IMG/VR virus record: IMGVR_UViG_3300011114_000269
Coordinates: 1-64,000 of that record
Strand: one strand, 5' to 3'
DNA length: 64,000 nucleotides
DNA from: a virus
The notes beneath the pieces were generated by a model, which was not told the origin of the DNA, did not search any database, and was given only the letters and a program-made list of their open reading frames with translations. A program made the position numbers and the translations under genes. Below are positions 1 to 64,000 of this stretch, piece by piece; the first letter of the stretch is position 1, and the number at the start of each line of letters is the position of its first letter.

Positions 1-193
1 AAACCACAGTAACAATACTGCGCATTGTCCCTCTAAAGTACTGTATATAAACCCATTAGGGTTTTGGAAGGGTCTTATAGATCAATGACTTACAAGACTT
101 GGCACGATTCTATTATGCTATATAGGTAAGAGGGTAAGATATATCAGGCAGCACAACACCTCTACTGCCACCTACAAACTGAAAGGCTAAACC
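1..193. promoter_or_regulatory. Divergent early/terminase control region
   Basis: This AT-rich, gene-free stretch lies upstream of the plus-strand early genes. Across the circle it also lies upstream of the minus-strand small terminase gene. It contains an inverted repeat ACAAT-7 nt-ATTGT near 13-29, a hairpin AAACCC-ATTA-GGGTTT at 49-64, and a promoter-like TTGGCA followed 14 bases later by TATATA around 100-125. The spacing of that promoter is short, so the exact promoter is uncertain. The leader ends in GAAAGG before the start codon at 194. Confidence 0.55.
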
Positions 194-220
194 ATGACCA
201 CCATTACAGGTACACAAATA
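1..220. repeat. Left copy of imperfect terminal repeat
   Basis: These bases recur at 63779-64000 in the same orientation with about nine substitutions and one 6-base difference. The repeat covers the divergent control region and the first codons of the gene at 194. This implies a circular, terminally redundant or concatemeric genome of about 63.78 kb. Because the copies differ, they are not simply one assembly overlap of a single molecule. Confidence 0.9.
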
Positions 221-397
221 GACGACTTCCAATTGCTCACCCTGCGCCAAATGCTAAAGCTTGAAATTAGGGGAATGACGCGAAGCCGTTCGCCTTCGGC
301 CTATTCCATCTTAAAAAAGATGGGCTATACAGGCACCCGCGAATCTGTGCTGGCCCAATTGGACGACAGGCGCAGGGAAATTTTAGGCCTAGCGTAA
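194..397 (+). CDS. Small early protein, unknown
   Basis: A 67-residue basic protein and the first gene of the early plus-strand block. The start follows a GAAAGG ribosome-binding site in a leader (AAAGGCTAAACC) that recurs in variant form before the genes at 1747 and 1961. Residues 12-45 look helical and are rich in Arg and Lys. No family is recognised. The start of a near-identical copy appears at 63965 because the window wraps around the genome. The position suggests early host-takeover or regulatory work; this is inference only. Confidence 0.7.
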   Translation: MTTITGTQIDDFQLLTLRQMLKLEIRGMTRSRSPSAYSILKKMGYTGTRESVLAQLDDRRREILGLA

Positions 398-403
398 TCG
401 ACT

Positions 404-441
404 GTTAACCCTCACCCCGAGGGTTAACGGGCAATTATGCC
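404..441 (+). promoter_or_regulatory. Tandem-hairpin leader element, copy A
   Basis: The first stem pairs GTTAACCCT (404-412) with AGGGTTAAC (420-428) over a 7-base loop. A second stem follows directly: GGCA (430-433), loop ATTA, TGCC (438-441). The ribosome-binding site AAAGGA of the gene at 458 lies just downstream. The same arrangement occurs at 918 and 3131, with different bases but preserved pairing in the second stem between copies A and C. It is probably an RNA control element acting on translation or RNA stability. Confidence 0.7.
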
Positions 442-457
442 GAACAGAAAGGAAACC

Positions 458-589
458 ATGTACACCGCCCAAGTGAACGCCCATGGGAATATCATTGTCT
501 GCAAGGGCGCAGACGTCCGAAACAGTTACCGCATTGTGTTTACAGGCACCTATGCCGACTGCCTACGCTTTAAAACCCTCGGAGAATAA
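458..589 (+). CDS. Small early protein, unknown
   Basis: A 43-residue protein beginning MYTAQVNAHGNIIV. It starts 5 bases after the AAAGGA site that follows leader element A and ends 4 bases before the next start. The sequence alternates hydrophobic and polar residues (IIVCKG, YRIVFTGTY), which suggests a small beta-strand fold. No family is recognised. The well-placed ribosome-binding site and tight spacing support it as a real gene despite its size. Confidence 0.65.
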   Translation: MYTAQVNAHGNIIVCKGADVRNSYRIVFTGTYADCLRFKTLGE

Positions 590-593
590 CGCC

Positions 594-911
594 ATGATCT
601 TAATTTCAATCACCTATAGCACCGACGACCACGAGAGTGCAGAACATGGGGAAAGCATCGACCACGGGTTTAAGTCAGAAGATGAACCCCTTACTTTCGG
701 GGAACTGTGCCGCCTGATCCAACGCGGAGGGTTTAATTACCCATCATGCAGCCCCGCCAAAGGCAGCACCCGCGAATGGTTACAGGCAGAGCCGGAACAG
801 GATTACACCACGGGCGAATATACGACCTATGCCCTGCACTATTCGCACAACAACCCGCCGAAAAATGCGAAGTACTGGCGCGCAGCCTTCAAAGCTTGCG
901 GTATAGCGTGA
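594..911 (+). CDS. Early hypothetical protein
   Basis: A 105-residue protein. The start at 594 (MILISITYST) is chosen because GGAG lies 9 bases upstream; a longer reading back to 483 would run through the preceding small gene. The acidic N-terminus begins with a beta-strand-like segment, and the middle has an FGELCRLI helix. The body is rich in aromatic residues (YTTGEYTTYALHYSHN). Related short proteins are common in phage early regions, but I cannot name a family. Confidence 0.7.
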   Translation: MILISITYSTDDHESAEHGESIDHGFKSEDEPLTFGELCRLIQRGGFNYPSCSPAKGSTREWLQAEPEQDYTTGEYTTYALHYSHNNPPKNAKYWRAAFKACGIA

Positions 912-917
912 CGGACT

Positions 918-954
918 GTTAGCCCTGCGCGCAGGGTTAACGGGCAATCACGCC
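918..954 (+). promoter_or_regulatory. Tandem-hairpin leader element, copy B
   Basis: Stem one is GTTAGCCCT (918-926) with AGGGTTAAC (933-941), containing one G-T pair. Stem two is GGC (943-945) with GCC (952-954) and is weaker than in copies A and C. The element sits between the stop at 911 and the ribosome-binding site AGGAG of the gene at 972. Confidence 0.65.
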
Positions 955-971
955 AACAGGAGAAATAAACC

Positions 972-1457
972 ATGGATCAAAATATTTTAGTTAACGCTCT
1001 GCGCTGCGCAGGACTCAGCACCTACGACGACAGGGGAAGCAGCCCCACCGCCCGCGCACAGGATGCCCTATCAGGCCGGACGCACTATTGTGAGCCCGCA
1101 ACCATGCGATGGCACTTTGCCCGCATTACAAGTGCCCGCCGGATTAGCATGGGCGCATTTTTTATGCTGGTCGAATCCTGTGGGGCCGATTATGAAAACA
1201 CCCGCAGGGTTTTCCGCGCCGTATGCTTTGACATTTTCGGCAAGGTTGTTTATCGCCCTGACCTAGACAATAGCAGCACCAGCACCGAGGCCGCGACCAA
1301 AGCATTCTATAAGTTTTGGAATGACTTCGACCAAGCCGCCTATTATCAGGAAGAACTAAAAAGCCGCACCCGCCACGCCAGCGAAGCAGAAATTATTTTT
1401 AATGTGGCGCGGGTTTGTCCGCATCAAATGCCCCAAACAGAAAAGGCCGCAGCATGA
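972..1457 (+). CDS. Early hypothetical protein
   Basis: A 161-residue protein starting downstream of AGGAGAAATAAACC, behind leader copy B. It is rich in Arg, Ala and aromatic residues, with no signal peptide or membrane segment. The central segment MGAFFMLVESCGADYENTRR looks like a helix. The gene ends in an ATGA overlap with the next gene, so the two are probably translationally coupled. Function unknown. Confidence 0.7.
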   Translation: MDQNILVNALRCAGLSTYDDRGSSPTARAQDALSGRTHYCEPATMRWHFARITSARRISMGAFFMLVESCGADYENTRRVFRAVCFDIFGKVVYRPDLDNSSTSTEAATKAFYKFWNDFDQAAYYQEELKSRTRHASEAEIIFNVARVCPHQMPQTEKAAA

Positions 1458-1735
1458 AAAAAGAACAACCCACGCCCCGCGCATATCTTAGCCACTCACG
1501 CGGACAATGGCGCGTGATATTAGACGGAATGCCCCTATGCGCAGATACCACAAAGGCAAACGCCGAAGCTTGCGCGCGCACTTTCCGAGTCACCCTGAGC
1601 CCCAATTATTGGCACGGGGAAGCAGGGGAATTTATGCCGCTTGATCCCCAGCAGGAACAGGAAGCCGCAGCCTTTACCCTCGCGCATACACCAAACCAAC
1701 CTAAAACCACGGGCGCGCAGCCGCCCCTTTTCTGA
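1454..1735 (+). CDS. Early hypothetical protein
   Basis: A 93-residue protein starting at MKKEQPTPRAYLS inside the ATGA overlap with the previous stop. Its N-terminal half (YLSHSRGQWRVILDG) resembles a small beta hairpin, and its C-terminus ends in a proline-rich tail (QPPLF). No catalytic motif is visible. The function is unknown; coupling to the preceding gene is clear from the overlap. Confidence 0.65.
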   Translation: MKKEQPTPRAYLSHSRGQWRVILDGMPLCADTTKANAEACARTFRVTLSPNYWHGEAGEFMPLDPQQEQEAAAFTLAHTPNQPKTTGAQPPLF

Positions 1736-1746
1736 AAGGCCGAACC

Positions 1747-1950
1747 ATGTATTTTGACCGATTCGACATTTGCGAAGCTTACTATTTAGCACTTTCCCAT
1801 TGTCACGGCGGGCAATGGTCGAATGAATACGCGCGCCTGTGCCGCATGACCCGCTATTTCAAACCCTCGCCCATGCTATCGCTGGATTCCCTTTCAGAAA
1901 ATGCAAGGGAAATCTACGATGCCGCCTGTGCGCGCTTTTTATCCAAATAA
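1747..1950 (+). CDS. Small early protein, unknown
   Basis: A 67-residue protein preceded by GAAAGGCCGAACC, the recurring early ribosome-binding leader. It is rich in aromatic residues and Cys (three Cys, several Tyr). It appears alpha-helical with no metal-binding pattern. No family is recognised. Confidence 0.65.
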   Translation: MYFDRFDICEAYYLALSHCHGGQWSNEYARLCRMTRYFKPSPMLSLDSLSENAREIYDAACARFLSK

Positions 1951-1960
1951 AGGCCGAACC

Positions 1961-2188
1961 ATGCAAGACGAAGACGTAAACGGGCAAATTATCGGTGGCG
2001 ATTATGGGGAATGTTGGCTTACTTATGAAGGCCGCAAGCAGGGGCCAACTTTTTACGCCCGCAGCGCCGTCACCGCGCAGGAATTACTAGCCGCCGAACA
2101 CCGCCGAATCAAGGCCGAATGCGGCGAAGCTTACCACGACATATATCCCGCCCTGAAGTGGGCGCATAATTTTAGGGGCATCGAATGA
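1961..2188 (+). CDS. Small early protein, unknown
   Basis: A 75-residue protein starting MQDEDVNGQIIGG. This start is chosen because AAAGGCCGAACC, seen before the preceding gene, stands directly in front of it. It has an acidic N-terminus and an amphipathic helix rich in Arg and Lys (VTAQELLAAEHRRIKAE). It overlaps the next gene by ATGA. Function unknown. Confidence 0.65.
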   Translation: MQDEDVNGQIIGGDYGECWLTYEGRKQGPTFYARSAVTAQELLAAEHRRIKAECGEAYHDIYPALKWAHNFRGIE

Positions 2189-2382
2189 AACACACCGAAA
2201 GCGCATACATAAACGCAGGGGCCCGCTTCGAACGGGTACAAAGCACCGCCGGAAATCTAGCCGCAGCCGCCGCCCTGCGATCCATGCTGGACACAGAAAC
2301 GCCGGAAGATCAAACCGAAGCCCGCCGCCTGATCGAACAGGGGCGCGCTGAGATTCGACTATCGGCAGGGCGCAAACGATAG
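2185..2382 (+). CDS. Small early protein, unknown
   Basis: A 65-residue helical protein (AGNLAAAAALRSMLD, EARRLIEQGRAEIRL) coupled to the preceding gene by a 4-base overlap. It is charged and has no membrane segment. It ends the first tight run of early genes. Function unknown. Confidence 0.65.
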   Translation: MKHTESAYINAGARFERVQSTAGNLAAAAALRSMLDTETPEDQTEARRLIEQGRAEIRLSAGRKR

Positions 2383-2395
2383 AAAAATACAATAT

Positions 2396-2421
2396 GCAGG
2401 GGCGCATTTCGCGCCCGATGC
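2396..2421 (+). other. Stable hairpin between early gene groups
   Basis: GGGCGC (2400-2405) pairs with GCGCCC (2411-2416) around a 5-base loop, extended by GCA/TGC outside. No run of T follows, so it is not a standard intrinsic terminator. It may separate or process transcripts between the gene ending at 2382 and the one starting at 2467. Confidence 0.5.
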
Positions 2422-2466
2422 TGACTGGTAGAATTACTTACAACCTAACACATACAAAGGAACACA

Positions 2467-2769
2467 ATGGACAAGCAACAAAAACAATCCGATGCATTGG
2501 ATCGGGCGCGCAGTAGTCAATCATTGGCTAACTATGGACAGATTATGCAGGGGTTAATAGAAAAAGGAATCAATCCTGACGATATCGCTTTCCGCGAAAA
2601 CGTCCTGACTTTTGACGCATGGCGCGCACTAGGCCGGACTGTACGCAGGGGTGAAAAAGGGGTTAGATGCCTGACTTGGATACCAATAGAAGACGATACA
2701 GGGGCAAAGAAAGCCCGCCCCCGTACCGCCTACGTTTTCCACATTTCACAAACGGAGCAATTGCAATGA
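2467..2769 (+). CDS. ArdC N-terminal-like ssDNA-binding protein
   Basis: A 100-residue protein. Residues 45-80 (LTFDAWRALGRTVRRGEKGVRC) match the N-terminal single-strand-DNA-binding domain of plasmid ArdC antirestriction proteins (DUF1738-type), in which a Trp and a basic RxGEKG turn are typical. The metalloprotease half of ArdC is missing, so this is a stand-alone domain. Known family members protect incoming DNA from restriction; a similar early protective role is plausible. The start follows AAAGGAACACA. The stop overlaps the next start by ATGA. Confidence 0.6.
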   Translation: MDKQQKQSDALDRARSSQSLANYGQIMQGLIEKGINPDDIAFRENVLTFDAWRALGRTVRRGEKGVRCLTWIPIEDDTGAKKARPRTAYVFHISQTEQLQ

Positions 2770-2933
2770 CCGCCTACGAAGCAAACGGATTTAAGAATCG
2801 CCGCGAATACTTGGACGATCTAGCCCAAGAGTACGACCGCACCACAGTTTATGCATTGGCTGCAATGCTTGGCCCGTCAGAGGATTTTGATGGCCTAGTT
2901 ACCGCGCTGGAGGATTACGCTGATGGATACTAA
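2766..2933 (+). CDS. Small early protein, unknown
   Basis: A 55-residue acidic protein starting MTAYEANGFKNR within the ATGA overlap with the ArdC-like gene, so it is probably translated together with it. It is mostly helical (REYLDDLAQEYDRTTVYALAAMLG). The ending EDFDGLVTALEDYADGY is acidic and could mimic DNA charge, but that is speculation. No family is recognised. Confidence 0.6.
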   Translation: MTAYEANGFKNRREYLDDLAQEYDRTTVYALAAMLGPSEDFDGLVTALEDYADGY

Positions 2934-3123
2934 ATTCTGCATCAACTGCAAGCATTACACATTGGAAGACGCATCTGCTGCCCACCTAGGCCGATGCCTT
3001 AAATCTGCCGAAATATGCCTAGTGACAGGCAAGCAAAAAGCATATTCCGACCTAGGATTTTGCTCGACCATGAGGATCAAGCCGGACTGCGGGCCGGACG
3101 CTAAATTGTTTGAAGCAAAGTGA
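2923..3123 (+). CDS. Small Cys-rich protein
   Basis: A 66-residue protein with a CINCKHY motif near the N-terminus and further Cys residues (RCLKSAEIC, GFCST, DCG), suggesting a small metal-binding fold. It overlaps the upstream gene by 11 bases. Leader element C starts only 8 bases after its stop. Comparable CxxCKHY proteins are common in phage genomes, without assigned function. Confidence 0.65.
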   Translation: MDTKFCINCKHYTLEDASAAHLGRCLKSAEICLVTGKQKAYSDLGFCSTMRIKPDCGPDAKLFEAK

Positions 3124-3130
3124 AAACTCT

Positions 3131-3168
3131 GTTAGCCCTGCGAGTCAGGGTTAACGGGGCATTTCCCC
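3131..3168 (+). promoter_or_regulatory. Tandem-hairpin leader element, copy C
   Basis: Stem one is GTTAGCCCT (3131-3139) with AGGGTTAAC (3147-3155). Stem two is GGGG (3156-3159), loop CATTT, CCCC (3165-3168). Compared with copy A (GGCA/TGCC), the second stem changed bases on both sides and kept its pairing. AGAAAGGA follows, before the start at 3186. Confidence 0.7.
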
Positions 3169-3185
3169 AAACAGAAAGGATTTTT

Positions 3186-3458
3186 ATGCAAACCTACCGC
3201 TACATTCAAGACCCATCCCATGGCTGGATAGAAGTGCCATTGGAGGAATTGGAAAAACACCATCTTAGCTACAAGATCAGCCGCTATTCCTACATGAACC
3301 CCAAGACAGGGAAAGCTTACCTAGAGGAAGACTGCGATGCCGCCATTTTCATTAAGAAACTGAAGGATACCGATACGCCATACGACATTAAAGAAGTGTA
3401 TCAAGAGAACACTTTTGTCCGCAATTTGCCCAGCTTTGAGCATGGGTTTGGAGCATAA
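3186..3458 (+). CDS. Early hypothetical protein
   Basis: A 90-residue protein beginning MQTYRYIQDPSHGW. The start lies behind leader C and an AAAGGA site, which is why the longer reading from 3120 is rejected. It is rich in Tyr and acidic residues, with a mixed alpha/beta character. No motif is recognised. It is followed after 2 bases by the next gene. Confidence 0.65.
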   Translation: MQTYRYIQDPSHGWIEVPLEELEKHHLSYKISRYSYMNPKTGKAYLEEDCDAAIFIKKLKDTDTPYDIKEVYQENTFVRNLPSFEHGFGA

Positions 3459-3460
3459 AA

Positions 3461-3820
3461 ATGGGTTACTTTTCTAAGACTTGCGCCAAGACGCATATGC
3501 CGATTGTTGTCGAAGCATTGGATTTGCCACGATTAAACATAGTCGTGGCCCTGCTACCTAGTGGCAGGAAAATTGAGGGCTCATACGATGGGTATGGGCG
3601 CGTCAATGGCATTGACCTAATGGACGCATGGCCTAAAGTAAAGATGGTTTTAAAAGACCATTACGCAGACGAGTCCTACGACCAACTAGGAAACTCAGGC
3701 GATGAACTAGCCCAAGGGTACTTTATGGATAGGAAATTCTTACACCATTGCCTACTGAAAGGCCCGTTTAAAAACCGCGCAGAGTACATCCGCGCATTCA
3801 AAAAATACGCTAACTGGTAA
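3461..3820 (+). CDS. Early hypothetical protein
   Basis: A 119-residue protein (MGYFSKTCAKTHMPI). The N-terminal half looks beta-rich (NIVVALLPSGRKIEGSYDGYGRVNG) and resembles small SH3-like folds. The C-terminal half is helical and ends in FKNRAEYIRAFKKYANW. It has no signal peptide. No family is assigned; it probably belongs to the same transcript as its neighbours. Confidence 0.65.
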   Translation: MGYFSKTCAKTHMPIVVEALDLPRLNIVVALLPSGRKIEGSYDGYGRVNGIDLMDAWPKVKMVLKDHYADESYDQLGNSGDELAQGYFMDRKFLHHCLLKGPFKNRAEYIRAFKKYANW

Positions 3821-3830
3821 GGGGATAACC

Positions 3831-3992
3831 ATGGAAACCGAACAAATTAATCAAGAGTTGCTGGACGCTTGCATTGAAGCATTGGCACTATTTGACGATT
3901 ACCCGCAATGCTATACATCTATCGGCACTTACCAAGTGTTGAACATTGCCATCAATAACGCACTTAAAGCACTAGAAGGAGCAGCAGCATGA
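3831..3992 (+). CDS. Small early protein, unknown
   Basis: A 53-residue helical protein (METEQINQELLDACIEAL). The start follows AAGGGGATAACC. Its stop overlaps the next start by ATGA. The ending LEGAAA resembles the ending LEGEAA of the gene at 4192. The two may be diverged copies or may share a junction sequence that also carries the ribosome-binding site (AGAAGGAG). Confidence 0.6.
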   Translation: METEQINQELLDACIEALALFDDYPQCYTSIGTYQVLNIAINNALKALEGAAA

Positions 3993-4195
3993 TACTGATA
4001 CAAGCAAGTGAAAAAGCATTGTCATTTAATGGTGACTCAAAAACAGCCATGAATTTAATTAATTCTTTGCTAACGGCCTATGAGAGCGCGGGAATGGATA
4101 TGCCCAAGATGCTAAGTGACTTTTTATTTAACATTGAAGTGGCATTACAAAATGCAGGGGTGCTGGACGAATGGTTTGAGGAGATAAAAGCATGA
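3989..4195 (+). CDS. Small early protein, unknown
   Basis: A 68-residue, mostly helical protein (SKTAMNLINSLLTAYESAGMDM). It is translationally coupled on both sides by ATGA overlaps. The ribosome-binding site AGAAGGAGCA lies within the end of the preceding gene. Function unknown. Confidence 0.6.
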   Translation: MILIQASEKALSFNGDSKTAMNLINSLLTAYESAGMDMPKMLSDFLFNIEVALQNAGVLDEWFEEIKA

Positions 4196-4362
4196 ACATA
4201 GAACAGTTACAAATTGCATTGTTTGATCTTTACGACATACGCAATGCGCTATCAATCAAAGACAAAGCAATGGAAAAAAGCGATGGAAGCGATGAAACCA
4301 TAGGCGATGCATTGGATAGCGCCATTGAATTTTTGGAGCAATTAGAAGGAGAAGCAGCATGA
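4192..4362 (+). CDS. Small early protein, unknown
   Basis: A 56-residue acidic helical protein (MNIEQLQIALFDLYDIRNAL). It overlaps both neighbours by ATGA and ends in LEQLEGEAA, similar to the end of the gene at 3831. Function unknown. Confidence 0.6.
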   Translation: MNIEQLQIALFDLYDIRNALSIKDKAMEKSDGSDETIGDALDSAIEFLEQLEGEAA

Positions 4363-4538
4363 AACATGAAGAATTGAATGGTACTGATTGGGCTTTGATA
4401 TATGGGCAAGGCTACAAAGACGCACAACGTGGATGCGATAAACGCGACCACACTAAAACGCTTGGCTCGGAAGTGCAAGAAGAATACTTGCGTGGATACC
4501 AGCAGGGAGAATTTGATACAAGCAGAGTGGAGGCATGA
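4359..4538 (+). CDS. Small early protein, unknown
   Basis: A 59-residue protein (MKHEELNGTDWALIYGQGY) starting in an ATGA overlap, with AGAAGGAGAA as its ribosome-binding site. The pattern GQGYKDAQRG...YLRGYQQGE contains two similar G-Y-x-x-G turns. No family is recognised. Confidence 0.6.
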   Translation: MKHEELNGTDWALIYGQGYKDAQRGCDKRDHTKTLGSEVQEEYLRGYQQGEFDTSRVEA

Positions 4539-4539
4539 A

Positions 4540-5031
4540 ATGAAAATTGAACTTAAAAACGTAAAGCATAGCGAATTCGCTAGTCACGAAACCAACTGTT
4601 TCGAGGCCACGATCTACGTTGACGGGAAGAAAGCCGGACACGCAGAGAACTCAGGCCAAGGAGGGACGACCAATATCTCACCCAATACATTGGTTTTGAT
4701 GCTGGACGAGTACGCGAAAACGTTACCGCCCTTGATACATAAATCCCATGCCAACGATACGATTGAGATTACAAAGATAGAACAAGACGCAGAACTATTG
4801 ATAGACGAACTGCTAACCACTTGGCTATACGCCCGCGATCTAAAGCGAATGATGGCTAAGAGGATTGTTTTTACCCGTGAAGGTCAGATACTAGAAACTG
4901 TCAAGCTTACGCCCGTAGCAATGCAGAATTACCTATCCAGTCCGACATTCAAAGAGCGCATGAAGGCAGACGAGATACTTAACGCTATGCCGCTTGAAAA
5001 AGCATTAGAAATTTATAGGAGTGCAGCGTGA
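4540..5031 (+). CDS. Early hypothetical protein
   Basis: A 163-residue protein starting MKIELKNVKHSEF one base after the upstream stop; GGAGGCATGAA provides the ribosome-binding site. The N-terminal half is beta-rich (CFEATIYVDGKKAGHAENSGQGG), and the C-terminal half is helical. A longer reading from 4402 would run through the previous gene. The YVDGKKAG...GQGG pattern is seen in unannotated phage proteins. Function unknown. Confidence 0.65.
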   Translation: MKIELKNVKHSEFASHETNCFEATIYVDGKKAGHAENSGQGGTTNISPNTLVLMLDEYAKTLPPLIHKSHANDTIEITKIEQDAELLIDELLTTWLYARDLKRMMAKRIVFTREGQILETVKLTPVAMQNYLSSPTFKERMKADEILNAMPLEKALEIYRSAA

Positions 5032-5174
5032 AACACTATTACATACAAGTACCAAATTGGATATACGCAATGGATGCCTATGGCCTAAACCGCCGTGATG
5101 CCATAGCCCGATTCCGAAAAAATCAAGGTTTTGGACGTATGCCTAAGGGATTTGCTATTTGGGAGGCATCATGA
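5028..5174 (+). CDS. Small early protein, GTG start
   Basis: A 48-residue basic protein with a GTG start that overlaps the previous stop (GTGA). It begins MKHYYIQVPNW and ends in GFAIWEAS, overlapping the next ATG. AGGAG lies 7 bases upstream of the GTG. It is basic (RRDAIARFRKNQGFGR) and may bind nucleic acid; no family is recognised. Confidence 0.6.
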   Translation: MKHYYIQVPNWIYAMDAYGLNRRDAIARFRKNQGFGRMPKGFAIWEAS

Positions 5175-5344
5175 CCGAAGACCATCAGCGAGTGCTACTG
5201 CTTTTGAGTGATATGCTGGAGGGACTCTACCGAGCCCTGCCAGTTATCGAAGATGCAGAAGATGACCCACACTATAGACAGGGGTACATTAAAGCTTTAC
5301 GAATGGAAATTGTAGACTTAATAGAAAGGGCCGAACGTGAATGA
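5171..5344 (+). CDS. Small early protein, unknown
   Basis: A 57-residue acidic helical protein (MTEDHQRVLLLLSDMLEGLYRALP). The start lies within the ATGA overlap and is preceded by GGGAGG. Function unknown. Confidence 0.6.
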   Translation: MTEDHQRVLLLLSDMLEGLYRALPVIEDAEDDPHYRQGYIKALRMEIVDLIERAERE

Positions 5345-5374
5345 CACTACCCGCACCTATCCGGAGGCTAACCC

Positions 5375-5728
5375 ATGATGAATCCAGAAATATGGCGACT
5401 GGTTAAGCACGACACTTGGAAGACCAACCCAATTAGCATCATTACTAGACGACCGGGAGTAAATAGCACTACTATTGCCAACTTTCCAGCTCGCGCCACC
5501 ATAACTCGGGAAGACTCGATGGCCTACGCTCGGATGATGGTTTGCGCCCCCGAGATGATAGAACTACTGCGCCGGTTTGTTGGATGGTATAGCAACCGCT
5601 ACGAAGGGACAAACATGGTTATGCCCATAAAAAACCAACCGCCTGAGATACAGGACGCTATGCGCCTAATCGAAAAAGCCACCATCGAAACAGGATTGAT
5701 AGAAGGACTAATGAGGACACCAAAATGA
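5375..5728 (+). CDS. Early hypothetical protein
   Basis: A 117-residue protein (MMNPEIWRLVKHDTW). GGAGG lies 7 bases before the first of two adjacent ATG codons, favouring the first. It contains an Arg-rich loop (ITRRPGV) and a C-terminal helix pair. An 18-base stretch just upstream recurs at about 5743 inside the next gene. Function unknown. Confidence 0.6.
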   Translation: MMNPEIWRLVKHDTWKTNPISIITRRPGVNSTTIANFPARATITREDSMAYARMMVCAPEMIELLRRFVGWYSNRYEGTNMVMPIKNQPPEIQDAMRLIEKATIETGLIEGLMRTPK

Positions 5729-5901
5729 ATACCCATGTAAACCCCACTACCCGCACCTATCCCCGTACCATGCGCGAAGCATTCCCGCATGACCATTTCC
5801 TGCTAGATGTACCGCCGGACAAAGCCAATGCATTGGATTTAGCTGCAATGTTCTTTGCCGGTTTGGTACTTGGCCTCATGCTAGGACAATTCTTTGCTTA
5901 A
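5725..5901 (+). CDS. Small membrane protein
   Basis: A 58-residue protein. Residues about 38-57 form one clear transmembrane helix (DLAAMFFAGLVLGLMLGQFF) with the soluble part N-terminal. It starts in an ATGA overlap and is the last plus-strand gene of the early block. Its stop is directly adjacent to the stop of the convergent primase gene at 5902, with no room for a terminator. A membrane-targeted early function such as exclusion or inhibition is possible but unproven. Confidence 0.65.
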   Translation: MNTHVNPTTRTYPRTMREAFPHDHFLLDVPPDKANALDLAAMFFAGLVLGLMLGQFFA

Positions 5902-6741
5902 TCAACCTGTCCGGCTAACCACCGGACTAAATGCTTTCAATAGGCTTTGGGAAAACCTAAACAATCCCATCTCTTTGTGATCGTCATTGGCATCATGGCC
6001 TACTTTCTTACTCATCCAGTAAGGCCACCCAATGTTCTGAGCAGTCCGCTCCCCTGTCCCACTTGCGTCGTTATCTGCAACGACCACGCCCACATCTAAA
6101 TCCCTAGCTATCTTTGCCATGTTGCCAGCACTAAAGCATACATGGATTGTGTACCGCTTGCGCAAGCTTTTCATTGCCGCCTGTACAGACAGAGCCGTGG
6201 CAAACCCCTCACACAATACATTGGTTCCCTTGTTATCAATTACAAAGGTTGAGTGCGAAGTCTTTTGCCCGCTTAAGAATTTCTTTTTCCCGTCTTCGTC
6301 TATCAACTGACAACCAAATACTTTTCCATCAATACGCATTGGAACTACAAGTATCGGGTTTCCATTCTTGCGCCATACATTGCCCTGCTCCTCAGGGAAT
6401 CCCTTGGATGCAAGATACTTGTGCCGTTCGGTATGGCACTGGTGAAGTATCCACGCCGCCCTCGAAGCCGCTTCCCTTTGCTTCTGTTCGATATGGGTTT
6501 CACTAGCCCTAAGCACTTGCAAAAACTTAGCGCGATCTATCTTATCCGCACCCTCAGACTTCCATATGGATACTTCTGAATCAGTAGCATGGTTCTGGAC
6601 AAAGGCAATGTCGCCCATATATTTAACCGCCCCGTTCTTTTTAGTCGGGTGATCCTCTGTTGGATAGCGCCGCCATACGCCAACGGGAGGCAGGGAACCT
6701 ACAAGAATTCCATGTGCCTTGCAATACGTAATTAAATCCAT
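5902..6741 (-). CDS. Toprim-domain DNA primase
   Basis: A 279-residue protein with a Toprim catalytic domain. The conserved Glu is in LCEGFATALS (E178) and the acidic pair in VVADNDASGTG (D223, D225), followed by GHDANDDH (residues 249-254), typical of phage primase-like Toprim proteins. It probably makes RNA primers at the fork with the helicase upstream. The start overlaps the helicase stop (TAATG), so the two are translated together. No zinc-finger or helicase domain is fused, so it is shorter than T7-type primases. It is the last gene of the replication operon. Confidence 0.85.
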   Translation of the reverse strand: MDLITYCKAHGILVGSLPPVGVWRRYPTEDHPTKKNGAVKYMGDIAFVQNHATDSEVSIWKSEGADKIDRAKFLQVLRASETHIEQKQREAASRAAWILHQCHTERHKYLASKGFPEEQGNVWRKNGNPILVVPMRIDGKVFGCQLIDEDGKKKFLSGQKTSHSTFVIDNKGTNVLCEGFATALSVQAAMKSLRKRYTIHVCFSAGNMAKIARDLDVGVVVADNDASGTGERTAQNIGWPYWMSKKVGHDANDDHKEMGLFRFSQSLLKAFSPVVSRTG

Positions 6742-9170
6742 TACATCCTCTTATATGGTGTAGCTTTTTTGCCCTTTAGATAGGCAATCAAACGTGACTT
6801 TACAAACTTCTCAAACCCTGCATCTGGCATTACCGCTACATCTTTAAGACTGCGAGGCCATACGCCAAACTTATCCTTATAGGTATGCGCCGCCCTGCCC
6901 GATGACCACCCGCCATAGGACACTTTATGCTGACACATCGACCAAAACTTTTGCTTATCGTCCATGCTCATGGAGCCCGCTAATTCATGCATCTCCCCAG
7001 CAACGGCAATTACTTTGTTTAGTTTCTCCTTAACAAATCCGCAGTTGTAGCAAACATCGCTATTAAAACTCCATAGTGCTTGGCACTTAGGACACTTCAT
7101 TTGCTCCTTTTCTTTTTCTGTTTTTTCTTTGCGCGACTTCTCTTTTCCATCGTCCAATTCTTCTACGCCGCTTTCAAAGACTTCTTCCCATACTTCTTTG
7201 AACCGCAGGTAGTTTCCCGAATGGCAATTGTGTACTAATAATCCCTCACAAGTGAAGCAATTGTTTGATCCGGCATCGAGTATGTCCCAAACTTCCCTTT
7301 CGGTTTTATGGATGGTTGCTTGTATCTTTCTATTATTTGTTCTGTTGTCATTCCAGCCCAAAAGAAACGTTTCAATGTACTGTCTGAATACAAAATTTCT
7401 GGATGGTCTATTCTGAATTTGTGCATTCGTGCTGTTGATTGATTGCCACGTTTGTTTTGTTGATTCAACTCCACCGATAGCCATCGCAAATTGCCCGCCT
7501 CGTAATGACCATTTGGATTTATCCTGTCTAATTGCATTCGTGACCGCTCCGCTATTGAAGAAAATTTTGGCAACCCAAGATTTTGCATAATCCAAAGCGC
7601 TCCTTCTTTTACTCCAGAGAATCTGAACTCGATTCCACGACCTCCATAAGCCGGATACTGCGCATTTAACGGAGAACAGCAACGCGCCCTCATGCCTTGC
7701 ACCCGGTTGTATAACCACATCGGGTAACTTATATCCGGTTGATTGCACGCCCTGCATCCCTTTGTCCTCCCACCCTCTAGGTTTGACAAAGAAATTAAAT
7801 TTCGGTATCCACATTGAATACATTCGCACAAAACGTGCATAAATCTCCTGTGTTTTGCGCCCAACCAAAAAACTTGTGGATCGTAAATCTTCACTGATCC
7901 GTATTGGAGTCCCACCAAATCCGGTCTGTGTGATTCTGATTTGTTGGACGGCACAATCCCCAAAGGTGCGCCAACCTTTAGTGGTGTGAACAAGATGTCC
8001 GGCTGTTGCTGTGAGCCCTTGGTATGTAATAACTTCTTGGATTCCATTGCAAATTGCTCCTTTATGAGTTACAAAGTTAGTTCCGTCCCATATTTTATGG
8101 TTCAAAGTTACTTTGTCAATTGGCACAAGTCCAGCATCCGTTAAAACCCTGCTACCTTTTGCTAAACACAGCCATAGGGCAAAGTCTTTCTCAGGATAGC
8201 CGCGCATCACCCGACCCATTTGCTGTACATGACTAGACAGGGATTTACTGAACGGCCTAGCCGATACGCCAATCATTACGTCAGGTACATCAAAACCCTT
8301 GGTAAGAATGTCAGTAGCAATTAGCCCGTGGATTTCTGTATCCGGCCTAGAAAAATCTTCAATGGCATCTTTCTTAAACTGGTCATCGTCTTTGTAGCTA
8401 ATGCTGACAAAGTTGTAGCCCTGATCTGCAAACTTGCGGGCTAAGTCTGTCCCATGATCCACCCCTGCGCAGAACACAATAGTCTTGCGAGGCCGACCAA
8501 ATATCTCATGGGTTTTCTTTATCCACTCAGCAACAATGTCGCCCGTGATCTTCATGCCGCGTGACGTAGCTTCCTGCTGGCTCCACTCGCCCGCCACTTT
8601 CTTTGCGCCCTCCATATCAATTTCTTTGGCTATGAATACACGCAGGGGAACAAGTATTTTGTCTGATACCAACTCTTTAGTGGTAACAGTAGACACTACG
8701 TTCTCATAGGATTTACCCATGCCCTTGGTAAATGGCGTAGCAGTAAGGCCAATCACCCTGATATTTGGATTGTTCTTGATGAACTCCATCGTTTTGCTGC
8801 GCGTGGTATGCGCTTCGTCCACAATCAGAAGGTTTAGGTCAGGGAATGAGCCGCGTTTCTCTAGCGTTTGGGCAGAACAAATCTGTATCTTTTCATAGGG
8901 CCGATAGCGCCAGTGGCCCGCCTGTAGAACGCCGTGGTCTATGCCGTATTTCTCTAGCCGCTGACTGGTCTGGTCGCACAGAATGATTCTGTCCAAAACC
9001 ATAGCCGCCTTGTTTCCCTTTTCTTTTGTGGCCTCCAGCAAAGCAATCGCCATCTCTGTCTTACCCGCACCCGTGGGAGCATAAAGAATCTGACTACGCG
9101 CCCCACTTGCAAAGCCTTGGCGTAAAGCTTCCAATGTATCTAGCTGATACTGTCTTAAATTTAAACCCAT
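6741..9170 (-). CDS. Superfamily 2 DEAD/DEAH-type helicase interrupted by intein
   Basis: An 809-residue precursor. The helicase parts are residues 1-334 and 649-809, giving a 495-residue mature protein. Motif I is APTGAGKTE (31-39), motif II VDEAH (117-121), motif III LTATP (142-146) and motif VI QQMGRVMRG (316-324). A CxxC...CxxC zinc site lies at 693-710. Proteins of this ResIII-like type act as phage replication or recombination helicases. The intein sits a few residues after motif VI, before a conserved C-H-S-G-N-Y-L-R-F stretch. It overlaps the primase gene by one base. The palindrome at 9229-9251 lies 60 bases upstream. Confidence 0.9.
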   Translation of the reverse strand: MGLNLRQYQLDTLEALRQGFASGARSQILYAPTGAGKTEMAIALLEATKEKGNKAAMVLDRIILCDQTSQRLEKYGIDHGVLQAGHWRYRPYEKIQICSAQTLEKRGSFPDLNLLIVDEAHTTRSKTMEFIKNNPNIRVIGLTATPFTKGMGKSYENVVSTVTTKELVSDKILVPLRVFIAKEIDMEGAKKVAGEWSQQEATSRGMKITGDIVAEWIKKTHEIFGRPRKTIVFCAGVDHGTDLARKFADQGYNFVSISYKDDDQFKKDAIEDFSRPDTEIHGLIATDILTKGFDVPDVMIGVSARPFSKSLSSHVQQMGRVMRGYPEKDFALWLCLAKGSRVLTDAGLVPIDKVTLNHKIWDGTNFVTHKGAICNGIQEVITYQGLTATAGHLVHTTKGWRTFGDCAVQQIRITQTGFGGTPIRISEDLRSTSFLVGRKTQEIYARFVRMYSMWIPKFNFFVKPRGWEDKGMQGVQSTGYKLPDVVIQPGARHEGALLFSVKCAVSGLWRSWNRVQILWSKRRSALDYAKSWVAKIFFNSGAVTNAIRQDKSKWSLRGGQFAMAIGGVESTKQTWQSINSTNAQIQNRPSRNFVFRQYIETFLLGWNDNRTNNRKIQATIHKTEREVWDILDAGSNNCFTCEGLLVHNCHSGNYLRFKEVWEEVFESGVEELDDGKEKSRKEKTEKEKEQMKCPKCQALWSFNSDVCYNCGFVKEKLNKVIAVAGEMHELAGSMSMDDKQKFWSMCQHKVSYGGWSSGRAAHTYKDKFGVWPRSLKDVAVMPDAGFEKFVKSRLIAYLKGKKATPYKRM
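7235..8047 (-). CDS. HNH homing endonuclease nested in the intein, +1 frame
   Basis: A 270-residue protein encoded wholly inside the intein but one base out of frame. It has an N-terminal PDLVGLQYGSV segment with Cys residues C74, C76, C79, C98 and C101 (zinc ribbon). The HNH core follows, YGGRGI (134-139) and LDRINPNGHYEAGNLRW (173-189), then QQNKRGN and a C-terminal helix-turn-helix-like FFWAGMTTEQIIERY. This order is that of phage HNH homing enzymes. ATG 8047 has AAGGAG 9 bases upstream. The stop lies 8 bases before the intein end. It probably drives homing of the intein into empty helicase alleles. Confidence 0.85.
   Translation of the reverse strand: MESKKLLHTKGSQQQPDILFTPLKVGAPLGIVPSNKSESHRPDLVGLQYGSVKIYDPQVFWLGAKHRRFMHVLCECIQCGYRNLISLSNLEGGRTKGCRACNQPDISYPMWLYNRVQGMRARCCSPLNAQYPAYGGRGIEFRFSGVKEGALWIMQNLGLPKFSSIAERSRMQLDRINPNGHYEAGNLRWLSVELNQQNKRGNQSTARMHKFRIDHPEILYSDSTLKRFFWAGMTTEQIIERYKQPSIKPKGKFGTYSMPDQTIASLVRDY
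8057..8062 (-). promoter_or_regulatory. Internal ribosome-binding site for nested HNH gene
   Basis: AAGGAG on the minus strand lies exactly 9 bases before the ATG at 8047. In the helicase frame the same bases encode part of T-H-K-G-A-I-C. A consensus site in this place supports separate translation of the nested gene. Confidence 0.75.
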
Positions 9171-9228
9171 GTTCTTCCTCTGTCAGCATACAGGCCCGCT
9201 GACTTGGGCGCTTATCAAAATTAAAAAC

Positions 9229-9251
9229 ATTCCGAGTGGTAACGTTACCAC
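9229..9251. promoter_or_regulatory. Palindromic element, copy 1 (core only)
   Basis: It contains the perfect 16-base palindrome GTGGTAACGTTACCAC preceded by ATTCCGA. The same 23 bases occur at 22211, and 21 of them (all but the terminal AC) occur inverted at 62871. It lies in the only sizeable gap of the replication operon, between the PP-loop gene stop (9253) and the helicase start (9170). It is probably a protein-binding site. Confidence 0.8.
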
Positions 9252-9252
9252 C

Positions 9253-10116
9253 CTAGTCGCCGCAGAAACAAGAGATTCCCTCTTCATTGGGGTCAAAAAT
9301 ATCACGCTGCGCCGCCGTATATTTGGCTAACTCTGCATAGCTAGGCCGATCTTTTCTAAACTTAGAGCTGTCTTTCTGCGCCCCTTCTTTGCCTTCCGCA
9401 TTCTTTTCCATTTGCGCCCACCATACGGCACGCTCTGGATTTTCTGCTATCAAAGACGCTATCTGCTGCAATGGTTTTAAAAAACATAAGTCGCAATTGC
9501 CGTGCATGGTTACGCCGTTCATATTGGGCAACCCCAAGTCAAACGATTGCTTGCGCCAAAAGTCACCGACCTCTTCTTTGGTAACGCCAGCATCTGCCAG
9601 CGGGACTAATCTGCATACGCCGGATCTACCATCGTCAGGGTTAGCCCTAATTTTTGCAGCACGCCTTTGCTCATCGGCCCTGATGCCAATGAAATTATCG
9701 TACTCCACCCAACCCAAGCTTCTGCAATAGCGATAGAAGGGATCAATCTTTAGCCGGACTGTGCAAATTCTCATTACTGGATTAGGTAAGAATGGTTTGC
9801 CAACCGCCTCAATCATTTCCTCAAATGGTTCGCCGTTCCTAGCAGCAGTTTCAAACGTCACTACTTTGTACCGCTGGTGCAAATCCTCATGGGTTGCGTA
9901 CTCCAACCAGACCACGGGAACATTCCAATTAACGGAGCAGTCATGTACAAACTGCAACGTTTCCGGCATTTCTTTGCCAGTGTTTGCAAATAGAACGACT
10001 GTTTCATTTGGCAGCTTGCCACCATGCGCTTGCAATACTTTCCAAAGCATATACGCAGACGTTCTGCCGCCGCTAAAAGAAATACAAGTTGGCCCTGTAA
10101 TCAGGAAAGGATTCAT
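9253..10116 (-). CDS. PP-loop ATPase, PAPS reductase-like
   Basis: A 287-residue member of the PAPS reductase/adenine nucleotide alpha-hydrolase family (COG0175-type). The nucleotide-binding PP-loop is SFSGGRTS (13-20). Later come VLFANTGKE, RICTVRLK, a GNCDLCFLKP cysteine pair, and a terminal SCFCGD. Four Cys could hold an iron-sulfur cluster, as in some DNA-phosphorothioation or thiolation enzymes. No other dnd or modification gene is present, so the substrate is unknown. It starts in an ATGA overlap with the YbcO-like gene. Phages often carry such genes in replication operons without a proven role. Confidence 0.8.
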   Translation of the reverse strand: MNPFLITGPTCISFSGGRTSAYMLWKVLQAHGGKLPNETVVLFANTGKEMPETLQFVHDCSVNWNVPVVWLEYATHEDLHQRYKVVTFETAARNGEPFEEMIEAVGKPFLPNPVMRICTVRLKIDPFYRYCRSLGWVEYDNFIGIRADEQRRAAKIRANPDDGRSGVCRLVPLADAGVTKEEVGDFWRKQSFDLGLPNMNGVTMHGNCDLCFLKPLQQIASLIAENPERAVWWAQMEKNAEGKEGAQKDSSKFRKDRPSYAELAKYTAAQRDIFDPNEEGISCFCGD

Positions 10117-10484
10117 TTAAATTGCTCCAATGCCCACCGAGCAGCTTCTACTTCTTTTGGTTTTGCCATGATGTTTTCCGCTATCTCTTTCCATGCTTTA
10201 AGTTGCCGCTGATGACCGACTAGAAATGCCTGTTCCCGCTCTTCCCGTGACGCATCACCCTGATCTAGCCATGTATGACATACGACACAAGCCCATACGG
10301 AATAGGTATCGTCAGCCTTCAATGACTTCCCTTTGCCGTGAGATGCGCTATTGGAATGTGCCGCTACTGTGGTACTGCCCTCTATCCCTCGACAGAACGG
10401 AGTAACCACAAGTAGGCAGCGCTTCCCATTAGCCATAGCCAACAAAGCAGGGTTACGTTTTGCTGGAACCTTGGCGTAGCTCAT
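10113..10484 (-). CDS. YbcO/DUF1364-like nuclease
   Basis: A 123-residue protein beginning MSYAKVPAKRNPALL. The pattern C-L-L-V-V-T-P-F-C, then TTVAAHSNSASHGKGKSLKADD and WACVVCHTWLDQG, is characteristic of the DUF1364 family (E. coli YbcO, a prophage DNase with an HNH-like zinc fold). Family members sit in phage recombination regions, as here. The start at 10484 overlaps the stop of the small upstream gene (ATGA). A longer reading from 10529 lacks a ribosome-binding site and would overlap that gene fully. Confidence 0.75.
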   Translation of the reverse strand: MSYAKVPAKRNPALLAMANGKRCLLVVTPFCRGIEGSTTVAAHSNSASHGKGKSLKADDTYSVWACVVCHTWLDQGDASREEREQAFLVGHQRQLKAWKEIAENIMAKPKEVEAARWALEQFK

Positions 10485-10624
10485 TGAATTTCTCTGAGGT
10501 ACTCTAAAGCTTCCTGTACGGGCTTCCATACCCTTGGCTCAAAGTCTCGACGTTCAATCCATTTTGCAATTTCATCCAAAACAAACTGATACCCGTCATC
10601 AAAGCCGTCTTTGTAATCGCTCAT
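10481..10624 (-). CDS. Small hypothetical protein
   Basis: A 47-residue protein (MSDYKDGFDDGYQFVLDEIAKW) linked by ATGA overlaps to both neighbours, which supports it as a real gene. It is acidic at the N-terminus and then helical (ERRDFEPRVWKPVQEALEYLREIQ). Short proteins with a DGYxxGF-like start are frequent in phage genomes. Function unknown. Confidence 0.65.
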   Translation of the reverse strand: MSDYKDGFDDGYQFVLDEIAKWIERRDFEPRVWKPVQEALEYLREIQ

Positions 10625-10809
10625 CTTGTTTTCCTTTCTTCTAAGAATGCTTCAGCTATATCGTAGGACTCTTTGGCAACCACTTCCGGCGTAGACGTTC
10701 TGCCTATGGATGTAATGATTGCAAAGAAGTCCAGCAAAGTAATCTCCTCTAGTGAAAGCTTTTGGTCTTCCACTAAAGCTAGAAGCCCCTCAGACTTTTT
10801 CTTTACCAT
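10621..10809 (-). CDS. Small hypothetical protein
   Basis: A 62-residue protein starting MVKKKSEGLLALVED, with AAGGGG 5 bases upstream. This internal start is preferred over 10833, which has no ribosome-binding site. It is helical and acidic (LSLEEITLLDFFAIITSIGR). It overlaps the preceding gene by 20 bases and the following one by 4. Function unknown. Confidence 0.6.
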   Translation of the reverse strand: MVKKKSEGLLALVEDQKLSLEEITLLDFFAIITSIGRTSTPEVVAKESYDIAEAFLEERKTR

Positions 10810-11101
10810 TGCGACCCCTTGGTATAACGACAATCATCATATCCAATTGTTCAGTCAAAAGGTCTTTGATAGTGTAGCCGCCAACAGAAATGTTGTTGGC
10901 ATTGCCATCGCGGGCAATGACTCCAATCGCATCACGGATAGCTTTGTTGTATCCCGAATTGAACATATCATCGCCCTCAATAATCATAGTGATTGCATCA
11001 CGAACCAGTCCTGATGCTTTCCTATTGCCCGCTGCGGCCTTTAACTTCGTATAGATTTCTATTGGTAGGTGTACCGAGTAGGGTACTAAACGTTTTTCCA
11101 T
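10790..11101 (-). CDS. Ribbon-helix-helix-like DNA-binding protein
   Basis: A 103-residue protein. Residues 7-40 (PYSVHLPIEIYTKLKAAAGNRKASGLVRDAI) fit a ribbon-helix-helix fold: a short beta strand, then two helices with a conserved Gly/Ser turn, as in CopG/Arc-type repressors. The C-terminal half is of unknown type. It may regulate this operon, for example at the palindromes, but that link is a guess. It overlaps the previous gene by 16 bases. Confidence 0.6.
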   Translation of the reverse strand: MEKRLVPYSVHLPIEIYTKLKAAAGNRKASGLVRDAITMIIEGDDMFNSGYNKAIRDAIGVIARDGNANNISVGGYTIKDLLTEQLDMMIVVIPRGRNGKEKV

Positions 11102-11496
11102 TGTTTAAATTCCTCGTTGATTGATAAAAAGATCTTGGCAGCTTCGCCGTTAACCCTGAATTCCGCTCTGGATTTAATGCCGCACTTGGTATATAGCCAA
11201 TCGACTGCATAAGCTTCATCTGCTGCAAAAGACTCGCCCGTTTCATCTAGCCACCTATGAAATTGTGGATCCTTGGAAACGATGGCAGATATTTTGACCA
11301 CATCTATAAAGTTATCCCTGTTCACTGGGCGCTCGTTCTCGCCAAGCCGAACCATGACCACCTGATAACGCGCTCCAACAAAATCCCTCAGAATTTCAGC
11401 AGGGATTTCGTCAGGATGTACGGACAAGGTAAGTACATACCCCGTCCGGTCTTGCTTGATGGCTACCTTAACGCCTTCAAATTGACTGGTTTGCAT
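11086..11496 (-). CDS. Hypothetical replication-operon protein
   Basis: A 136-residue protein starting MQTSQFEGVKVAI two bases after the upstream stop. The N-terminal half is beta-rich (GYVLTLSVHPDEIPAEILRDFVGARYQVVMVRLGENE). The pattern VHPDxxP...GxRYQxVxV occurs in unassigned proteins near phage annealing genes. The second half is helical with one Cys. The ribosome-binding site is weak. Function unknown; its position suggests an accessory role in recombination. Confidence 0.6.
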   Translation of the reverse strand: MQTSQFEGVKVAIKQDRTGYVLTLSVHPDEIPAEILRDFVGARYQVVMVRLGENERPVNRDNFIDVVKISAIVSKDPQFHRWLDETGESFAADEAYAVDWLYTKCGIKSRAEFRVNGEAAKIFLSINEEFKQWKNV

Positions 11497-11498
11497 GG

Positions 11499-11807
11499 TC
11501 AAAAAGGAATTGAATCTTCGTCAATGGGCGCTTGCTTTGGTCTTTGCTCCGGCTGAGCATAAGGATTTTCCTTTGGAGTAGGCTTGTAGTTGTTCCAAGC
11601 CAAGCGAAACCAAGGGCCGTAGTTACCGCTCATATCCCAGCAACTTAGCTTGATAACAATGTCGTCTTCGTCTGTTTCCTCCAGCAATTTCTTCAAAGCA
11701 GAACGCTCCATGACTAACTCACCAGTTTTATCCGGCTTCCTGTTATCGCTAGCGTCTTTGTACTTGTTGGGGGAAAGCTTTCCGCTATTGGGGTACTGTG
11801 CCATCAT
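11499..11807 (-). CDS. Putative single-strand DNA-binding protein
   Basis: A 102-residue protein with a basic, Asn-rich N-terminus (YPNSGKLSPNKYKDASDNRKPDKTGEL), a beta-rich middle, and the tail PIDEDSIPF. An acidic C-terminus ending in Ile-Pro-Phe is the partner-binding tail of bacterial and phage SSB proteins. The middle does not closely match a classic SSB OB-fold. It lies directly after the erf gene and overlaps it (ATGA), which fits a role in coating single strands for annealing. Confidence 0.6.
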   Translation of the reverse strand: MMAQYPNSGKLSPNKYKDASDNRKPDKTGELVMERSALKKLLEETDEDDIVIKLSCWDMSGNYGPWFRLAWNNYKPTPKENPYAQPEQRPKQAPIDEDSIPF

Positions 11808-12466
11808 TGTTCCTTTTTAAATTTAAGTTTAGCTGCCGTGAACTTTGCCATTACATCCTTGTACTTGGCATCATCTAGTTTTTTCAACTCGTCCATAATT
11901 GATTTGTTGTTGCTATAGATAGCCATCACATCTTCCAAGCTATTCACCGCAGACAACATCAAGTCTACTGATTGACCGACAACCTGTAGCCAGCTATCAG
12001 CGTCCGCTCCAGCAGTCACTTTGATAGACCACTCACCGCCGCCGCCCATTACTTTAGGAGGTGACTTGGGTTCTGCCTTTGCCTTTGGCTCTTCTATCTT
12101 TTGAGAAGAATCAATAACATCATGCTCCACGATCTCCAATGCCGTCATCCATAGGTATCGACGTTGGTAAGTCTCTACCGCACCCAAGTTTTGGATAGGA
12201 TGTGCGCCCTTCAGTTCTGCCGCAGCCATAGGGCTAGATATAACAATCACTGTGCCGTCATCGGTATCGGTAATGGTTAGGGTGGCGTAGCTTGCGTCAT
12301 AGGACACAACACCACACAAACCAAGATCGTTAAATATGTTTTGAATCTCAGGCAAGAAGTCGCCTAACTCAAAATATTTGTATCCAGCAAACTTGTTCAG
12401 TCCGCTCTTCTCCAGCTTTGTACCTTGCAAACGTATCCGCGCTTGCATTAGTTTCTTATGTACCAT
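11804..12466 (-). CDS. erf: Erf-family single-strand annealing recombinase
   Basis: A 220-residue protein. Residues 1-115 carry the Erf signature LNKFAGYKYFELGDFLPEIQNIF...PIQNLGAVETYQRRYLWMTALEI. Erf proteins form rings on single-stranded DNA and anneal complementary strands, circularising or recombining phage genomes. A Lys/Pro/Glu linker (120-135) leads to a C-terminal helical region that ends in KLKFKKEQ. The partner exonuclease is the overlapping upstream gene, and the SSB-like gene follows. Confidence 0.85.
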   Translation of the reverse strand: MVHKKLMQARIRLQGTKLEKSGLNKFAGYKYFELGDFLPEIQNIFNDLGLCGVVSYDASYATLTITDTDDGTVIVISSPMAAAELKGAHPIQNLGAVETYQRRYLWMTALEIVEHDVIDSSQKIEEPKAKAEPKSPPKVMGGGGEWSIKVTAGADADSWLQVVGQSVDLMLSAVNSLEDVMAIYSNNKSIMDELKKLDDAKYKDVMAKFTAAKLKFKKEQ

Positions 12467-13328
12467 TCTTTTCCTTCAAGTAGTTTTGGTATTGACTGCA
12501 AAAAGAATTGACTTGGCAATACTTCTCACAACGGGTACGCTCCCCTTCTCGGATCTCAATAAAGTAACCCTTTTCAGGTAACGCTGCTTCAGCATCCTCC
12601 TTCGTCTTGTGAACGCTCTTGGCTCTTACGCCGCCGTCTTTCTTAACGGCATATGTGGTTGGCTTCTCCCACATATCTTCAGGTGTGCATGGTGGAATGT
12701 CACCTTCTGTTTCTGATTCAAAGTATGCTTCACTGTGCATACGAATGCGATCCTCTACGTACTTCTGGCGCTGCTCCATAGGCCATAAGGGAATGTCAAT
12801 CGTAGCTACTGGTGCTGACGGATAGCCTTCCTTCTCTGCATCCCTTGCCGCCCAATCACGAATGATTGCAATGATCTGAAGCTTCTTGACGGGTTCTTTC
12901 TTTACCTTCTCCACCAGCCATGCATACACGTTTAGCTGGTTGTGCCAATCATCCTTCTCGTTCATTACAGACCATGCGCCCGTAACTTTGTAGTCGCTGA
13001 TGATGATGCCGTCTTCTTCTACTTCCTGTAGGTCAATGGCCCCGCTAATCTTCCAGCCGTCGGTTTCTGAATAAAGCCGCTGCTCTACTAGGTGGTGTGT
13101 ATCCTTGCCATGCTCTAAGATGTTGTGTACGGCAGAACCAAACAAGGCCCATACCATTTCACTTACGTCTTGCTCTATGCTTTCCCAGTGCTTGCGCTTT
13201 AGCTGGACAATCCGAGGACTGTTCAGCAACTCTGTACAAGAGATGTTTGCGTTCCCCTTGGTGTAGGTGGGCCGCTCCATCACATTGACAAAAGTCTGTG
13301 GTAGACCGTACTTGTTAGTTAGTTTCAC
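12456..13328 (-). CDS. Cas4/RecB-like PD-(D/E)XK exonuclease
   Basis: A 290-residue protein. It has GSAVHNILEHG, then the nuclease core SGAIDLQEVEED...IIISDYK (Asp, Asp-x-Lys), as in RecB/Cas4-type nucleases. A C-terminal CEKYCQVNSFC motif could bind an iron-sulfur cluster with a fourth Cys. It probably resects DNA ends for Erf. The GTG start at 13328 is chosen because AGGAG lies 5 bases upstream; a GTG at 13367 lacks a site. It is the first gene of the replication operon and is divergent from the block at 13444. Confidence 0.82.
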   Translation of the reverse strand: MKLTNKYGLPQTFVNVMERPTYTKGNANISCTELLNSPRIVQLKRKHWESIEQDVSEMVWALFGSAVHNILEHGKDTHHLVEQRLYSETDGWKISGAIDLQEVEEDGIIISDYKVTGAWSVMNEKDDWHNQLNVYAWLVEKVKKEPVKKLQIIAIIRDWAARDAEKEGYPSAPVATIDIPLWPMEQRQKYVEDRIRMHSEAYFESETEGDIPPCTPEDMWEKPTTYAVKKDGGVRAKSVHKTKEDAEAALPEKGYFIEIREGERTRCEKYCQVNSFCSQYQNYLKEKNGT

Positions 13329-13372
13329 TGTTACTCCTGTGTGTTGAGAGAAGCTACAATGTACCACACAAG

Positions 13373-13400
13373 TTGCCTGTTGGATGCCTTTGTGTTATAA
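13373..13400 (+). promoter_or_regulatory. Sigma70-like promoter for rightward block
   Basis: TTGCCT (13373-13378), a 16-base spacer, then TTATAA (13395-13400). It lies in the 115-base gap between the divergent nuclease gene and the small reading frame at 13444, which has an AGGAG site. Confidence 0.55.
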
Positions 13401-13443
13401 CTGCCAATGAATTTTTTCTATCGACAATAGGAGAGTGATTGAG

Positions 13444-13500
13444 ATGTCTAAATATGCACGACGGGTGGACGCAAAACAAATGTATGCTATCATTGCGTAA
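13444..13500 (+). pseudogene. Remnant N-terminus of VRR-NUC gene
   Basis: An 18-codon frame, MSKYARRVDAKQ..., behind a good AGGAGAG site. It matches the beginning of the intact VRR-NUC protein at 14057 (MKYANRVDRNQ...). The HNH gene lies between the two. The fragment keeps the promoter-proximal start of what was probably the original nuclease gene and then hits a stop. Confidence 0.6.
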
Positions 13501-13517
13501 ATTAGTTACCGCAAATT

Positions 13518-14060
13518 ATGAAAACACTTCAAGATTTTGACTTGTCAACTAGGACTGGTAGACACAAAGCAAGAAAAAATGGCCTTGATGTGCCAAAACA
13601 AAAACCCGGAACAAAGCAACCTGATTTTTGGTCACTTGTTGAAAAAAAAGGCCAAGATGAATGCTGGCTTTGGCTTGGGAAGTTGAATCAATGGGGCTAT
13701 GGTCGCATCAGACATGGCGGCATTCAAGCAATGGCGCATAGAGTGGCATATCAATTGCAAACTGAAAAAAGCATTGATGGGTTGATTGCAATGCACATTT
13801 GCGACAATCCAGCGTGTTGCAACCCAAATCACATAACTCTTGGCACTCATGCCGACAATCAAAAAGACAAATTTAACAAAAATCGCCAAGCCAAAGGGGA
13901 AATAAATGGACAATCAATTCTCACAGAAGAACAAGTAATTGAAGCAAGAAAGTTGTATGTTGAAACAAAAACAACTTACAAAAAACTTGCAGAAAAATTT
14001 GGTGTTAGCAGAGATACCATGCAAAAAGCAATACGTAAAATCTATTGGAAACATGTATGA
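13518..14060 (+). CDS. Free-standing HNH homing endonuclease
   Basis: A 180-residue protein. Residues 36-58 are DFWSLVEKKGQDECWLWLGKL, typical of the HNH_3 N-terminus. The catalytic part is MHICDNPACCNPNHITLGTHADNQKDK (about 93-119). The C-terminus is a helix-turn-helix (TYKKLAEKFGVSRDTMQKAI). Such enzymes cut intron- or intein-less alleles, or neighbouring loci, and spread themselves. Its stop overlaps the start of the VRR-NUC gene by ATGA, and a copy of that gene's beginning lies upstream, so it has evidently inserted at this nuclease locus. Confidence 0.85.
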   Translation: MKTLQDFDLSTRTGRHKARKNGLDVPKQKPGTKQPDFWSLVEKKGQDECWLWLGKLNQWGYGRIRHGGIQAMAHRVAYQLQTEKSIDGLIAMHICDNPACCNPNHITLGTHADNQKDKFNKNRQAKGEINGQSILTEEQVIEARKLYVETKTTYKKLAEKFGVSRDTMQKAIRKIYWKHV

Positions 14061-14362
14061 AATATGCAAACAGGGTTGACAGAAACCAAGGGGAAATTGT
14101 TGCTGCGCTGCGGGCTTACGGAGCTACAGTCAAAGTGGTTACCCAAGGCGGTGGGATACCTGACCTACTGGTGGGATACACAAATCCTGAGAGTCTTACT
14201 AAGTACACCCTGCTGCTGGAGGTAAAGGACGGGAACAAGCCGCCGTCTGCCCGGAAACTTACCCCGGCAGAAGAAAAGTTCTTTTTTGAGTGGACGGGTG
14301 GGATGCTGGCTATCGTGGAAAGTGCCGAGGAAGCGGTAGATATTTTGAAGCATTGCCGTTAG
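14057..14362 (+). CDS. VRR-NUC domain nuclease
   Basis: A 101-residue protein that is a single VRR-NUC (PD-(D/E)XK-type) domain: VTQGGGIPDLLVGY, then LLLEVKDG (E-x-K), and a terminal KLTPAEEKFFFEW helix. Small stand-alone phage VRR-NUC proteins cut structured DNA such as junctions. The start at MKYANRVD overlaps the stop of the HNH gene; a few codons further upstream are open but belong to the HNH frame overlap. A strong terminator follows. Confidence 0.82.
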   Translation: MKYANRVDRNQGEIVAALRAYGATVKVVTQGGGIPDLLVGYTNPESLTKYTLLLEVKDGNKPPSARKLTPAEEKFFFEWTGGMLAIVESAEEAVDILKHCR

Positions 14363-14402
14363 CGTGTACAATTTATCTGTCTCCTTGGCCTGCAAAGGTC
14401 TT

Positions 14403-14429
14403 ACCCCTCGCTAGTCGGGGGGTTCTTTT
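14403..14429 (+). terminator. Intrinsic terminator after VRR-NUC gene
   Basis: An 8-bp stem (ACCCCTCG with CGGGGGGT, one T-G pair) with a 5-base loop lies at 14403-14423, followed by TCTTTT. It separates the nuclease gene from the structured RNA region. Confidence 0.75.
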
Positions 14430-14445
14430 AGGAGCTAACACGCAT

Positions 14446-14573
14446 GGGGATTAAGAGGCGAGGGGGTGTAGCCGCACTTCTGGAGACTCGCTGAAAGTCG
14501 CAAGGCAAACGAACAGGCGCTATGGTTAGCCAAGAGGAGTCCGGTAAGGGTTCAAATCCCGCCTTAGTCCCCA
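14446..14573 (+). ncRNA. tRNA-like structured RNA, unassigned
   Basis: The two ends pair over 10 bases (GGGGATTAAG at 14446 with CTTAGTCCCC at 14563-14572, one G-T pair). Near the 3' end is a T-arm-like GGGTTCAAATCCC, and the sequence finishes with CCA. At 128 bases it is too long for a normal tRNA and too short for tmRNA. I could not place an anticodon arm with a U before the anticodon. GACTC (14485) can pair with GAGTC (14537), giving a tmRNA-like closing helix. A degenerate or intron-bearing tRNA is possible. Confidence 0.45.
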
Positions 14574-14577
14574 GCCG

Positions 14578-14667
14578 TGTTGGTGGGATGTGGCATGGCG
14601 CGAGTACGCGATCATCATCAATGCTATGGGCTGGAACGATAAGCCACGCACCCAAGCGCCACCAACA
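14578..14667 (+). ncRNA. Structured element with 9-bp closing stem
   Basis: TGTTGGTGG (14578-14586) pairs perfectly with CCACCAACA (14659-14667). Inside, GTGGC pairs with GCCAC and CGCG-AGTA-CGCG forms a hairpin. It has tRNA-like size but no T-arm signature. It lies between two tRNA-like elements and may be a processed leader or a decayed tRNA. Confidence 0.35.
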
Positions 14668-14675
14668 ACCTTTAT

Positions 14676-14750
14676 CGCGGAGTGGGGAAAGAGTAACCCG
14701 CATGGCTCATAACCATGAGATAGCTGGTGCGACTCCAGCCTCCGCTACCA
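14676..14750 (+). tRNA. tRNA-Met(CAU), initiator-like
   Basis: A 75-base tRNA with encoded CCA. The acceptor CGCGGAG/CTCCGCT has a mismatch (C-U) at the first pair, the hallmark of bacterial initiator tRNA. The anticodon loop CTCATAA is the same as in fMet tRNA. The anticodon stem is CATGG/CCATG, the variable loop is 5 bases, and the T-arm is GCTGG-TGCGACT-CCAGC. Oddities are a D-loop without the GG pair and G instead of T as the second base of the T-loop. The anticodon stem has two, not three, G-C pairs. Confidence 0.8.
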
Positions 14751-14769
14751 AAAATATTTTTACTACTTA

Positions 14770-14798
14770 TTGCCGCAAAGCAAAAAGTTCTGTATACT
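14770..14798 (+). promoter_or_regulatory. Sigma70 promoter of small RNA
   Basis: TTGCCG (14770-14775), a 17-base spacer, then TATACT (14793-14798). The expected transcript start is near 14805. Two short palindromes of the form CAAC-N-GTTG at 14801-14809 and 14820-14828 overlap the start and may be operators. Confidence 0.7.
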
Positions 14799-14804
14799 TA
14801 CAAC

Positions 14805-14897
14805 CGTTGTAGTCGTGTGCAACAGTTGAAAGCCGTTACTCATGCATTGGCCTCCATCTAGGAGGACACGACCCAGTGCAGTAGTAACGGCTTTTTT
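14805..14897 (+). ncRNA. Novel small RNA with own promoter and terminator
   Basis: About 93 bases with no reading frame. The main hairpin pairs AGCCGTTACT (14831-14840) with AGTAACGGCT (14883-14892), then GCATTGG with CCAGTGC, and CCTCC with GGAGG around ATCTA. The bulge ACACGAC (14866-14872) is perfectly complementary to GTCGTGT (14812-14818) near the 5' end, allowing a pseudoknot. A T-run ends the transcript. The GGAGG in the stem could be masked or offered as a ribosome-like site. The class is not recognised. Confidence 0.7.
14831..14897 (+). terminator. Intrinsic terminator of small RNA
   Basis: The 10-bp lower stem AGCCGTTACT/AGTAACGGCT is followed at once by six T residues. It is also the structural body of the RNA. 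Confidence 0.7.
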
Positions 14898-14995
14898 CGT
14901 TTCCGACTATTCCCGTCAGGGCGCGTTAGCTAATACGGCAGAAATCTCCGGTACCCAGATATGACCTTACCCTTGCAGTCAAGGGCCGCATCCTA

Positions 14996-15217
14996 AGGAA
15001 GCCGTGCGGGGCTGGCAAATGATTCAAGGCCAGCAGGAAAGAGGGTAACTAACAGATGAACGAGCGGTAAGATGGAAGCATCAGGGCGTACCGAATAAGC
15101 GCCACCCTCATAGAAACCGAATCCGGCACACCACCGCACTTGGGAAACCCGCCGATAGGGAATCCGGAGAACTGCCCTCAACCCCCAATACCGGGGGGTT
15201 CAGAGTAGCGGCTTCCT
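14996..15217 (+). ncRNA. Large structured RNA candidate
   Basis: AGGAAGCCG (14996-15004) pairs perfectly with CGGCTTCCT (15209-15217), closing about 220 bases with no gene. Inside are GCTGGC/GCCAGC (15011-15034), GATG-GAAG-CATC (15071-15082), GGCG/CGCC (15084-15103) and AACCCCC/GGGGGGTT (15180-15200). A further hairpin CCCTTG-CAGT-CAAGGG (14970-14985) lies just upstream. The size, the density of stems and the tRNA neighbourhood recall large phage RNAs such as GOLLD, but I cannot assign it. Confidence 0.5.
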
Positions 15218-15286
15218 CTATGGCGAATCCATTAGTTTTTTCCTATTGATTTTTTCCTGCGATAGAAATTATTTTCTTTATACCTG

Positions 15287-15314
15287 TTGTAACGTTTACC
15301 GTCCTATGTACAAT
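15287..15314 (+). promoter_or_regulatory. Sigma70-like promoter for accessory block
   Basis: TTGTAA (15287-15292), 16 bases, TACAAT (15309-15314), ahead of the gene at 15344, which has GGAG 7 bases before its ATG. From 15218 to 15286 I see only AT-rich sequence with two T-runs. Confidence 0.55.
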
Positions 15315-15343
15315 GAGCGCTCCTAAACCACTGGAGAACAGAG

Positions 15344-15694
15344 ATGACATGGAACATTTTTAAACGGATAGCTCAACTAGAGCAGCAGGTAAAAGACCTG
15401 ACGGACTTTAACGGTGATAAAAGCCGATGGATTGGGCGGCTAGAGGAAAAGATAAGAAATATAGAGAACAAGCTTTTTATTCAGTCGGTGGAGCGCAATG
15501 CATTTAGCGCCGCCCCTGTACGCAGTGAGGGCAAACAGGTCTTTACTATGTCTGAGGTAGAGCAAGAGAGGGAGCGGAACCGCCAGTACCAGCGTGAGCG
15601 GTATGCAATAAGGAAGAATGATAAAGCTGCGCGTGAGAAAAAGAATGCTTACGCAAGAGCCTATTACGCCCGCACAAAAGGAGCAAAGAAATGA
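15344..15694 (+). CDS. Coiled-coil hypothetical protein
   Basis: A 116-residue charged protein. Residues 8-45 form a likely coiled coil (IAQLEQQVKDL, RLEEKIRNIENKL). The C-terminal half is very basic (ERERNRQYQRERYAIRKNDKAAREKKNAYARAYYARTKG), suggesting nucleic-acid binding. It is the first gene after the RNA cluster and begins the accessory plus-strand run. It overlaps the next gene by ATGA. Function unknown. Confidence 0.7.
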   Translation: MTWNIFKRIAQLEQQVKDLTDFNGDKSRWIGRLEEKIRNIENKLFIQSVERNAFSAAPVRSEGKQVFTMSEVEQERERNRQYQRERYAIRKNDKAAREKKNAYARAYYARTKGAKK

Positions 15695-15903
15695 GAAAAA
15701 TACGATTTATGGAGTTGATGAAAGAGCCATTCAAAAAGCCAACGCCACTTGAGATGATAGCTGCCGAACTATCGGACGCGCATCTTGAGAAGCTAACCGC
15801 CGAGACTGCAGTGGAATATGCCCAGTCAATAGTGGACTACAACGTCACACGAATCGCCCGCCTTAATTTGCGATTAGACGAATACAAAACAGGAGATAAG
15901 TAA
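15691..15903 (+). CDS. Small hypothetical protein
   Basis: A 70-residue helical protein (MRKIRFMELMKEPF), with its ribosome-binding site GGAG inside the end of the previous gene. The ribosome-binding site of the next gene (GGAG) lies within its last codons. Small helical proteins with this ELSDAHLEKL pattern are common next to phage coiled-coil genes; no role is known. Confidence 0.65.
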   Translation: MRKIRFMELMKEPFKKPTPLEMIAAELSDAHLEKLTAETAVEYAQSIVDYNVTRIARLNLRLDEYKTGDK

Positions 15904-16052
15904 TGGGACAAATCATTGGGCTGCTATGCATTGCGGCGTGGTTCACACATGTGTTTACATGCTTTGCTCAAAGCCTGTGGGGATTTTTGTTGGCAGGGGC
16001 AATCCTGTTTCCTATTGGCGTTTTGCACGGGTTTTATCTTTGGGTGCATTGA
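15903..16052 (+). CDS. Small two-helix membrane protein
   Basis: A 49-residue, almost wholly hydrophobic protein (MGQIIGLLCIAAWFTHVF...FLLAGAILFPIGVLHGFYLWVH) with two probable transmembrane helices. The ATG shares its A with the stop of the previous gene, and its stop overlaps the next start. It could be a superinfection-exclusion or holin-like peptide; there is no direct evidence for either. Confidence 0.65.
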   Translation: MGQIIGLLCIAAWFTHVFTCFAQSLWGFLLAGAILFPIGVLHGFYLWVH

Positions 16053-16306
16053 TGAAGCTTGAATCAATAAGTGTAAGGTGGCAAAAGAAGAAATCAGGGA
16101 TTATTTATGAGCCGCTATATACATTGCCTGAGATAGCAGACAGGTTGGGCATGGAACACAAAACTATTGTTGGGTACATGAAAAGCAAAGGAGAGGGCAA
16201 ACCCAAACCAGTAATGCATTCAAATTCAAGCCTAAGGATGAAGCAAAACCTTTACAAACTATCTGAGTTTAAAGTTTGGATTAAAACTTTGGAGAAGTAC
16301 AAGTGA
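16052..16306 (+). CDS. Putative helix-turn-helix DNA-binding protein
   Basis: An 84-residue protein. Residues 22-45 (YTLPEIADRLGMEHKTIVGYMKSKG) fit a helix-turn-helix of the excisionase/MerR type, and the protein is basic overall. It starts at MKLESISVRW, overlapping the upstream stop (TGATG). It may regulate the accessory block. Confidence 0.6.
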   Translation: MKLESISVRWQKKKSGIIYEPLYTLPEIADRLGMEHKTIVGYMKSKGEGKPKPVMHSNSSLRMKQNLYKLSEFKVWIKTLEKYK

Positions 16307-16719
16307 TTGACAAGGAAACGCTATGGGCGGGTTCGCCTGTACCCGTGAACGACCACAACAACTGCAAGTGTGAAGACTGCATCATCATCCGTTGGTTAAA
16401 AGCCGAGAAAGAAGTTGTTGCCCTACACAAAATACTTAAAGGGCAAAAGCAAAAGTGGGTAACGATGGTAATGGTTGAGGGCATCTCGCAACATAAGTGG
16501 CACACAGATGAAGCAATCAAAGAAGTCAAAGCACTTTGGGCCTCATGCCAAGTACCTGACTCACACCTTGAAGACCCTGACGACATCTTGCCTAAGTTGC
16601 TCAGATATACACAAGCAATTGATGCTGGTCTAAAAGAGAAAAATTGGGATGCATTTGTTTTTGGAAACCGCTTTGAAGAACACGCTGATTTATTACACAC
16701 CGAAGGAGAAATGAAATGA
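16303..16719 (+). CDS. Hypothetical protein, GTG start
   Basis: A 138-residue protein starting with GTG in a GTGA overlap. The first third has His and Cys residues (NDHNNCKCEDCIIIRW) that could bind a metal. The middle is helical with a KGQKQKWVTMVMVEG segment, and the end is acidic. No family is recognised. Confidence 0.6.
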   Translation: MIDKETLWAGSPVPVNDHNNCKCEDCIIIRWLKAEKEVVALHKILKGQKQKWVTMVMVEGISQHKWHTDEAIKEVKALWASCQVPDSHLEDPDDILPKLLRYTQAIDAGLKEKNWDAFVFGNRFEEHADLLHTEGEMK

Positions 16720-16955
16720 AAGACGAGATTGCAGGTACGATTTACGCCAAGGAATACACTGATTGGCACATCAAGACCGGAGGCTTTGCAAGGGACATGA
16801 CATTGCGTGACCACTTTGCGGCTCAGGCAATGACGACCATGTTCTACCCAGCAATCATGGAGTCAATACGCACAGACGAAGACCTAGACTGCTTGGCGGT
16901 TGCGGGGTTTGCGTACAAGATGGCAGATGCCATACTCAAGGAGAGAAACAAATGA
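16716..16955 (+). CDS. Conserved phage protein, RDHFAAQAM type
   Basis: A 79-residue protein with the segment MTLRDHFAAQAMTTMF, which recurs in many phage and prophage proteins of unknown role. Its last codons (KERNK) carry the ribosome-binding site AAGGAG of the next gene. It overlaps both neighbours by 4 bases. Confidence 0.7.
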   Translation: MKDEIAGTIYAKEYTDWHIKTGGFARDMTLRDHFAAQAMTTMFYPAIMESIRTDEDLDCLAVAGFAYKMADAILKERNK

Positions 16956-17137
16956 CAGGCTGGACGCTGATACTTTATATCTATGCGGGGATGCTAGCGC
17001 CTGATAACAGTGTTGCGCTTACCCATATCCAAGGCTTTAAGACAGAGGGGAATTGTTGGGCAGCGGGTGCTGCGGCAAGGTCATTGGTAAAAGAAAGCTT
17101 AAAGGACTTGCGCTTTGTATGTATTAAACAGGAGTAA
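16952..17137 (+). CDS. Small exported or membrane-associated protein
   Basis: A 61-residue protein with a hydrophobic N-terminus (MTGWTLILYIYAGMLAPDNSVAL), possibly a signal peptide, followed by two Cys (NCWAAGA, FVCIKQ) that could form a disulfide. Similar short secreted phage proteins are known without function. The start shares the ATGACAGGCT sequence found at three later gene starts. Confidence 0.6.
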   Translation: MTGWTLILYIYAGMLAPDNSVALTHIQGFKTEGNCWAAGAAARSLVKESLKDLRFVCIKQE

Positions 17138-17140
17138 AAA

Positions 17141-17515
17141 ATGAAAAAACTTATCGCTATCACCTCTGCTGTAGCGGCACTCGCAGGTTGCTCGGACGCA
17201 GACGTTGCATCGGCAAATTTATCTAAGGCGGCAGACCAGTTTGAAATCACGCGCCGTGTGGTGTTCTACAACGGCATCACTGGCGACTACATGCTGACTG
17301 TCGAGGGATTATGTTCGCTGGGCAATCACGATAAAGGCAGGGAACTGTCCATCACTTGCAAGGTGGGGCCAAGCAGCTACAAGAAGCACTTCCTCGGCCT
17401 GTCCGACAACGTGACGTACTTTGTTGAGCAACTACAACCCAACACCGCCAGCGTGTACCACTATCGTGTAGTGTTTAAACCCGCTGCAATCATCCCTGAT
17501 GTGGAGGTCAAATGA
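17141..17515 (+). CDS. Phage lipoprotein
   Basis: A 124-residue protein with a clear lipoprotein signal: MKKLIAITSAVAALAGC, with the lipobox Leu-Ala-Gly-Cys at residues 14-17. The mature part is beta-rich and contains one Cys pair. It is preceded by AGGAG. Phage lipoproteins are often superinfection-exclusion proteins on the inner face of the outer membrane; that role is inferred from class, not shown here. Confidence 0.8.
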   Translation: MKKLIAITSAVAALAGCSDADVASANLSKAADQFEITRRVVFYNGITGDYMLTVEGLCSLGNHDKGRELSITCKVGPSSYKKHFLGLSDNVTYFVEQLQPNTASVYHYRVVFKPAAIIPDVEVK

Positions 17516-17733
17516 ACTGCTGTAACGCAAACGGAGTGTGCGACCAAGGCAAAGACTGTCCGGTACGCAAGCAGCGTTTAAAAGAAATCAATGATGCTTA
17601 CGCCAATGGGCACAAGGACGCGCAGCTAGACGACCCTATAGATGACCTTGCCGACACGTTTAAAGCACTGCTAACCATGATGACTGCGGTGCTTGGCGTG
17701 TGGATTGTTTGCTTGATTATTTGGGGGAAGTGA
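17512..17733 (+). CDS. Cys-rich protein with C-terminal membrane anchor
   Basis: A 73-residue protein. The N-terminus has four Cys (NCCNANGVCDQGKDCPVRKQ), and residues about 52-71 are a transmembrane helix (LLTMMTAVLGVWIVCLIIW). The start overlaps the lipoprotein stop by ATGA. The pair may act together at the envelope. Confidence 0.65.
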   Translation: MNCCNANGVCDQGKDCPVRKQRLKEINDAYANGHKDAQLDDPIDDLADTFKALLTMMTAVLGVWIVCLIIWGK

Positions 17734-17999
17734 TGAACATCATTGAACTAGCTAAACAGGCTGAAGAATATGCAAACAATATTGTTCAGTCAAACGACAA
17801 CGATTACGCTTGGGGATTTTTAAGAGATCAAAAGTTTGCCAACTTGGTAGAAGCAGCAGCCCGTGCTGATGAGCGTGAGGCGCTTAAAAAAATTGACTGG
17901 ACTGCTTTGATGCGCGAAGGTAGCTTGGTGACATGGGGCGATGCACAGGAACTTGGTGGTCGAGTAATTGCAGCCATTCGCGCAAGGGGGGCAAAATGA
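17733..17999 (+). CDS. Hypothetical protein
   Basis: An 88-residue helical protein (MNIIELAKQAEEYANNIVQ). The pattern ANLVEAAARADEREAL is common in phage accessory proteins. The start overlaps the previous stop (TGATG), and the end overlaps the next start (ATGA). Function unknown. Confidence 0.65.
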   Translation: MNIIELAKQAEEYANNIVQSNDNDYAWGFLRDQKFANLVEAAARADEREALKKIDWTALMREGSLVTWGDAQELGGRVIAAIRARGAK

Positions 18000-18121
18000 C
18001 AGGCTATTACTGCGTAGTATGCGGTAAGTTTTTACCAGCAGATGAGCATGGTGTTATCGTGCATGACGATGTGCCGCACCCTGTTGATATGGACTTTGGA
18101 GACGAGGAAAAGCCGCAATGA
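17996..18121 (+). CDS. Small zinc-ribbon-like protein
   Basis: A 41-residue protein (MTGYYCVVCGKFLPADEHG) with a CVVC pair and several His residues. It begins with the recurring ATGACAGGCTAT start. It is coupled by ATGA overlaps on both sides. Function unknown. Confidence 0.6.
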   Translation: MTGYYCVVCGKFLPADEHGVIVHDDVPHPVDMDFGDEEKPQ

Positions 18122-18795
18122 CACCTTTAATACGGGAAATGGTAAAGATGGTGTCTGTAGCTAAACTTGACCCAACGCAGATGCAGTGGTTTGATGTGAC
18201 TGGAGCAATCAAAGAATACATTGGCTACGACCAAAAAAAGTATTTACTGCATCCAGCACCCTACAAAAACATGATGCTTTGCGGAAAGACCGAGCAGGGT
18301 GATTTCATGTTGTCGGTGCTGGCAGAGCCTATAGCAACCATTGTGACTGGTTGGATTATGAAACCAACGGGGTACAAAACACTTGGGACTTTTTTGTTTG
18401 CTGAAGACAATGGAGAGCCAAAGACGGGCGAGGTTGACAAGCCAATTGACCCGCAAGACCAGTCAATGATGTGCGCAATTGTGGCTATGTTTTACGCATC
18501 GTTGGATATGCCTGTAGAGGCTTATGTCCCAACAGCAAAAAACACATTTACAAACCGCCGTAAGATTAAAGAAGGCAAGCTGCCCACATACGACTGGCAC
18601 ACAATAATGATTGAGCCGCCTAAAAAAAGCCAAGAACACCAAGGCGGGACACACGCAAGCCCACGAAGGCATCAAGCAAGGGGTCATTGGCGCACATATA
18701 AATCCGGCAAGCGTGGTTGGGTCAAAGAATGCTGGAGGGGTGATGCAACCAAAGGAACGGTATTTAAAGATTATGAATTAAGGGGAACAACATGA
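18118..18795 (+). CDS. Hypothetical protein
   Basis: A 225-residue protein, the largest of the accessory run apart from the ParB-like gene. The first 165 residues appear to be a compact alpha/beta domain. The last 60 are basic and rich in His, Gly and Arg (HQGGTHASPRRHQARGHWRTYKSGKRGW), likely nucleic-acid binding. No catalytic motif is recognised. Confidence 0.65.
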   Translation: MTPLIREMVKMVSVAKLDPTQMQWFDVTGAIKEYIGYDQKKYLLHPAPYKNMMLCGKTEQGDFMLSVLAEPIATIVTGWIMKPTGYKTLGTFLFAEDNGEPKTGEVDKPIDPQDQSMMCAIVAMFYASLDMPVEAYVPTAKNTFTNRRKIKEGKLPTYDWHTIMIEPPKKSQEHQGGTHASPRRHQARGHWRTYKSGKRGWVKECWRGDATKGTVFKDYELRGTT

Positions 18796-18875
18796 CAGGC
18801 TATCAATCTTATTGCGTGTACTGCAAACGACCTGTGTTTACGATATTAACCAAGTGTAGGAGTTGCGGAAAATGA
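18792..18875 (+). CDS. Mini zinc-ribbon protein
   Basis: A 27-residue protein, MTGYQSYCVYCKRPVF...CRSCGK, made of two CxxC pairs and nothing else. It overlaps both neighbours by ATGA, and its first 17 bases are the same as those of the next gene. The tight coupling argues that it is translated. Confidence 0.5.
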   Translation: MTGYQSYCVYCKRPVFTILTKCRSCGK

Positions 18876-19225
18876 CAGGCTATCAATCAAAACGCGCTGC
18901 GGCGCAGGACAAGTTGGCACAGCCAGCGCAGGAGCCTGTGGCAAATGACAGAGCATTGCAACTTGTTACACATCAATTAAATCATTGGGTAGCTTATGCG
19001 ACAGAGTTGCGAGAAAGGCTGAATAAGTACGAAGGCGGTGCGCCAATGCTTTTAAACACCACCCCACCACAGCGCCCGTGGGTAGAGCCGACGGGTAATG
19101 AATGGTTTGAATGGTGGCGTGTATCACCAATAGCAGATGAAACGGAAACGGAAATTGACTTTGCTGACTTCTTAATTATTGCTCAGGCTGTGGTGGCTAA
19201 ATTAAAGGAACTCAACAATGGATGA
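18872..19225 (+). CDS. Hypothetical protein
   Basis: A 117-residue protein starting MTGYQSKRAAAQDKLAQ, with the same 17-base start as the mini-gene just upstream. The N-terminal part is disordered, followed by a helix and a Trp-rich segment (WFEWWRVSPI). It ends in KELNNG, the first of the repeated junctions that carry the next ribosome-binding site. Function unknown. Confidence 0.65.
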   Translation: MTGYQSKRAAAQDKLAQPAQEPVANDRALQLVTHQLNHWVAYATELRERLNKYEGGAPMLLNTTPPQRPWVEPTGNEWFEWWRVSPIADETETEIDFADFLIIAQAVVAKLKELNNG

Positions 19226-19403
19226 AGATGATGATATTCAAGTCTACAAAGACGATGGCAATGCGCTGCTGATTGCATACCAAAGCGGGTATTACGATGG
19301 CAAGAAAGCAGCACTAGCTGGTCTGGAGCAAAACTTCTGCCCCCGATGCGGTAAGCGCACAAAAGACATCCACACTTGCACACCACCACAGGAGAACGCA
19401 TGA
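19218..19403 (+). CDS. Small protein with C-terminal zinc ribbon
   Basis: A 61-residue protein: acidic N-terminus (MDEDDDIQVYKDD), a central SGYYDGKKAAL helix, and CPRCGKRTKDIHTC at the end. The start overlaps the previous gene in the repeated AACAATGG junction. Function unknown. Confidence 0.65.
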   Translation: MDEDDDIQVYKDDGNALLIAYQSGYYDGKKAALAGLEQNFCPRCGKRTKDIHTCTPPQENA

Positions 19404-19600
19404 GCCAACTAACGTACAAACAACTTGCCACTTTGTTGGACAAGCTGGTAAACCAAGGCGTGTTGTATCACGCAAACAAAGAACTAATGCGTACCAATAT
19501 GCTAGCCACGTTGCAAGCTGAACTGCCCCACATGGACGAGGGGTGCTGGGAGCGTGGGTGTTTTGGTATAGATGGTTTTAAGGAGAAGAACAATGGCTGA
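19400..19600 (+). CDS. Small hypothetical protein
   Basis: A 66-residue protein (MSQLTYKQLATLLDKLVNQG) ending in KEKNNG. That ending is the same DNA that serves as AAGGAG site and start region of the next gene. It is helical and probably soluble. Function unknown. Confidence 0.6.
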   Translation: MSQLTYKQLATLLDKLVNQGVLYHANKELMRTNMLATLQAELPHMDEGCWERGCFGIDGFKEKNNG

Positions 19601-19838
19601 ACGACTAATGGCAAAGCTGGACAGGCTTGGCGCTGAAGCTGGCATCAAGCAGATGACACCTGAGATATATAAGTTTTCCATGCTGGTGCGTGCTGATACG
19701 GTAGAGCAGTGGCCCCAGCGTGAGTGGGTAGACCTGACGGATGAGGAGATTAGCGAAATTGCAATTAACAACCCACCAATGGTGCATGAGTTTGCCCGCG
19801 CAGTGCTGGCTAAATCAAAGGAGAAGAACAATGGATAA
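19593..19838 (+). CDS. Hypothetical protein, LTDEE-type module
   Basis: An 81-residue protein (MAERLMAKLDRLGAEAG). The C-terminal module REWVDLTDEEISEIA...HEFARAVLAKSKEKNNG is closely related to the end of the protein at 20028, showing module sharing within this run. Similar LTDEE...FARA modules occur in many phages. The ribosome-binding site AAGGAG lies inside the upstream gene. Confidence 0.65.
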   Translation: MAERLMAKLDRLGAEAGIKQMTPEIYKFSMLVRADTVEQWPQREWVDLTDEEISEIAINNPPMVHEFARAVLAKSKEKNNG

Positions 19839-20031
19839 CAAAGTTCAATCACTAGCAAATAACCCCGACTACGCCAAGTGTCCACGATGCTGGCACTACA
19901 CACATGAAGGGCTGCTTAACTTTGATGGTCTGTGCGACAGGTGTTGCAGAACATTGGTTGATAACTACCCTGACCATGAGAGCGTACCGCACATTACTGC
20001 CAACTGGAATAAACAAAAGGAGAGCGCATGA
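19831..20031 (+). CDS. Zinc-ribbon hypothetical protein
   Basis: A 66-residue protein with CPRCW (residues about 17-21) and CDRCC (about 36-40), a probable zinc site. The start is in the repeated AAGGAGAAGAACAATGG junction. The end carries AAGGAG for the next gene. Function unknown. Confidence 0.65.
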   Translation: MDNKVQSLANNPDYAKCPRCWHYTHEGLLNFDGLCDRCCRTLVDNYPDHESVPHITANWNKQKESA

Positions 20032-20240
20032 GAACATCAATAATGATGCGTTGCCCAAAATGCGCCGAGAACAGTCAGTTAGACCATATCCATTTGTTAG
20101 ATCACACGTTTAAACGTGAGTGGGTAGGATTGACGGATGATGCAGAAATACTTGCTATTAGCAATACTATGCCGTATGCAGACAGATTTGAATTTGCCCG
20201 TGCAATTGAAACCGTACTTAAGGAGAAGAACAATGGATGA
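20028..20240 (+). CDS. Hypothetical protein, zinc site plus LTDE-type module
   Basis: A 70-residue protein: a CPKC start (MRTSIMMRCPKCAENS), then REWVGLTDDAEILAISN...FARAIETVLKEKNNG, a relative of the module at 19593. It looks like a fusion of a zinc-ribbon start and an LTDE module. Function unknown. Confidence 0.6.
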   Translation: MRTSIMMRCPKCAENSQLDHIHLLDHTFKREWVGLTDDAEILAISNTMPYADRFEFARAIETVLKEKNNG

Positions 20241-20610
20241 AACATTTGAAGCAGTTGTTGCAGGGGCCAAGGCAAACGGTTCTTGGGGTAATAAGTACCC
20301 TACCGCATGGTATGACCCAACTAACCGCCACGTTAGTACGGACAAGAACGACCCCTTGTTTACGCCGCTTGGTCAGTTGTGGCCTTTGGATAATGTTGAA
20401 GAACACAAACGCACCATTGCAAAATTGCAGCTTGAGGTAAAAGAACTTAACAATGAATGTACGGAGATATACGGTTTACTGGCGTTGGCACATCTAAACA
20501 TAGAGCAACACCTTAAGTATGGATTCAGCCCCTTAACCGCAAAGTCCACGCTAATATCCGTTGGTCGGCACTACCCAAAATTAAAAGCAGAGAAGGAGAA
20601 GAACACATGA
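20233..20610 (+). CDS. Hypothetical protein
   Basis: A 125-residue protein (MDETFEAVVAGAKANGSWG) with a possible coiled coil in the middle (EEHKRTIAKLQLEVKELNNE). It begins and ends in copies of the repeated junction (AAGGAGAAGAAC). Function unknown. Confidence 0.65.
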   Translation: MDETFEAVVAGAKANGSWGNKYPTAWYDPTNRHVSTDKNDPLFTPLGQLWPLDNVEEHKRTIAKLQLEVKELNNECTEIYGLLALAHLNIEQHLKYGFSPLTAKSTLISVGRHYPKLKAEKEKNT

Positions 20611-20792
20611 CACCAATTGAATTTGTTATTTTTGAGGGCGACAGTACGCCTAACCAACCTGTGTATCAAATAGCAGAAGCCATGCAAAAGATAATAAAAA
20701 TCTTTGGTGACAGCAAAGAGTGGGAAGTTCTTAGTTACTACTGGAATGAGGGCCACATGACGCTGGATATACAGGAGAAAAATCATGGATGA
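20607..20792 (+). CDS. Small hypothetical protein
   Basis: A 61-residue acidic protein (MTPIEFVIFEGDSTPNQ) with a beta-rich start, ending in QEKNHG in a variant of the repeated junction. Function unknown. Confidence 0.6.
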   Translation: MTPIEFVIFEGDSTPNQPVYQIAEAMQKIIKIFGDSKEWEVLSYYWNEGHMTLDIQEKNHG

Positions 20793-21048
20793 TAAATGGA
20801 TTAAACAATTTGAACTACCCGCACACAGCGAAGCTACCAAAGACAACATAACTGTAGAGGGCATAAACGCTGATTACGTTTGGTATCACTCCGAACTACT
20901 CAAGCAGAAGATGCAAACATGGCAGACTGAGTTTGAGCGCGTAATAAAAGTTATGAACGCACGGCATGGTGAACACCTAGTCATCATTGGAGACTTGATG
21001 CGCCAAAATGCTGCGCTTAAGGAAAAGCTGAAAGAGAAAAATGCATGA
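20785..21048 (+). CDS. Hypothetical helical protein
   Basis: An 87-residue protein with a long C-terminal helix (RHGEHLVIIGDLMRQNAALKEKLKEKNA), probably coiled coil. It starts in the junction AGGAGAAAAATCATGG and overlaps the next gene by ATGA. Function unknown. Confidence 0.6.
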   Translation: MDDKWIKQFELPAHSEATKDNITVEGINADYVWYHSELLKQKMQTWQTEFERVIKVMNARHGEHLVIIGDLMRQNAALKEKLKEKNA

Positions 21049-21287
21049 GTAAGTCAAGACACCCAGAACTACGTGAAATACTTTTACAACATGAGGAAGG
21101 ACTAACGGCATCTGAAATAGCCAAATACGCAAACATGAAATCTGACAACGTAACCCAATCAATTAAAACAATGATGGACGTTTACATTGACCGATGGACA
21201 AAGCCAAAGAAAGGCATTAAGTATGTACCTGTTTACATTGCCGTAAAAATTCCAGAGGACTGCCCTGCCCCATATGCCAAAACCTAA
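21045..21287 (+). CDS. Winged-helix DNA-binding protein
   Basis: An 80-residue protein with the pattern ELREILLQHEEGLTASEIAKYANMKSDNVTQSIKTMMDVYIDRW, a winged helix-turn-helix of the kind found in small regulators. The wing would be VPVYIAVK. It probably regulates transcription of this block or its ParB-like neighbour. It overlaps the next small gene by 14 bases. Confidence 0.65.
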   Translation: MSKSRHPELREILLQHEEGLTASEIAKYANMKSDNVTQSIKTMMDVYIDRWTKPKKGIKYVPVYIAVKIPEDCPAPYAKT

Positions 21288-21429
21288 AACAGAAATCACA
21301 GGACAACCTACAAGAGTAGGCATACGGTTAACGCTATTGCAGCGTGACGAATACCGCAGATTGGGCGGGCCAGCTTGGCTCAGAAAACTGCTAAACCTAA
21401 GCATAGTAAAACGCCAAAAAAGGAAATAG
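21274..21429 (+). CDS. Ribbon-helix-helix-like small protein
   Basis: A 51-residue basic protein: TRVGIRLTLLQRDEYRRLGGPAWLRKLLN fits a ribbon-helix-helix fold. It is located between the winged-helix gene and the ParB-like gene and overlaps the winged-helix gene. The next ribosome-binding site (AAGGAAATAG) overlaps its stop. Such an arrangement is common for autoregulators of partition-like genes. Confidence 0.6.
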   Translation: MPKPKTEITGQPTRVGIRLTLLQRDEYRRLGGPAWLRKLLNLSIVKRQKRK

Positions 21430-21431
21430 AA

Positions 21432-22196
21432 ATGACAGTCTTAAACATCAAACTTATCCGCATGGATTGCGGCACACAGTCCCGCGACGCAAACGATCAG
21501 GAGCATATTGACTTCTTAGCCGAGCAGCTACAGAGTGGGGAAACACTACCTCCGATTACTGTAGTCCATGACGGGCTAGAGTATTACCTAGCAGATGGAT
21601 TCCACCGTGTACACGCCCACATCAAGCTAGGCAAGGCCAGCATCAAGTGTGATGTTGTTACCGGAACCCTGCGCCACGCCATTGACCTTAGCGGCATGGC
21701 TAACAAGACACACGGATTGAACCGTTCCCACGCCACAAAGCGCAAGCAGGTATTAATTTACTTGGAAGACTTTGAGTGGAGCGAATTGAGCGACAGGCAG
21801 ATAGCCAAAAAGGTAGGGGTTAGCCATCCATTCGTTGCGAATTTACGCGCAGAGTTATCTGGCAAAAAAGAAAACCCTAAAGCACCAAAGAAAGCTGATA
21901 CAAAAAAGACACCTGAACCCGTCAACGAGGTAGACCTGAGCGAAGAATCAGATGAGATGGTAGAGGAGTTGATTAAAGAAAACCAACGGCTATCAGACCA
22001 ATTGGCTATCAAAGCTATGGCAGGGACAGAGGAAGAAAAGAACCTAGCGCATGAAACCATAGAGAGTTTGCGCGAGGAACTTAGGGTAGCCAAGCTGGAA
22101 CTGGCGGCGGTAAAGCAAAGCCGCGATACCTTCCAGTCCGAAAATGCCCAGCTTAAAAAGCAGGTTGCTATGCTTCAGAAACAGCTAAAAAAGTAG
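21432..22196 (+). CDS. ParB/Srx-fold protein with coiled-coil tail
   Basis: A 254-residue protein. Residues 14-95 form a ParB N-terminal domain (DANDQEHIDFLAEQL, PPITVVHDG, YLADGFHRVHAH). Residues about 118-145 form a helix-turn-helix (SDRQIAKKVGVSHPFVANLRAEL). A charged linker and a long coiled coil (190-254) complete the protein. ParB-type proteins bind DNA and act in partition, transcription or, in some phages, nicking. No ParA is encoded. The start has AAGGA 7 bases upstream; an alternative TTG at 21375 would overlap the previous gene. Confidence 0.8.
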   Translation: MTVLNIKLIRMDCGTQSRDANDQEHIDFLAEQLQSGETLPPITVVHDGLEYYLADGFHRVHAHIKLGKASIKCDVVTGTLRHAIDLSGMANKTHGLNRSHATKRKQVLIYLEDFEWSELSDRQIAKKVGVSHPFVANLRAELSGKKENPKAPKKADTKKTPEPVNEVDLSEESDEMVEELIKENQRLSDQLAIKAMAGTEEEKNLAHETIESLREELRVAKLELAAVKQSRDTFQSENAQLKKQVAMLQKQLKK

Positions 22197-22210
22197 TCAA
22201 TATAATAAAC

Positions 22211-22279
22211 ATTCCGAGTGGTAACGTTACCACATGAGACTAATTCTAGAAACCCGTCATAAGCTGTTGATTTATAACG
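22211..22279 (-). promoter_or_regulatory. Composite repeat element, copy 2
   Basis: Read on the minus strand: GTTATAAATCAAC (13 bases), a 16-base variable spacer, CTAGAATTAG, then GTAACGTTACCACTCGGAAT at the far end, including the palindrome. The same order is found at 62821-62891 in the opposite orientation, with an equal 16-base spacer of different sequence. It fills the gap between the convergent ParB-like gene and the end of the late operon. No T-run follows, so it is not a standard terminator. Confidence 0.75.
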
Positions 22280-25200
22280 CTAAATTTTAGCCATTTCTCG
22301 CAGATTTTTAACATTGATTGCTTTTAGCATCGTTGTTTCTGCTTCGCGTAGCTGTTTAATCTGCTGTTGTTTCTCGTCGGAGTCCATGACTGAAGTTGGC
22401 AAGTTGCTAATTCTGGTCATGGCCTTCCGAATCTCGCCCAGCTTTTTGTCAATTCCTTGAACCCCTTTGGACACGGTAAGCTTTGCCATTACGTCTGGAT
22501 TGGCAATGTACTCAGCAATTTTCTCGGGGTTACGCTGCTTGAGATCGGATAGTGTGTTGGTTACTTTTGCAACCTCATCGCGCAGGACATAAAAGTCTGC
22601 CTTCAAAGCTGATTCTTTGTCCTTGGAAACAAAGGAACTAGCACCCGGAAGAGTAGCCAGCATATCTTTGGTAGACATAGTTGGCTTGTCCACATTGGGA
22701 TCGCTATGCAACAAGGGGTTGGTCATGTATATGATTAGACCGCCAGCAGAACCAAACATTCCCCTCATTAAGTGGTCAACTGCTATAGGAGATACAAGCC
22801 CTGTATTACCAAGAATCTTAGCAAGCTCAGACGTAGACTCATTAAACTGCCGTTCTTTCTCTAGCCGTTTCTGGTACTCGCCAATCAGCGGACGGCCTTG
22901 GAAGAAGTCATAGTTAACCAATACTTCTAAGCCGGGTTTGATGGCTTGCGGAACAACAGTCGGGCTAAAGAAAGAATTGCCCAAAGCGTTCTTCATAGAG
23001 TCGCGGAACTTGCGCCCATCCTCATAACCCTTGTCAGTAATCATCAGGTACATATGCTCCGTAATGATCTTGGGAATGGAAAATAAGTCAGACCGCAGCG
23101 GAATACCAAATCCATTAGTACCCGGAACCATCAGCATACGATCACGGATTGCCGCTGGCTTCTTTAAATAATCTTCGTCGTCACCATTCATCATGGCGTA
23201 CAGCAACGATAGAGTCATAACCGATGCAGTCGTACCAACTAAAGCGCCAAGCGCAGCTTTACGCTCTGTTGGAGATGTGCCTACGCCACTGATTGTTTTA
23301 AGTGCCACGTTCTGCGCAGCAAGATAAGCGCCAAAGAACGGAATCACTTGGCTTGCAATAGCTAACGATTGACTTGTTCCTTTGCGACGGATATTCCAAA
23401 TCTCAAAAGACTTTTCTAACGCCTCTGCTTTGCTAAGTCCTTGGGCTGTTGCTGCTTCGTAGGTAGCCTGACGCACAGCGTTATCTCCTGCCATAGCAAC
23501 ATGCTCTAAAACGCTTTTTAGCTTACCAAGAATACCGGGAGAAGATTTCATCCCGGCGTACACCTGAGCATCTAGCCTAGCCATCTGGGAAGTAAAGTCC
23601 CTGACTCCAACAACGCCGTACTTTTTCAACTCATTGTTAGTTGCACTACGATGGGCCAAGGTTTTAATAAACTCTTTAACCGCACGCGCCGGAATCTGCA
23701 AAGCATACGGAGCTTTCAATCCAGACGTAAACATAGCTGCAAATGCGTCCTGTGGAATCTGTGCCACCGTAAACAAAGGATTAAGAACAACAGATTGACG
23801 AAGGATATTGGCTACAGTTGAAGCCCATTTCCAAGCTGGGATAGATATAGATTCCAAGCCGGTAAACGCTTCTACAAACATGGGATCAGCCATGTCATAG
23901 AACTCTTCTTTACCATTCCTCCAAACGCGAATTGCATTGTCGCCGTCTGATTTACTCTCAATCCTTTTGGCTTGACCAAACTCAGATGCCGTATCAATCA
24001 GCGCCAAGGCAGAACGATTGCGGACAGCGCGGTTAACAGAGTACTGCATCCAGCGATTCATGTTGTCAAAGATGTCATTGACGGGCTTACTAGAACCCTT
24101 CAATTTCTTTTCTTGCGCTTGAACCATCAGACCACGGATATATTCCTTTGGCCCTTTACCTTTTTCCAATTGCTCTTCGCGGAAGAACGGAACATAGTCG
24201 GCATTGCTCAAAAGGAATTCAGCTTCCTCTTTGCTCCATAGACCACTATCTACCAACATGTTGGCAGCGTTGTCCCGCATCTGATTCCATGTTTCTACTA
24301 CGCCGTTCAACTCAGGAATAACTTTGAACAGCTTATTTCCAGCAGATATTTCTGCGCCGGTCATGTGGATAAATTTGGTTTCTTTGGAACGCCGAGTAGC
24401 CTTCTCTCTCAATGCATGTGCTGCAACTTCCTTGCCATCCATAGCAAGCTTGTCAGCCTCTGCCCGCATTTCTGCTACTTCTTGATCCACCTGATTGTTG
24501 AATTGCAGCAGCGACTTCAGCCGCTTGGCTTCAAACGCAGTGTGACCTATCAACTCTGTCTGGGCTTGTGTAAGACCGTACTTCTCTTTAATCTCTCCAA
24601 GCTGTTTTGCCAGTTCAACAATGTTTGACTTGTCTTCTACAGCTTCGTACTTGTACAGATCTTTGTTGTATTTAAGATTGCCGGACGTAAGGAACAAGTT
24701 AGCCAATGCGTCTGCGTGAACCACTTGGCTCTGGCTAATGTTAAGCATCGTACCAATGGCTTGCTGATTGTCCGTAACAAATTCCTCTACGCCCCTGCGG
24801 ATAGAATTGTTTATAGCTGCATCACTAGAGAATGACCATGTTTGGAGTTTGTCACTCCATTTAACAACGCCAGCTTTGGCTGCGGCAGCAGTAGCTTTTG
24901 GGTTGTCAGTTATATTGTTCCAACCCGCTCTAATTTGCTCTTTATAAGTAGGATCTGGTTGTGCGCTTACACGGCCTAGCCCGCCAGTAATATTCAGGGC
25001 TTCTTGGCCTTTCTCAGTACCGGCTTTTTCTTCGCCCGCTTGAGAGCGTAGGCTCTTACTCTCAGTCTCTACCCGTCCTGATGTTGGTTTAAGCGCACCC
25101 TTTTCCGCCTTTCTAAAGATTTGTTCGGCAGATTCCATTTTTGTCAAAGCAGACTTAATAGATTGAAATAGATTACGCAGCTTTTGAAGGATAGCTTGAA

Positions 25201-28200
25201 TCATTCCTGCTGGCGGCTTGTTAGCATCAAAGTCTGCAAAGGCATCAGCAACTGCCTCTTCAGTAATCTTCTCCATATCCCCTTTGTACTCACGCATGTA
25301 AGCGTCATACCGGGACTCTTCGTTAGCCTTCAGTGGTTTGCCGTCAATGTCCCGTTGCTTTAGGTATTGGTCAATCCATTTATCCTTTGCCATCTTGGAC
25401 AAAGAGTTCCACTGTGCATCGGTAAAGAAACCAAGTTCTCGCAAAGCATGTACAGATTCATGTCTTAGTGCACGGATTGGGTTGGCAGAGTCAGAAGCAA
25501 TTTGGATAAGCTTTGCCGCATAAGAACCTTCTTCCCTCATCCCCTCAGAAAGTTTTAAGCCAACATCTTTTAGACCAAACTTGTTTAACAGGGTACGAAG
25601 TGACTGTTCAAAGGCGGTTATCTGGCCTTCTGATTTTCCACGAAGAGAGTAAAGGAAATCTGACTTAGGAGCAAACTCTACATCCTTAGCCAGCAGGAAT
25701 TGGCCTACTTGGTAAACCTCAGAAGCAGACTTAACCGGCTCTCTAGTCTTGCGGTCATAAAAATAACCATGCCGCGATGGATCAAATCCTATCTGCGACC
25801 ATGCAGGATTACCCATCAGCTCTTTGACTTTGGCGTATGCAGTTTCAGCAGTAACGTTTTTCCATTTACCCTCTACTGTTTGCTGCGGAGCTTTGTTTTC
25901 TCCAATGGCTACACCCAAACCTTTTTCTTGGCTACGTGGCTCAAAGGTTACGCGACCATCTTTTCCGCCAACTAAATGGGCAACATTCTTAAAGCTGAGA
26001 AGCTTACCCAAAGTCTTTAGACCGGGCTTACCCTCATGAATAGATACTACTGCGCCGCCACGTTCACGGGCAGGCAGATCCATGCGGAGGCCAACGATTG
26101 TTCCATCCTCAATAGGTACATTTACTTTGTCGCGCTTGCCGCTATCGACAGTTTCCAGCATCTTCTCATCAGATGTAGGAGGTAGTAGCTTCTCGGCTTC
26201 AATCTGCTCAATAGGTTTGTAGTAGTCAGAGTATTTCTCAAACTCTTCCCGCGTCATCTTGCCTTCTTGTAGCAACTTAGCCGCAGCCTGCATCTGTGGA
26301 TGACGGCCTTTTTTTGGCGTGATTTTGGATTCGTCTAGCTTTGGAGGAGCTTTCTTCTCTTCGGGAGTAGCTAACTTAACTTCTTCCTCTGCTGGTTTCA
26401 ATGCTTCAGCTATTTCGCTTAAAGGTCTTTGCGGCTTCTCGCCAAACATATCTTCAACAACGTTTGCATCCTTGTAAGCCTCTTCTGCAAACCTACCAAG
26501 CAGATCGCCCATTCGATTACCAGAACGGCTGTGGTTAGCAAACATTTCCAATACCGCTTGGGTAATTGGATCTCTGGTCATATCTTCTTGATTGACCAAA
26601 TCCTTTAAGGGTACACCTTTCCTTCGTGCATTGACTGCCATCTCAGCAGCCTCAACAACGTTAGGACGGACATCGTATATGCCAGCGCCTTCTAGCTGCA
26701 CCATTTTTGGAACAGCTTTCTGCATTGCGCTAAGAATTAATTTAGCTTCTGGATCGGTAGCCTCTGTATACAAATGACCAAGCCGGTCACTGCCATAAGC
26801 TTTCCAGAACATAGCATTACGCAAGCGATCCATTGCTACCGTGTTTGGTTCGCCTCTGGAATCCACCATTGTTCCACGCTCATTCTCTGGCATGGCTTGA
26901 ATGAATTGAGTAGCTGATTTTTTGTTAAGCTTTAACGAGCCATCTTCTGTTTCTTCAAACTCAACATTGCTTAGGTCAAGCCGGTTAGCATCGTTCTTGG
27001 CCTTTTCCAATGGGCTTAACTCCAAGCCAGTGGATACGTTTGATACATCACCAATGTTTTTGGTAATCTCTGTCTTAGGCATGATACGAATAAGAACAGG
27101 ATTGGGCGTTGCCTTAATCACATTGGGATCAATTCCATGCCGTGGGTCTACCGCCATTTTTGCAGCGTAGTCCGCCAATGCAGGACTAGACTTACCATAT
27201 CCCTCTTGTAATCCTGCCACGCGACCATTGCCAGCAACGGGACGAATAGCCGGTACGCTTGGGTCTGCATATGTTGAATTGACTTGCCCATCAGACGTAT
27301 GAGAAGGCAAAAGATTATTAGCACTAACAACGGCATACTGAAAAGGAACTTTCCGACCATCTACAGCAGTAGCTACATCCGTCTTACCCAACTGGATTTC
27401 AGGAAGTTTGAAGTCACTAATAACTACAGGCGCACCAGATCCCAAATTAGGATCTATAGATAGCAGGTCATAGTCTGCTTCATTAGAAATCTTTTTCATC
27501 TGCGCAACAGAACGCTGCCCAGCACGATCACGGTTTTGTAGGCGCTCAAAGGTATCGCTTAACTCAGGAGCCAAGCCAAGGTGATAGTCGCCTATCTCAG
27601 CTACTTGTTGTGTAGCAGGGGCTTGCGGTGGAGTAACAACTTCAGGCGCAGTAGGAGCTTCACCAGTTGGATTAACAGTACCAATTAACCGAGCAAACTT
27701 TGGCTTTGGAACACTTGCTCCAAGAGTAACAATCTCCCCTTGGTGAAGCCAAACATTAATTGGTTGATTGTGTATATTGGCTAAATCAGTTAACCGTTTA
27801 ATTTTATGAATAGCAAGGTCTTCACTTCCCTGCCCAGTTTTGCCTTTATAGGTAGCATACGCATCGTAGATTTTTTGCAACTCAGGGCTTAGTGCAGCGG
27901 GCTGTTCTCCATCTCGTGCTGTATCCGGTACAGGAGTTCGCAAAGCTGATCCCACTCCCACTGTTTCAGGTGGGACAATTCCTTCGGGGGTTGGTGTGAC
28001 TTCTCGTCCGTCAGCCACAGGAACGCTTGTTCCAACTGGGGGATTGATAACTGGTTTGACATCTTTTACCCTTTCTGGAGCGGGTGAAGGAGGAGCGGGT
28101 GGAGGGGCATTAACAATATCTAATGCTTCTTGTCCTGCTTTGGTAGAAGCACGTTTGGTTAAATCTTCTACTGGCTTTGCGGCTTTAGGCCCACCGGCAA

Positions 28201-29155
28201 CAGTGGACACTGCTGCACCAGTTAACCCGCCGACCAAAGCATCACGGGCCGCAGCACCAAGAACACCCTGCATTGCTGGGGTTTCCATACCAGCACGGGT
28301 CATGGCTACATTCTGGGCGTACTGTCCTTGTCCTGCCTGCAAGCCTTCTGGAACAGCCTCTTTGACAAACTCGGTAGCAGTGCGACGAGTGAAACCGGGA
28401 ACAGATTTTTCTACTGCTTTCTCTGCAATTTTTTTAGCAGCAGGCTTGCTAAACATTTCCATTAATTTTGACTCAGCACCTGTACCGCCCGCCATTCCAC
28501 CAAGTACACCAGAAGCAAAAATGTTGCCCCAGTTATCCCCAAGGTAATTTTGTGCAGCTTCTGCTTGTTTGGCGGCATCTTCAGGCTTAACACCTTTGGC
28601 CTCCAACCCAGCTTTCATGTTGCTGTAGATATCGCCCTTAAGTTCGCCAGCACCTTGTATAGCTCCTATTAAGAACTTGGTACCAATCCCTACAGCCGCT
28701 GCAATTGCAAGTGGTGCGCCTAATGTAGCGCCTAACGCCGCAGCGCCAAGGCTAAGAGCCACCGTAGGCACTGATGAGGCCACGCCTTTGGCAATCGCGG
28801 TAGCCGGAGCTTCCGTAACCCCACCTAACCCCGCAGACAATTCTTCTACTGTTGTACCCGTTTCCGCAGCTTTTTTTTCTAAAGCCGCACGGCGCTGCAT
28901 TTCTGCTTGGCGCTCAGGGGATATGTACGACCCAAGTTTTTTGGATACACCCTCCAAATATTCAGCAGGCCCACTACCCGCACCAAAACCTTCAATAATG
29001 GACTTTACTCCGCCAACTAAACTCTGCCCACCTTCTAATGCAAGGTTAGTAGGTGAGAACCCAGCGTCTTTAACTGGTTTAAATAACTCCGAACTCAAGT
29101 CCCTGCCGGTATCCGGCGTGCCAAATAAATCAGCACTCAAGTCACGACCAGTCAT
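22280..29155 (-). CDS. Giant polyvalent ejection-type protein
   Basis: A 2291-residue protein. The N-terminus has two TGRDLSxxLF repeats and hydrophobic Gly/Ala-rich stretches (about 128-175). Residues about 520-920 resemble the DdrB-like ParB-fold domain of large polyvalent proteins (RPVAGNGRVAGLQ). A metalloprotease site HESVH lies at 1232-1236, with a later EEAVADAF Glu ligand. The C-terminal 700 residues resemble the LPD38 large-polyvalent-protein domain, with membrane-active-looking segments. Known members are injected with the DNA to protect or process it and breach the envelope. It is the last gene of the late operon. Confidence 0.75.
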   Translation of the reverse strand: MTGRDLSADLFGTPDTGRDLSSELFKPVKDAGFSPTNLALEGGQSLVGGVKSIIEGFGAGSGPAEYLEGVSKKLGSYISPERQAEMQRRAALEKKAAETGTTVEELSAGLGGVTEAPATAIAKGVASSVPTVALSLGAAALGATLGAPLAIAAAVGIGTKFLIGAIQGAGELKGDIYSNMKAGLEAKGVKPEDAAKQAEAAQNYLGDNWGNIFASGVLGGMAGGTGAESKLMEMFSKPAAKKIAEKAVEKSVPGFTRRTATEFVKEAVPEGLQAGQGQYAQNVAMTRAGMETPAMQGVLGAAARDALVGGLTGAAVSTVAGGPKAAKPVEDLTKRASTKAGQEALDIVNAPPPAPPSPAPERVKDVKPVINPPVGTSVPVADGREVTPTPEGIVPPETVGVGSALRTPVPDTARDGEQPAALSPELQKIYDAYATYKGKTGQGSEDLAIHKIKRLTDLANIHNQPINVWLHQGEIVTLGASVPKPKFARLIGTVNPTGEAPTAPEVVTPPQAPATQQVAEIGDYHLGLAPELSDTFERLQNRDRAGQRSVAQMKKISNEADYDLLSIDPNLGSGAPVVISDFKLPEIQLGKTDVATAVDGRKVPFQYAVVSANNLLPSHTSDGQVNSTYADPSVPAIRPVAGNGRVAGLQEGYGKSSPALADYAAKMAVDPRHGIDPNVIKATPNPVLIRIMPKTEITKNIGDVSNVSTGLELSPLEKAKNDANRLDLSNVEFEETEDGSLKLNKKSATQFIQAMPENERGTMVDSRGEPNTVAMDRLRNAMFWKAYGSDRLGHLYTEATDPEAKLILSAMQKAVPKMVQLEGAGIYDVRPNVVEAAEMAVNARRKGVPLKDLVNQEDMTRDPITQAVLEMFANHSRSGNRMGDLLGRFAEEAYKDANVVEDMFGEKPQRPLSEIAEALKPAEEEVKLATPEEKKAPPKLDESKITPKKGRHPQMQAAAKLLQEGKMTREEFEKYSDYYKPIEQIEAEKLLPPTSDEKMLETVDSGKRDKVNVPIEDGTIVGLRMDLPARERGGAVVSIHEGKPGLKTLGKLLSFKNVAHLVGGKDGRVTFEPRSQEKGLGVAIGENKAPQQTVEGKWKNVTAETAYAKVKELMGNPAWSQIGFDPSRHGYFYDRKTREPVKSASEVYQVGQFLLAKDVEFAPKSDFLYSLRGKSEGQITAFEQSLRTLLNKFGLKDVGLKLSEGMREEGSYAAKLIQIASDSANPIRALRHESVHALRELGFFTDAQWNSLSKMAKDKWIDQYLKQRDIDGKPLKANEESRYDAYMREYKGDMEKITEEAVADAFADFDANKPPAGMIQAILQKLRNLFQSIKSALTKMESAEQIFRKAEKGALKPTSGRVETESKSLRSQAGEEKAGTEKGQEALNITGGLGRVSAQPDPTYKEQIRAGWNNITDNPKATAAAAKAGVVKWSDKLQTWSFSSDAAINNSIRRGVEEFVTDNQQAIGTMLNISQSQVVHADALANLFLTSGNLKYNKDLYKYEAVEDKSNIVELAKQLGEIKEKYGLTQAQTELIGHTAFEAKRLKSLLQFNNQVDQEVAEMRAEADKLAMDGKEVAAHALREKATRRSKETKFIHMTGAEISAGNKLFKVIPELNGVVETWNQMRDNAANMLVDSGLWSKEEAEFLLSNADYVPFFREEQLEKGKGPKEYIRGLMVQAQEKKLKGSSKPVNDIFDNMNRWMQYSVNRAVRNRSALALIDTASEFGQAKRIESKSDGDNAIRVWRNGKEEFYDMADPMFVEAFTGLESISIPAWKWASTVANILRQSVVLNPLFTVAQIPQDAFAAMFTSGLKAPYALQIPARAVKEFIKTLAHRSATNNELKKYGVVGVRDFTSQMARLDAQVYAGMKSSPGILGKLKSVLEHVAMAGDNAVRQATYEAATAQGLSKAEALEKSFEIWNIRRKGTSQSLAIASQVIPFFGAYLAAQNVALKTISGVGTSPTERKAALGALVGTTASVMTLSLLYAMMNGDDEDYLKKPAAIRDRMLMVPGTNGFGIPLRSDLFSIPKIITEHMYLMITDKGYEDGRKFRDSMKNALGNSFFSPTVVPQAIKPGLEVLVNYDFFQGRPLIGEYQKRLEKERQFNESTSELAKILGNTGLVSPIAVDHLMRGMFGSAGGLIIYMTNPLLHSDPNVDKPTMSTKDMLATLPGASSFVSKDKESALKADFYVLRDEVAKVTNTLSDLKQRNPEKIAEYIANPDVMAKLTVSKGVQGIDKKLGEIRKAMTRISNLPTSVMDSDEKQQQIKQLREAETTMLKAINVKNLREMAKI

Positions 29156-29163
29156 ATTAATTC

Positions 29164-30663
29164 CTATTTAATTGCATAGCCCTTGGCTTTTGCGGCGGCT
29201 ATTACTTCATCAACTGATTTTCCACTAGATCTAGCTGTTGCTTGAATGTCCGCTTGCGTTATTGTTTTCTGTGTTGGTGCAGGAGTAGCGTCAGGCTTTG
29301 CTAATGCATTTTTTATCATATTAGCAGCCATTTGACTAGCCATAGCATCTTGATCCTCTGGAGATTTGCCCGCTAACATTACATTACCAGAAATTAATTT
29401 CTGTGCTTTTTCGTAAGCATCCAGTCGCAATTTAAATAAATTAGCTTCTCGCGCCGCTTCAGTTGTACCAGCCCTATTAAGATTTGCAATCTGCAACTGC
29501 AACAAACGGTCTTTTGCAAGTTCTCGTTTAGTGGCTTCTGCCGCAGCAGCCGCATCAATTTTACGTTGAGTTTCTGCAATCCTTCCGCGCCTTGTTTCTT
29601 CTATGCGGTCAGCAGCCATTTGTTTTCTGCCTTGCATTGACTCCAAAACGTTAGCCATAGAAGTGCCTGCTGTAAGAGCATCTTTCATTTCTCCACGCAC
29701 TTGATTCTTACGCGCAACGTAAGCGTTGTATTTGCTTACATCGTTGTTTTCAATAGCCTTATCAATCTCATCATCTATTGCACTCAAAGCATTTAACTGG
29801 ACAATTTCTTGCTTGGTATAACCTTCACGCGCAGCTTGTCCTGCCTGACTAACGCCTTGCATAGCTCCGCCAAACCCACCCGGCGCATTAATATTTTGGG
29901 CCATACGATCTAAGGCCACACGTAAATCACTTGGACGTTCAGCTTTTTGGCGCTCATACAAAGCTTTCAATCCCGCTTGTTGTTCGCGCTTATGGGCAAT
30001 AGCTGCTTCTCTATTAGGACTCAACATCTCTTGTTGAATATTTATCTCTTCCCGCCCAAGTGCCTCAGGGTTTTGATTTATTCCTCTTAAAGCTGCCGCC
30101 TGCATAGCTTCATTAAATTTAACGTTTTCATTGGGTGCTTGTGTATCTTGGGTTGCAGCATCTTGCCGATAACGCCCGTGTGCATCACCGCCAGAAGGTG
30201 ATATTGCATATTCATCTACCGACTGGTCATCTGTTTGGTCGTCTGTTTGGTCTGCTATTTGTTTATCTTGACGATAACGTCCATGTGCATCACCACCGCT
30301 ACCGCCTTGTGCAAACGCAATAATTCCTCCACCTCGATATTGCGTAGGTAGATTTGTGGGAGCGCCCATTAATCCTTGAGGTTGTTGCGGCATAGGGCCA
30401 GCAGGAGGGCTGGATTGTGCAAGCCCTGCCAACCCCATTTTCTGAGCTACTTCTTGGCGTGCCGACTGCATGGCCCGTTGCTGCAAACCTTGAGCTACCG
30501 TAGGTTGGGGTTGCCCACTAGCCATAGCAAGCTGTTGTGCAGCGGCTTTCTTATCAGCCTCAACCTTTTGCATTGCCAACAAATCAAGCAATTGCGGTGT
30601 GATTGCCGCTTGTTGCGCTGGCAACTTATTGCTATATGCAAGGGCTTCTCGTTCGTTGTACAT
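29164..30663 (-). CDS. Putative internal virion protein, Gln/Ala-rich
   Basis: A 499-residue protein rich in Gln, Ala and Lys, with long helices (residues 230-420) and Gly-rich turns (YRGGGIIAFAQGG). The segment GGDAHGRYRQD occurs twice (about residues 122 and 154). It lies between the giant polyvalent protein and another large virion protein with similar GG-box motifs (GIMGLAHGG), typical of ejection proteins in short-tailed phages. There is no signal peptide. The exact role is unknown. Confidence 0.6.
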   Translation of the reverse strand: MYNEREALAYSNKLPAQQAAITPQLLDLLAMQKVEADKKAAAQQLAMASGQPQPTVAQGLQQRAMQSARQEVAQKMGLAGLAQSSPPAGPMPQQPQGLMGAPTNLPTQYRGGGIIAFAQGGSGGDAHGRYRQDKQIADQTDDQTDDQSVDEYAISPSGGDAHGRYRQDAATQDTQAPNENVKFNEAMQAAALRGINQNPEALGREEINIQQEMLSPNREAAIAHKREQQAGLKALYERQKAERPSDLRVALDRMAQNINAPGGFGGAMQGVSQAGQAAREGYTKQEIVQLNALSAIDDEIDKAIENNDVSKYNAYVARKNQVRGEMKDALTAGTSMANVLESMQGRKQMAADRIEETRRGRIAETQRKIDAAAAAEATKRELAKDRLLQLQIANLNRAGTTEAAREANLFKLRLDAYEKAQKLISGNVMLAGKSPEDQDAMASQMAANMIKNALAKPDATPAPTQKTITQADIQATARSSGKSVDEVIAAAKAKGYAIK

Positions 30664-30672
30664 ACGATTTCC

Positions 30673-32424
30673 TTAACCAAATATGCTTTTGAAAATATCA
30701 GCAGTGCCTGTTGCTCCAGCCGCAGCCGCCGCTATGGGGTTCGTAGTCGTGTTGTATGACTGCGCTTGTACGGGCATACCTTGCAGCATTGACTGCTGGA
30801 ATTGAAGCTGCTTGTATGGGTCAGCTTTTTGCTGCTCAAACTGTGCCTGCGCAGCAGTAAGCCCTGCTTGTTCGGTCTGCTGTTGAGTGTTGCCTAAGCC
30901 CGCCAAAGTATTAATGCCTGCCAAGTTTCTATTCTGTTCAGTGTTGTACTGATTCTGAGCCGCTTGGTATGCAGACTGCAAGCCTTGTGCTTGAATGTCA
31001 TTCATCTGGGTTCCCAGATTACGTTCACGTTCTGCACGTTGGATGGCATCCCTGCTACCGCCAAATGCCCCGGCAGAAGCAGCTTGCGCCTGTTGCTGAG
31101 TACCTTGGATTCCTGATTGACGCGCAGCTTCACGCTTTTGTATGTCTACCACATTCTGCATGTAGGGAGACATATATGTATCAGCGGTTCCAGCAGTAGT
31201 AAAAGACTGACCCGGAAGTTTTGCCGCTTCTGTATACGCTTGATTTTGAAGCGTCGAAGGCCCAGCGGTAAGCTCACCTTGGTAGAACTGTGGTTTTTCC
31301 AATGCAGCACCGGTAAGTGCTTGGGTTTTACCAAGCAAGTCCGTTACATACGGGCCAGCCCAGTTAGATAAATTAGATTCAGTTCCCGTAACCCCAGCAG
31401 TAACAGCGGGTTTAACCGTAGATCCGGTTGTGCCATCAAAACTAGCTACACCGCCAGCAGCATAATGGGCAAGACCACCCGGCATAAATTTACTCGGATT
31501 GATTTCTTTGCCCTGCTTTTCGCTACCTGTGCGCGCCATACGGATTCTTTCCATCATCTTGTAGAGTTGTTTGGCTCCCGCATCAGAGTTGCCATTGCCA
31601 AGATGGGACACAACATCAGCAGGAATAACAAACTCCCCGTGAGCCAAACGAGCAGGTTGAACACCGTCAATGGTTCCCGGAATCTTGTCTGCCATACCAT
31701 CGGTATCTCCTTTTAGGTACGTACCCTGTGGATGTGTTGGTTTTCCGCCATGAGCTAACCCCATAATGCCTCCGTATGCAGCTTTAACTGTGGTATTAAC
31801 GGGTAACCTTGCCGCTTGTTTGGTTGCATCCTGTTGAGCGTTGGCAGTATTGAGCGCGTTTAACCCAGCTATCTGCGTATTAACAGCAGTCTGCGCCGCA
31901 GGCAGTTCAGCCGGTGTTGCCTTGTTTGCAAATTTAATGCCTGTGAAATACTGGTGTCCAGCACCGGGACGCTCACCAGCGGCAGGCTCAGCCGCACGAC
32001 CTTGCACCGCAGTGTACGCAGGAATACCACCTTGGTAACCTGTTGGCGGAGGCGGAGTCTTAGCATCCTGATACGCTTGGTATGCTCCAACAATCCCCGC
32101 ACCAGTGCTTAACAAAGAACCCCAATCTATTTCTCCACTAGTTCCCGGCTTTGTGTATTTAGTTAAAAAACCTTTTTGAATAGATGCTGGAAAAGTTTTA
32201 ATTATGTCTAAAAGGTTTTGCGATTTAGCGTCAGGCGCAGTACCCCAGATATTGGAAGCACCTTCATTGCTGTAATCTGGATTGTTGGTGCTTGGAGGGT
32301 TGTTGTTGCCCTCATTGCTGTAATCTGTGTTATCTACAGGATCATCCTCCCAAACATCATAGGAGTCTTCAAATGGCTCACCATTATCATCATAATTTGT
32401 ATACGTGACTGTTTTGTAGGGCAT
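30673..32424 (-). CDS. Putative internal virion/tail protein
   Basis: A 583-residue protein. The acidic N-terminus has two NPDYSNEG-like repeats (DYSNEGNNNPP, DYSNEGASN). The middle has GIMGLAHGGKPTHP, PARLAHGEFVIPADVVSHLGNG and a GGLAHYAAGGV box; the HGEFVIPADVVSxLG segment is widespread in uncultured short-tailed phages. The C-terminal 200 residues are Gln/Ala-rich helices. It is probably packaged or tail-associated. It is followed after 9 bases by the Gln-rich protein gene. Confidence 0.6.
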   Translation of the reverse strand: MPYKTVTYTNYDDNGEPFEDSYDVWEDDPVDNTDYSNEGNNNPPSTNNPDYSNEGASNIWGTAPDAKSQNLLDIIKTFPASIQKGFLTKYTKPGTSGEIDWGSLLSTGAGIVGAYQAYQDAKTPPPPTGYQGGIPAYTAVQGRAAEPAAGERPGAGHQYFTGIKFANKATPAELPAAQTAVNTQIAGLNALNTANAQQDATKQAARLPVNTTVKAAYGGIMGLAHGGKPTHPQGTYLKGDTDGMADKIPGTIDGVQPARLAHGEFVIPADVVSHLGNGNSDAGAKQLYKMMERIRMARTGSEKQGKEINPSKFMPGGLAHYAAGGVASFDGTTGSTVKPAVTAGVTGTESNLSNWAGPYVTDLLGKTQALTGAALEKPQFYQGELTAGPSTLQNQAYTEAAKLPGQSFTTAGTADTYMSPYMQNVVDIQKREAARQSGIQGTQQQAQAASAGAFGGSRDAIQRAERERNLGTQMNDIQAQGLQSAYQAAQNQYNTEQNRNLAGINTLAGLGNTQQQTEQAGLTAAQAQFEQQKADPYKQLQFQQSMLQGMPVQAQSYNTTTNPIAAAAAGATGTADIFKSIFG

Positions 32425-32425
32425 A

Positions 32426-35059
32426 CTAGCTCCTTAAATGACGCAGCAAGTCATCAAGAGACATCGGCTGCGAAGACTGGTTTAATAACGATTCTAATGG
32501 ATCGCGTGGGGTTTTGGGCGGCAAAATATCTGCTCCCATCATATCTAAATAGTACTTAATGTCAGACAAAGTTGTTGGCTGGCCTTGGGTTGTGGTCTGG
32601 TAGTACTGCTGTGCCGGGGTGACTGGCGTTTTGGGCGTTGGTGTAACTGGAGTGGTTGTAACTGGGGTGGGCTTAGGGGGCTTTACAACTATTGGTATTT
32701 TTGGTTCAGTTTTATCTTTGGGCGTATCCGCTATTACTTCCGTAACCGTATTGTTGGGCAAAGGTTTAACTTCTTCCAAAGGAATTAAGTCGTCAGTTTT
32801 TTGGGTGTCGTATGGGTTACGCTCTACGTCTAAATCATCAATAGAAGGCTTGCCAATTATTGTTACTGGATCAAGGTAGCCTCCATCAGTTACCAAACCA
32901 GCATCAGTTAGTATTTGATCTATTGTATCTATTGTATCTGTAGTATCTGTGGTATCAGTAGTATCTATAGTATCTATAGTATCAGTAGTATCTATAGTAT
33001 CTATAGTATCTATAGTATCTGTAGTATCTGTGGTATCAGTAGTATCAGTTACCAAACCAGCATCAGTTAGTATTTGATCTATTGTATCTGTAGTATCTGT
33101 GGTATCTGTAGTATTTGTAGTATCTGTGGTATCTGTAGTATCTGTGGTATCAGTAGTATCAGTTACCAAACCAGCATCAGTTAGTATTTGATCTATTGTA
33201 TCTATTGTATCTGTAGTATCTGTGGTATCAGTAGTATCTATAGTATCTATAGTATCTGTAGTATCTTTATTATCAGTTACTAAACCAGCATCATTTAATA
33301 CTTGGTCTATTGTATCTTTAGTATCTGTAATAGCCCCACCAACGTTAGGATTAACAGGCAAACTGGAATCTGTAATTGTATTTTGCCCAGTTTCGCCGGT
33401 TAGGGATACCCCACCAGCAAGAGTGTTACGACCTTCGTTTGAATAATTTTCGTTAAGTCCGTCTTCGGATGCTGCATTTACCACCCACGAGTTTGACGCT
33501 GCATCATAAGATGCCAAGCCATTATCCCGGTCTTCTTGTGTAGCTAACTCAGTACCCGTTGGTAACTTTGATGTATCAAAATCAGCTCCTACACTTTCTT
33601 TTTGATTTCCAGCAGTAACGTTAACCCTGTAAGGCTCTAATTCGCTTGGAATCTCTTCTTCAGATATGTCTGGGTTTAATGCAGCAATCTGGCTTGAATC
33701 AAAATTTGCAAGAGTCTGCAACTTATCTTGGCTAAGCGGTTCTTTACCAGTGCCTAATATACCGTCAAGTGTTTTGGAAAACCCGCTGGTTACTGCGGTG
33801 CTGCCCGCAGTGCCTTTGTTTATATCTGCATCTTTTAGTACTGTAGATACCAAAGCTCCGGGTAAACCCGTAGCCTTAGAAATAGATGACGATAGTTTGC
33901 CAGTAACAAATGCTTGTGCCGCACCACCTAAATCACCATTAATAGCCTTAGTAAAAACCGAAGAAGAAATTCCTAACTTACTAGCAAGCGCTGCCGACCC
34001 AATTTGGGTAAGCGCCTCTCCAACAGTTTGGTTTCCAGAAACTACATTCCCAACAATTTTTGCAACGTTAAATGCTGGCCCAATTGGGCTTGCTGAAATC
34101 AACATATTAGCGGCGCTGTCAACTAAACTACCAAATTTTGCCAGCCGCGCATCGTTCTGTTCGGGTGTTCTTGTTTCGTTATATTGATCGTAAGTAATTC
34201 CCGGATTAATACCAAGCAAACCTAAAGTGCTTTCCGGTGAAGGTTGTATTGCTTTAATAAAGTCTTTAATTGATTCAGGATAGTTGGTGTTTGCTAAAAT
34301 AGAATTTACTTGGTCAGCATTAAGGCCAGCAGCTTTCTTTGGTGGGGTAAGTGCTGCTATTTGATTAGCAGGAATGTCTGCAACTAAACCAACATCAGTA
34401 AGGGTTTGCTCAACTGGTTTTTCAACTGGAGCTTCAGTAGTAAGAGCAACAGGCTCAGAAGCAACTAAACCAGCGTCAACAAGAGTTTGGTCAATTGAGG
34501 ATTCCGTAGAAACTTTAGGCGCAACAACAGCGGTTGCGGGTAAAGCGCCGACAATTTTAGGAGATGTATCAGCGGCTTTGGCATCTGTAAGGGCTTTATC
34601 TATACTGGCTTGTAGCGAATCCGCCCAATTAGTAGGAAGCGACCAGCTACCCCATTTGGCAACCTTACCAAAATCAATTTTGCCCCAGTCAATGCCAGCA
34701 AGTGCTTTTGATAAATCAGCAGTGGCCTTAGCGGCAGCAGCGGCTTGCGCGTCAGCAACAGCTTTATCTGCTGCGGCTTTGTCAGCAGCTATTTGCGCTA
34801 ATGTTGCTAGATTTACAGGATCAATGTAGTCCGCATATCCGGCTCCCCCGCCACCCCCGCCGCCACCTACACCCGCTTGCGCTGCGCCAACGCCAGTGCC
34901 AGATAGGCCACTACCTGTCCCTGCAAAACCCATACCCGCACGCGCCTCTCCCCCAGAGCCTGCATAACCGCCGCCGCCATCCCCGCCGCTATCACCATGG
35001 TCGCCTTCTTCTCGGTACTTATGCCCAAGCGCAATGCGTTTTAACTCAAGAATGTTCAC
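32426..35059 (-). CDS. Large repeat-containing virion protein
   Basis: An 877-residue protein with a GTG start (AAGGA 6 bases upstream). The N-terminus is Gly-rich. The middle contains a hydrophobic Ala-rich domain. A low-complexity Asp-Thr region (about residues 580-725) follows, then a Pro/Thr-rich linker and a short C-terminal domain. A motif of the form D-Q-x-L-x-D-A/V-G-L-V occurs six times, three of them set between Asp-Thr runs. It is probably a flexible, exposed or ejected virion component. It overlaps no neighbour. Confidence 0.6.
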   Translation of the reverse strand: MNILELKRIALGHKYREEGDHGDSGGDGGGGYAGSGGEARAGMGFAGTGSGLSGTGVGAAQAGVGGGGGGGGAGYADYIDPVNLATLAQIAADKAAADKAVADAQAAAAAKATADLSKALAGIDWGKIDFGKVAKWGSWSLPTNWADSLQASIDKALTDAKAADTSPKIVGALPATAVVAPKVSTESSIDQTLVDAGLVASEPVALTTEAPVEKPVEQTLTDVGLVADIPANQIAALTPPKKAAGLNADQVNSILANTNYPESIKDFIKAIQPSPESTLGLLGINPGITYDQYNETRTPEQNDARLAKFGSLVDSAANMLISASPIGPAFNVAKIVGNVVSGNQTVGEALTQIGSAALASKLGISSSVFTKAINGDLGGAAQAFVTGKLSSSISKATGLPGALVSTVLKDADINKGTAGSTAVTSGFSKTLDGILGTGKEPLSQDKLQTLANFDSSQIAALNPDISEEEIPSELEPYRVNVTAGNQKESVGADFDTSKLPTGTELATQEDRDNGLASYDAASNSWVVNAASEDGLNENYSNEGRNTLAGGVSLTGETGQNTITDSSLPVNPNVGGAITDTKDTIDQVLNDAGLVTDNKDTTDTIDTIDTTDTTDTTDTIDTIDQILTDAGLVTDTTDTTDTTDTTDTTNTTDTTDTTDTIDQILTDAGLVTDTTDTTDTTDTIDTIDTIDTTDTIDTIDTTDTTDTTDTIDTIDQILTDAGLVTDGGYLDPVTIIGKPSIDDLDVERNPYDTQKTDDLIPLEEVKPLPNNTVTEVIADTPKDKTEPKIPIVVKPPKPTPVTTTPVTPTPKTPVTPAQQYYQTTTQGQPTTLSDIKYYLDMMGADILPPKTPRDPLESLLNQSSQPMSLDDLLRHLRS
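32890..33310. repeat. Asp-Thr coding tandem repeats
   Basis: Degenerate 6- and 9-base repeats of GTATCT/GTATCA type (plus-strand view) encode runs of Asp-Thr and Ile-Asp-Thr. Three longer blocks encoding D-Q-I-L-T-D-A-G-L-V are nearly identical. The region is prone to slippage and copy-number change. Confidence 0.85.
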
Positions 35060-35143
35060 GGTTATTCCTTATGGTAGCGCCGAAACAAACGACATTGTGG
35101 CTACAACCGAACTGGGTAAAACCACTACTATATTCAAACATAA

Positions 35144-35443
35144 TTACACCTTTACTTTCAGCACATTATTAGCTGAAGTATCATAATAAATATCCCCCAC
35201 CCGCAAATTGGCTAAATCTGTTTCTGTTGGTAGGCTTGGTGTAGTTGAAGTTCCCGTAGGGAAAAAGCTCAGGCCCGCAATAATGTCTGTGCCGTTGCGC
35301 TGTGTACTAGCCACCATTGGCCCTGCGTTATCTAGCTGATTAAAGTAAATACGCAATACGTTCGCTAACTGGTTTATGAGCGCGGGATCGTATTGCTGCG
35401 TTGCGGCAGGTAAGCGAGGGGCTACTACGTTTTTCTGTGCCAT
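35144..35443 (-). CDS. Hypothetical tail-region protein
   Basis: A 99-residue protein starting MAQKNVVAPRLPAATQQYD one base after the stop of the upstream gene. A longer reading back to 35545 would overlap that gene. It has a helix (PALINQLANVLRIYFNQLDNAG) and a beta-rich end (GDIYYDTSANNVLKVKV), a pattern common in small phage tail proteins. Probably virion-associated. Confidence 0.65.
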   Translation of the reverse strand: MAQKNVVAPRLPAATQQYDPALINQLANVLRIYFNQLDNAGPMVASTQRNGTDIIAGLSFFPTGTSTTPSLPTETDLANLRVGDIYYDTSANNVLKVKV

Positions 35444-35444
35444 G

Positions 35445-37787
35445 TTAACGCCTGCCATCCGCTCTAATGTCAATACGCGGAGCGCCAAGCTGCCATTGCG
35501 TACCGAGGGTATTAGATGTGATCTGCATCTGCATCTGACGACCACGAATTCTGATATACACCTGACCCGTGAACTGATCGACGTTAATCACCGAGGGGGT
35601 TGTCCCGTTATATGTGACCCCCGCATTTCCTGATTGCGTGATGCCCGAACCTGAGTTGTTTAAACCTTGTAGGGCCATAGTGACTGCCGGTGTTGTTCCG
35701 CCAGTCGATCCCCGGAAAGTCAAGTCAGGAATCATGCGGTACACAAACGCAAAGTTGTGACCATCCCCAATGTCGTATTGGGAAGATGTGATGGTTGCAG
35801 TAATGGCTGTTGCTGGGGATAGCGTTCCGTCATCTACACCATTTTCATGCTCAACGATGTTATAGCTGTAAGTGGCTGCAATGGGGTAATTACGCAGACC
35901 GGTATCTAACCAAGCTGTACGCCCCATTGTTCCATACTGCCAAAGGTCTTCTGTATAGTTATAGATAACATACTTGTCTACAGTATTGCTTGCCTCAGAA
36001 CAATAAAAGAACCAGACCTCATTAAACCCCTCGTTGGTACTTGCAAATACTTGATCGGATTGTAGTAAGTTTATGTCGCTGTAAATAAACTGGCGTAAAT
36101 CGCAACGCAAAGTCTGAACTCTACCATCGTATTTATAAAACTTATCTACTCCCATCCAGTAGCTAATACCGGAAGCCATAGCTGCGGCGTTAGGGCCAAT
36201 TATGGAAATATTATCTGCAAGAAGCTGAGTACCCCAAACATACGGTGGGCCAAGATACTGCAATGAATACAAAGATGAATCTGTCCAAACAACAATCTCT
36301 TGGCGGCTTTGTAAGGTTGTTACGATTTTTGAGCCGTGGGACAAACGCACACTACCGGCCTGATTGGTAATTGCTGGATACCATGTGGTCAAAGACTCTT
36401 GATCCGACCATCGAATAAGCATGGGGTCAACTATCGTACTGCCATAGTCATTTGTGCCAAACACAATTAAGAACCGGCTGGCATCGGACACGGTAAACGT
36501 GTTTTGGTACAGCGGGCAAGAGCCGTCAGACCCAGCAAGGCTAGACAACAAAATGCCCCGAGGGGAAACAACTTGTGTACCTGACTGCGTACCGGAAGTA
36601 TTAATGGTCGTTGATAGGGTATAGGTAAGACCTGTTGGAGTGCCCGCAGTGGTTGTAACGCCGGAACCCCCCGCAGTGGTGGACAGGGTAAATGTTGTGG
36701 AGTTGTTAGTGGCAATGATGTAGTACGTAGTGGGATTTACATATCCCGTAATAGACCCAGTACCGCCATATGCGCCACTAATTGTGAGGGACTGCCCAAC
36801 TGCCAAAGGCGTACTTGAAGCGGTACAACTAAACTGCCCTGCTATGCCTGTAATAACTACACCAGATAGCGTTGCGCTTGCAGTAGCTGATGTTGCTAAA
36901 TTAAACGTGCTGGAAGTCAAATACTTAACGTAGTACGTAACTCCCGGCAACAGCCCTGTTGGCAGCGCACCTGTTGTAGCCAGTGTAATCGGGGTTAAAT
37001 CCGCAAAAATAACGGAAGCGCTTGAAACAACGCACGGGGAAGCAATCGTCATTGTTACCGTTACGTTTTGATACCCTGTATTGGCATCCCAGTAATACAA
37101 AGGGTAGCCACGAGGGCCGTAGACTAAATCTTCACCCCAGTTAATCTGGTTCCAAATACGTATTGACTCTGTGGAAGGACTAGTAACACCCCATGTGCCA
37201 GAGCCCCAAGTGTTTGCGCCCCAGCCGGACAATGGAACTTCGTAGGACGGCCCTGTATTAATCTGATAGACGGCATAAACTGTACCCCCACCAGTAGCGG
37301 CTGTTGCTGCTGCTGAAATGGTGATGTTGTAGGTGTTAACGCTAAGCACCGTTATCTGGTACTCCCCCAAAATGGTTTGCCCGCCAACAGCAGTGCTGCC
37401 GTAGAAGGTTACATAATCACCATTGACAGCTAAATTTAGTGCATCCGTCACCAACACTGTGGTTGTGCCGTTAGTAGTAAACGGGTTAGTTAGGGTACGT
37501 TCTGTACGAATTGGGGTAACGTCATAGTACGCTCCGCCGCTTTCAATATAGAACTTTGAGGATGTGCCCACCCCTAGTAAATTTAAAGCCCTTAGCGTCA
37601 CCCAATTCCATAAGGAACGACATACACCAAGAAATGTTGCCGCTGAAATCCGCTGCCAGCCGCCAATCTTCTCGGGCGTGCCTTGACGAAAACGCACCTT
37701 ATCGGACTCATACCAGCCCCCCTCATTGGTGTACCGAGTGTTTTCCCGGTTAACTCCCGGCTTGAGCATCAGTTTTTGTAAGGGCAT
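35445..37787 (-). CDS. P22 gp10-like tail stabilisation protein
   Basis: A 780-residue protein beginning MPLQKLMLKPGVNRE. The N-terminal NEGGWYESDKVRFRQGTPEKIGGWQR fits the phage stabilisation (P22 gp10-type) family, which closes the portal channel and links head and tail. The rest is beta-rich, with repeated Trp-Gly segments consistent with a beta-propeller. It contains a Ser/Thr-rich insertion (about 245-400). It precedes the lysis genes on the operon's downstream side. Confidence 0.7.
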   Translation of the reverse strand: MPLQKLMLKPGVNRENTRYTNEGGWYESDKVRFRQGTPEKIGGWQRISAATFLGVCRSLWNWVTLRALNLLGVGTSSKFYIESGGAYYDVTPIRTERTLTNPFTTNGTTTVLVTDALNLAVNGDYVTFYGSTAVGGQTILGEYQITVLSVNTYNITISAAATAATGGGTVYAVYQINTGPSYEVPLSGWGANTWGSGTWGVTSPSTESIRIWNQINWGEDLVYGPRGYPLYYWDANTGYQNVTVTMTIASPCVVSSASVIFADLTPITLATTGALPTGLLPGVTYYVKYLTSSTFNLATSATASATLSGVVITGIAGQFSCTASSTPLAVGQSLTISGAYGGTGSITGYVNPTTYYIIATNNSTTFTLSTTAGGSGVTTTAGTPTGLTYTLSTTINTSGTQSGTQVVSPRGILLSSLAGSDGSCPLYQNTFTVSDASRFLIVFGTNDYGSTIVDPMLIRWSDQESLTTWYPAITNQAGSVRLSHGSKIVTTLQSRQEIVVWTDSSLYSLQYLGPPYVWGTQLLADNISIIGPNAAAMASGISYWMGVDKFYKYDGRVQTLRCDLRQFIYSDINLLQSDQVFASTNEGFNEVWFFYCSEASNTVDKYVIYNYTEDLWQYGTMGRTAWLDTGLRNYPIAATYSYNIVEHENGVDDGTLSPATAITATITSSQYDIGDGHNFAFVYRMIPDLTFRGSTGGTTPAVTMALQGLNNSGSGITQSGNAGVTYNGTTPSVINVDQFTGQVYIRIRGRQMQMQITSNTLGTQWQLGAPRIDIRADGRR

Positions 37788-37793
37788 GGTACT

Positions 37794-38222
37794 TTAAGCG
37801 TAAGGGCGAGTCCCTGCTTTGTCAATAATTAGCGTCTGGCCTCGGGGTTTACCCTTGGGGTCATTGGGTACGCTAATGTGCGTCCAGCGGTCAAACTCGC
37901 GGATTAACTGGTCAAAGGGTAGTTTAGCAGCTATCACCGCTTTTACAACATCATCGGGGGCCATGCCGGGTACACGAATATCAGCAGCGCAGCCGACCCG
38001 ATGCTGGCTAGTGTCTTTACTGCCCACTGCATCATTTACTTGCTTGCTCCGAAACGCGCTGTTAACCATAACCGGCTTGCCGCCAATAGCGACTTTGACT
38101 TGCTCCAGCAGGTTTGCAACACGGACAAGATTTGCTGTTTCAGTAGGGTTAGGTTCATTCTTAAACTCCCGGTGGTCGGTTACGGTTAGCTCTTCCAAAG
38201 TGAAATTCTTGGTCAAGTTCAT
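37794..38222 (-). CDS. M15-type peptidase endolysin
   Basis: A 142-residue peptidase of the M15 (D-Ala-D-Ala carboxypeptidase-like) family. It has NSAFRS (about 56-61), the zinc motif SQHRVGCAADI (about 73-83) and WTHISV (about 113-118). It cuts peptide cross-links of peptidoglycan to release progeny. It has no signal peptide, so it depends on a holin. Its ATG overlaps the stop of the holin-like gene (ATGA). Confidence 0.85.
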   Translation of the reverse strand: MNLTKNFTLEELTVTDHREFKNEPNPTETANLVRVANLLEQVKVAIGGKPVMVNSAFRSKQVNDAVGSKDTSQHRVGCAADIRVPGMAPDDVVKAVIAAKLPFDQLIREFDRWTHISVPNDPKGKPRGQTLIIDKAGTRPYA

Positions 38223-38626
38223 TTTGCTGCCTTGTCTTGCAACTTCTCAACAGTACGCAGCCCGCCCAAACCCAGCATACCTAAGAGCAAAGGCATCATG
38301 GTTCCAGTGTCCATTTGGGGAAACTTCACAGGGTGTCCAGCTAGGGTAGCGCCCCACTCAGCCAACGGGCCAATGACAAACTGCACAGCAAAACCCGCGC
38401 TACACACCCAGCCGATGCTTGGACGCCATCCAGAAACCAAGATGCTGGAGCTTGCAGCCTCTACCTTGTTGATCTCCATCTGCCCCGCAAGCTGGGCCAA
38501 CTCGCCAGACTGTTGCAGCTTCATCAGTTCCAGCTTGGCTGCGGCTTGCTGCGCAGGATCAGGGAAAACCCTATCTAGGACTTTGCCGCCGATGTCGAGC
38601 AGTGCGGATACGGGATCAAGGGCCAT
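38219..38626 (-). CDS. Holin, 3TM-type family
   Basis: A 135-residue protein (MALDPVSALLDIGGKVLDR...). An amphipathic N-terminal helix is followed by hydrophobic segments (SIGWVCSAGFAVQFVIGPLAEW; MMPLLLGMLGLGGLRTVEK), the layout of the 3TM holin family. GAGGAG lies 7 bases upstream of the chosen start. It immediately precedes the endolysin, as holins usually do. Confidence 0.75.
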   Translation of the reverse strand: MALDPVSALLDIGGKVLDRVFPDPAQQAAAKLELMKLQQSGELAQLAGQMEINKVEAASSSILVSGWRPSIGWVCSAGFAVQFVIGPLAEWGATLAGHPVKFPQMDTGTMMPLLLGMLGLGGLRTVEKLQDKAAK

Positions 38627-38858
38627 TGGGCTTCTCCTCTTCAATGTGTGAGCCGACTTTGAGGCCAGAAAGCCAGCCGATCAATCCACCGATGATGGTC
38701 TGAAAAGCTGGGCCAATAATTTCAAAGATCTTGGTGTTGTCCACTTCCTTGACAAACAAACCGTGGATCAAAGCCCAAATCAAGGAAAGTACAACCGCGC
38801 ATAAGGTGGCGGTGACCATGTATGTAACGACAGAAACTAGCTTATCCTTTTCGTTCAT
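38616..38858 (-). CDS. Two-TM membrane protein, probable second holin or antiholin
   Basis: An 80-residue protein (MNEKDKLVSVVTYMVTATLC) with two transmembrane helices (about 8-34 and 43-66) and a charged tail. GGAG lies 8 bases upstream of this start; a longer reading lacks a site. It is located in the lysis cassette and overlaps the 3TM holin gene by 11 bases. A role as pinholin or antiholin is plausible. Confidence 0.65.
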   Translation of the reverse strand: MNEKDKLVSVVTYMVTATLCAVVLSLIWALIHGLFVKEVDNTKIFEIIGPAFQTIIGGLIGWLSGLKVGSHIEEEKPNGP

Positions 38859-39172
38859 TTTGTTTTCTCCATGATCTTTGCGCGAAGCAAAGGACTGTCT
38901 GATGTACCTGCCCATTCGGGCAAGGAGTTCCAAATTAGGACGTAATCGTCCGCGCTGCATTTTGTCCTATCCAGCCATGCCAGCATAGCTTTGTGTCGGT
39001 CTGCCGGGTCGTGTATCGTTAAACCAATAACGTACAGTTCTTGTACCGCGCAGCCTACCTGCTTGGGACTGGGCGGCGGTTTTGGTAACGGAGGCGGGCC
39101 ATTGGATAGGATTAGTTTGTCCCCTGCCGAGGCTGCTGAAAACAGCAGCACAAAAACCAGAAACAAACGCAT
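38855..39172 (-). CDS. Exported Pro-rich protein in lysis cassette
   Basis: A 105-residue protein with a signal peptide (MRLFLVFVLLFSAASA) and then a proline run (GPPPLPKPPPSPK). Two Cys residues follow (GCAVQEL; KCSADD). The proline-rich exported layout recalls outer spanins, but there is no lipobox and the fold differs, so a spanin role is only a possibility. The stop overlaps the next start (ATGA). Confidence 0.6.
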   Translation of the reverse strand: MRLFLVFVLLFSAASAGDKLILSNGPPPLPKPPPSPKQVGCAVQELYVIGLTIHDPADRHKAMLAWLDRTKCSADDYVLIWNSLPEWAGTSDSPLLRAKIMEKTK

Positions 39173-39179
39173 ACATGGG

Positions 39180-39386
39180 CTACATCCCTGCCGCTTGCAA
39201 AGGTGAAAGGTCTTGCGTAGTCCAGTACGTTTTTGCAAGCATAATTTGTAGATGTTCCTTATTTCTGGATAACGTTTTAACCCATTCTTCGTCAGACATC
39301 ATTTCCGGCTTACCTGCGTTAATTAGATTTACGCTATTTATTGCTGCGCTGTAGTGCTTGGCAATTTGTGCTTCTGTTATTTCCAT
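39180..39386 (-). CDS. Small hypothetical protein
   Basis: A 68-residue helical protein starting MEITEAQIAKHYSAAIN, with GGAG 7 bases upstream. It lies right after the tail-fibre gene, where small fibre-assembly proteins are often found. It has no membrane segment. Function unknown. Confidence 0.6.
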   Translation of the reverse strand: MEITEAQIAKHYSAAINSVNLINAGKPEMMSDEEWVKTLSRNKEHLQIMLAKTYWTTQDLSPLQAAGM

Positions 39387-39388
39387 TT

Positions 39389-41026
39389 TCAAACTCCTTT
39401 AGCTTCGAGTTGCGCTACACGGGCAGTCAACTCTTTGACCGCGTTAATTAAGTACCAAGTTAACGGTGCGGTATCTACCGTCATTACCCCGGTGGTTTCT
39501 GTTTTGACGCACTCAGGTGCAACTTTTTGCAGTTCTTGGGCAACGATCCCCAGTTGAACTCCGGTTTTTGCAATAGCTTGGTCTTGCGGTACTTCAGTAA
39601 TTTCTTCTGGTAAACGGTACTCGTAGTTGCGCACTTGGATTTGGTTGATGATGCCCAACCCAGTGTTGTTGTCAACAATGTTTTTCTTGAGGCGTTGATC
39701 TGAAGTAGTTGACCAAGATGCGGAATTGTTGCCTTGGTATACGCCGCTACTTGCGTTGATATAACCAGTGTTTGATCCTTTACCTGTAGTAGATGCTGTG
39801 CATACAATAATTTCTCCCGTAACCGCCGCGCTTGATTGGTTAGCTAAATAACCCAAATAAGTGTTGTTACTGCCCGTTGTTATGCCATACCCCGCTCTAT
39901 ATCCTACGCTCGTGTTGTTTGAAGCGGTGCTTACATTACCAAGTGCTTCTTGTCCAACGGCGGTGTTTTTGCTGCCGGTATCATTTAAGACAAGAGCCAA
40001 GTAACCAAAAGCAGAATTATTTGAACCTGTAGTATTAGTGGCAAGTGCGGTATACCCACTGGCTGTGTTACTGCTGCCTGTGGTGTTGCTTGTAAGTGAT
40101 TGGTATCCACTAGCGGTATTTTGTATACCTGTGGTGTTAGCTGTGAGCGCAATAACCCCAACGGCGGTATTAGATGACCCCGAGAGGTTTGCTTGAAGCG
40201 CCGACGACCCGATGGCAATGTTGTTGTTGCCCGTGGTATTGGTTGTAAGTGCGCTAACCCCAATGGCAACATTATCAACGCCTGAAGTGCTGCTTAGAAG
40301 TGCATTTGTTCCAATGGCAACGTTACTAACGCCTATGGTATTACTTTGAAGTGCAGCCTGCCCAATGGCAACATTATCCGACCCTGTGGTATTGCTATTT
40401 AAAGCAAGATTTCCTAAAACAGTATTGCTTAATGCCGCGCCTGCGCCACGGCCTACTCTAATACCATAAACAGTTAGGTCAGCCCCGCTGTACAAAAGAT
40501 TTGCGGAGCTAGTCTCAAGGCCTCCAGTGGTGGTATACACCACACGGCCTGTAGTCAAGCCTGAGTTGGTGATAGAGCTAAATGTGCCCGCGCCGCCAAA
40601 TGAGTTGGATATTTTAACGTAGTCAGAGCCGTTCCAAAAGACATGGGACTTCTCGCCGTTAACCATCGTAACGCCGCTGGTAGCCGCGCCTTTAACCGTC
40701 AAGGCAAATCCGCCAGTGGTGTTGTTGTTGATGACGTACTGACGGCTGCTGCTAGGTAGGATCAGGTTACGCGCTGCGGTCATAGCACCGCTGACGTTCA
40801 GGATGGCGTACTGCGCCGTGGTTGAGCTAATATTGGTTGCTAAGCTGTCCCCCTGCGTAATTGAGAGCGTAACATCCGTTGTGGTAATGGCAATGGACAA
40901 ACCGCCCGCAATGGCAATGTCCAAGTAAGATGTAACGGAGTTGTTTACATCATCACCCCAAGTGCCAGACTCTGTGCCGGTTACCGGCTGTCCAAGGGCT
41001 AAGTTGGTTGTGTAATTGACTGTCAT
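39389..41026 (-). CDS. Tail fibre with S74 self-cleaving chaperone
   Basis: A 545-residue protein. Residues 1-200 are a beta-rich virion-attachment part. Residues 201-404 contain twelve 17-residue repeats of the YadA-head type (N-x-A-x-G-x-x-A-L). The C-terminal 104 residues are an intramolecular chaperone of peptidase family S74, with SDQRLKKN at the cleavage Ser (S442) and Asp443. In this family, trimerisation is assisted by the chaperone, which then cuts itself off. The protein ends in a short coiled coil (VKELTARVAQLEAKGV). It is the likely host-recognition fibre. Confidence 0.85.
   Translation of the reverse strand: MTVNYTTNLALGQPVTGTESGTWGDDVNNSVTSYLDIAIAGGLSIAITTTDVTLSITQGDSLATNISSTTAQYAILNVSGAMTAARNLILPSSSRQYVINNNTTGGFALTVKGAATSGVTMVNGEKSHVFWNGSDYVKISNSFGGAGTFSSITNSGLTTGRVVYTTTGGLETSSANLLYSGADLTVYGIRVGRGAGAALSNTVLGNLALNSNTTGSDNVAIGQAALQSNTIGVSNVAIGTNALLSSTSGVDNVAIGVSALTTNTTGNNNIAIGSSALQANLSGSSNTAVGVIALTANTTGIQNTASGYQSLTSNTTGSSNTASGYTALATNTTGSNNSAFGYLALVLNDTGSKNTAVGQEALGNVSTASNNTSVGYRAGYGITTGSNNTYLGYLANQSSAAVTGEIIVCTASTTGKGSNTGYINASSGVYQGNNSASWSTTSDQRLKKNIVDNNTGLGIINQIQVRNYEYRLPEEITEVPQDQAIAKTGVQLGIVAQELQKVAPECVKTETTGVMTVDTAPLTWYLINAVKELTARVAQLEAKGV
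39815..40426. repeat. Twelve 51-base repeats in tail fibre
   Basis: The repeats encode exactly 17 residues each, with the frame N-T/V-A-x-G-x-x-A-L-x-x-N-T-T-G-x-x. The spacing is fixed but the DNA is diverged, so the length is under selection. Confidence 0.85.
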
Positions 41027-41048
41027 AGTAGTTTCTCACTAATAAATA

Positions 41049-44000
41049 TTACGTTGACGTATCAACAAGCTGCCATGTGGTTGTTTGGGTATTGTTGACA
41101 AGTTGCCAGTCGGCATTTTGGGAGTCATTAATTAGTTGCCAGCTAACTGGGATGATAGTGCCAACAATACCCGATGCGCTGACCCCAGTCAACACCCTTG
41201 TAAGTGCTTGAGAAGTATCTACCGTACCAACAGCGCCGCTTGCTCCAACGCCACTTATATCATAGCCCCGCCCATAACTTACAGTGCCTACTGCGCCCGA
41301 TGCAGAGTTGCCAGTCAGCGCACGCGATAAAGCTTGAGAAGTGTTAATTGTTCCGGTAAATCCAGTAGCTAAATTACCTGTGATCGCTTTGGTAAATACC
41401 TGAGAAGTCGTGATTGTGCCGAGACTACCAGTGGCTGAAACACCTGTAACCGCAAAAGAAACTGTTTGGGAAGTAGTAATTGTTCCCACACCCCCGCTGG
41501 CAAAAACATTGGTAAGTGCTGGTGGCTGGATACTGATTGTGCCCACGCCGCCTGTGGCAAAAACACCTGTTAATGCTTGCAGAAATTCTTGGGAAGTAGT
41601 AATTGTTCCCACACCACCGGAAGCTAAAACTCCAGCTAATACTATTCCTGATACACCAGAGCTAAATATCCAGCCCAGAGATCCGTTGTTGGTTGAATTA
41701 GCCCCTGCGTACCAAGTGCTTGACAGGCTGTACGCACGAACACCAGTGATAGCCAAGTAATCAGGCGTTGTGACCGTTCCGCTTGACAGGATCAACGTTC
41801 CGGGGCTAGATGCCGATGTGCCTTGGATCGTCAGCACCTTGCCGCTAGTACCTGTGCCAGTGAATTGTGTCACCGTCTGAGTTGTTGTGCCAAGGGTAAT
41901 GTTGGTTGCACCTGTTGCGCTGTAGGTATTGGTGATGTTCTTGAAAGTGTTGTTGCCAGAGATGGTCAACGTACCCGCACCGCCTTGGTCAAGGGTGATG
42001 CCTGAGTAAGAGATGCCTCCACCAGCAAAGGTCTTGGCAGATGCAGATGTAAGGCTGATCGTGCCTGTGCCTGTAATTGTTAGCGAACTTGTCGCCGACC
42101 AAGGAGTTGTAAAACCGGCTATCGTCCAAAGCCCCGATCCAAGTGCTAATGTTCTGGAACCAGTTAAATCAGAACTCATGCGCGAGAATGTCGTACCAGA
42201 TAATGTAACGTTGTAATTGTTGGCATTAAAAGTCCCTGCTACCAACCAAAAAGCAAGCGTGTCATCTCGACTCACTACCAAGGCATCTTGCAGGGTGACA
42301 GTTCCTCCTAAACTATTTATGGTTAAAGATTGCGCAAAAGTCCTACCCGCACTTGTAATTGTCTGACTACCGCGCCCAGCAAATGTCAGCGTACCCGTAC
42401 CTGTCAACGTAGTGCCTGTGCCGTTAACCCAGTTGCCGTAGATCGTAGGTGTAGTTGTTCCTGTAGCCAGCGTCATTGTGTTGCTGGTACGGGCGCTCAT
42501 GTTGATGGTGCCGATGTTGTAATTAGCATTGACCGTCACTGTGTTGCCGCTAGTCAACCCAGTTGCCTCAAATAACGCCGTGTCTTGTGCCAGTGGAAAG
42601 TTATTGACCGCTGGCGCACCGCCGCTAGTAGCAGCCCAGCCTACCGCGCTCCAGTTGCCACCAGCAGCGAGGTTCCAGTACCGAGTAACGCCAGCGCCAA
42701 ACGTAATCCCGCTGTTGCCTTTAGCGTCACCCAAGCGAGTACCAGACACGGGAGCAGCAGCACCAGCAATGGTGATGTCACGGAAGTCAGCGTCTGTTCC
42801 AGCAAATGCAGCGCAGGTTAGTGTGCGTGTTGTCCCAATGGTGTCTGACTGCAAGAATTGACGCATGGTGGCGTTGGTTCCAGCGGATATTGTCAATGTG
42901 CCGTTGATGGTTTGATTTGCTCCAAAGGATACAACACTAACACCAGATGATGTTCGCCCAGCAGTTGTTAAATTATTAAATGTGTTTACGCCATTAATTG
43001 TAAAAGTTGTAAAATCTGCGGTTGTTGCGCTTGCATTATAAAATGTATTATTATTTCCATTAATTGTTACGGAAGTTAGAGAAGTAAAATTAATCTGAGA
43101 TGTGCTTGCCGTAAACGTAAAATTAGCACGTTGCGATTCAGTGCTTCCAAAACCAATTGGTGCGCTAGAAGAAAGGCTAACCGTTGAAGAGCCAAGGTTA
43201 ATAGTTATAGTGTGCGCTGAATTTGTATTTATTGTGCCAGCGGTAAAATTATAGGTAGCAAGACTAAAGGAACCATTTGTTACGGTTAATGTTGATGACC
43301 CTATGTCCAACGCGCTGCCAAGCGTCCATCCACAACCAACACCGTTAACCGTAGTAGCAGAAGCCAGCGTCACGCCATTAGTCGTAAACGTCCTACCAGT
43401 AGACGATCCACTTAGCGTAATAGCGCCCGTGTAAGAACGGGTAATGCCCGTAGCAGCAAAGCTCACGTTGCCGTGGATAGCCAATGGCGCAGTGCCAGCA
43501 AAAGTCACGTTGCCCGTAGCAGGGCCAGCCATCGTTAATGCAGCGCAGCGAAGCTGTGTGGCTGTGCAAGTGACCGTGTAAGCCGTGGCGTTGGATAGCG
43601 AGTCAAACACCACCGCATCCGCAGATGTAGGCACAGAAGCCCCGCTAACGCCACCAGAGGTGGTTGACCAGTTGGTTGTAGTCGTTGCATCCCATGTGCC
43701 TGTACCGCCACGCCAGTAGCGCGTTACAGCAGCAGGAGCAGCGGTCAGGATGGCGTTAGTTCCGCCAGTGGAGTTAGCGCCAGCATAAAACTCGCCGGGG
43801 CTTGTAGCGCTGATTACGGTTGTGCCAAGGGCAAGGTAGTCCACACCAGATACCCGTGCGCCAGCAACAGTCATTGTTGTTGAACCACCAACGGTTACTA
43901 CGTTACCTACTGTTCCAGTGACTGTCCAAGCACCAACAGTCATTGTCCCACCAGCATCAAGCGTAATAGTGTGAGCAACGGTCTTGGTGGAAGCAAGCTC

Positions 44001-46571
44001 TGTGAATTGGTTGTTGCCGGTGATGGATGTTGTTGATACACCTGTCGTGCCACCAATTGTGAGTTTGTTGTAGGACTGACCGCCACCAGCAAATGTTCTT
44101 GCTGTTGTGCTGGTGTCAGACAAAACAATGTTGGCAGTGCCTTTATATAAGGTTCCCGCTGTGTACGTCCACACCGATCCAGTACCAGAAAGCGTCCATG
44201 TTCCAGAACCCATTTTTAAGGTTCCAGCAGTTAACGTAAATAACCCCGTTGTCACGTTGTAGCTAACAGCATCAAACGTACCACTAGTCAGGGTCAGGGT
44301 TCGTGCGGAGTTCAGCGTAAAAGCATCTGCAAGTTGGACTGTTCCTGTAGAAGAATTAACAGTAATTGGGCATCCAAAAGTTATGGCATTGTTGGTAATG
44401 GTTTGAGTTCCGCGCCCGCCAAACGTAATAGTTCCCGTTGTACTTGAGGATGTAACGCCTGTACCAAATAACCAATTACCGTAAACCGTTGGCGTATTAA
44501 AAGATGTATCCAACGTCATTGCACTTGTTCGCGCGGATGCATTAAAAGTTCCAATATTAAAAGAAGCATTAACAGTAATAGTTCCTGTCACACTACCCGT
44601 GTTATCAAACACCGCAGTGTCTTGAGCCAATGGAAATTGATTGATGTCAGGCGTTCCACCAGAGCTAGGACACCAGCCCGTAGCACTCCAATTCTGAGCG
44701 CCAGCAAGGTTCCAGTACACAGTCTTAGCCGCAGGGAACGTGATGCTTGTGTTGCCACCGCAGTCCCCCGCCCTTGTTGGAGATGATCCTGCCGCAGCGC
44801 CAGCAATGGTGATGTCGCGGAAGTCGCAGTCGTCAGCAGACAGTGTGGCTACGGTAAGGGTGCGGGCAGTGCCAACCGTATCAGAACGCAAAAAGATGCG
44901 GCGTATTGCTGTGGCTCCAGCACAAGTCAGGGTTCCTGTGATGGTTTGGTTAGCGGCAAAAGTACATTGCATTAAACCTGCGGCAGCAGGGGCCGTTAGT
45001 GTTAAATTGTTAAATGTGTTTGCGCCAGTTATAGCGTGAGTTGTCGCCGTTGTTCCAGTAAACGATACGTTATAGAACGTCAACCCTCCAGTAGAAAAAG
45101 ATATTGTTAATGTTGAGCTGCAATTTATTTGTGATGTTCCAGCATTAAATGTTAAATTTGTTACTGTTGACATAGAAACTGGAGAAGTGCTAACCAACGT
45201 AACTGTACTTGAACCAAGATTAATAGTTCTGACGTTGGAATTACTAGATATTATTTGACCAGCCGATATGTTAAAGTTTTTGGAGTCAAAAGTTCCGTTA
45301 GTGATGGTTATAGCTTGAGCGCTCATGCTCAGCGCGTCAGCGAGTTGGACTGTGCCGCCGTAGGAATCAACAGTTAGCGCTTGCGTAAATGTTTTACTTG
45401 CACTAGTAATTGTCTGCGTGTTGCGCCCTGAGTAAGTAAGTGCTGCTGTGCCAGATAGCGTTGTGCCAGAACCATTTTTCCAATCGCCATAAATAGTGAA
45501 TGCAGTTGTTGCCAACGTCATTGCACTTGTACGACCAGACATATCTACCGTGCCGGTATAAGGGATGGCAGCATCCATCGTGATCGTGCCAGTCACCGAG
45601 CCAGCATTGGTGAATGTCGCGGTGTCTTGCGCTAATGGAAAATTGTCGGTTGATGGCGTACCTGTTGATGTGGTAGCCCAGCCTGTAGCAGACCAGTTCT
45701 GCGCCCCTGCGAGGTTCCAATACACCGTCTTGGCAGCATCAAACGTAATGCCAGAGCAACCAGCCAAATTGCCGATGCGTGTGCCAGAGATAGGTGCAGC
45801 AGTGCCAATGACGTAGATGTCGCGGAAGTCTGCATCAGTCAGGCTTGGTGCGCTGTTGATGGTCAGGGTATGAGCAATGCCGTAAGTATTTGAACGGAAC
45901 CAAACTCGACGGTTTCCTGCTGTGCCTGTGGTGGACAGTGTGCCGTTGATGGTTTGTCTACCGGGTATCTGTACAATCCGCGCCCCTGCCACAGCCATGC
46001 CTGCAACGGTAATATTGTTAAAAATAGTCCCGTTTATTGATTGGGGTAAATTGTGCGTCCCTGCGGCTGTACTTGTAAAGCTGAGATTGTTAAACGTTAA
46101 TGTCAAGGTAGCTATGTCAAACGCGGCAGATGCCGCCGTCATAACTAGTGTAGAAGTACCAGCATTTAGCGTTAAGTTCAGCGGATTCCCTGTTGCCCAT
46201 GCAAAACTGCTACTCGTTAGCGTAACTGTACTACTGCCAAGATTAATCGTCCGTACATTAGTGTTGCTGGATGACAGTGATAAGGCAGTTACAGCGTAGT
46301 TGTTGGTGGTGAAGGTTCCTTGGGTTAAGGTAATTGCACCAGAACAAGTCAACGTGCCGCCAAGACTTAACGTCGCAGTGGCGGCGTTAATCGTTACCGA
46401 AATTACAGATACGTTGTAGTTTGTGGTTACCGTAAAACTACTGTCAATCGTTACATCGTCAGCAGCGCCGGGGACAGACGCCCCACTAGCCCCGCCTGAA
46501 GTAGCAGACCAGTTAGCTGTAGTGGTAGCGTCCCAAGTACCTGTACCGCCTACCCAAAAACGTGCAGCCAT
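41049..46571 (-). CDS. Giant Thr/Gly-rich repetitive adhesin-like protein
   Basis: An 1840-residue protein dominated by Thr, Ser, Gly and Ala in short beta repeats, consistent with beta-helix or stacked beta architecture. A FWVGGTGTWDATTTANWS unit at the start recurs near the middle (YWRGGTGTWDATTTTNWS). A longer block starting with YWNLAGAQNWSATGW recurs three times. The C-terminus has about seven 25-residue repeats (G-V-x-A-S-G-x-V-G-T-I) and three WQLxNxxQ-type repeats. It lies next to the tail-fibre gene, so it is a probable surface adhesin. There is no signal peptide. Confidence 0.7.
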   Translation of the reverse strand: MAARFWVGGTGTWDATTTANWSATSGGASGASVPGAADDVTIDSSFTVTTNYNVSVISVTINAATATLSLGGTLTCSGAITLTQGTFTTNNYAVTALSLSSSNTNVRTINLGSSTVTLTSSSFAWATGNPLNLTLNAGTSTLVMTAASAAFDIATLTLTFNNLSFTSTAAGTHNLPQSINGTIFNNITVAGMAVAGARIVQIPGRQTINGTLSTTGTAGNRRVWFRSNTYGIAHTLTINSAPSLTDADFRDIYVIGTAAPISGTRIGNLAGCSGITFDAAKTVYWNLAGAQNWSATGWATTSTGTPSTDNFPLAQDTATFTNAGSVTGTITMDAAIPYTGTVDMSGRTSAMTLATTAFTIYGDWKNGSGTTLSGTAALTYSGRNTQTITSASKTFTQALTVDSYGGTVQLADALSMSAQAITITNGTFDSKNFNISAGQIISSNSNVRTINLGSSTVTLVSTSPVSMSTVTNLTFNAGTSQINCSSTLTISFSTGGLTFYNVSFTGTTATTHAITGANTFNNLTLTAPAAAGLMQCTFAANQTITGTLTCAGATAIRRIFLRSDTVGTARTLTVATLSADDCDFRDITIAGAAAGSSPTRAGDCGGNTSITFPAAKTVYWNLAGAQNWSATGWCPSSGGTPDINQFPLAQDTAVFDNTGSVTGTITVNASFNIGTFNASARTSAMTLDTSFNTPTVYGNWLFGTGVTSSSTTGTITFGGRGTQTITNNAITFGCPITVNSSTGTVQLADAFTLNSARTLTLTSGTFDAVSYNVTTGLFTLTAGTLKMGSGTWTLSGTGSVWTYTAGTLYKGTANIVLSDTSTTARTFAGGGQSYNKLTIGGTTGVSTTSITGNNQFTELASTKTVAHTITLDAGGTMTVGAWTVTGTVGNVVTVGGSTTMTVAGARVSGVDYLALGTTVISATSPGEFYAGANSTGGTNAILTAAPAAVTRYWRGGTGTWDATTTTNWSTTSGGVSGASVPTSADAVVFDSLSNATAYTVTCTATQLRCAALTMAGPATGNVTFAGTAPLAIHGNVSFAATGITRSYTGAITLSGSSTGRTFTTNGVTLASATTVNGVGCGWTLGSALDIGSSTLTVTNGSFSLATYNFTAGTINTNSAHTITINLGSSTVSLSSSAPIGFGSTESQRANFTFTASTSQINFTSLTSVTINGNNNTFYNASATTADFTTFTINGVNTFNNLTTAGRTSSGVSVVSFGANQTINGTLTISAGTNATMRQFLQSDTIGTTRTLTCAAFAGTDADFRDITIAGAAAPVSGTRLGDAKGNSGITFGAGVTRYWNLAAGGNWSAVGWAATSGGAPAVNNFPLAQDTALFEATGLTSGNTVTVNANYNIGTINMSARTSNTMTLATGTTTPTIYGNWVNGTGTTLTGTGTLTFAGRGSQTITSAGRTFAQSLTINSLGGTVTLQDALVVSRDDTLAFWLVAGTFNANNYNVTLSGTTFSRMSSDLTGSRTLALGSGLWTIAGFTTPWSATSSLTITGTGTISLTSASAKTFAGGGISYSGITLDQGGAGTLTISGNNTFKNITNTYSATGATNITLGTTTQTVTQFTGTGTSGKVLTIQGTSASSPGTLILSSGTVTTPDYLAITGVRAYSLSSTWYAGANSTNNGSLGWIFSSGVSGIVLAGVLASGGVGTITTSQEFLQALTGVFATGGVGTISIQPPALTNVFASGGVGTITTSQTVSFAVTGVSATGSLGTITTSQVFTKAITGNLATGFTGTINTSQALSRALTGNSASGAVGTVSYGRGYDISGVGASGAVGTVDTSQALTRVLTGVSASGIVGTIIPVSWQLINDSQNADWQLVNNTQTTTWQLVDTST
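41150..41640. repeat. C-terminal repeats of giant adhesin
   Basis: About seven repeats of roughly 75 bases encode units of the form T-S-Q-x-x-x-x-A-L-T-G-V-x-A-S-G-x-V-G-T-I. Units are diverged at the DNA level, but the pattern is regular. Confidence 0.75.
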
Positions 46572-46574
46572 GCT

Positions 46575-46745
46575 TTACTCCTGTGGAGTTTCAGCGGGAG
46601 GTGCAGTCACTATGGCAATCCAGTTGTCCACACGTTGCTGCTTCATTGCCTGAATTTCAGCATCGGTGAGCGTGTGGTCATCAGGCAAATGCAGTGCATC
46701 TGCAAACTTGCCGTGGGCGGTTTCAAACTCAAAGTCGATTTTCAT
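46575..46745 (-). CDS. Small hypothetical tail-region protein
   Basis: A 56-residue protein (MKIDFEFETAHGKFADALHLP). The start is preceded by GGAGGTCGAA. It ends in a Pro-rich tail, APPAETPQE, whose codons hold the ribosome-binding site (CAGGAG) of the giant adhesin gene. Short proteins with a DDHTLTDAEIQAMKxxRxxNW pattern often sit near fibre genes. Function unknown. Confidence 0.6.
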   Translation of the reverse strand: MKIDFEFETAHGKFADALHLPDDHTLTDAEIQAMKQQRVDNWIAIVTAPPAETPQE

Positions 46746-46759
46746 TTCGACCTCCGCTA

Positions 46760-47251
46760 TTAAGTTGTAGCCAAGCGTACTAAAGCAGTCGTAGTGGTGT
46801 TGGAAGGCATGGTCAATGTTAACGTACCGGCAGTAATGGTCTGGGCGGTAAACGTGTGAACACTGATAGCCTTGTTGCTTTGTGTAGAGTTATAGATCAG
46901 CACAGTATCAAACGAAGTACTTAGTGTCACAGTGGTGTACACAATACTTGCAGAGGGAGTCCAATACCCTACGCCCGCAGTTGCAGATGCGTTTGTAGAT
47001 GTCGGAGCCGTTGCGTTGGTTACCGTTACTCCACCAGCAGTGTAGTTTGTTCCCGTTACTTCACCAGTAGCTGAATACGCAGTAGTACCAGCATTAATAG
47101 TAGCTGAGGCAAGGTATAGCGCCGCTTTTACTGTATCCGTAGTAGGCGCAGTTAAACTGCCGCGAGAGACAATAGTAGAAGTGCCAAGCTGGTGTTGGCC
47201 CAACATCAATTCACCAAGGAACGATGTGCACATTGATTGAGTATTTGCCAT
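46760..47251 (-). CDS. Putative virion structural protein, paralogue 1
   Basis: A 163-residue beta-rich protein, AAGGAAATATC before the start. Its C-terminal half (FDTVLIYNSTQSNKAI...TLTMPSNTTTTALVRLA) is clearly related to the protein at 47449 (CALIYNASKGNKSV...TITMPANTSTTALIRSS). Both seem to be duplicated small tail or decoration proteins with an Ig-like fold. The target in the virion is unknown. Confidence 0.6.
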   Translation of the reverse strand: MANTQSMCTSFLGELMLGQHQLGTSTIVSRGSLTAPTTDTVKAALYLASATINAGTTAYSATGEVTGTNYTAGGVTVTNATAPTSTNASATAGVGYWTPSASIVYTTVTLSTSFDTVLIYNSTQSNKAISVHTFTAQTITAGTLTLTMPSNTTTTALVRLATT

Positions 47252-47260
47252 GATATTTCC

Positions 47261-47452
47261 TTAAAAAGAAGCTGTTTCCCCGCCCGCAAAGGTAGGCATT
47301 TTTTTCAACGTCACATGCGCTGATCGGTGAACCAATTCGCCGTCGAGCCAATACTCGACCCACGTTGTCAGTTCATTCTCATTATCAACCGTGCCTTCCC
47401 GTTTTTCCAACAAGGAATCGTCCATGTCGCCTTTGGTGGTAGTAACAATCAA
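47261..47452 (-). CDS. Small hypothetical protein, TTG start
   Basis: A 63-residue protein with a TTG start in a TTGA overlap with the upstream stop; AGGAG lies 6 bases before the TTG, making this unusual start credible. It is acidic, with a beta-rich middle (TTWVEYWLDGELVHRSAHVTL). Function unknown. Confidence 0.55.
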   Translation of the reverse strand: MIVTTTKGDMDDSLLEKREGTVDNENELTTWVEYWLDGELVHRSAHVTLKKMPTFAGGETASF

Positions 47453-47865
47453 TTTGAACTCCTAATAAGTGCAGTGGTTGAGGTGTTAGCGGGCATGGTG
47501 ATTGTAAACGTGGTGGTCGATGTTTTGTCAGACCCAAAATCCAAAACCGCTACAGATTTATTGCCCTTGGATGCGTTGTAAATCAAAGCGCACCGGGCAG
47601 TCAAAGCTGCCGTCCAAGACACGTTATCCCAGTTCACATACGCCACATACCCGGCGTAATTGATCGCCACCCCTGTCATGACCTGACCGCCAGCCGTGTA
47701 GCCTGAAGCAACTACTTCCCCGGAGGTTGTGTACACCGTAGTGGCCTCGTTCAAATCCGCATTACCCGTATACAGCGCAATCTTGATCGTGTCTGTGGAC
47801 AAGTCGTGGATAGCCTGATACAACTCCGTTTTGAAGCTGGTAGTCTGGGTTTGGACAATGCTCAT
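47449..47865 (-). CDS. Putative virion structural protein, paralogue 2
   Basis: A 138-residue beta-rich protein (MSIVQTQTTSFKTELYQAIHDL) related to the protein at 46760, especially in the last 60 residues. The GIAIALYTGNADL-like segment (DTIKIALYTGNADLN) is widespread in small phage tail proteins. The start overlaps the connector gene stop by ATGA. Confidence 0.65.
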   Translation of the reverse strand: MSIVQTQTTSFKTELYQAIHDLSTDTIKIALYTGNADLNEATTVYTTSGEVVASGYTAGGQVMTGVAINYAGYVAYVNWDNVSWTAALTARCALIYNASKGNKSVAVLDFGSDKTSTTTFTITMPANTSTTALIRSSN

Positions 47866-48716
47866 TTCACTGCCTGCCTAAATTGACCGCTGCGATATGC
47901 GTCTTGACGTTCCATGCCATCACCTAAACGTTTAGCCAAAACTATTGCTTCCATGTATTTCTGGTTGTACAAAGCTACTAAATCTTGCTCACCTTTCATA
48001 AAGGTGTAAGCCTCTACCAATGAGCCATACAACAACACCGTGTCAAAATTATCGCCAAGCCAAGTTGTTGTGGCAGTAGTGATTGACTCGGGATAGTAAT
48101 AGTAGTGAAGTTCTGCGGAGTAAGTTGTATCCGGCGTTGGGCCAAGAATAAAACTTAACTCATTAGAGATGGTAGAGCCTGATACCGTTGGGCCAAACAA
48201 TGCATAGTACTTTGGAGTTCCTGTGCTTGTTGAACTTGGATAAGCTTCCCGAATAAAGTTTACATCTTTGTTGAGCAAAAATATGTAATCCCCACCGCCA
48301 TAAGGAAACACCGCCAATGAATATGGAGCTAAAAAATCATCTGGGCAAGACAAATACTTATTACTAGCAGTAATTGTTCCAGTCACATTTTTACGCAACG
48401 AAGGAAACTGCACCGAATTGTAGATGCGCTGCTCAGCTTGTTGAATAAAACGGTTAATTTGGTCTGTTTGTGTAGACGTTGTAACTAATGCGGCTGTACC
48501 AGTCCCAGTACCTGCTCCTGTAGCGGTAAAAGTTACCCCCACAGTATTGGCAGAAGCACCAATTGATGTAAAGCTAGTTGTGCCAACAGTATTAATTATG
48601 TAACTTGAACCAATAGTGAAACTTCCAGCCGTATACAAACTACCGACAACGGTAATTGTCGGAAAGTTATTTTCCGTGTAAGCCTGTATCGCGGACGAAA
48701 GCTCAGAATAGTTCAT
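47862..48716 (-). CDS. Head-tail adaptor-like protein
   Basis: A 284-residue protein. The core fits phage adaptor/connector proteins: INRFIQQAEQRIYNSVQFPSLR, then YHYYYPESITTATTTWLGDNFDTVLLYGSLVEAYTFMKGEQDLVALYNQKYMEAI, ending in DAYRSG. A Gly/Thr-rich insertion (about 25-80) looks like an added beta domain. In short-tailed phages such proteins sit between portal and tail nozzle. It overlaps both neighbours by 4 bases. Confidence 0.65.
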   Translation of the reverse strand: MNYSELSSAIQAYTENNFPTITVVGSLYTAGSFTIGSSYIINTVGTTSFTSIGASANTVGVTFTATGAGTGTGTAALVTTSTQTDQINRFIQQAEQRIYNSVQFPSLRKNVTGTITASNKYLSCPDDFLAPYSLAVFPYGGGDYIFLLNKDVNFIREAYPSSTSTGTPKYYALFGPTVSGSTISNELSFILGPTPDTTYSAELHYYYYPESITTATTTWLGDNFDTVLLYGSLVEAYTFMKGEQDLVALYNQKYMEAIVLAKRLGDGMERQDAYRSGQFRQAVK

Positions 48717-48976
48717 GCCATCGGGCCTCGTGCCATCACGCCTTTGGTAGCTGCGCCAGTACCACGGATTTTGATTCCGCTAGTTTTTGCAGGCTCATCA
48801 CCCGCAGATTTACTGATATTGCCAAGGCTAATATCAACAGTATCTAACTTGCTACGGTTTGGTTCTTTGCCGGGGTTGGTAGCAATACTCATAGCCTTAC
48901 CAGCCATCGTATGCGGTTTCGCGTAGACGGCAGCAGAGCCAACTTCTTTACCCATTTTCTTCATGCTATAGGCCAT
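48713..48976 (-). CDS. Small basic virion-region protein
   Basis: An 87-residue protein starting MAYSMKKMGKEVGSAAVYAK; longer readings lack a ribosome-binding site. It is rich in Lys, Met, Gly and Ala, with an RGTGAATKGVMARGPM tail. Such basic Gly/Met-rich proteins cluster in this region of the genome and may be packaged with DNA. Function unknown. Confidence 0.6.
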   Translation of the reverse strand: MAYSMKKMGKEVGSAAVYAKPHTMAGKAMSIATNPGKEPNRSKLDTVDISLGNISKSAGDEPAKTSGIKIRGTGAATKGVMARGPMA

Positions 48977-48980
48977 GATA

Positions 48981-49178
48981 TTACCCCGTTTTCTGGTTAG
49001 CTGCGCGGGACAGATTACGACCCATACGCATACGGTCATCCGTAGTAGGGCCACCTTTTTTAAGCTTTAAGGTTGTACCTTTGCCGCCTTTGTGTTCTTG
49101 CGCATCGTGCTGCTTGAACGCTTTTTTAATCATGGCCTTGTCTTGCGCCACATCACTTTTCATGCTCTCTTTAGCCAT
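48981..49178 (-). CDS. Small basic protein
   Basis: A 65-residue Lys-rich protein (MAKESMKSDVAQDKAMIKKAF). The second of two adjacent ATG codons is chosen because AGGAG then has a 6-base spacing. The middle is GGKGTTLKLKKGG. Related sequences sit near connector genes in uncultured phages. Function unknown. Confidence 0.6.
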   Translation of the reverse strand: MAKESMKSDVAQDKAMIKKAFKQHDAQEHKGGKGTTLKLKKGGPTTDDRMRMGRNLSRAANQKTG

Positions 49179-49187
49179 CATGCACTC

Positions 49188-49577
49188 CTATGAAACCGTT
49201 ATTGTTACCGTGCCAACACTTGTAACCCCAATTAAATAATTAGGCGTTAAAACTGTATCAAAAAAACTAGCGCCACCTACAGGATACCAGCCCCATTGAA
49301 TGTCCCGAGAACCACCAGCAGGATACCCATTTACATTGTTACCTGAAGTCACATATGTTGTGTCCTTCCTTGGATTACGCAGTGCTTGCGGGTCTTCAAC
49401 TGGGAATGTACCAAGCATTAATTGCGGCTGGTCTGGATTCCAGCAATCAGGGCATACTAAAAGCTCGTACTTTCGTTGTTTAACTATTTCCGTCTTTAAC
49501 TTTTTTAGCTTAAATTGAAATCCACAACGATCACATTCTGCAATCGCCTTTTTACCAGAGGCAAACCTATTAGGCAT
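49188..49577 (-). CDS. Zinc-ribbon virion-region protein
   Basis: A 129-residue protein. An N-terminal zinc ribbon (CDRCGF at about 15-20 and CPDCW at about 42-46) is followed by DQPQLMLGTFPVEDPQALRNPRKD and a beta-rich C-terminus. This arrangement is common among short-tailed phage proteins between connector genes. Precise role unknown. Confidence 0.65.
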   Translation of the reverse strand: MPNRFASGKKAIAECDRCGFQFKLKKLKTEIVKQRKYELLVCPDCWNPDQPQLMLGTFPVEDPQALRNPRKDTTYVTSGNNVNGYPAGGSRDIQWGWYPVGGASFFDTVLTPNYLIGVTSVGTVTITVS

Positions 49578-50503
49578 TACGAATTCCCAATAAACATTTG
49601 ACGGGGAACAAAACGTATCGCTGCCTTTTCGCGGTCTTCATCTGCGGCTAATTGCCATGCTTCATCATATTGAGCTTTAAGAATTGGCAGACGATCCATG
49701 CCGCTTGGTACTTTTTGGGCTACGTAATACGCCAGTCCTGCAATCATGCAAGGTAAAAATCTAAATGGTACATCCATTGTGTTTACACCGCCACCAGCAT
49801 CATTAACCCGGCGCATACGCCAGTAAACAAATTGGTAGGTTGTAGAGTTGTCCGGCGTAGGCCAGAGAGTAACTCTTGGAATGTTTTGTATGGCTACTGC
49901 ATCACCAGATGAATGGGAGGCAGCAGTGGTATTGTTCTGCCCACGGGCGCAACTATATAGGGTATTCCCTGATATGTACCCATAGTAAATGGTTTCTGTG
50001 CCAACTAATATATAACCTGTAGCTGGCAAACTGGTAGCAGATGTTACAGAAATAGTAGTATCTGTAGCTGTAATAGCGGCGCTTAGTGTAGTAATAGAAG
50101 CTGTAGTCTGCCCATCAAGCCTTTGAAACCACATTTGAATTGGGCGGGCTTGTTGAAGTTTATTGGGAATCGTAGCGTAGGTGCTAACACTAATCCGGGT
50201 AATAGTCAGGTCAGCTTGAGTAGATGCTGTGTTGGAGCCGGTACGAATTACATGCTCTAACAAGTCTACTGTGTCGCTAGGAATTGGATAGGTGTTTAGG
50301 CCCGGAACTAAATTAATAGTTCCTTGCTCAAACGTCCACATGTTTACGCCACGATTTGCCCAGTCAGCAAACATGATATTAAGGCTACGCCGTGCAGTAC
50401 GTAAATCGTAACCCGTGCGCAATTCAGAACCAGCACGTTCAAATGCTTCCTCGACTATTTCACTTAAATCAAGGTTAAAAGTGGCGGTTCCAGAAGTGGT
50501 CAT
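49577..50503 (-). CDS. Putative tail tube/adaptor structural protein
   Basis: A 308-residue protein. The N-terminus (LSEIVEEAFERAGSELRTGYDLRTARRSLNIMFADWANRG) and C-terminus (FRFLPCMIAGLAYYVAQKVP...YDEAWQLAADEDRE) match the layout of gp4- or gp11-type tail adaptor proteins. An inserted beta domain (about 130-200) contains the VGTETIYYGYISGNTLYSCARGQNNT pattern found in many tail proteins. The start overlaps the previous stop by one base (TAATG). Confidence 0.65.
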   Translation of the reverse strand: MTTSGTATFNLDLSEIVEEAFERAGSELRTGYDLRTARRSLNIMFADWANRGVNMWTFEQGTINLVPGLNTYPIPSDTVDLLEHVIRTGSNTASTQADLTITRISVSTYATIPNKLQQARPIQMWFQRLDGQTTASITTLSAAITATDTTISVTSATSLPATGYILVGTETIYYGYISGNTLYSCARGQNNTTAASHSSGDAVAIQNIPRVTLWPTPDNSTTYQFVYWRMRRVNDAGGGVNTMDVPFRFLPCMIAGLAYYVAQKVPSGMDRLPILKAQYDEAWQLAADEDREKAAIRFVPRQMFIGNS

Positions 50504-50760
50504 TATTTATTCCTTGCGGCTTTCATATTATCCACGAGATTAGGGTAAGGACGACCAGCAGCTTTAGCCATTGCTTTAGCTTTGGCTTTTTTACTTGAGC
50601 TTAAAGCTTTTGGCGCACCTAAATTTTTAGGCCGGGGCTTATTCCACACTTCCCCGCCTTCAGCGTATTGCGTGAAATCAGTATTGTCCCTACGTGGCAT
50701 GGTCTTGCCCTTGGGCATCTTGGAGGGGGAAATATCCCCCATTCCACGACTGGCTCTCAC
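50503..50760 (-). CDS. Small basic virion-region protein, GTG start
   Basis: An 85-residue protein with a GTG start overlapping the upstream stop (GTGA), MRASRGMGDISPSKMPKGK. Residues 1-25 carry the RGMGDISPSKMPKGKTMPRRD signature found in many uncultured short-tailed phages. It is Lys/Ala-rich at the end. An alternative GTG at 50781 is possible. Function unknown. Confidence 0.6.
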   Translation of the reverse strand: MRASRGMGDISPSKMPKGKTMPRRDNTDFTQYAEGGEVWNKPRPKNLGAPKALSSSKKAKAKAMAKAAGRPYPNLVDNMKAARNK

Positions 50761-51002
50761 TTTGTCATCCCACCGCCACACATAATAAATGTGCCACGAG
50801 TTTTGCCACGTTGAGCAATGCCATCAGCACGAGCAGATGCAGAGCCGCCTTTAGCCATTTTTTTAACAGTAGGATTTACAAAACCGCGACCAGCACCAGC
50901 AGATGCAGATTTAGGTTCTGTTTTATCAATGGCATCATAAGCTTCAGTAGCCTTTTTACGGGCTTTTTCATCCGCTACGTCTTGGGGGGTTTTATCTTCC
51001 AT
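50757..51002 (-). CDS. Basic ADGI-motif protein 1
   Basis: An 81-residue protein. The last 35 residues read KKMAKGGSASARADGIAQRGKTRG..., almost the same as the ends of the proteins at 51012 and 51607. The N-terminal part is a charged helix (DVADEKARKKATEAYDAIDK). Its end, MCGGGMTK, overlaps the next gene. The shared tail suggests a common target such as DNA or the prohead. Confidence 0.65.
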   Translation of the reverse strand: MEDKTPQDVADEKARKKATEAYDAIDKTEPKSASAGAGRGFVNPTVKKMAKGGSASARADGIAQRGKTRGTFIMCGGGMTK

Positions 51003-51011
51003 GATTTTTCC

Positions 51012-51596
51012 TTAGCACATTTTGCCTTTAGTCTTACCGCGTTGGGCAATACCATCAGCACGTTTGGATGCAGAACTTACCGAGCCGCCAGAAGCCATTT
51101 TTTTGACTGCTCCACCTTTTGCATATTCACTGCCGCCACGACGAGTGCCTTTAAACATATTTTTAATATCTGCAATAGACCCACCATACAAATCAACACC
51201 ACGGCCTTGCTCCATAACAGTGCCTTGACCACGAGGACGCATTTTATTTCGACCTTCGTTGCTAGATATAGGAGCTTCTTGTCCGGGGCGTACAGGCATA
51301 CGAACCGGTGCGCTTGATTCACCTCGTCGGGTCAAACCCTGTTGTTTGTTTAGGTAGTCGCGCAGGCTAAGGCCAGATGCAGCAAGCTGCTCTTTGGTAA
51401 CCATTGGTGTGCGTTTAACAGTAGGTGCTGGCATAGAAACACTAGGATTGCCTTTTCCTTCTAAAGCTTGTTTAGAAACTTGTTCTTCAGCTTCTATAAC
51501 TGGTGCAACTTTGTTTGCTGAACGCTCAGCAGCAGCAGCGCGAATTTGCTCTTCTACTGAGTCATCATCTTCATAGACAGGACGAGATATAGCCAT
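51012..51596 (-). CDS. Basic ADGI-motif protein 2
   Basis: A 194-residue protein. The acidic N-terminus and disordered middle (SNEGRNKMRPRGQGTVMEQGRG) lead to the shared end KKMASGGSVSSASKRADGIAQRGKTKGKMC. YGGSIADIKNMFKG is a likely helix before it. Related proteins are seen near connector genes in uncultured freshwater phages. Function unknown. Confidence 0.65.
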   Translation of the reverse strand: MAISRPVYEDDDSVEEQIRAAAAERSANKVAPVIEAEEQVSKQALEGKGNPSVSMPAPTVKRTPMVTKEQLAASGLSLRDYLNKQQGLTRRGESSAPVRMPVRPGQEAPISSNEGRNKMRPRGQGTVMEQGRGVDLYGGSIADIKNMFKGTRRGGSEYAKGGAVKKMASGGSVSSASKRADGIAQRGKTKGKMC

Positions 51597-51606
51597 GATT
51601 TACTCC

Positions 51607-51993
51607 TTAACGGGCCATGCCGCCACGCTTCATAACAATTTCTTTGCCTTTGGTTTTGCCTTTGGAAACAATACCATCTGCACTCTTATGACCAGATGAA
51701 AGACCGCCAGAAGCCATCTTCTTAGCCATGCCACCTTTTTTCATTCCGGTGGCTTCAGCCATTTCATGCTTCATCATAGAAGCAGGAGCACCTTTTTTCT
51801 TCATAAAAGAAACTTCTTTTTTCATCATTGCTTTAGATTCAGCCATATCACCACCTTTAGAAAATTTGCGGCCCTTGTCCGCAGTTGTGAAATCTTTTCC
51901 CACAGACTGCGGGACTCCTACTTTCTTGGCAAACGCTGGCGAGTGAGCTATCGCAGCCATGAAATTGTGTTGTTTTTTGCTAGTTGAGGGCAC
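51607..51993 (-). CDS. Basic ADGI-motif protein 3
   Basis: A 128-residue Lys/Met-rich protein. The start KKQHNFMAAIAHSPAFAKKVGVPQSVGKDF is a recurrent phage signature (KKQ-x-x-F-M-A-A-V/I). The end has KKMASGGLSSGHKSADGIVSKGKTKGKE, the shared motif, followed by MKRGGMAR. The high positive charge suggests DNA condensation or packaging within the capsid. It overlaps the upstream gene by 14 bases. Confidence 0.65.
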   Translation of the reverse strand: MPSTSKKQHNFMAAIAHSPAFAKKVGVPQSVGKDFTTADKGRKFSKGGDMAESKAMMKKEVSFMKKKGAPASMMKHEMAEATGMKKGGMAKKMASGGLSSGHKSADGIVSKGKTKGKEIVMKRGGMAR

Positions 51994-52228
51994 TTCTTTG
52001 CTCCCTCATAAATGCATCAAGTTTCTCATCCATTCGATCAAGCCGAGCTATTACACGGTTAATGTCTGCATGCATATCATTCTTGGTTACAAACTTTTCC
52101 GCATGTTCCTCGCGGGTTTTGCTTAAAAGAATACCAAGCCGTTTAACTTCATCATAGGAAACTTTTACCCAAAACAATAAAACTGCGGATAAAAATGACA
52201 AAAAAACATTCCAGACTGGGAGTTCCAT
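51980..52228 (-). CDS. Membrane-anchored coiled-coil protein
   Basis: An 82-residue protein: an N-terminal transmembrane helix (about 5-24, WNVFLSFLSAVLLFWVKVSY) and a C-terminal coiled coil (INRVIARLDRMDEKLDAFMREQRS). The layout resembles inner-membrane spanins or DUF2730-like proteins, but it lies outside the lysis cassette. Function uncertain. Confidence 0.65.
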   Translation of the reverse strand: MELPVWNVFLSFLSAVLLFWVKVSYDEVKRLGILLSKTREEHAEKFVTKNDMHADINRVIARLDRMDEKLDAFMREQRSALN

Positions 52229-52229
52229 A

Positions 52230-52484
52230 TTAGCACTTCCATCTAGCTAAAGAAGCCGCCTTACGGGTAGGCTTACCTTTTTCGTCTTTCATTGGCCCCG
52301 GCATACCCGACATACGGGCGCAGAACGATTTTTTACGTGGGCCACCTTCAGGTTGTGGAGCCTTTAGGTTAGACCCTGTTGCTGCGTTGTACTTTGCACG
52401 GCCCTTAGCTGTTAACCCAGCCCCTTTAGAAACCGGAAGTTTTTCACCGCGACCTACTGCAAGGGATGGAGTTTTCTTAGCCAT
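52230..52484 (-). CDS. DUF6321-like basic protein
   Basis: An 84-residue basic protein. KKSFCARMSGMPGPMKDEKGKPTRKAASLARWKC is the conserved core of a family (DUF6321) found in phages; the two Cys and the GMPGPM turn are typical. The N-terminal half has GLTAKGRAKYNAATGSNLKAP. Function unknown, possibly nucleic-acid binding in the virion. Its start lies in an 8-base overlap with the glycosyltransferase gene. Confidence 0.7.
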   Translation of the reverse strand: MAKKTPSLAVGRGEKLPVSKGAGLTAKGRAKYNAATGSNLKAPQPEGGPRKKSFCARMSGMPGPMKDEKGKPTRKAASLARWKC

Positions 52485-53220
52485 TTGCTACTTTAAGTTT
52501 AAGCCGTGCATGCTCCTTGAGAAGCGGCTGCAAAGCATCTTGTTCAAAGTTACGGGTGAATTCTTTTGAGCCTATGTGCGGCAAACTAATCATTGGGTCT
52601 AAATAAATTTTAAACCCTTCTTCACGAGCACGACGGCAGAAGGCATAATCCTCGCCAATGTACTGCCCGTCAATCAACAGGAAGTCAAAGATGGCATATT
52701 CATCTTCGCCATCACCATCCCCGGCATAACGCCACTCAGGATGTTTTTCCATCATGTGGTCAATTACATGGCGGCGGATAAGCATGAACCCCGTAGGCGC
52801 ACTCTCCACCCGCATCAGACCATTTTCATCAAACTCTAGCTGGTGGTCTTCATCCAAATAAAAGTCAAGGAAAAACTTGGCATCATCTGCACGGCGCGGG
52901 TACGTACCAGCAACCACATCTTTTTCTGTGGACAGGGCCAGCAACCGGGTAACAGCTTCTACGTTAATGACTACATCTGCATCTACAAACAACAGATCGG
53001 TGCAGTCGGTTTCGGTGAAGTTGCGTACCAGCTTGTTACGAGCCTTGGAAATGATAGAGCAGCCAGACAGGTGAACCAGATGAATCTGGACACCCATCTT
53101 GTCCAACTTGGGAACGAGTTGGGCTATGGCAAACGCAGTCCTAATATTGACCTTGCCGTCATAACACGGGATAGCAAGCATAAGCTTGCGTCCCACCAAG
53201 TTGAAGCTCTTATCAGCCAT
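52477..53220 (-). CDS. GT-A glycosyltransferase-like protein
   Basis: A 247-residue protein. It starts MLAIPCYDGKVN, has SIISKARNKLVRNF, and the metal-binding DxD motif LLFVDADVVI (D80, D82), then YPRR and GTGFMLIRR-like (APTGFMLIRR) segments and GEDYAFCRR. This is the layout of family 2-like glycosyltransferases. The substrate may be a capsid or tail protein or a host polymer. Its place between two virion-protein genes suggests modification of the particle. Confidence 0.75.
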   Translation of the reverse strand: MADKSFNLVGRKLMLAIPCYDGKVNIRTAFAIAQLVPKLDKMGVQIHLVHLSGCSIISKARNKLVRNFTETDCTDLLFVDADVVINVEAVTRLLALSTEKDVVAGTYPRRADDAKFFLDFYLDEDHQLEFDENGLMRVESAPTGFMLIRRHVIDHMMEKHPEWRYAGDGDGEDEYAIFDFLLIDGQYIGEDYAFCRRAREEGFKIYLDPMISLPHIGSKEFTRNFEQDALQPLLKEHARLKLKVANG

Positions 53221-53716
53221 AGTACACGTTGGCAGAGGTTATGTTACTCATGTTCAAGTAGATACCGTTTTTAACCAGTATCCCTTCGCCGGGAATTAAC
53301 GCAAAATTACCAAACAAGTCAGCCGCGCCAATATCGTAACTAGCAAGCCACAAAGATGCATATACAGCTACAGTTCCGCCCGCAATAGTTCCAGAGTTGA
53401 TGTCTGTAACGGTAAACGTATCTGCGCCTGTGCGCGTAATAGAGTAATTGCCGTTTGTGCCAGATGTACCGCTTGCTGTTGCAAAAGCAATCCCAACTAC
53501 ATCTCCAGTAACCAAGCCGTGAGCTACTTTTGTAACGGTAATAACCGCAGCAGTCCTTGCGTATGTGGCAGAAACAGGGGCTGTGGTAGTGTCAAAGATG
53601 TCTAGTGTTCCAGCCGTAGCTGTCCCAACCATAGAAACTGCTTTGAGCCTATTGCGCCCTAAAACAACAAAGCCAGAGTTGTTAAGGTGGCCTGATTTAA
53701 CGTCTGTTTGCATCAT
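53213..53716 (-). CDS. Putative virion structural protein
   Basis: A 167-residue beta-rich protein starting at the first of two adjacent ATG codons, with AGGAG 7 bases upstream. The middle (TVTKVAHGLVTGDVVGIAF...GNYSITRTGADTFTVTD) is an Ig-like insertion of the type common in phage tail and head proteins (AHGLxxGDxV). Residues around it (GILVKNGIYLNMSN) suggest a decoration protein. Exact location in the virion unknown. Confidence 0.6.
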   Translation of the reverse strand: MMQTDVKSGHLNNSGFVVLGRNRLKAVSMVGTATAGTLDIFDTTTAPVSATYARTAAVITVTKVAHGLVTGDVVGIAFATASGTSGTNGNYSITRTGADTFTVTDINSGTIAGGTVAVYASLWLASYDIGAADLFGNFALIPGEGILVKNGIYLNMSNITSANVYYG

Positions 53717-53759
53717 AATCAATCTCCTATAAGACAGGGGCCAAAGCCCCTGAGATTAA

Positions 53760-54257
53760 TTAAGCAGACGCGGGGTTAGCTGAACCGTCAGAGTCACGAA
53801 CAATGTACTCGACAGTAACAGTAATCGTACCGGCAGTAGCATCAGCAGTAGCTGCGGTAAAAGTACCATAAATGATTGCATCAGTTGTGCCAATGCTGTC
53901 ATAAAAACCTGAAGTAGCTGCTGCAATGGTGGCTGGAGAAGTTTGAACTGCCGAAGTACCGGTGTTGACCGAAGCCATGTACAGATTAGCCGTTCCAGCA
54001 CTGCCAATAGTAACGCCGCAGTTTGTTGCGCCAGTCAGGGCAACATTAACTTCTAGGCCAAAGCGAACAATCTTAGCGCCAGCAGGTAGCACAAACATCT
54101 GCTGCGCTGTGGGGCTTGTCAAAATAACAGAAGTAGGAGCCGTATAATTTTGGGCAACAATAGTTGCGCCCATATTGCGGATGGTTCCAGCAGTCGTACC
54201 AGTGGTGTTTTTGACCGTGCCAAGTAGCCAAGGGCCGAGATGAGTTGCGAATCCCAT
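53760..54257 (-). CDS. Putative virion structural protein
   Basis: A 165-residue beta-rich protein starting MGFATHLGPWLLGTVKNTTG, with AAGGA upstream. The LPAGAKIVRFGLEVNVALTG segment recalls head-decoration or head-fibre proteins with a jelly-roll fold. It is the first gene of its own transcription unit, behind a promoter and a structured leader downstream of the capsid terminator, so it is probably made in large amounts. Function inferred from context. Confidence 0.65.
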   Translation of the reverse strand: MGFATHLGPWLLGTVKNTTGTTAGTIRNMGATIVAQNYTAPTSVILTSPTAQQMFVLPAGAKIVRFGLEVNVALTGATNCGVTIGSAGTANLYMASVNTGTSAVQTSPATIAAATSGFYDSIGTTDAIIYGTFTAATADATAGTITVTVEYIVRDSDGSANPASA

Positions 54258-54283
54258 GATAGATGTCCTTACATACAAGTGAA

Positions 54284-54328
54284 GTGCATCAATCGGTATG
54301 TCGTCTAGCCGGGACTAGTTTGATGCAC
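54284..54328 (-). promoter_or_regulatory. Structured leader hairpin
   Basis: GTGCATCAA pairs perfectly with TTGATGCAC over a 27-base loop that contains CTAG-TCCCGG-CTAG. It lies in the leader of the gene at 54257, about 25 bases before the start codon. It may stabilise the mRNA or control translation. Confidence 0.6.
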
Positions 54329-54349
54329 CGGAAAGCCCGGATTAGCTGC

Positions 54350-54379
54350 AATATATCACAGTTTTAAATGGTTGTGCAA
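54350..54379 (-). promoter_or_regulatory. Sigma70-like promoter after capsid gene
   Basis: On the minus strand: TTGCAC, 18 bases, TATATT. It directly follows the capsid terminator and would start transcription near 54343. Confidence 0.6.
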
Positions 54380-54381
54380 AT

Positions 54382-54407
54382 AAAAAAGGCCCCCGAAGGA
54401 GCCTTTT
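54382..54407 (-). terminator. Intrinsic terminator after major capsid gene
   Basis: On the minus strand AAGGCTCC-TTCG-GGGGCCTT is an 8-bp stem with a stable tetraloop, followed by TTTT. It lies 21 bases after the capsid stop codon. Confidence 0.85.
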
Positions 54408-54427
54408 CAGCAGGGGTTAACCCTAGC

Positions 54428-55339
54428 TTAAGACGAACCGGGCGAACCGAAGATGCCCAGAGGGTCAGACACGCCGAAGCTGTAACGCTCGCGGGCCTTG
54501 TAACGCACGTTACCGGTGTCAAAATCCCCGTCCATTGAGTTAGACAGTGGGGTGCGGACAAAATGTTTTAAACCGTTAGGTACGTCAGTGGTCAGGAACC
54601 AGCCATTGGTATCGGTCAAGAAGTGGTTAACAGTATAACCACCGGGGATCGAACCATTGTTCTTCAGTGCGTTGATGTCGTTGTCGGTAGTTCCAACACG
54701 GAGGCTGGTTTCCAACAGACGGGTAGCAACGAACATCAGAGATGGGGGAACAATCAGCTTAGCGGGCTTAGCTGCAATCAGCAGGCCACGCTCGTCTGTC
54801 CAGCCAGCAATCTGAATAACTGCGTTTTCCAACGAAGTCTCATTCAGGTCAGCGCCAGTGGAAGGACGGTTACTGTTAGTGCCACCAGAAATCAGCGGAT
54901 GTGCTGTGTTGCATAAAGACACGCCATCGCCATAAACGACGGTAGTGGTAAATGCATTGTTCAACACGTAAGCTGCTTTGACCTGCTTGGTGTAAGCCAT
55001 ACCACGAGCCAGTGCCTTGGTGTAACGAGCAGACAACGAGTCATACAAGTTATCTTCCACAGCTTCTTCAGTAATGGAGAAGCCAAGGGCAATGGTTTCA
55101 TGGTTGTAACGAGCAGTCCATGCTTCCTGTGCATTGTCGTACTGAATGGCAGAGCCTTCATTTTTAACAGGTGCAGCAGAGAAACCAGACAGTTTCGTTT
55201 CTTCTTCAAAACTACGTTCCGACGTTTCGGTTTCGTAGATTTCTTTGTGCTCTTCGCCGTATTTAGCGTACTCCAGACCAAACAGAGCGTTCAGTCCGGG
55301 GAGCAGTTCTTTAAGTAGTTGTGCGCGTGAAATAGCCAT
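54428..55339 (-). CDS. Major capsid protein, Mu gpT-like
   Basis: A 303-residue protein of the Mu gpT-type major head family (HK97 fold). Typical segments are LNALFGLEYAKYGEEHKEIYE, an RYNHETIALGFSITEEAVEDNLYD spine-helix region, and ERGLLIAAKPAKLIVPPSLMFVATRLLET. The end is YSFGVSDPLGIFGSPG. The length is normal for the family. It is followed by a strong terminator and preceded, 10 bases upstream, by another head gene, consistent with very high late expression. Confidence 0.88.
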   Translation of the reverse strand: MAISRAQLLKELLPGLNALFGLEYAKYGEEHKEIYETETSERSFEEETKLSGFSAAPVKNEGSAIQYDNAQEAWTARYNHETIALGFSITEEAVEDNLYDSLSARYTKALARGMAYTKQVKAAYVLNNAFTTTVVYGDGVSLCNTAHPLISGGTNSNRPSTGADLNETSLENAVIQIAGWTDERGLLIAAKPAKLIVPPSLMFVATRLLETSLRVGTTDNDINALKNNGSIPGGYTVNHFLTDTNGWFLTTDVPNGLKHFVRTPLSNSMDGDFDTGNVRYKARERYSFGVSDPLGIFGSPGSS

Positions 55340-55349
55340 GATTTACTCC

Positions 55350-55946
55350 TTAAACACCAGTGGTGTTGTTATATTGGTGAGTGTTAATCTTCACCAATAG
55401 TTCGGTGTAGGTATCGGCTGCGGTAGCAGTCTCAGGCACTACGTCGATAACACGGATTGGAATAGTCGCGGTAGTACCAGCGCCGGTCAAGGTAACTGCA
55501 TACGCGGAATCACCAGTGGTGGTGTTACCTGTATTCAATACCAAAGCCAAGTTAGACCCTACTACGGTGCGACCTGCGGAACTCATGGTCGTGCCAGACG
55601 AAACCACGGCAACTTTAAACAGCGCCATAGGATCATCCACCACGTATGCATAAGCAAGGTTGGTAGACGTAGAAATCAAAGCAGGCAGATATTGGCCCTG
55701 AACGGTTTGACCGCTAGAGTTTACATATTGACCGCCAAGACAAACGCCAACAATTGCACCAGAGTTAGTGGTGCTAGAAAGAACCAGATAACCGGTGCTG
55801 TCGATTTGTACGGTATCGCCATTAAAAATAGCAGTACCAAAACCAGCAGCTACGGGAATCTGACGAATAGCACCAGCATAAGGCATACCGTCAATTCGAT
55901 TGACAGGTTTTAGACCGTATGGGGCGCTAACTGTAGGATAAGCCAT
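55350..55946 (-). CDS. Putative head decoration protein
   Basis: A 198-residue beta-rich protein (MAYPTVSAPYGLKPVNRIDGMPYAGAI) directly upstream of the major capsid gene. The N-terminal APYGLKPVN and the GAIVGVCLGGQYV segment are recurrent in head-associated proteins of short-tailed phages. It probably decorates or stabilises the capsid; assigned by context. Confidence 0.65.
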   Translation of the reverse strand: MAYPTVSAPYGLKPVNRIDGMPYAGAIRQIPVAAGFGTAIFNGDTVQIDSTGYLVLSSTTNSGAIVGVCLGGQYVNSSGQTVQGQYLPALISTSTNLAYAYVVDDPMALFKVAVVSSGTTMSSAGRTVVGSNLALVLNTGNTTTGDSAYAVTLTGAGTTATIPIRVIDVVPETATAADTYTELLVKINTHQYNNTTGV

Positions 55947-55964
55947 AGTTAAACTCCAAAAAAA

Positions 55965-56420
55965 TTAAATACCTTTACCGAAAGTAACACTAGAGCTTCG
56001 TTCTTTAAACAAAGGCATCTTCGGGTTATTTTCACGCATGAAAGTATTGTCCACCGAGTTCATTTGAGTATCCGCTTGATTGCGGAAATACTCGTCACGT
56101 TGCTCGACAAACTCTACCGGTGTTTTGCAAAGGATAAGGCCACCAGTAACAATGCTGCCGGGGAAGTCTTTATTAGAAGACGAACCAAACAACCTGATCT
56201 CTGGGTGGTCAGATGCTTTTACGGGCTCCCAGCCCTCCTGAAGTTTGGAATTCAAGTTAGTCGGATCATCTTTGCCTAAAGTAGCGATACGAATCCAACG
56301 AAACGCATACCCCGGTTCCGGCTTGGGATCAGGGAGAAGTTGTGGAGGTTTCCAGCGCGTAGGACGAGCGGTAGCTTCACGAGTGTCGGTTTCTCTACTT
56401 TTGCGAATTTGTTCAGTCAT
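55965..56420 (-). CDS. Hypothetical head-region protein
   Basis: A 151-residue protein. PKPEPGYAFRWIRIATLGKDDPTNLNSKLQEGWEPV is a conserved phage signature, followed by GGLILCKTPVEFVEQRDEYF. The N-terminus is charged and disordered. It overlaps the scaffold gene by ATGA, indicating coupled translation and a head-assembly role. Function unknown. Confidence 0.65.
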   Translation of the reverse strand: MTEQIRKSRETDTREATARPTRWKPPQLLPDPKPEPGYAFRWIRIATLGKDDPTNLNSKLQEGWEPVKASDHPEIRLFGSSSNKDFPGSIVTGGLILCKTPVEFVEQRDEYFRNQADTQMNSVDNTFMRENNPKMPLFKERSSSVTFGKGI

Positions 56421-57370
56421 GCTTGTTTCCTCATTTCTTCAGCAACCTTACGAGCATAAAGTTCCAAAGGAACCCCAAGCCGCTTGGCGATATTTACCTG
56501 CGTTTGCGTAAGTACGATCTTTTTAGGCGCTGTACTACGGGATGCCGGTGCTACAACATTTGATTTTTGTCGCTGAGATGTTTTCGCATCAGCGGGTTCC
56601 TCTGCAAATGCCTCAGGGAACCTTGCTCTCATTTCCTTATCAATGGCTTCAAAGTATTCTTTGCTGCCATTTTGAATTCCTGCATTTAGAACATCTTCAT
56701 GGAATGTTACTGCATATGCAGTCATACCAGCTTTTTTACCCCACCAAGGATTTTTATCTATCCATTCCTGAGTATCGGGGTGAATCGACTCTTGTGGAGT
56801 CGGTTGTTGCGGTTGTACTACAGTTTTTGGCGGTTGTAAAGGGGCAGGCTTAAAATTATTTACCTTATCTGCCCGGATTGCAGCAGCGGTTAGCTTTGAT
56901 TGAGCCTTAATAAGCCGGTCAGTATCACCGGATTCATAGGCTTCTTTATATTCCCGTTGAGCGGAATCAATCTCAGACTCTACAACTTTCTTAGCCTGCT
57001 CCAATAAAGCAGTTTGGTTAGTAGCCAAAGAACCTTGCAAACGTTTGTTCTCTTCTACAACAGCTTCAGCCATACGCAATGCTTCTTCGCGCTCACGTAA
57101 TGCTGCTTCTTTTGCTCGACGCTCTTCGTGGTATCCTTTATTAATATGGGATAACCGGTCTTTCAGCTTCTGGTCAGAATATTTAGATAACTCCTCGTCC
57201 GTTACCGGAGCAGGAGCTTCTTTCATTGGAGTGCGATGCCTGTCAGCTTCAGGAGTATCGTCAATAACTTCAATGTCCGGCTCAGGAGCTACTACTTTTC
57301 CACCTTCTCGTGGATTTTTAGCTTCTATTTCATCTGGAAATTCAAACTCAGTTTTTTCAATTTCAGCCAT
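56417..57370 (-). CDS. Scaffolding protein
   Basis: A 317-residue acidic protein with a long central coiled coil (about 80-190, REREEALRMAEAVVEENKRLQG). The N-terminus is disordered and acidic, and the C-terminus basic (KKIVLTQTQVNIAKRLGVPLELYARKVAEE). This charge pattern and the place between capsid and portal genes are typical of phage scaffolds, which guide prohead assembly and leave before packaging. No protease domain is fused. Confidence 0.75.
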   Translation of the reverse strand: MAEIEKTEFEFPDEIEAKNPREGGKVVAPEPDIEVIDDTPEADRHRTPMKEAPAPVTDEELSKYSDQKLKDRLSHINKGYHEERRAKEAALREREEALRMAEAVVEENKRLQGSLATNQTALLEQAKKVVESEIDSAQREYKEAYESGDTDRLIKAQSKLTAAAIRADKVNNFKPAPLQPPKTVVQPQQPTPQESIHPDTQEWIDKNPWWGKKAGMTAYAVTFHEDVLNAGIQNGSKEYFEAIDKEMRARFPEAFAEEPADAKTSQRQKSNVVAPASRSTAPKKIVLTQTQVNIAKRLGVPLELYARKVAEEMRKQA

Positions 57371-57379
57371 GATGACTCC

Positions 57380-57787
57380 TTATGGACGTTGAATGCCGCG
57401 AGGGTCTTGCACAACAGCTTCAACAGATTCATCGTGGATTAATCGCCATTCTGTTCCGTGAATTTTCATGCGAGTACCAGTGTTTGGCCTAGTAAGAATG
57501 AAATCTCCTACCTTGCAGCTTGGGCCGCTAGGGAATCGTTTTTCATCTTTGTAAGCATCTGGCCCCATTTTTGCCACAAATAACACGGGGGATAAAAGCT
57601 CCTCGTGATGCATCATTTGTGCAGTTTTTACTAGTCCTAAACCTGAATCTCCTATTTCTTCTTCAGCTTTAGGAACCATACACAATAAATAATATGTGGA
57701 TGGATCAGGTACTTGTTTGGCCTTTTCTTCTGGGTCAGTATTTAATATCCCAGATAAATCAACCGCAGCGACATTAAAGTCATTCAT
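57380..57787 (-). CDS. GroES-like co-chaperonin
   Basis: A 135-residue protein. The second half follows the GroES fold: LLCMVPKAEEE...GLGLVKTAQ (roof/mobile loop region), LFVAKMGPDAY, then CKVGDFILTRPNTGTRMKIHGTEWRLIHDESVEAVV, the conserved beta-barrel end. T4 gp31 is the best-known phage case; it works with host GroEL to fold the capsid protein. Its site between scaffold and portal genes supports the same role. The fold assignment rests on pattern, not a search. Confidence 0.65.
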   Translation of the reverse strand: MNDFNVAAVDLSGILNTDPEEKAKQVPDPSTYYLLCMVPKAEEEIGDSGLGLVKTAQMMHHEELLSPVLFVAKMGPDAYKDEKRFPSGPSCKVGDFILTRPNTGTRMKIHGTEWRLIHDESVEAVVQDPRGIQRP

Positions 57788-57867
57788 TTATTTTCCTTAC
57801 TAACACGCATGGGGTTTGAGCGTATTTCGGCGGGTAACCCCAGATAAACCCATCCAAACTTAATCAT
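57784..57867 (-). CDS. Mini protein coupled to co-chaperonin gene
   Basis: A 27-residue frame, MIKFGWVYLGLPAEIRSNPM..., whose ATG overlaps the end of the gene at 57860 (8 bases) and whose stop overlaps the co-chaperonin start (ATGA). The double overlap suggests it is translated, at least to deliver ribosomes to the next gene. Amphipathic; function unknown. Confidence 0.45.
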   Translation of the reverse strand: MIKFGWVYLGLPAEIRSNPMRVSKENK

Positions 57868-58048
57868 CCGATTGCTGCAAACGTTTTTCCATATCTTTTA
57901 CATAGTATAAAGATTTAGTTAAACCAAGTATCTGACCGCACAAATATTTATACTCTGAAAAATCATTAATTGCGCCAGAAGTAATTACTTGATTTAATTG
58001 TTGTATATCTTCATCTATATCTTTAATTAATGCGCTCATTGCATCCAT
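57860..58048 (-). CDS. Small helical protein
   Basis: A 62-residue protein (MDAMSALIKDIDEDIQQLNQVI) made of helices with a coiled-coil-like first part. It overlaps the portal stop by one base (TAATG). Small proteins of this type often follow portal genes. Function unknown. Confidence 0.6.
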   Translation of the reverse strand: MDAMSALIKDIDEDIQQLNQVITSGAINDFSEYKYLCGQILGLTKSLYYVKDMEKRLQQSDD

Positions 58049-60525
58049 TACATACCTCCGGGAGTTAGTTTCTGTTGCTGAAGTTGATCTTTATGCATCA
58101 TGCCTTGCTGATGTAATTGAGCCTGTTGTTGTTGGGCTTGTTGCTGTGCAGCTTGTGCTTGTGCAGCTTTTTGAGCATTAATTTGAAGCTGTTGCTGGTG
58201 CAATTGCTCCGCTTGCATAGCTTCTTGCTCAATTTGCATGGGGTTAATGCCGCTTTTATCCGCATCCAAAGCTAATCGGGCTTGGGCCAACACAATGTCA
58301 GCGTCAATCTTTTTGGCTTTGCTATCTGCTTCTTGTTTTTTAATCTGAAGCTCTTGCATCTGCATTTGAATGATTGGGTCTTGCATTTGTTGCTGGGCTT
58401 GAGCTTGCGCGGCTTGGGACTTGTTCATCTGTAGCAACTGCTGCGATGCTTGCGCTACAGCACGAGACAACTCAACTTCTAATTGAGGAGGAAGCTCAAC
58501 ATCAGGCTTAGGCAGTGGAGCGCCAAGACGTTCTTCAATCTTAGTGCGGTACAAGAATCCAAGGTGTTCTGCAATGTGAGCTTGAATAGCCGCTTGCATT
58601 TGTTGGGCCATAGGATTTTGGCCTATTTGCGCCGCAATCATTGGGTCTTGCATAAATGTTGAATGCACTGCAATGTGGGCTTCATGGTCTTGGTAGATAA
58701 ATGCCTTGGTAGGTTTACCTTTTAAGAAAGCCATGTTTTCACTAATAGGATCACGTGGCTTTTGATCGTCCTCAATAGGCACAATCTTGTCGGCATTTTT
58801 TACGCCCAGAACTTCAATCATCTGACGATGCAAATATGGCAAGTCATAGATATTTGGAGCTTGAGCAGACAATTGGGTAACTGCCTGATATTGCATAATC
58901 CGCTGCGCCATTGTGGTGCTGTTGGGATCGCTAACCGGAATAATCTCAACCAAATCATAGTCTGCTTGCTTGGCTTTACGATTTCCGCCTTCAGGCTTGT
59001 AGCTGTATTCTTCTGGTGTGTGGTCACGAATTAACGTTTTGAGCAGTCTAAATTCCTGCTTCATAGAATAGTGAACACGAGCTTGAACGGCGCTCATTGT
59101 TTTAAGCTGACGCTCTAGCAATGCCAGAGTAGTTCCAACGGGAGCATTTGCTCCCATGTCGCTAACTTGAATATCAGCTATTGAGCCAAGGCGACGGCCT
59201 TCTTCTGTAATCTGATTAAGCAGGGCCAGCAAAACTTGGCTAGGCTCTTTGTAGGGAAGCGGCATGATGTTGTCACGCAAGACTCCACTGGCAATATCTA
59301 CATCACGGAATTCTCCTGGTGCAATTGGTGTATCGTCGCCTTTAACCCGCAAGCCGCGAGTTTTCATACCACCGGGAAGATTGCTCAGCGTACCAGCATC
59401 TACCAACTGGCGAATTAAAGAAGTGCCAGCGCGGGCATATCCGCCAATTAAGTGAATCAGTCCCAGACCATAAGCACCAAAGCCGGGTACATAGGTGTAC
59501 TGTACAAAGTGTTGGCGTTTTTGTTTTGTCTTGTCATCCTCTTCCCAGTTACGGCGAATAGCTAGGATTTCAGTAGTGCTTCGGTCAATGGTAACTACAT
59601 AGGGACGGGCTACTCCATCTTTATCCTCGTACCCCGGCATGTCGTAGTCAACATGGATTTCATAAATTTGGTAGCGGTCATCATCAGTTAAAGAATAACC
59701 CTGACCTTCAGCTTTTTTCTTTTCTACATCAGTATGAGTATTGTCTGGTTCGCCCAGATCAATATCCCGATAAAAGCCCGCAACTTGCAAGTGGCGAATA
59801 TCATTTTTGGTTTTACGCATTAAGTGCGTAACACGTTCTGCTGTATTGGCACTAGACGCACCATAAGGAATAATTAAATCTTCAGCAGGAATAAACATTG
59901 CCGTCTGGCGATTCAATGCTGGGTCAAAGTAAACTTTCTTAAATGCTGCTCCAGCTAGGCCAAGGTTATACAAAAGCCTTTCATGTTCAGGCCGGTACTC
60001 GGTCATTACATCTGTTAGCTGGTAGTTCATGTCCTCACGTACACGTTCTGCTGCTTCTACAGTTTCTTGGTCATCATCGCCAATGATCTGAGTCTTAACC
60101 GGGCCTTGTGCCGGAAAACTTTCAGTAATGGTTTCCGACTGGAATCGGATTGCGGCTTCAGTCAGGATAGTAGAAAAAACTCCACAAGCGCCATTCCAAG
60201 GTTCTGTTCTTTCTTCATAGTTCATGCCAAGGACTTCTAGCCCTTTAACGTACATATCAACCCAATCTTTTCTGGATTGAATATCGGCTTCAACTAACTC
60301 GATTAATTCAGAGCCAAGTTTTTGTAACTCGCCATCGTCCATTGCCTCTGCTAAGTTTTCATCAAAATCACCTTCGCCGTGGGAAAGAATTTCAATTTCC
60401 ATATCCCCTGCGTGAACCGTAACGCTATCAGGATTTTCTACTTCAATTTCAAGTGGGCTTTCATCCAATGTATCAATACCCATTGGTGCTTGATATAGGG
60501 AAGGGGCCATGCTGTTGGTTGCCAT
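58048..60525 (-). CDS. Portal protein, P22-like
   Basis: An 825-residue protein of the P22-type portal family. It has SRKDWVDMYVKGLEVLGMNYEERTEPWNGACGVFSTILTEAAIRFQSE, PAEDLIIPYGA, and a crown region with GTLSNLPGGMKTRGLR. The C-terminal 200 residues are a Gln-rich coiled barrel (QAQQQMQDPIIQMQMQEL). Twelve copies form the DNA channel at one capsid vertex. The length is larger than P22 gp1 (725) because of the extended barrel. It lies directly after the terminase gene. Confidence 0.85.
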   Translation of the reverse strand: MATNSMAPSLYQAPMGIDTLDESPLEIEVENPDSVTVHAGDMEIEILSHGEGDFDENLAEAMDDGELQKLGSELIELVEADIQSRKDWVDMYVKGLEVLGMNYEERTEPWNGACGVFSTILTEAAIRFQSETITESFPAQGPVKTQIIGDDDQETVEAAERVREDMNYQLTDVMTEYRPEHERLLYNLGLAGAAFKKVYFDPALNRQTAMFIPAEDLIIPYGASSANTAERVTHLMRKTKNDIRHLQVAGFYRDIDLGEPDNTHTDVEKKKAEGQGYSLTDDDRYQIYEIHVDYDMPGYEDKDGVARPYVVTIDRSTTEILAIRRNWEEDDKTKQKRQHFVQYTYVPGFGAYGLGLIHLIGGYARAGTSLIRQLVDAGTLSNLPGGMKTRGLRVKGDDTPIAPGEFRDVDIASGVLRDNIMPLPYKEPSQVLLALLNQITEEGRRLGSIADIQVSDMGANAPVGTTLALLERQLKTMSAVQARVHYSMKQEFRLLKTLIRDHTPEEYSYKPEGGNRKAKQADYDLVEIIPVSDPNSTTMAQRIMQYQAVTQLSAQAPNIYDLPYLHRQMIEVLGVKNADKIVPIEDDQKPRDPISENMAFLKGKPTKAFIYQDHEAHIAVHSTFMQDPMIAAQIGQNPMAQQMQAAIQAHIAEHLGFLYRTKIEERLGAPLPKPDVELPPQLEVELSRAVAQASQQLLQMNKSQAAQAQAQQQMQDPIIQMQMQELQIKKQEADSKAKKIDADIVLAQARLALDADKSGINPMQIEQEAMQAEQLHQQQLQINAQKAAQAQAAQQQAQQQQAQLHQQGMMHKDQLQQQKLTPGGM

Positions 60526-60534
60526 ATGTATTCC

Positions 60535-62025
60535 TTAATAGTAAGTGTTCTTGCGGCGGAAACTCTTTATCTCTTCTTTTTCGTCTGAGTCCAAACGGAT
60601 AAAGCCACCTTTTCTAAACCGAATTAATGCCTGTGTTGATGAGTCCACCAAGTCATCGTGATCCCCGTTAGGGAAAGCTGCCATCTGCTCAATCACTTCT
60701 GTAGCCCACCTTGTTTCAGGAGCCCACACTTTACCACTACTAAATAAATCGGTAATGGAATTGATACGCACAAATTTATCATTGCCACGGGTAGGCGTGT
60801 ATTCTGACACCATTATCCCCATTTGTCTAAGCTCAAATACCAGTGGAGCCCCAGCCGCTTTGGCTTCAATGATACAAGCATCAGGTTCCCACTCTTGGTA
60901 CATAACCAGAGCCTTGGCCTTTAGTTCTGGAAACTCCATCCGTTTTTGGAATGCGTCTAGCAAGATAACGTTGATGTTATTAGCATCGTCGTCCATCCTA
61001 AAAACACCCCAAGTCGTGCAGGCGGAATAGTCAGACCGCTCGTTTTTTGTAAACGCCGTATCCCAAGACTGAATAATAAAGTCACAAGGAGGCGGTCTTT
61101 CCTGTTTCCATATCTTCCACCATTCCCGTTTAACTAAAGCGCCCTCTTCCCCGGTAGGTGTCTGTTGGTACTGCGCATACCATTTAGCCGGGGGTAGTTC
61201 ATCCCTCAGAGCTTCCAACTCCTTAGCCGACCAGAATTCAGGCCATAAGGGTTTACCCGAAGGCATAATGGCAGGGAATTCAATTACTTCCCACTCCTCC
61301 CCTTTATCCCGGAGCATGGCATCTTTGATAACTCTGCCGGTTAGATCTCTTTCGCCCCAGCGGGTCATCACGATGACAATCGCTCCTCCCGGCTGTAAAC
61401 GCTGACGCGGCCCAGAGGTGTACCACTCATACACTTTATCAAAGACAGACGGATCGCCCGACGCTAAAGCCGCTTCCTGTTCTGAATGAGGATCGTCAAT
61501 GATAAGTAAGTCTGCCCCCTTACCAGTAACCGTACCACCCACACCAATAGCAAAGTATTCCCCGTTCTGATTAGTAGCCCACCGGCCCGCCGCCTTACTG
61601 TCCTGCCTCAAACTTACATTAGGGAATACCCTAGCATACGCTTCTGACCCAACCAAGTTCCTTACCTTACGTCCAAACCCCACAGCCAGATCCGCCGTGT
61701 TAGAAGACTGAATCACCTTCTTATCAGGGTACTTTCCTAAAAACCAAGACGTTAGTAAATAGGAGGCAAACTCAGACTTAGTGTGCCGAGGTGGCATATT
61801 AATGATGAGTCTCTTCAAACTCCCATCGGCGATAGCCTCGAATTTTTTTGCCATAACAGCGTGGTGTCTCCCGTGAATAAATCCGGGCCACATTAGCTTT
61901 ACGTACTCCATAAACGACTTCTGAGCCAACTCCCTGCTCAAAGCCGTCTTGTATTCCATCACATCCGCCATGAATTTTTCGTATTCAGCGGGCTCCAACT
62001 TGTCAATCAAGTCCTCTAACTTCAT
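60535..62025 (-). CDS. terL: Terminase large subunit
   Basis: A 496-residue packaging motor. The Walker A-like site is MPPRHTKSE (77-85), Walker B LLIIDDPHSE (173-182), and the coupling motif VIVMTRW (about 217-223). The C-terminal nuclease has QSWDTAF (D322), IIEAKAAG (E387) and NGDHDDLVD (D455-D461). It hydrolyses ATP to pump DNA and cuts concatemers. It overlaps the upstream methyltransferase gene by ATGA. Confidence 0.92.
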   Translation of the reverse strand: MKLEDLIDKLEPAEYEKFMADVMEYKTALSRELAQKSFMEYVKLMWPGFIHGRHHAVMAKKFEAIADGSLKRLIINMPPRHTKSEFASYLLTSWFLGKYPDKKVIQSSNTADLAVGFGRKVRNLVGSEAYARVFPNVSLRQDSKAAGRWATNQNGEYFAIGVGGTVTGKGADLLIIDDPHSEQEAALASGDPSVFDKVYEWYTSGPRQRLQPGGAIVIVMTRWGERDLTGRVIKDAMLRDKGEEWEVIEFPAIMPSGKPLWPEFWSAKELEALRDELPPAKWYAQYQQTPTGEEGALVKREWWKIWKQERPPPCDFIIQSWDTAFTKNERSDYSACTTWGVFRMDDDANNINVILLDAFQKRMEFPELKAKALVMYQEWEPDACIIEAKAAGAPLVFELRQMGIMVSEYTPTRGNDKFVRINSITDLFSSGKVWAPETRWATEVIEQMAAFPNGDHDDLVDSSTQALIRFRKGGFIRLDSDEKEEIKSFRRKNTYY

Positions 62026-62429
62026 AGAGTACCTCTATAAACAACCACCGCCGACGGGAAAGGAGCAGAGTTTTTTGCATTCCCAAACTTAAGCCGCCCA
62101 CGGATAAATTCAATCTCACCCTTCATAGCATAGTCGTGCCACCACTTTGTATCCGTCCTAGCAGGCACAAGACATACAACAGTAGCCTTAGACTCCCAAG
62201 CTTTTTTCATCCATAAACCAATCTCCCGCCCATACGGAGGGTTCATCCAGCACACCCCAGTCCATTCCTGCTTCAATCCATCGTCTTCTTTAGTAAAAAA
62301 CTTCTTACATTTTGCATTGTCAACACTGGCGCAAACGTCCAACTCAAAGCCGTACAAATCATCGTACTTTTTAAAAAAACTCATGGGTGTTGCCCACAAA
62401 TCTGTCTCGCTAGAAAAATGTACCTTCAT
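62022..62429 (-). CDS. Phage DNA N6-adenine methyltransferase
   Basis: A 135-residue protein of the phage Dam-like family (PF05869-type). It begins SETDLWATPMSFFKKYDDLYGFELDVCAS and has the catalytic MNPPYGREIG motif (about 74-83), a variant of DPPY. It methylates adenine, which may protect DNA from host nucleases or mark packaging sites. It overlaps its neighbours by ATGA. No cognate restriction enzyme is present. Confidence 0.82.
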   Translation of the reverse strand: MKVHFSSETDLWATPMSFFKKYDDLYGFELDVCASVDNAKCKKFFTKEDDGLKQEWTGVCWMNPPYGREIGLWMKKAWESKATVVCLVPARTDTKWWHDYAMKGEIEFIRGRLKFGNAKNSAPFPSAVVVYRGTL

Positions 62430-62728
62430 TGGATAGTCCTAAAGTTAATGTACACAGGCCTGACCGTCCTGCCCTTACCCTTTAACTTCTTCACAACCCC
62501 CAATTCCACTAAGTTATCCACAATCCGCTTCGTATTCCCCAGCCCAGCCTTCCCCCTCTGGTACGCAATCTCCCTCAAAGACGGCGAGTACCCAAACTTC
62601 TTCCACCACTCATCAATAATCAAAAACACTTCGCTCTGTCCGGGGCTCATATCCTTCTCCATACACTGTTCATACGTCAAATCCGCCAACCTTTGCTGCA
62701 TCTTCTTGTTTATTTGCACTATTCCCAT
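62426..62728 (-). CDS. LexA-like winged-helix regulator
   Basis: A 100-residue protein starting MGIVQINKKMQQRL with AAGGA 5 bases upstream. Residues 26-85 (MSPGQSEVFLIIDEWWKKFGYSPSLREIAYQRG...RIVDNLVELGVVKKLKGKGR) fit the LexA N-terminal DNA-binding domain. The protease/dimerisation domain is missing. It is the first gene of the late operon, next to the composite repeat at 62821, so it may be the late regulator that binds that element. The link is inference. Confidence 0.7.
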   Translation of the reverse strand: MGIVQINKKMQQRLADLTYEQCMEKDMSPGQSEVFLIIDEWWKKFGYSPSLREIAYQRGKAGLGNTKRIVDNLVELGVVKKLKGKGRTVRPVYINFRTIQ

Positions 62729-62820
62729 GTCAGTCCTTGCCAAAATTACTATTCTTGTGAAAACCAAGGCGATTTTGCCCTAAATTCTTGCATTTTTTAC
62801 GTTTCCGTTTTGAAAAAAGC

Positions 62821-62891
62821 CGTTATAAATCAACTGTTTAGCTCTACTTCCTAGAATTTAGGTGTCATCTGGTAACGTTACCACTCGGAAT
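62821..62891 (+). promoter_or_regulatory. Composite repeat element, copy 3
   Basis: Plus strand: CGTTATAAATCAAC (62821-62834), a 16-base spacer, CTAGAATTTAG (62851-62861), then GTAACGTTACCACTCGGAAT (62872-62891). It is the inverted partner of the element at 22211-22279. It lies between the small terminase gene and the LexA-like gene. Read on the minus strand, into the late genes, TATAAC of its inner end could serve as a -10 box, with the palindrome about 40 bases further upstream. Confidence 0.75.
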
Positions 62892-62951
62892 AATTGTGAA
62901 AATGGCAAGGAACGTGTTTCCAATTTTTATATACCCCCCACCCCTTTGCAT

Positions 62952-63683
62952 TTAGGAAGACAAGGGGGGGTCTTCTGGATTTTGGTCATCGGTGAATGGG
63001 GAAAAAGATTCTTGGTCAGACGGTTTGTGTGGAGTAGTATGCAAGTTATGCAGGGACTCCTCGCTTGCATTTGGGGGGGTGGCGGGTGGGTGGGTGTCGT
63101 CCGGCGGGTTTTCCGAGTCGGCCTGTGGCGCAAGCTCGGCTAGCAGAGAATCAGCGTCAACATCTACCGCGTCGATTGATTGAGCCCGCATGATCGCGCG
63201 TAACTGTTCGAGCACCTGTGCTTTAGCGTCTACGCTATGTTTTATGGTGGTGACTTCTTTGCGTTCGGTGAAGGCCGCAACCTCTGTAACAGTACCCAAC
63301 ACTTTAGCCGCCGCCACTTTAGTCGCCTGTTTTGCATCAGGATCGATAACCACTTGCACTAGGGATTGAATGACCAAAGCACGGAGAGCAGCAGGGGATT
63401 GGTATTCCTGAGCCGCTAATGCCAGCTTGTAAGCTTCGATTTCACGATTTACGGCAGGGTGGGCCGCCACCTCATATGGTGCGGTATGGATTGTCGCTGG
63501 AGTCGCGTTAGGTTTATATGATCGCCTGTAGGCTTCGGCCTTAGTAGCGCCCTTAGCGACTTCCCTAGCGAATGTCTTTTGTTTATGGGTTAACTCTTTG
63601 GAAACGCCTATAGAAAACAATTGTTCTAGTGGGACTGTATCTAGCGCTTGGTTTACTTCCTTCCTTGACAATTTACGCTGCAT
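62952..63683 (-). CDS. terS: Putative terminase small subunit
   Basis: A 243-residue protein starting MQRKLSRKEVNQALDTV, with AAAGGCGAAGCC just upstream. Residues 28-55 (LTHKQKTFAREVAKGATKAEAYRRSY) match the helix-turn-helix start of small terminase (Terminase_2-like) proteins. The centre is helical, and the C-terminal 60 residues are disordered and rich in Pro, Ser and Asp. Position upstream of the large terminase supports DNA recognition for packaging. A reading back to 63785 lacks a ribosome-binding site. Confidence 0.7.
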   Translation of the reverse strand: MQRKLSRKEVNQALDTVPLEQLFSIGVSKELTHKQKTFAREVAKGATKAEAYRRSYKPNATPATIHTAPYEVAAHPAVNREIEAYKLALAAQEYQSPAALRALVIQSLVQVVIDPDAKQATKVAAAKVLGTVTEVAAFTERKEVTTIKHSVDAKAQVLEQLRAIMRAQSIDAVDVDADSLLAELAPQADSENPPDDTHPPATPPNASEESLHNLHTTPHKPSDQESFSPFTDDQNPEDPPLSS

Positions 63684-63964
63684 GGCTTCGCCTTTCAATA
63701 CCGCCGCGACCACCGCGACCATGCGCGGATTATAGGAACAAATCAGGAAACCATGCAAGCGTCTGTCCAGCATGGATAAAACCACAGTAACAATGCTTGC
63801 TATTGTCCCTCTAAAGTACTGTATATAAACCCATTAGGGTTTTGGAGGGGTCTTATAGATCAATAACTTACAAGAGTTGGCACGATTCTATTATGCTATA
63901 TAGGTAAGAGGGTAAGATATATCAGGCAGCACAACACCTCTACTGCCACCTACAAAGGCTAAAC
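63684..63964. promoter_or_regulatory. Divergent control region, right copy
   Basis: Between the small terminase start and the early gene start at 63965 there is no gene. It holds the same ACAAT-7 nt-ATTGT inverted repeat, AAACCC-ATTA-GGGTTT hairpin and TTGGCA/TATATA boxes as bases 1-193. It is 6 bases shorter just before the early ribosome-binding site. Confidence 0.55.
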
Positions 63965-64000
63965 CATGACCACCATTACAGGTACACAAATAGACGACTT
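63779..64000. repeat. Right copy of imperfect terminal repeat
   Basis: It matches 1-220 in the same orientation. Five of the seven bases between the ACAAT and ATTGT arms differ, there are single changes elsewhere, and CTGAAA near 180 is absent here. It continues to the window edge, so its full length is unknown. Confidence 0.9.
63965..64000 (+). CDS. Start of early gene, cut by window end
   Basis: The first 12 codons (MTTITGTQIDDF) are the same as those of the gene at 194. The window ends here. This is the wrap-around copy, not evidence for a second gene. Confidence 0.8.

What the first reader, a model, noticed from the sequence alone, without database searches (positions are those of the whole stretch)
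7227..8168. HNH homing endonuclease nested in the +1 frame of a splicing-competent intein
Sequence shows: the helicase frame carries intein blocks A, B, F and G with all splicing residues (C335, T389/H392, H647-N648, +1 Cys). The +1 frame carries a 270-residue HNH enzyme with zinc-ribbon Cys and the LDRINPNGHYEAGNLRW core. The HNH gene has an AAGGAG site 9 bases before its ATG, starts just upstream of the block B motif and stops 8 bases before the intein ends. The intein frame stays open over more than 200 codons that encode the other protein. Known: intein endonucleases are normally fused in frame with the splicing domain. Inference: here the endonuclease is a separate, dual-coded protein, so splicing and homing are uncoupled and one stretch of DNA serves both.
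Basis: partly seen in the sequence, partly recalled or inferred. Interest (0 to 1): 0.92.

Follow-up and report, generated by a model that had tools for sequence, protein, structure and literature searches.

The report
Intein with out-of-frame nested HNH endonuclease
A phage helicase gene carries a self-splicing protein insert (intein) whose homing endonuclease is written in a second reading frame over the insert's flexible linker, and at least 140 other viral and prophage inteins use the same double-coded layout, apparently not described before for inteins.

Summary
The intein (window 7227-8168, minus strand) lies in an SF2 helicase. A 270-codon HNH gene (7235-8047) is nested in its +1 frame, with AAGGAG 9 nt before the ATG.

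A survey gave 147 distinct inteins with a long HNH match. Of these, 134 carry the HNH at +1, 13 at +2, and none in frame in an intact copy. Hosts are family-A DNA polymerases, SF2 helicases and one DnaB-like helicase.

Across the 147 HNH cores the intein frame has 0 stops, where synonymous resampling predicts about 1,240. Close pairs vary at intein codon position 3 in the splicing blocks but at position 1 (HNH position 3) in the HNH core, so the HNH frame is under purifying selection. AlphaFold gives complementary order: the HINT halves are confident in one frame and the endonuclease in the other. Helicases 97% identical to the host have an uninterrupted site.

Best reading: a bipartite homing intein, with an intact splicing frame and a separately initiated endonuclease overprinted on the linker. 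Splicing, expression and cleavage are inferred. The nearest published case, the ShiLan domain, has an out-of-frame HNH but no intein.

The parts
6741..9170 (-). Host gene: SF2 (ResIII/RadD-like, phrog_16) DNA helicase ORF, 809 aa including the intein
8169..9170 (-). N-extein (helicase aa 1-334, ends ...FALWL)
7227..8168 (-). Intein, 314 aa, begins C1, ends H313-N314, +1 residue Cys
7899..8168 (-). N-terminal HINT half (blocks A and B, intein residues 1-90; AF2 pLDDT about 93-97 to residue 80)
7317..7898 (-). Intein-frame linker (residues about 91-284), stop-free, mostly predicted disordered (pLDDT <50), encoded by the same DNA as the HNH
7227..7316 (-). C-terminal HINT half (blocks F and G, residues 285-314; pLDDT about 95)
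6741..7226 (-). C-extein (begins CHSGNYLRF; empty alleles have DHSGNYLRF)
7235..8047 (-). Nested HNH endonuclease gene, 270 codons, +1 frame relative to the intein; stop codon ends 8 nt before the intein end
8057..8062 (-). Shine-Dalgarno-like AAGGAG, 9 nt before the HNH ATG, dual-coded inside the intein block A-B interval
7745..7822 (-). Zinc-ribbon-type cysteines of the HNH protein (C76, C79, C98, C101), nearly invariant
7481..7531 (-). HNH core motif LDRINPNGHYEAGNLRW (D174, R175, Y182, N186, R188 nearly invariant)

Best explanation
This is a two-frame ('overprinted') homing intein. In the host frame, ribosomes translate helicase-N, HINT-N, a roughly 190-residue disordered linker, HINT-C and helicase-C; the HINT halves fold together and splice the intein out. 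A second ribosome entry at an internal AAGGAG/ATG just before block B makes a free 270-aa HNH endonuclease from the +1 frame of the same DNA. That enzyme cuts intein-less helicase alleles at the conserved ALWLDHSGN codons. Repair copies the intein plus endonuclease, and flanking co-conversion brings the +1 Cys that splicing needs in place of Asp. Over the endonuclease core the HNH frame carries the amino-acid constraint, while the host frame is kept only stop-free. Over the splicing blocks the roles reverse. Shown here: both ORFs, their opposite and complementary constraint, stop avoidance, initiation signals, precise empty sites and recurrence. Inferred: splicing, HNH translation, DNA cleavage and homing.
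For: ORFs and motifs. 147 distinct inteins with HNH at +1 (134) or +2 (13) and no intact in-frame case. Zero intein-frame stops against 1,182.7 + 57.4 expected by synonymous resampling; free-standing HNH controls show 1,050 against 1,057 expected. Codon-position switch: block A zone 0.22/0.11/0.46, HNH core 0.44/0.21/0.15, block F/G zone 0.11/0.06/0.22 at intein positions 1/2/3; the +2 group shifts instead to position 2 (one pair only). Amino-acid identity is higher in the HNH frame in 81 of 81 pairs. ATGs in the HNH frame near block B have a Shine-Dalgarno 5-mer in 80 of 342 cases, against 5 of 265 in the other two frames; the block B Glu codon is GAG in 53 of 65 against 46% in the exteins. 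AF2: intein frame ordered at 1-90 and 285-314 only, HINT fold matches; HNH frame disordered at 1-30 and mostly ordered from about residue 40. Empty sites in 80 of 80 helicase relatives, up to 97% identical. HNH-decay series with the intein frame still open: L011, L008, minis L009/L016/L206/L211.
Against: No expression, splicing or cleavage data exist. The window copy has unusual block F residues (S301, N302, N303, C304 where close relatives have PHNR), so its splicing may be impaired; 63 of 154 family inteins also lack a block F His. Shine-Dalgarno signals are weak in part of the family, notably the +2 group. The HNH core has DR where canonical HNH has DH, and neither sequence nor fold search of the PDB gave a solved HNH match. 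Related sequences are not independent, so the Fisher p-values are nominal.
Confidence: 0.87

Rival explanations
1. The HNH is made not by its own initiation but by ribosomal frameshifting from the intein frame, giving an intein-N/HNH fusion.
For: Both frames are on one mRNA and several +2 members have only weak Shine-Dalgarno matches.
Against: In 109 of 144 members the HNH frame is closed by a stop until after intein codon 30, usually a few codons before the ATG (median opening at codon 46). ATG plus SD is strongly enriched in the HNH frame only, and the block B Glu codon is biased to GAG, which completes the SD. Slippery sites were not searched systematically.
Confidence: 0.07
2. The insertion is no longer spliced: the HNH is the only functional part and the host frame merely tolerates a long insert, as proposed for the ShiLan domain.
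For: The window copy has degraded-looking block F residues, and ShiLan shows that such inserts can exist (PMC11855218).
Against: C1 and block B TxxH are present in 162 of 162 inteins, most end HN or SN, and +1 is Cys or Ser in 155 of 162. The HINT halves fold confidently. The insertions sit in conserved helicase and polymerase motifs where a retained insert should inactivate the protein.
Confidence: 0.08
3. The second open frame is chance or an assembly artefact.
For: Long antisense or alternative ORFs do occur by chance, and L003 shows that indels exist in such contigs.
Against: 0 of 20,000 resamplings were open; 147 distinct sequences show the same; relatives have identical gap-free length.
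Confidence: 0.005
4. Homing is driven by another endonuclease and the nested HNH is a passenger or decaying remnant.
For: Some members have broken or deleted HNH (L011, L008, L187, L230).
Against: Purifying selection on the HNH frame is strong: mean identity 0.76 against 0.50 in the intein frame, and nearly invariant zinc-ribbon and HNH residues. No other endonuclease domain was found in the intein.
Confidence: 0.05

Closest known systems
[quoted passage not shown] Arsenault, Gosselin and Gogarten 2025, PMC11855218; also noted in phage Applejack, PMC12613952)
   Same: HNH gene in an alternative frame of an insertion that is stop-free in the host frame; patchy distribution; phage hosts.
   Different: ShiLan has no splicing motifs, no intein fold and no detectable ribosome-binding site, and is thought to stay in the methylase. 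Here HINT blocks, catalytic residues and SD/ATG are present, and hosts are helicases and DNA polymerases.
Canonical homing inteins with an in-frame endonuclease (LAGLIDADG type; HNH type as in the intein of Dalgaard et al. 1997, known here only by citation)
   Same: HINT splicing domain plus homing-type endonuclease between blocks B and F; insertion in conserved motifs; empty alleles.
   Different: Here the endonuclease is a separate ORF in another frame, so splicing and nuclease are physically uncoupled and the linker is only required to be open.
Split inteins with a free-standing endonuclease gene between the halves (Dassa et al. 2009; from own knowledge)
   Same: Separate endonuclease gene located between the N and C intein halves.
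   Different: There the host gene is broken and needs trans-splicing; here the host ORF is continuous and splices in cis.
Hamiltonella phage APSE-1 P45/P46 (AF157835)
   Same: P46, annotated as a separate CDS inside the DNA polymerase P45, is by this analysis the +1-frame HNH of the P45 intein.
   Different: Different host gene and insertion site; its HNH belongs to a separate clade that sits among free-standing HNHs. The record does not name an intein or HNH.

Membership tests
Intein (class 1, cis-splicing) | Residue 1 Cys/Ser, block B TxxH, terminal His-Asn, +1 Cys/Ser/Thr | tested here: met
   Window: C1, T55-H58, H313-N314, +1 Cys; family-wide tallies
Intein (class 1, cis-splicing) | HINT fold formed by the N and C halves | tested here: met
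   AF2 pLDDT about 95 for residues 1-80 and 290-314; best Foldseek hits are mini-inteins, the top one 7cfv at E=6e-4, the rest at 1e-3 or above
Intein (class 1, cis-splicing) | Precise insertion with intein-free homologues | tested here: met
   80 of 80 helicase relatives uninterrupted, best 97% identical
Intein (class 1, cis-splicing) | Protein splicing activity | not testable with these tools
   Needs expression; block F of the window copy is atypical
HNH homing endonuclease | Homology to HNH endonucleases with conserved core and zinc cysteines | tested here: met
   phrog_374 HNH endonuclease E=1.6e-22; conserved C76/C79/C98/C101 and DR...Y...N.R core; no Pfam or NCBIfam match
HNH homing endonuclease | Match to a solved HNH structure | tested here: inconclusive
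   Sequence, Foldseek and VIA-align searches gave no significant HNH chain
HNH homing endonuclease | Cleavage of the intein-less allele | not testable with these tools
   Biochemistry needed
Canonical endonuclease-containing intein (in-frame) | Endonuclease in the same reading frame as the splicing domain | tested here: not met
   Offset +1 or +2 in all 147 intact cases
ShiLan-type out-of-frame HNH insertion | Out-of-frame HNH in a host-frame-open insertion | tested here: met
   PMC11855218
ShiLan-type out-of-frame HNH insertion | No intein splicing domain | tested here: not met
   Splicing blocks and HINT fold present
Self-splicing RNA intron | Match to an Rfam intron family | tested here: not met
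   No Rfam match with E<=1 in 6000-10200

The most novel reading that the evidence does not exclude
An unrecognised, widespread class of homing inteins in which the endonuclease is always overprinted in another frame on the splicing protein's linker. It arose at least twice from free-standing HNH genes, in two frame offsets. The HNH ribosome-binding site and start codon are dual-coded inside the intein's conserved block B (Lys-Glu-Val = AAGGAGGT; Tyr-Asp/Glu = TATGA), so that splicing and homing proteins are made independently from one stretch of DNA.
Probability: 0.7. Interest if true: 0.88.

Novelty: new variant of a known kind. Interest (0 to 1): 0.85.

Why it matters
Textbook homing inteins carry the endonuclease as an in-frame domain. 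Here a large natural family separates the two activities while keeping them genetically inseparable, because any stop in the linker kills a replication gene and any frameshift kills both proteins. It is a long same-strand overlap with readable, reciprocal selection. It may explain polymerase and helicase inteins annotated as having no endonuclease. It offers a natural model for engineered gene entanglement and for how mobile elements acquire and lose endonucleases.

Tried and rejected
An intein-frame pattern scan using the single window intein found nothing, because the linker is unconserved; an alignment was needed. In-frame HNH was looked for explicitly: the only hit, L003, is a one-base deletion in a 6-kb contig that breaks both frames. 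L237 (Eubacterium plexicaudatum) has a one-base break in the intein frame before the HNH start; L024 is a recombinant lacking intein-N, which explains the single 'open' control. RNA intron: no Rfam match. Solved-structure and fold searches of the HNH model were uninformative. APSE-1 literature in the held library: two papers mention APSE-1 and inteins, neither was read in full. Gorbalenya 1998 is not held. The co-conversion test near the site was not clear-cut: identity to the empty allele L247 drops slightly at and downstream of the site (0.85-0.92 against mostly 0.9-0.98 upstream), but L250 does not show the same pattern. A family-A polymerase was sought in the window's record and not found.

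Full report
CHECK OF THE OBSERVATION. The minus strand of the window holds an 809-codon helicase ORF (6741-9170) and, wholly inside it in the +1 frame, a 270-codon ORF (7235-8047). The intein is residues 335-648 of the helicase: Cys1, block B TATAGH (T55, H58), terminal His313-Asn314 and +1 Cys. The second ORF matches phage HNH endonucleases (phrog_374, E=1.6e-22). It has two CxxC pairs and the core LDRINPNGHYEAGNLRW. Its ATG is preceded by AAGGAG at 9 nt, and its stop codon ends 8 nt before the intein end. For this copy alone the open intein frame is not chance. Resampling synonymous HNH codons with phage codon usage gives 23 stops on average (minimum 7 in 20,000), and permuting the gene's own synonymous codons gives 14 (minimum 4); the observed number is 0.

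RELATIVES. Searches of IMG/VR, GTDB genomes and phage records were classified with profiles for the intein N block, the C block and the HNH core. 147 distinct sequences with a long HNH match were kept: 134 at +1, 13 at +2. No intact intein has the HNH in frame. Examples are IMG/VR contigs with the same helicase (L001, L098, L101), DNA polymerases of Gardnerella phage vB_Gva_AB1 (L004), Streptococcus phages Javan113/255 (L005, L006), Caulobacter phage GB2A (L014), Shewanella phage SFCi1 (L013), Pseudomonas phage MR14 (L007, +2), and copies in genomes of Peptoniphilus, Anaerococcus and Gardnerella. In Hamiltonella phage APSE-1 the depositors annotated P46 inside P45; it is the +1-frame HNH of the P45 intein. 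Host genes tested are family-A DNA polymerases, SF2 helicases and, in L019, a DnaB-like helicase, at several distinct insertion sites. L166/L167 and L169 carry two such inteins in one polymerase. A caution on sampling: the searches started from profiles of such inteins, so the absence of in-frame cases applies to this intein family, not to inteins in general.

SELECTION IN BOTH FRAMES. Over the 147 HNH cores the intein frame has 0 stops where 1,240 are expected; the third frame has 1,351. In 61 HNH genes not associated with an intein N block, the corresponding frame has 1,050 stops against 1,057 expected, so the HNH protein sequence itself does not explain the openness. In 81 close pairs, substitutions fall mainly at intein codon position 3 in the block A zone (0.22/0.11/0.46) and the block F/G zone (0.11/0.06/0.22). 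In the HNH core they fall mainly at intein position 1 (0.44/0.21/0.15), which is HNH position 3. The single usable +2 pair shifts to intein position 2, its HNH position 3, as predicted. HNH-frame identity exceeds intein-frame identity in all 81 pairs (means 0.76 and 0.50). So the DNA codes for conserved splicing protein at the ends and conserved endonuclease in the middle, and the middle of the splicing protein is only required to be open.

STRUCTURE. AlphaFold2 on the intein frame gives pLDDT about 95 for residues 1-80 and 290-314 and below 50 for most of 94-280; Foldseek returns mini-inteins (DnaX, DnaB, RecA). On the HNH frame, residues 1-30, encoded over block B, are below 50; from about residue 40 most blocks are 71-95. 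The ordered parts of the two proteins occupy almost complementary stretches of the same DNA.

INITIATION. In the HNH frame, ATGs near block B carry an SD 5-mer in 80 of 342 cases, against 5 of 265 in the other two frames (nominal Fisher p 2e-16). The commonest start lies at intein nucleotide 146, where block B KEV.xY(D/E) is spelt AAGGAGGTx...TATGA, so SD and ATG are written inside the conserved motif. The Glu codon there is GAG in 53 of 65 cases against 46% in the exteins. In most members a stop closes the HNH frame just upstream, which argues against frameshifting from block A. The +2 group has weaker SD matches, a gap in the evidence.

EMPTY SITES. Eighty helicase relatives from a scan with the spliced sequence are all uninterrupted; the nearest (L247) is 97% identical in protein. 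Where the site could be read, most empty alleles have LWL/VWL-D-H-S/A-GN; the occupied allele has Cys in place of that Asp. Three empty alleles (L294, L308, L317) already have Cys, possibly scars of past intein loss. HNH decay with the intein frame kept open is visible in L011 (premature HNH stop), L008/L223 (HNH mostly deleted) and mini-inteins of 110-142 aa.

ORIGIN. In the HNH tree the polA2-site +1 group (14 sequences, support 0.99) lies inside free-standing HNHs, separate from the large +1 group; the +2 group forms its own clade of 12 plus one outlier. In the intein tree the +2 and polA2 groups are close to each other and apart from the other 120. This implies at least two, perhaps three, captures of HNH genes by inteins, always out of frame. 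Trees are FastTree on short sequences and the deep nodes are weak.

MECHANISM AND LIMITS. The most likely cycle is described in Best explanation. What the sequence shows: both reading frames are maintained and the element is absent from close relatives. What is inferred: splicing, translation of the HNH, cleavage specificity and transfer. The window's own block F (SNNCF where relatives have PHNRF) is a warning that this particular copy may splice poorly.

LITERATURE. Ten searches of the held open-access library found one closely similar idea, the ShiLan domain (PMC11855218; echoed in PMC12613952), which is an out-of-frame HNH without an intein and without a ribosome-binding site. No held paper that I found describes out-of-frame endonucleases inside inteins. 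Subscription papers are missing from that library, so priority cannot be certified.

Noticed in passing
L166 (also L167), L169, L239: One DNA polymerase gene carries two inteins at different sites. [quoted passage not shown] in L239 the second is a mini-intein.
   Followed up: partly
L294, L308, L317: Intein-free helicases with Cys instead of the usual Asp at the +1 position (VWLCHSGN), possible footprints of precise intein loss.
   Followed up: partly
L012 2931-3353 (APSE-1 P46): A CDS annotated as plain P46 inside the DNA polymerase P45 is the +1-frame HNH of an intein; the annotation names neither.
   Followed up: yes
L011 2993: Streptococcus phage PhiSdyV1524: HNH frame broken by a premature stop while the intein frame is intact, an early stage of endonuclease decay.
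   Followed up: partly
L237 around 4120-4140: Eubacterium plexicaudatum copy has a one-base break of the intein frame near the HNH ribosome-binding site; lesion or sequencing error not resolved.
   Followed up: partly
L102, L176, L180 versus window 8168/8169: Related nested inteins sit two codons downstream in the same helicase motif (WLDH|SGN rather than WL|DHSGN), suggesting a shift of target site.
   Followed up: no
window 5902-6741 (-): Protein downstream of the helicase looks Toprim/primase-like by eye (motif CEGFATALSVQAA); helicase and primase may lie side by side.
   Followed up: no
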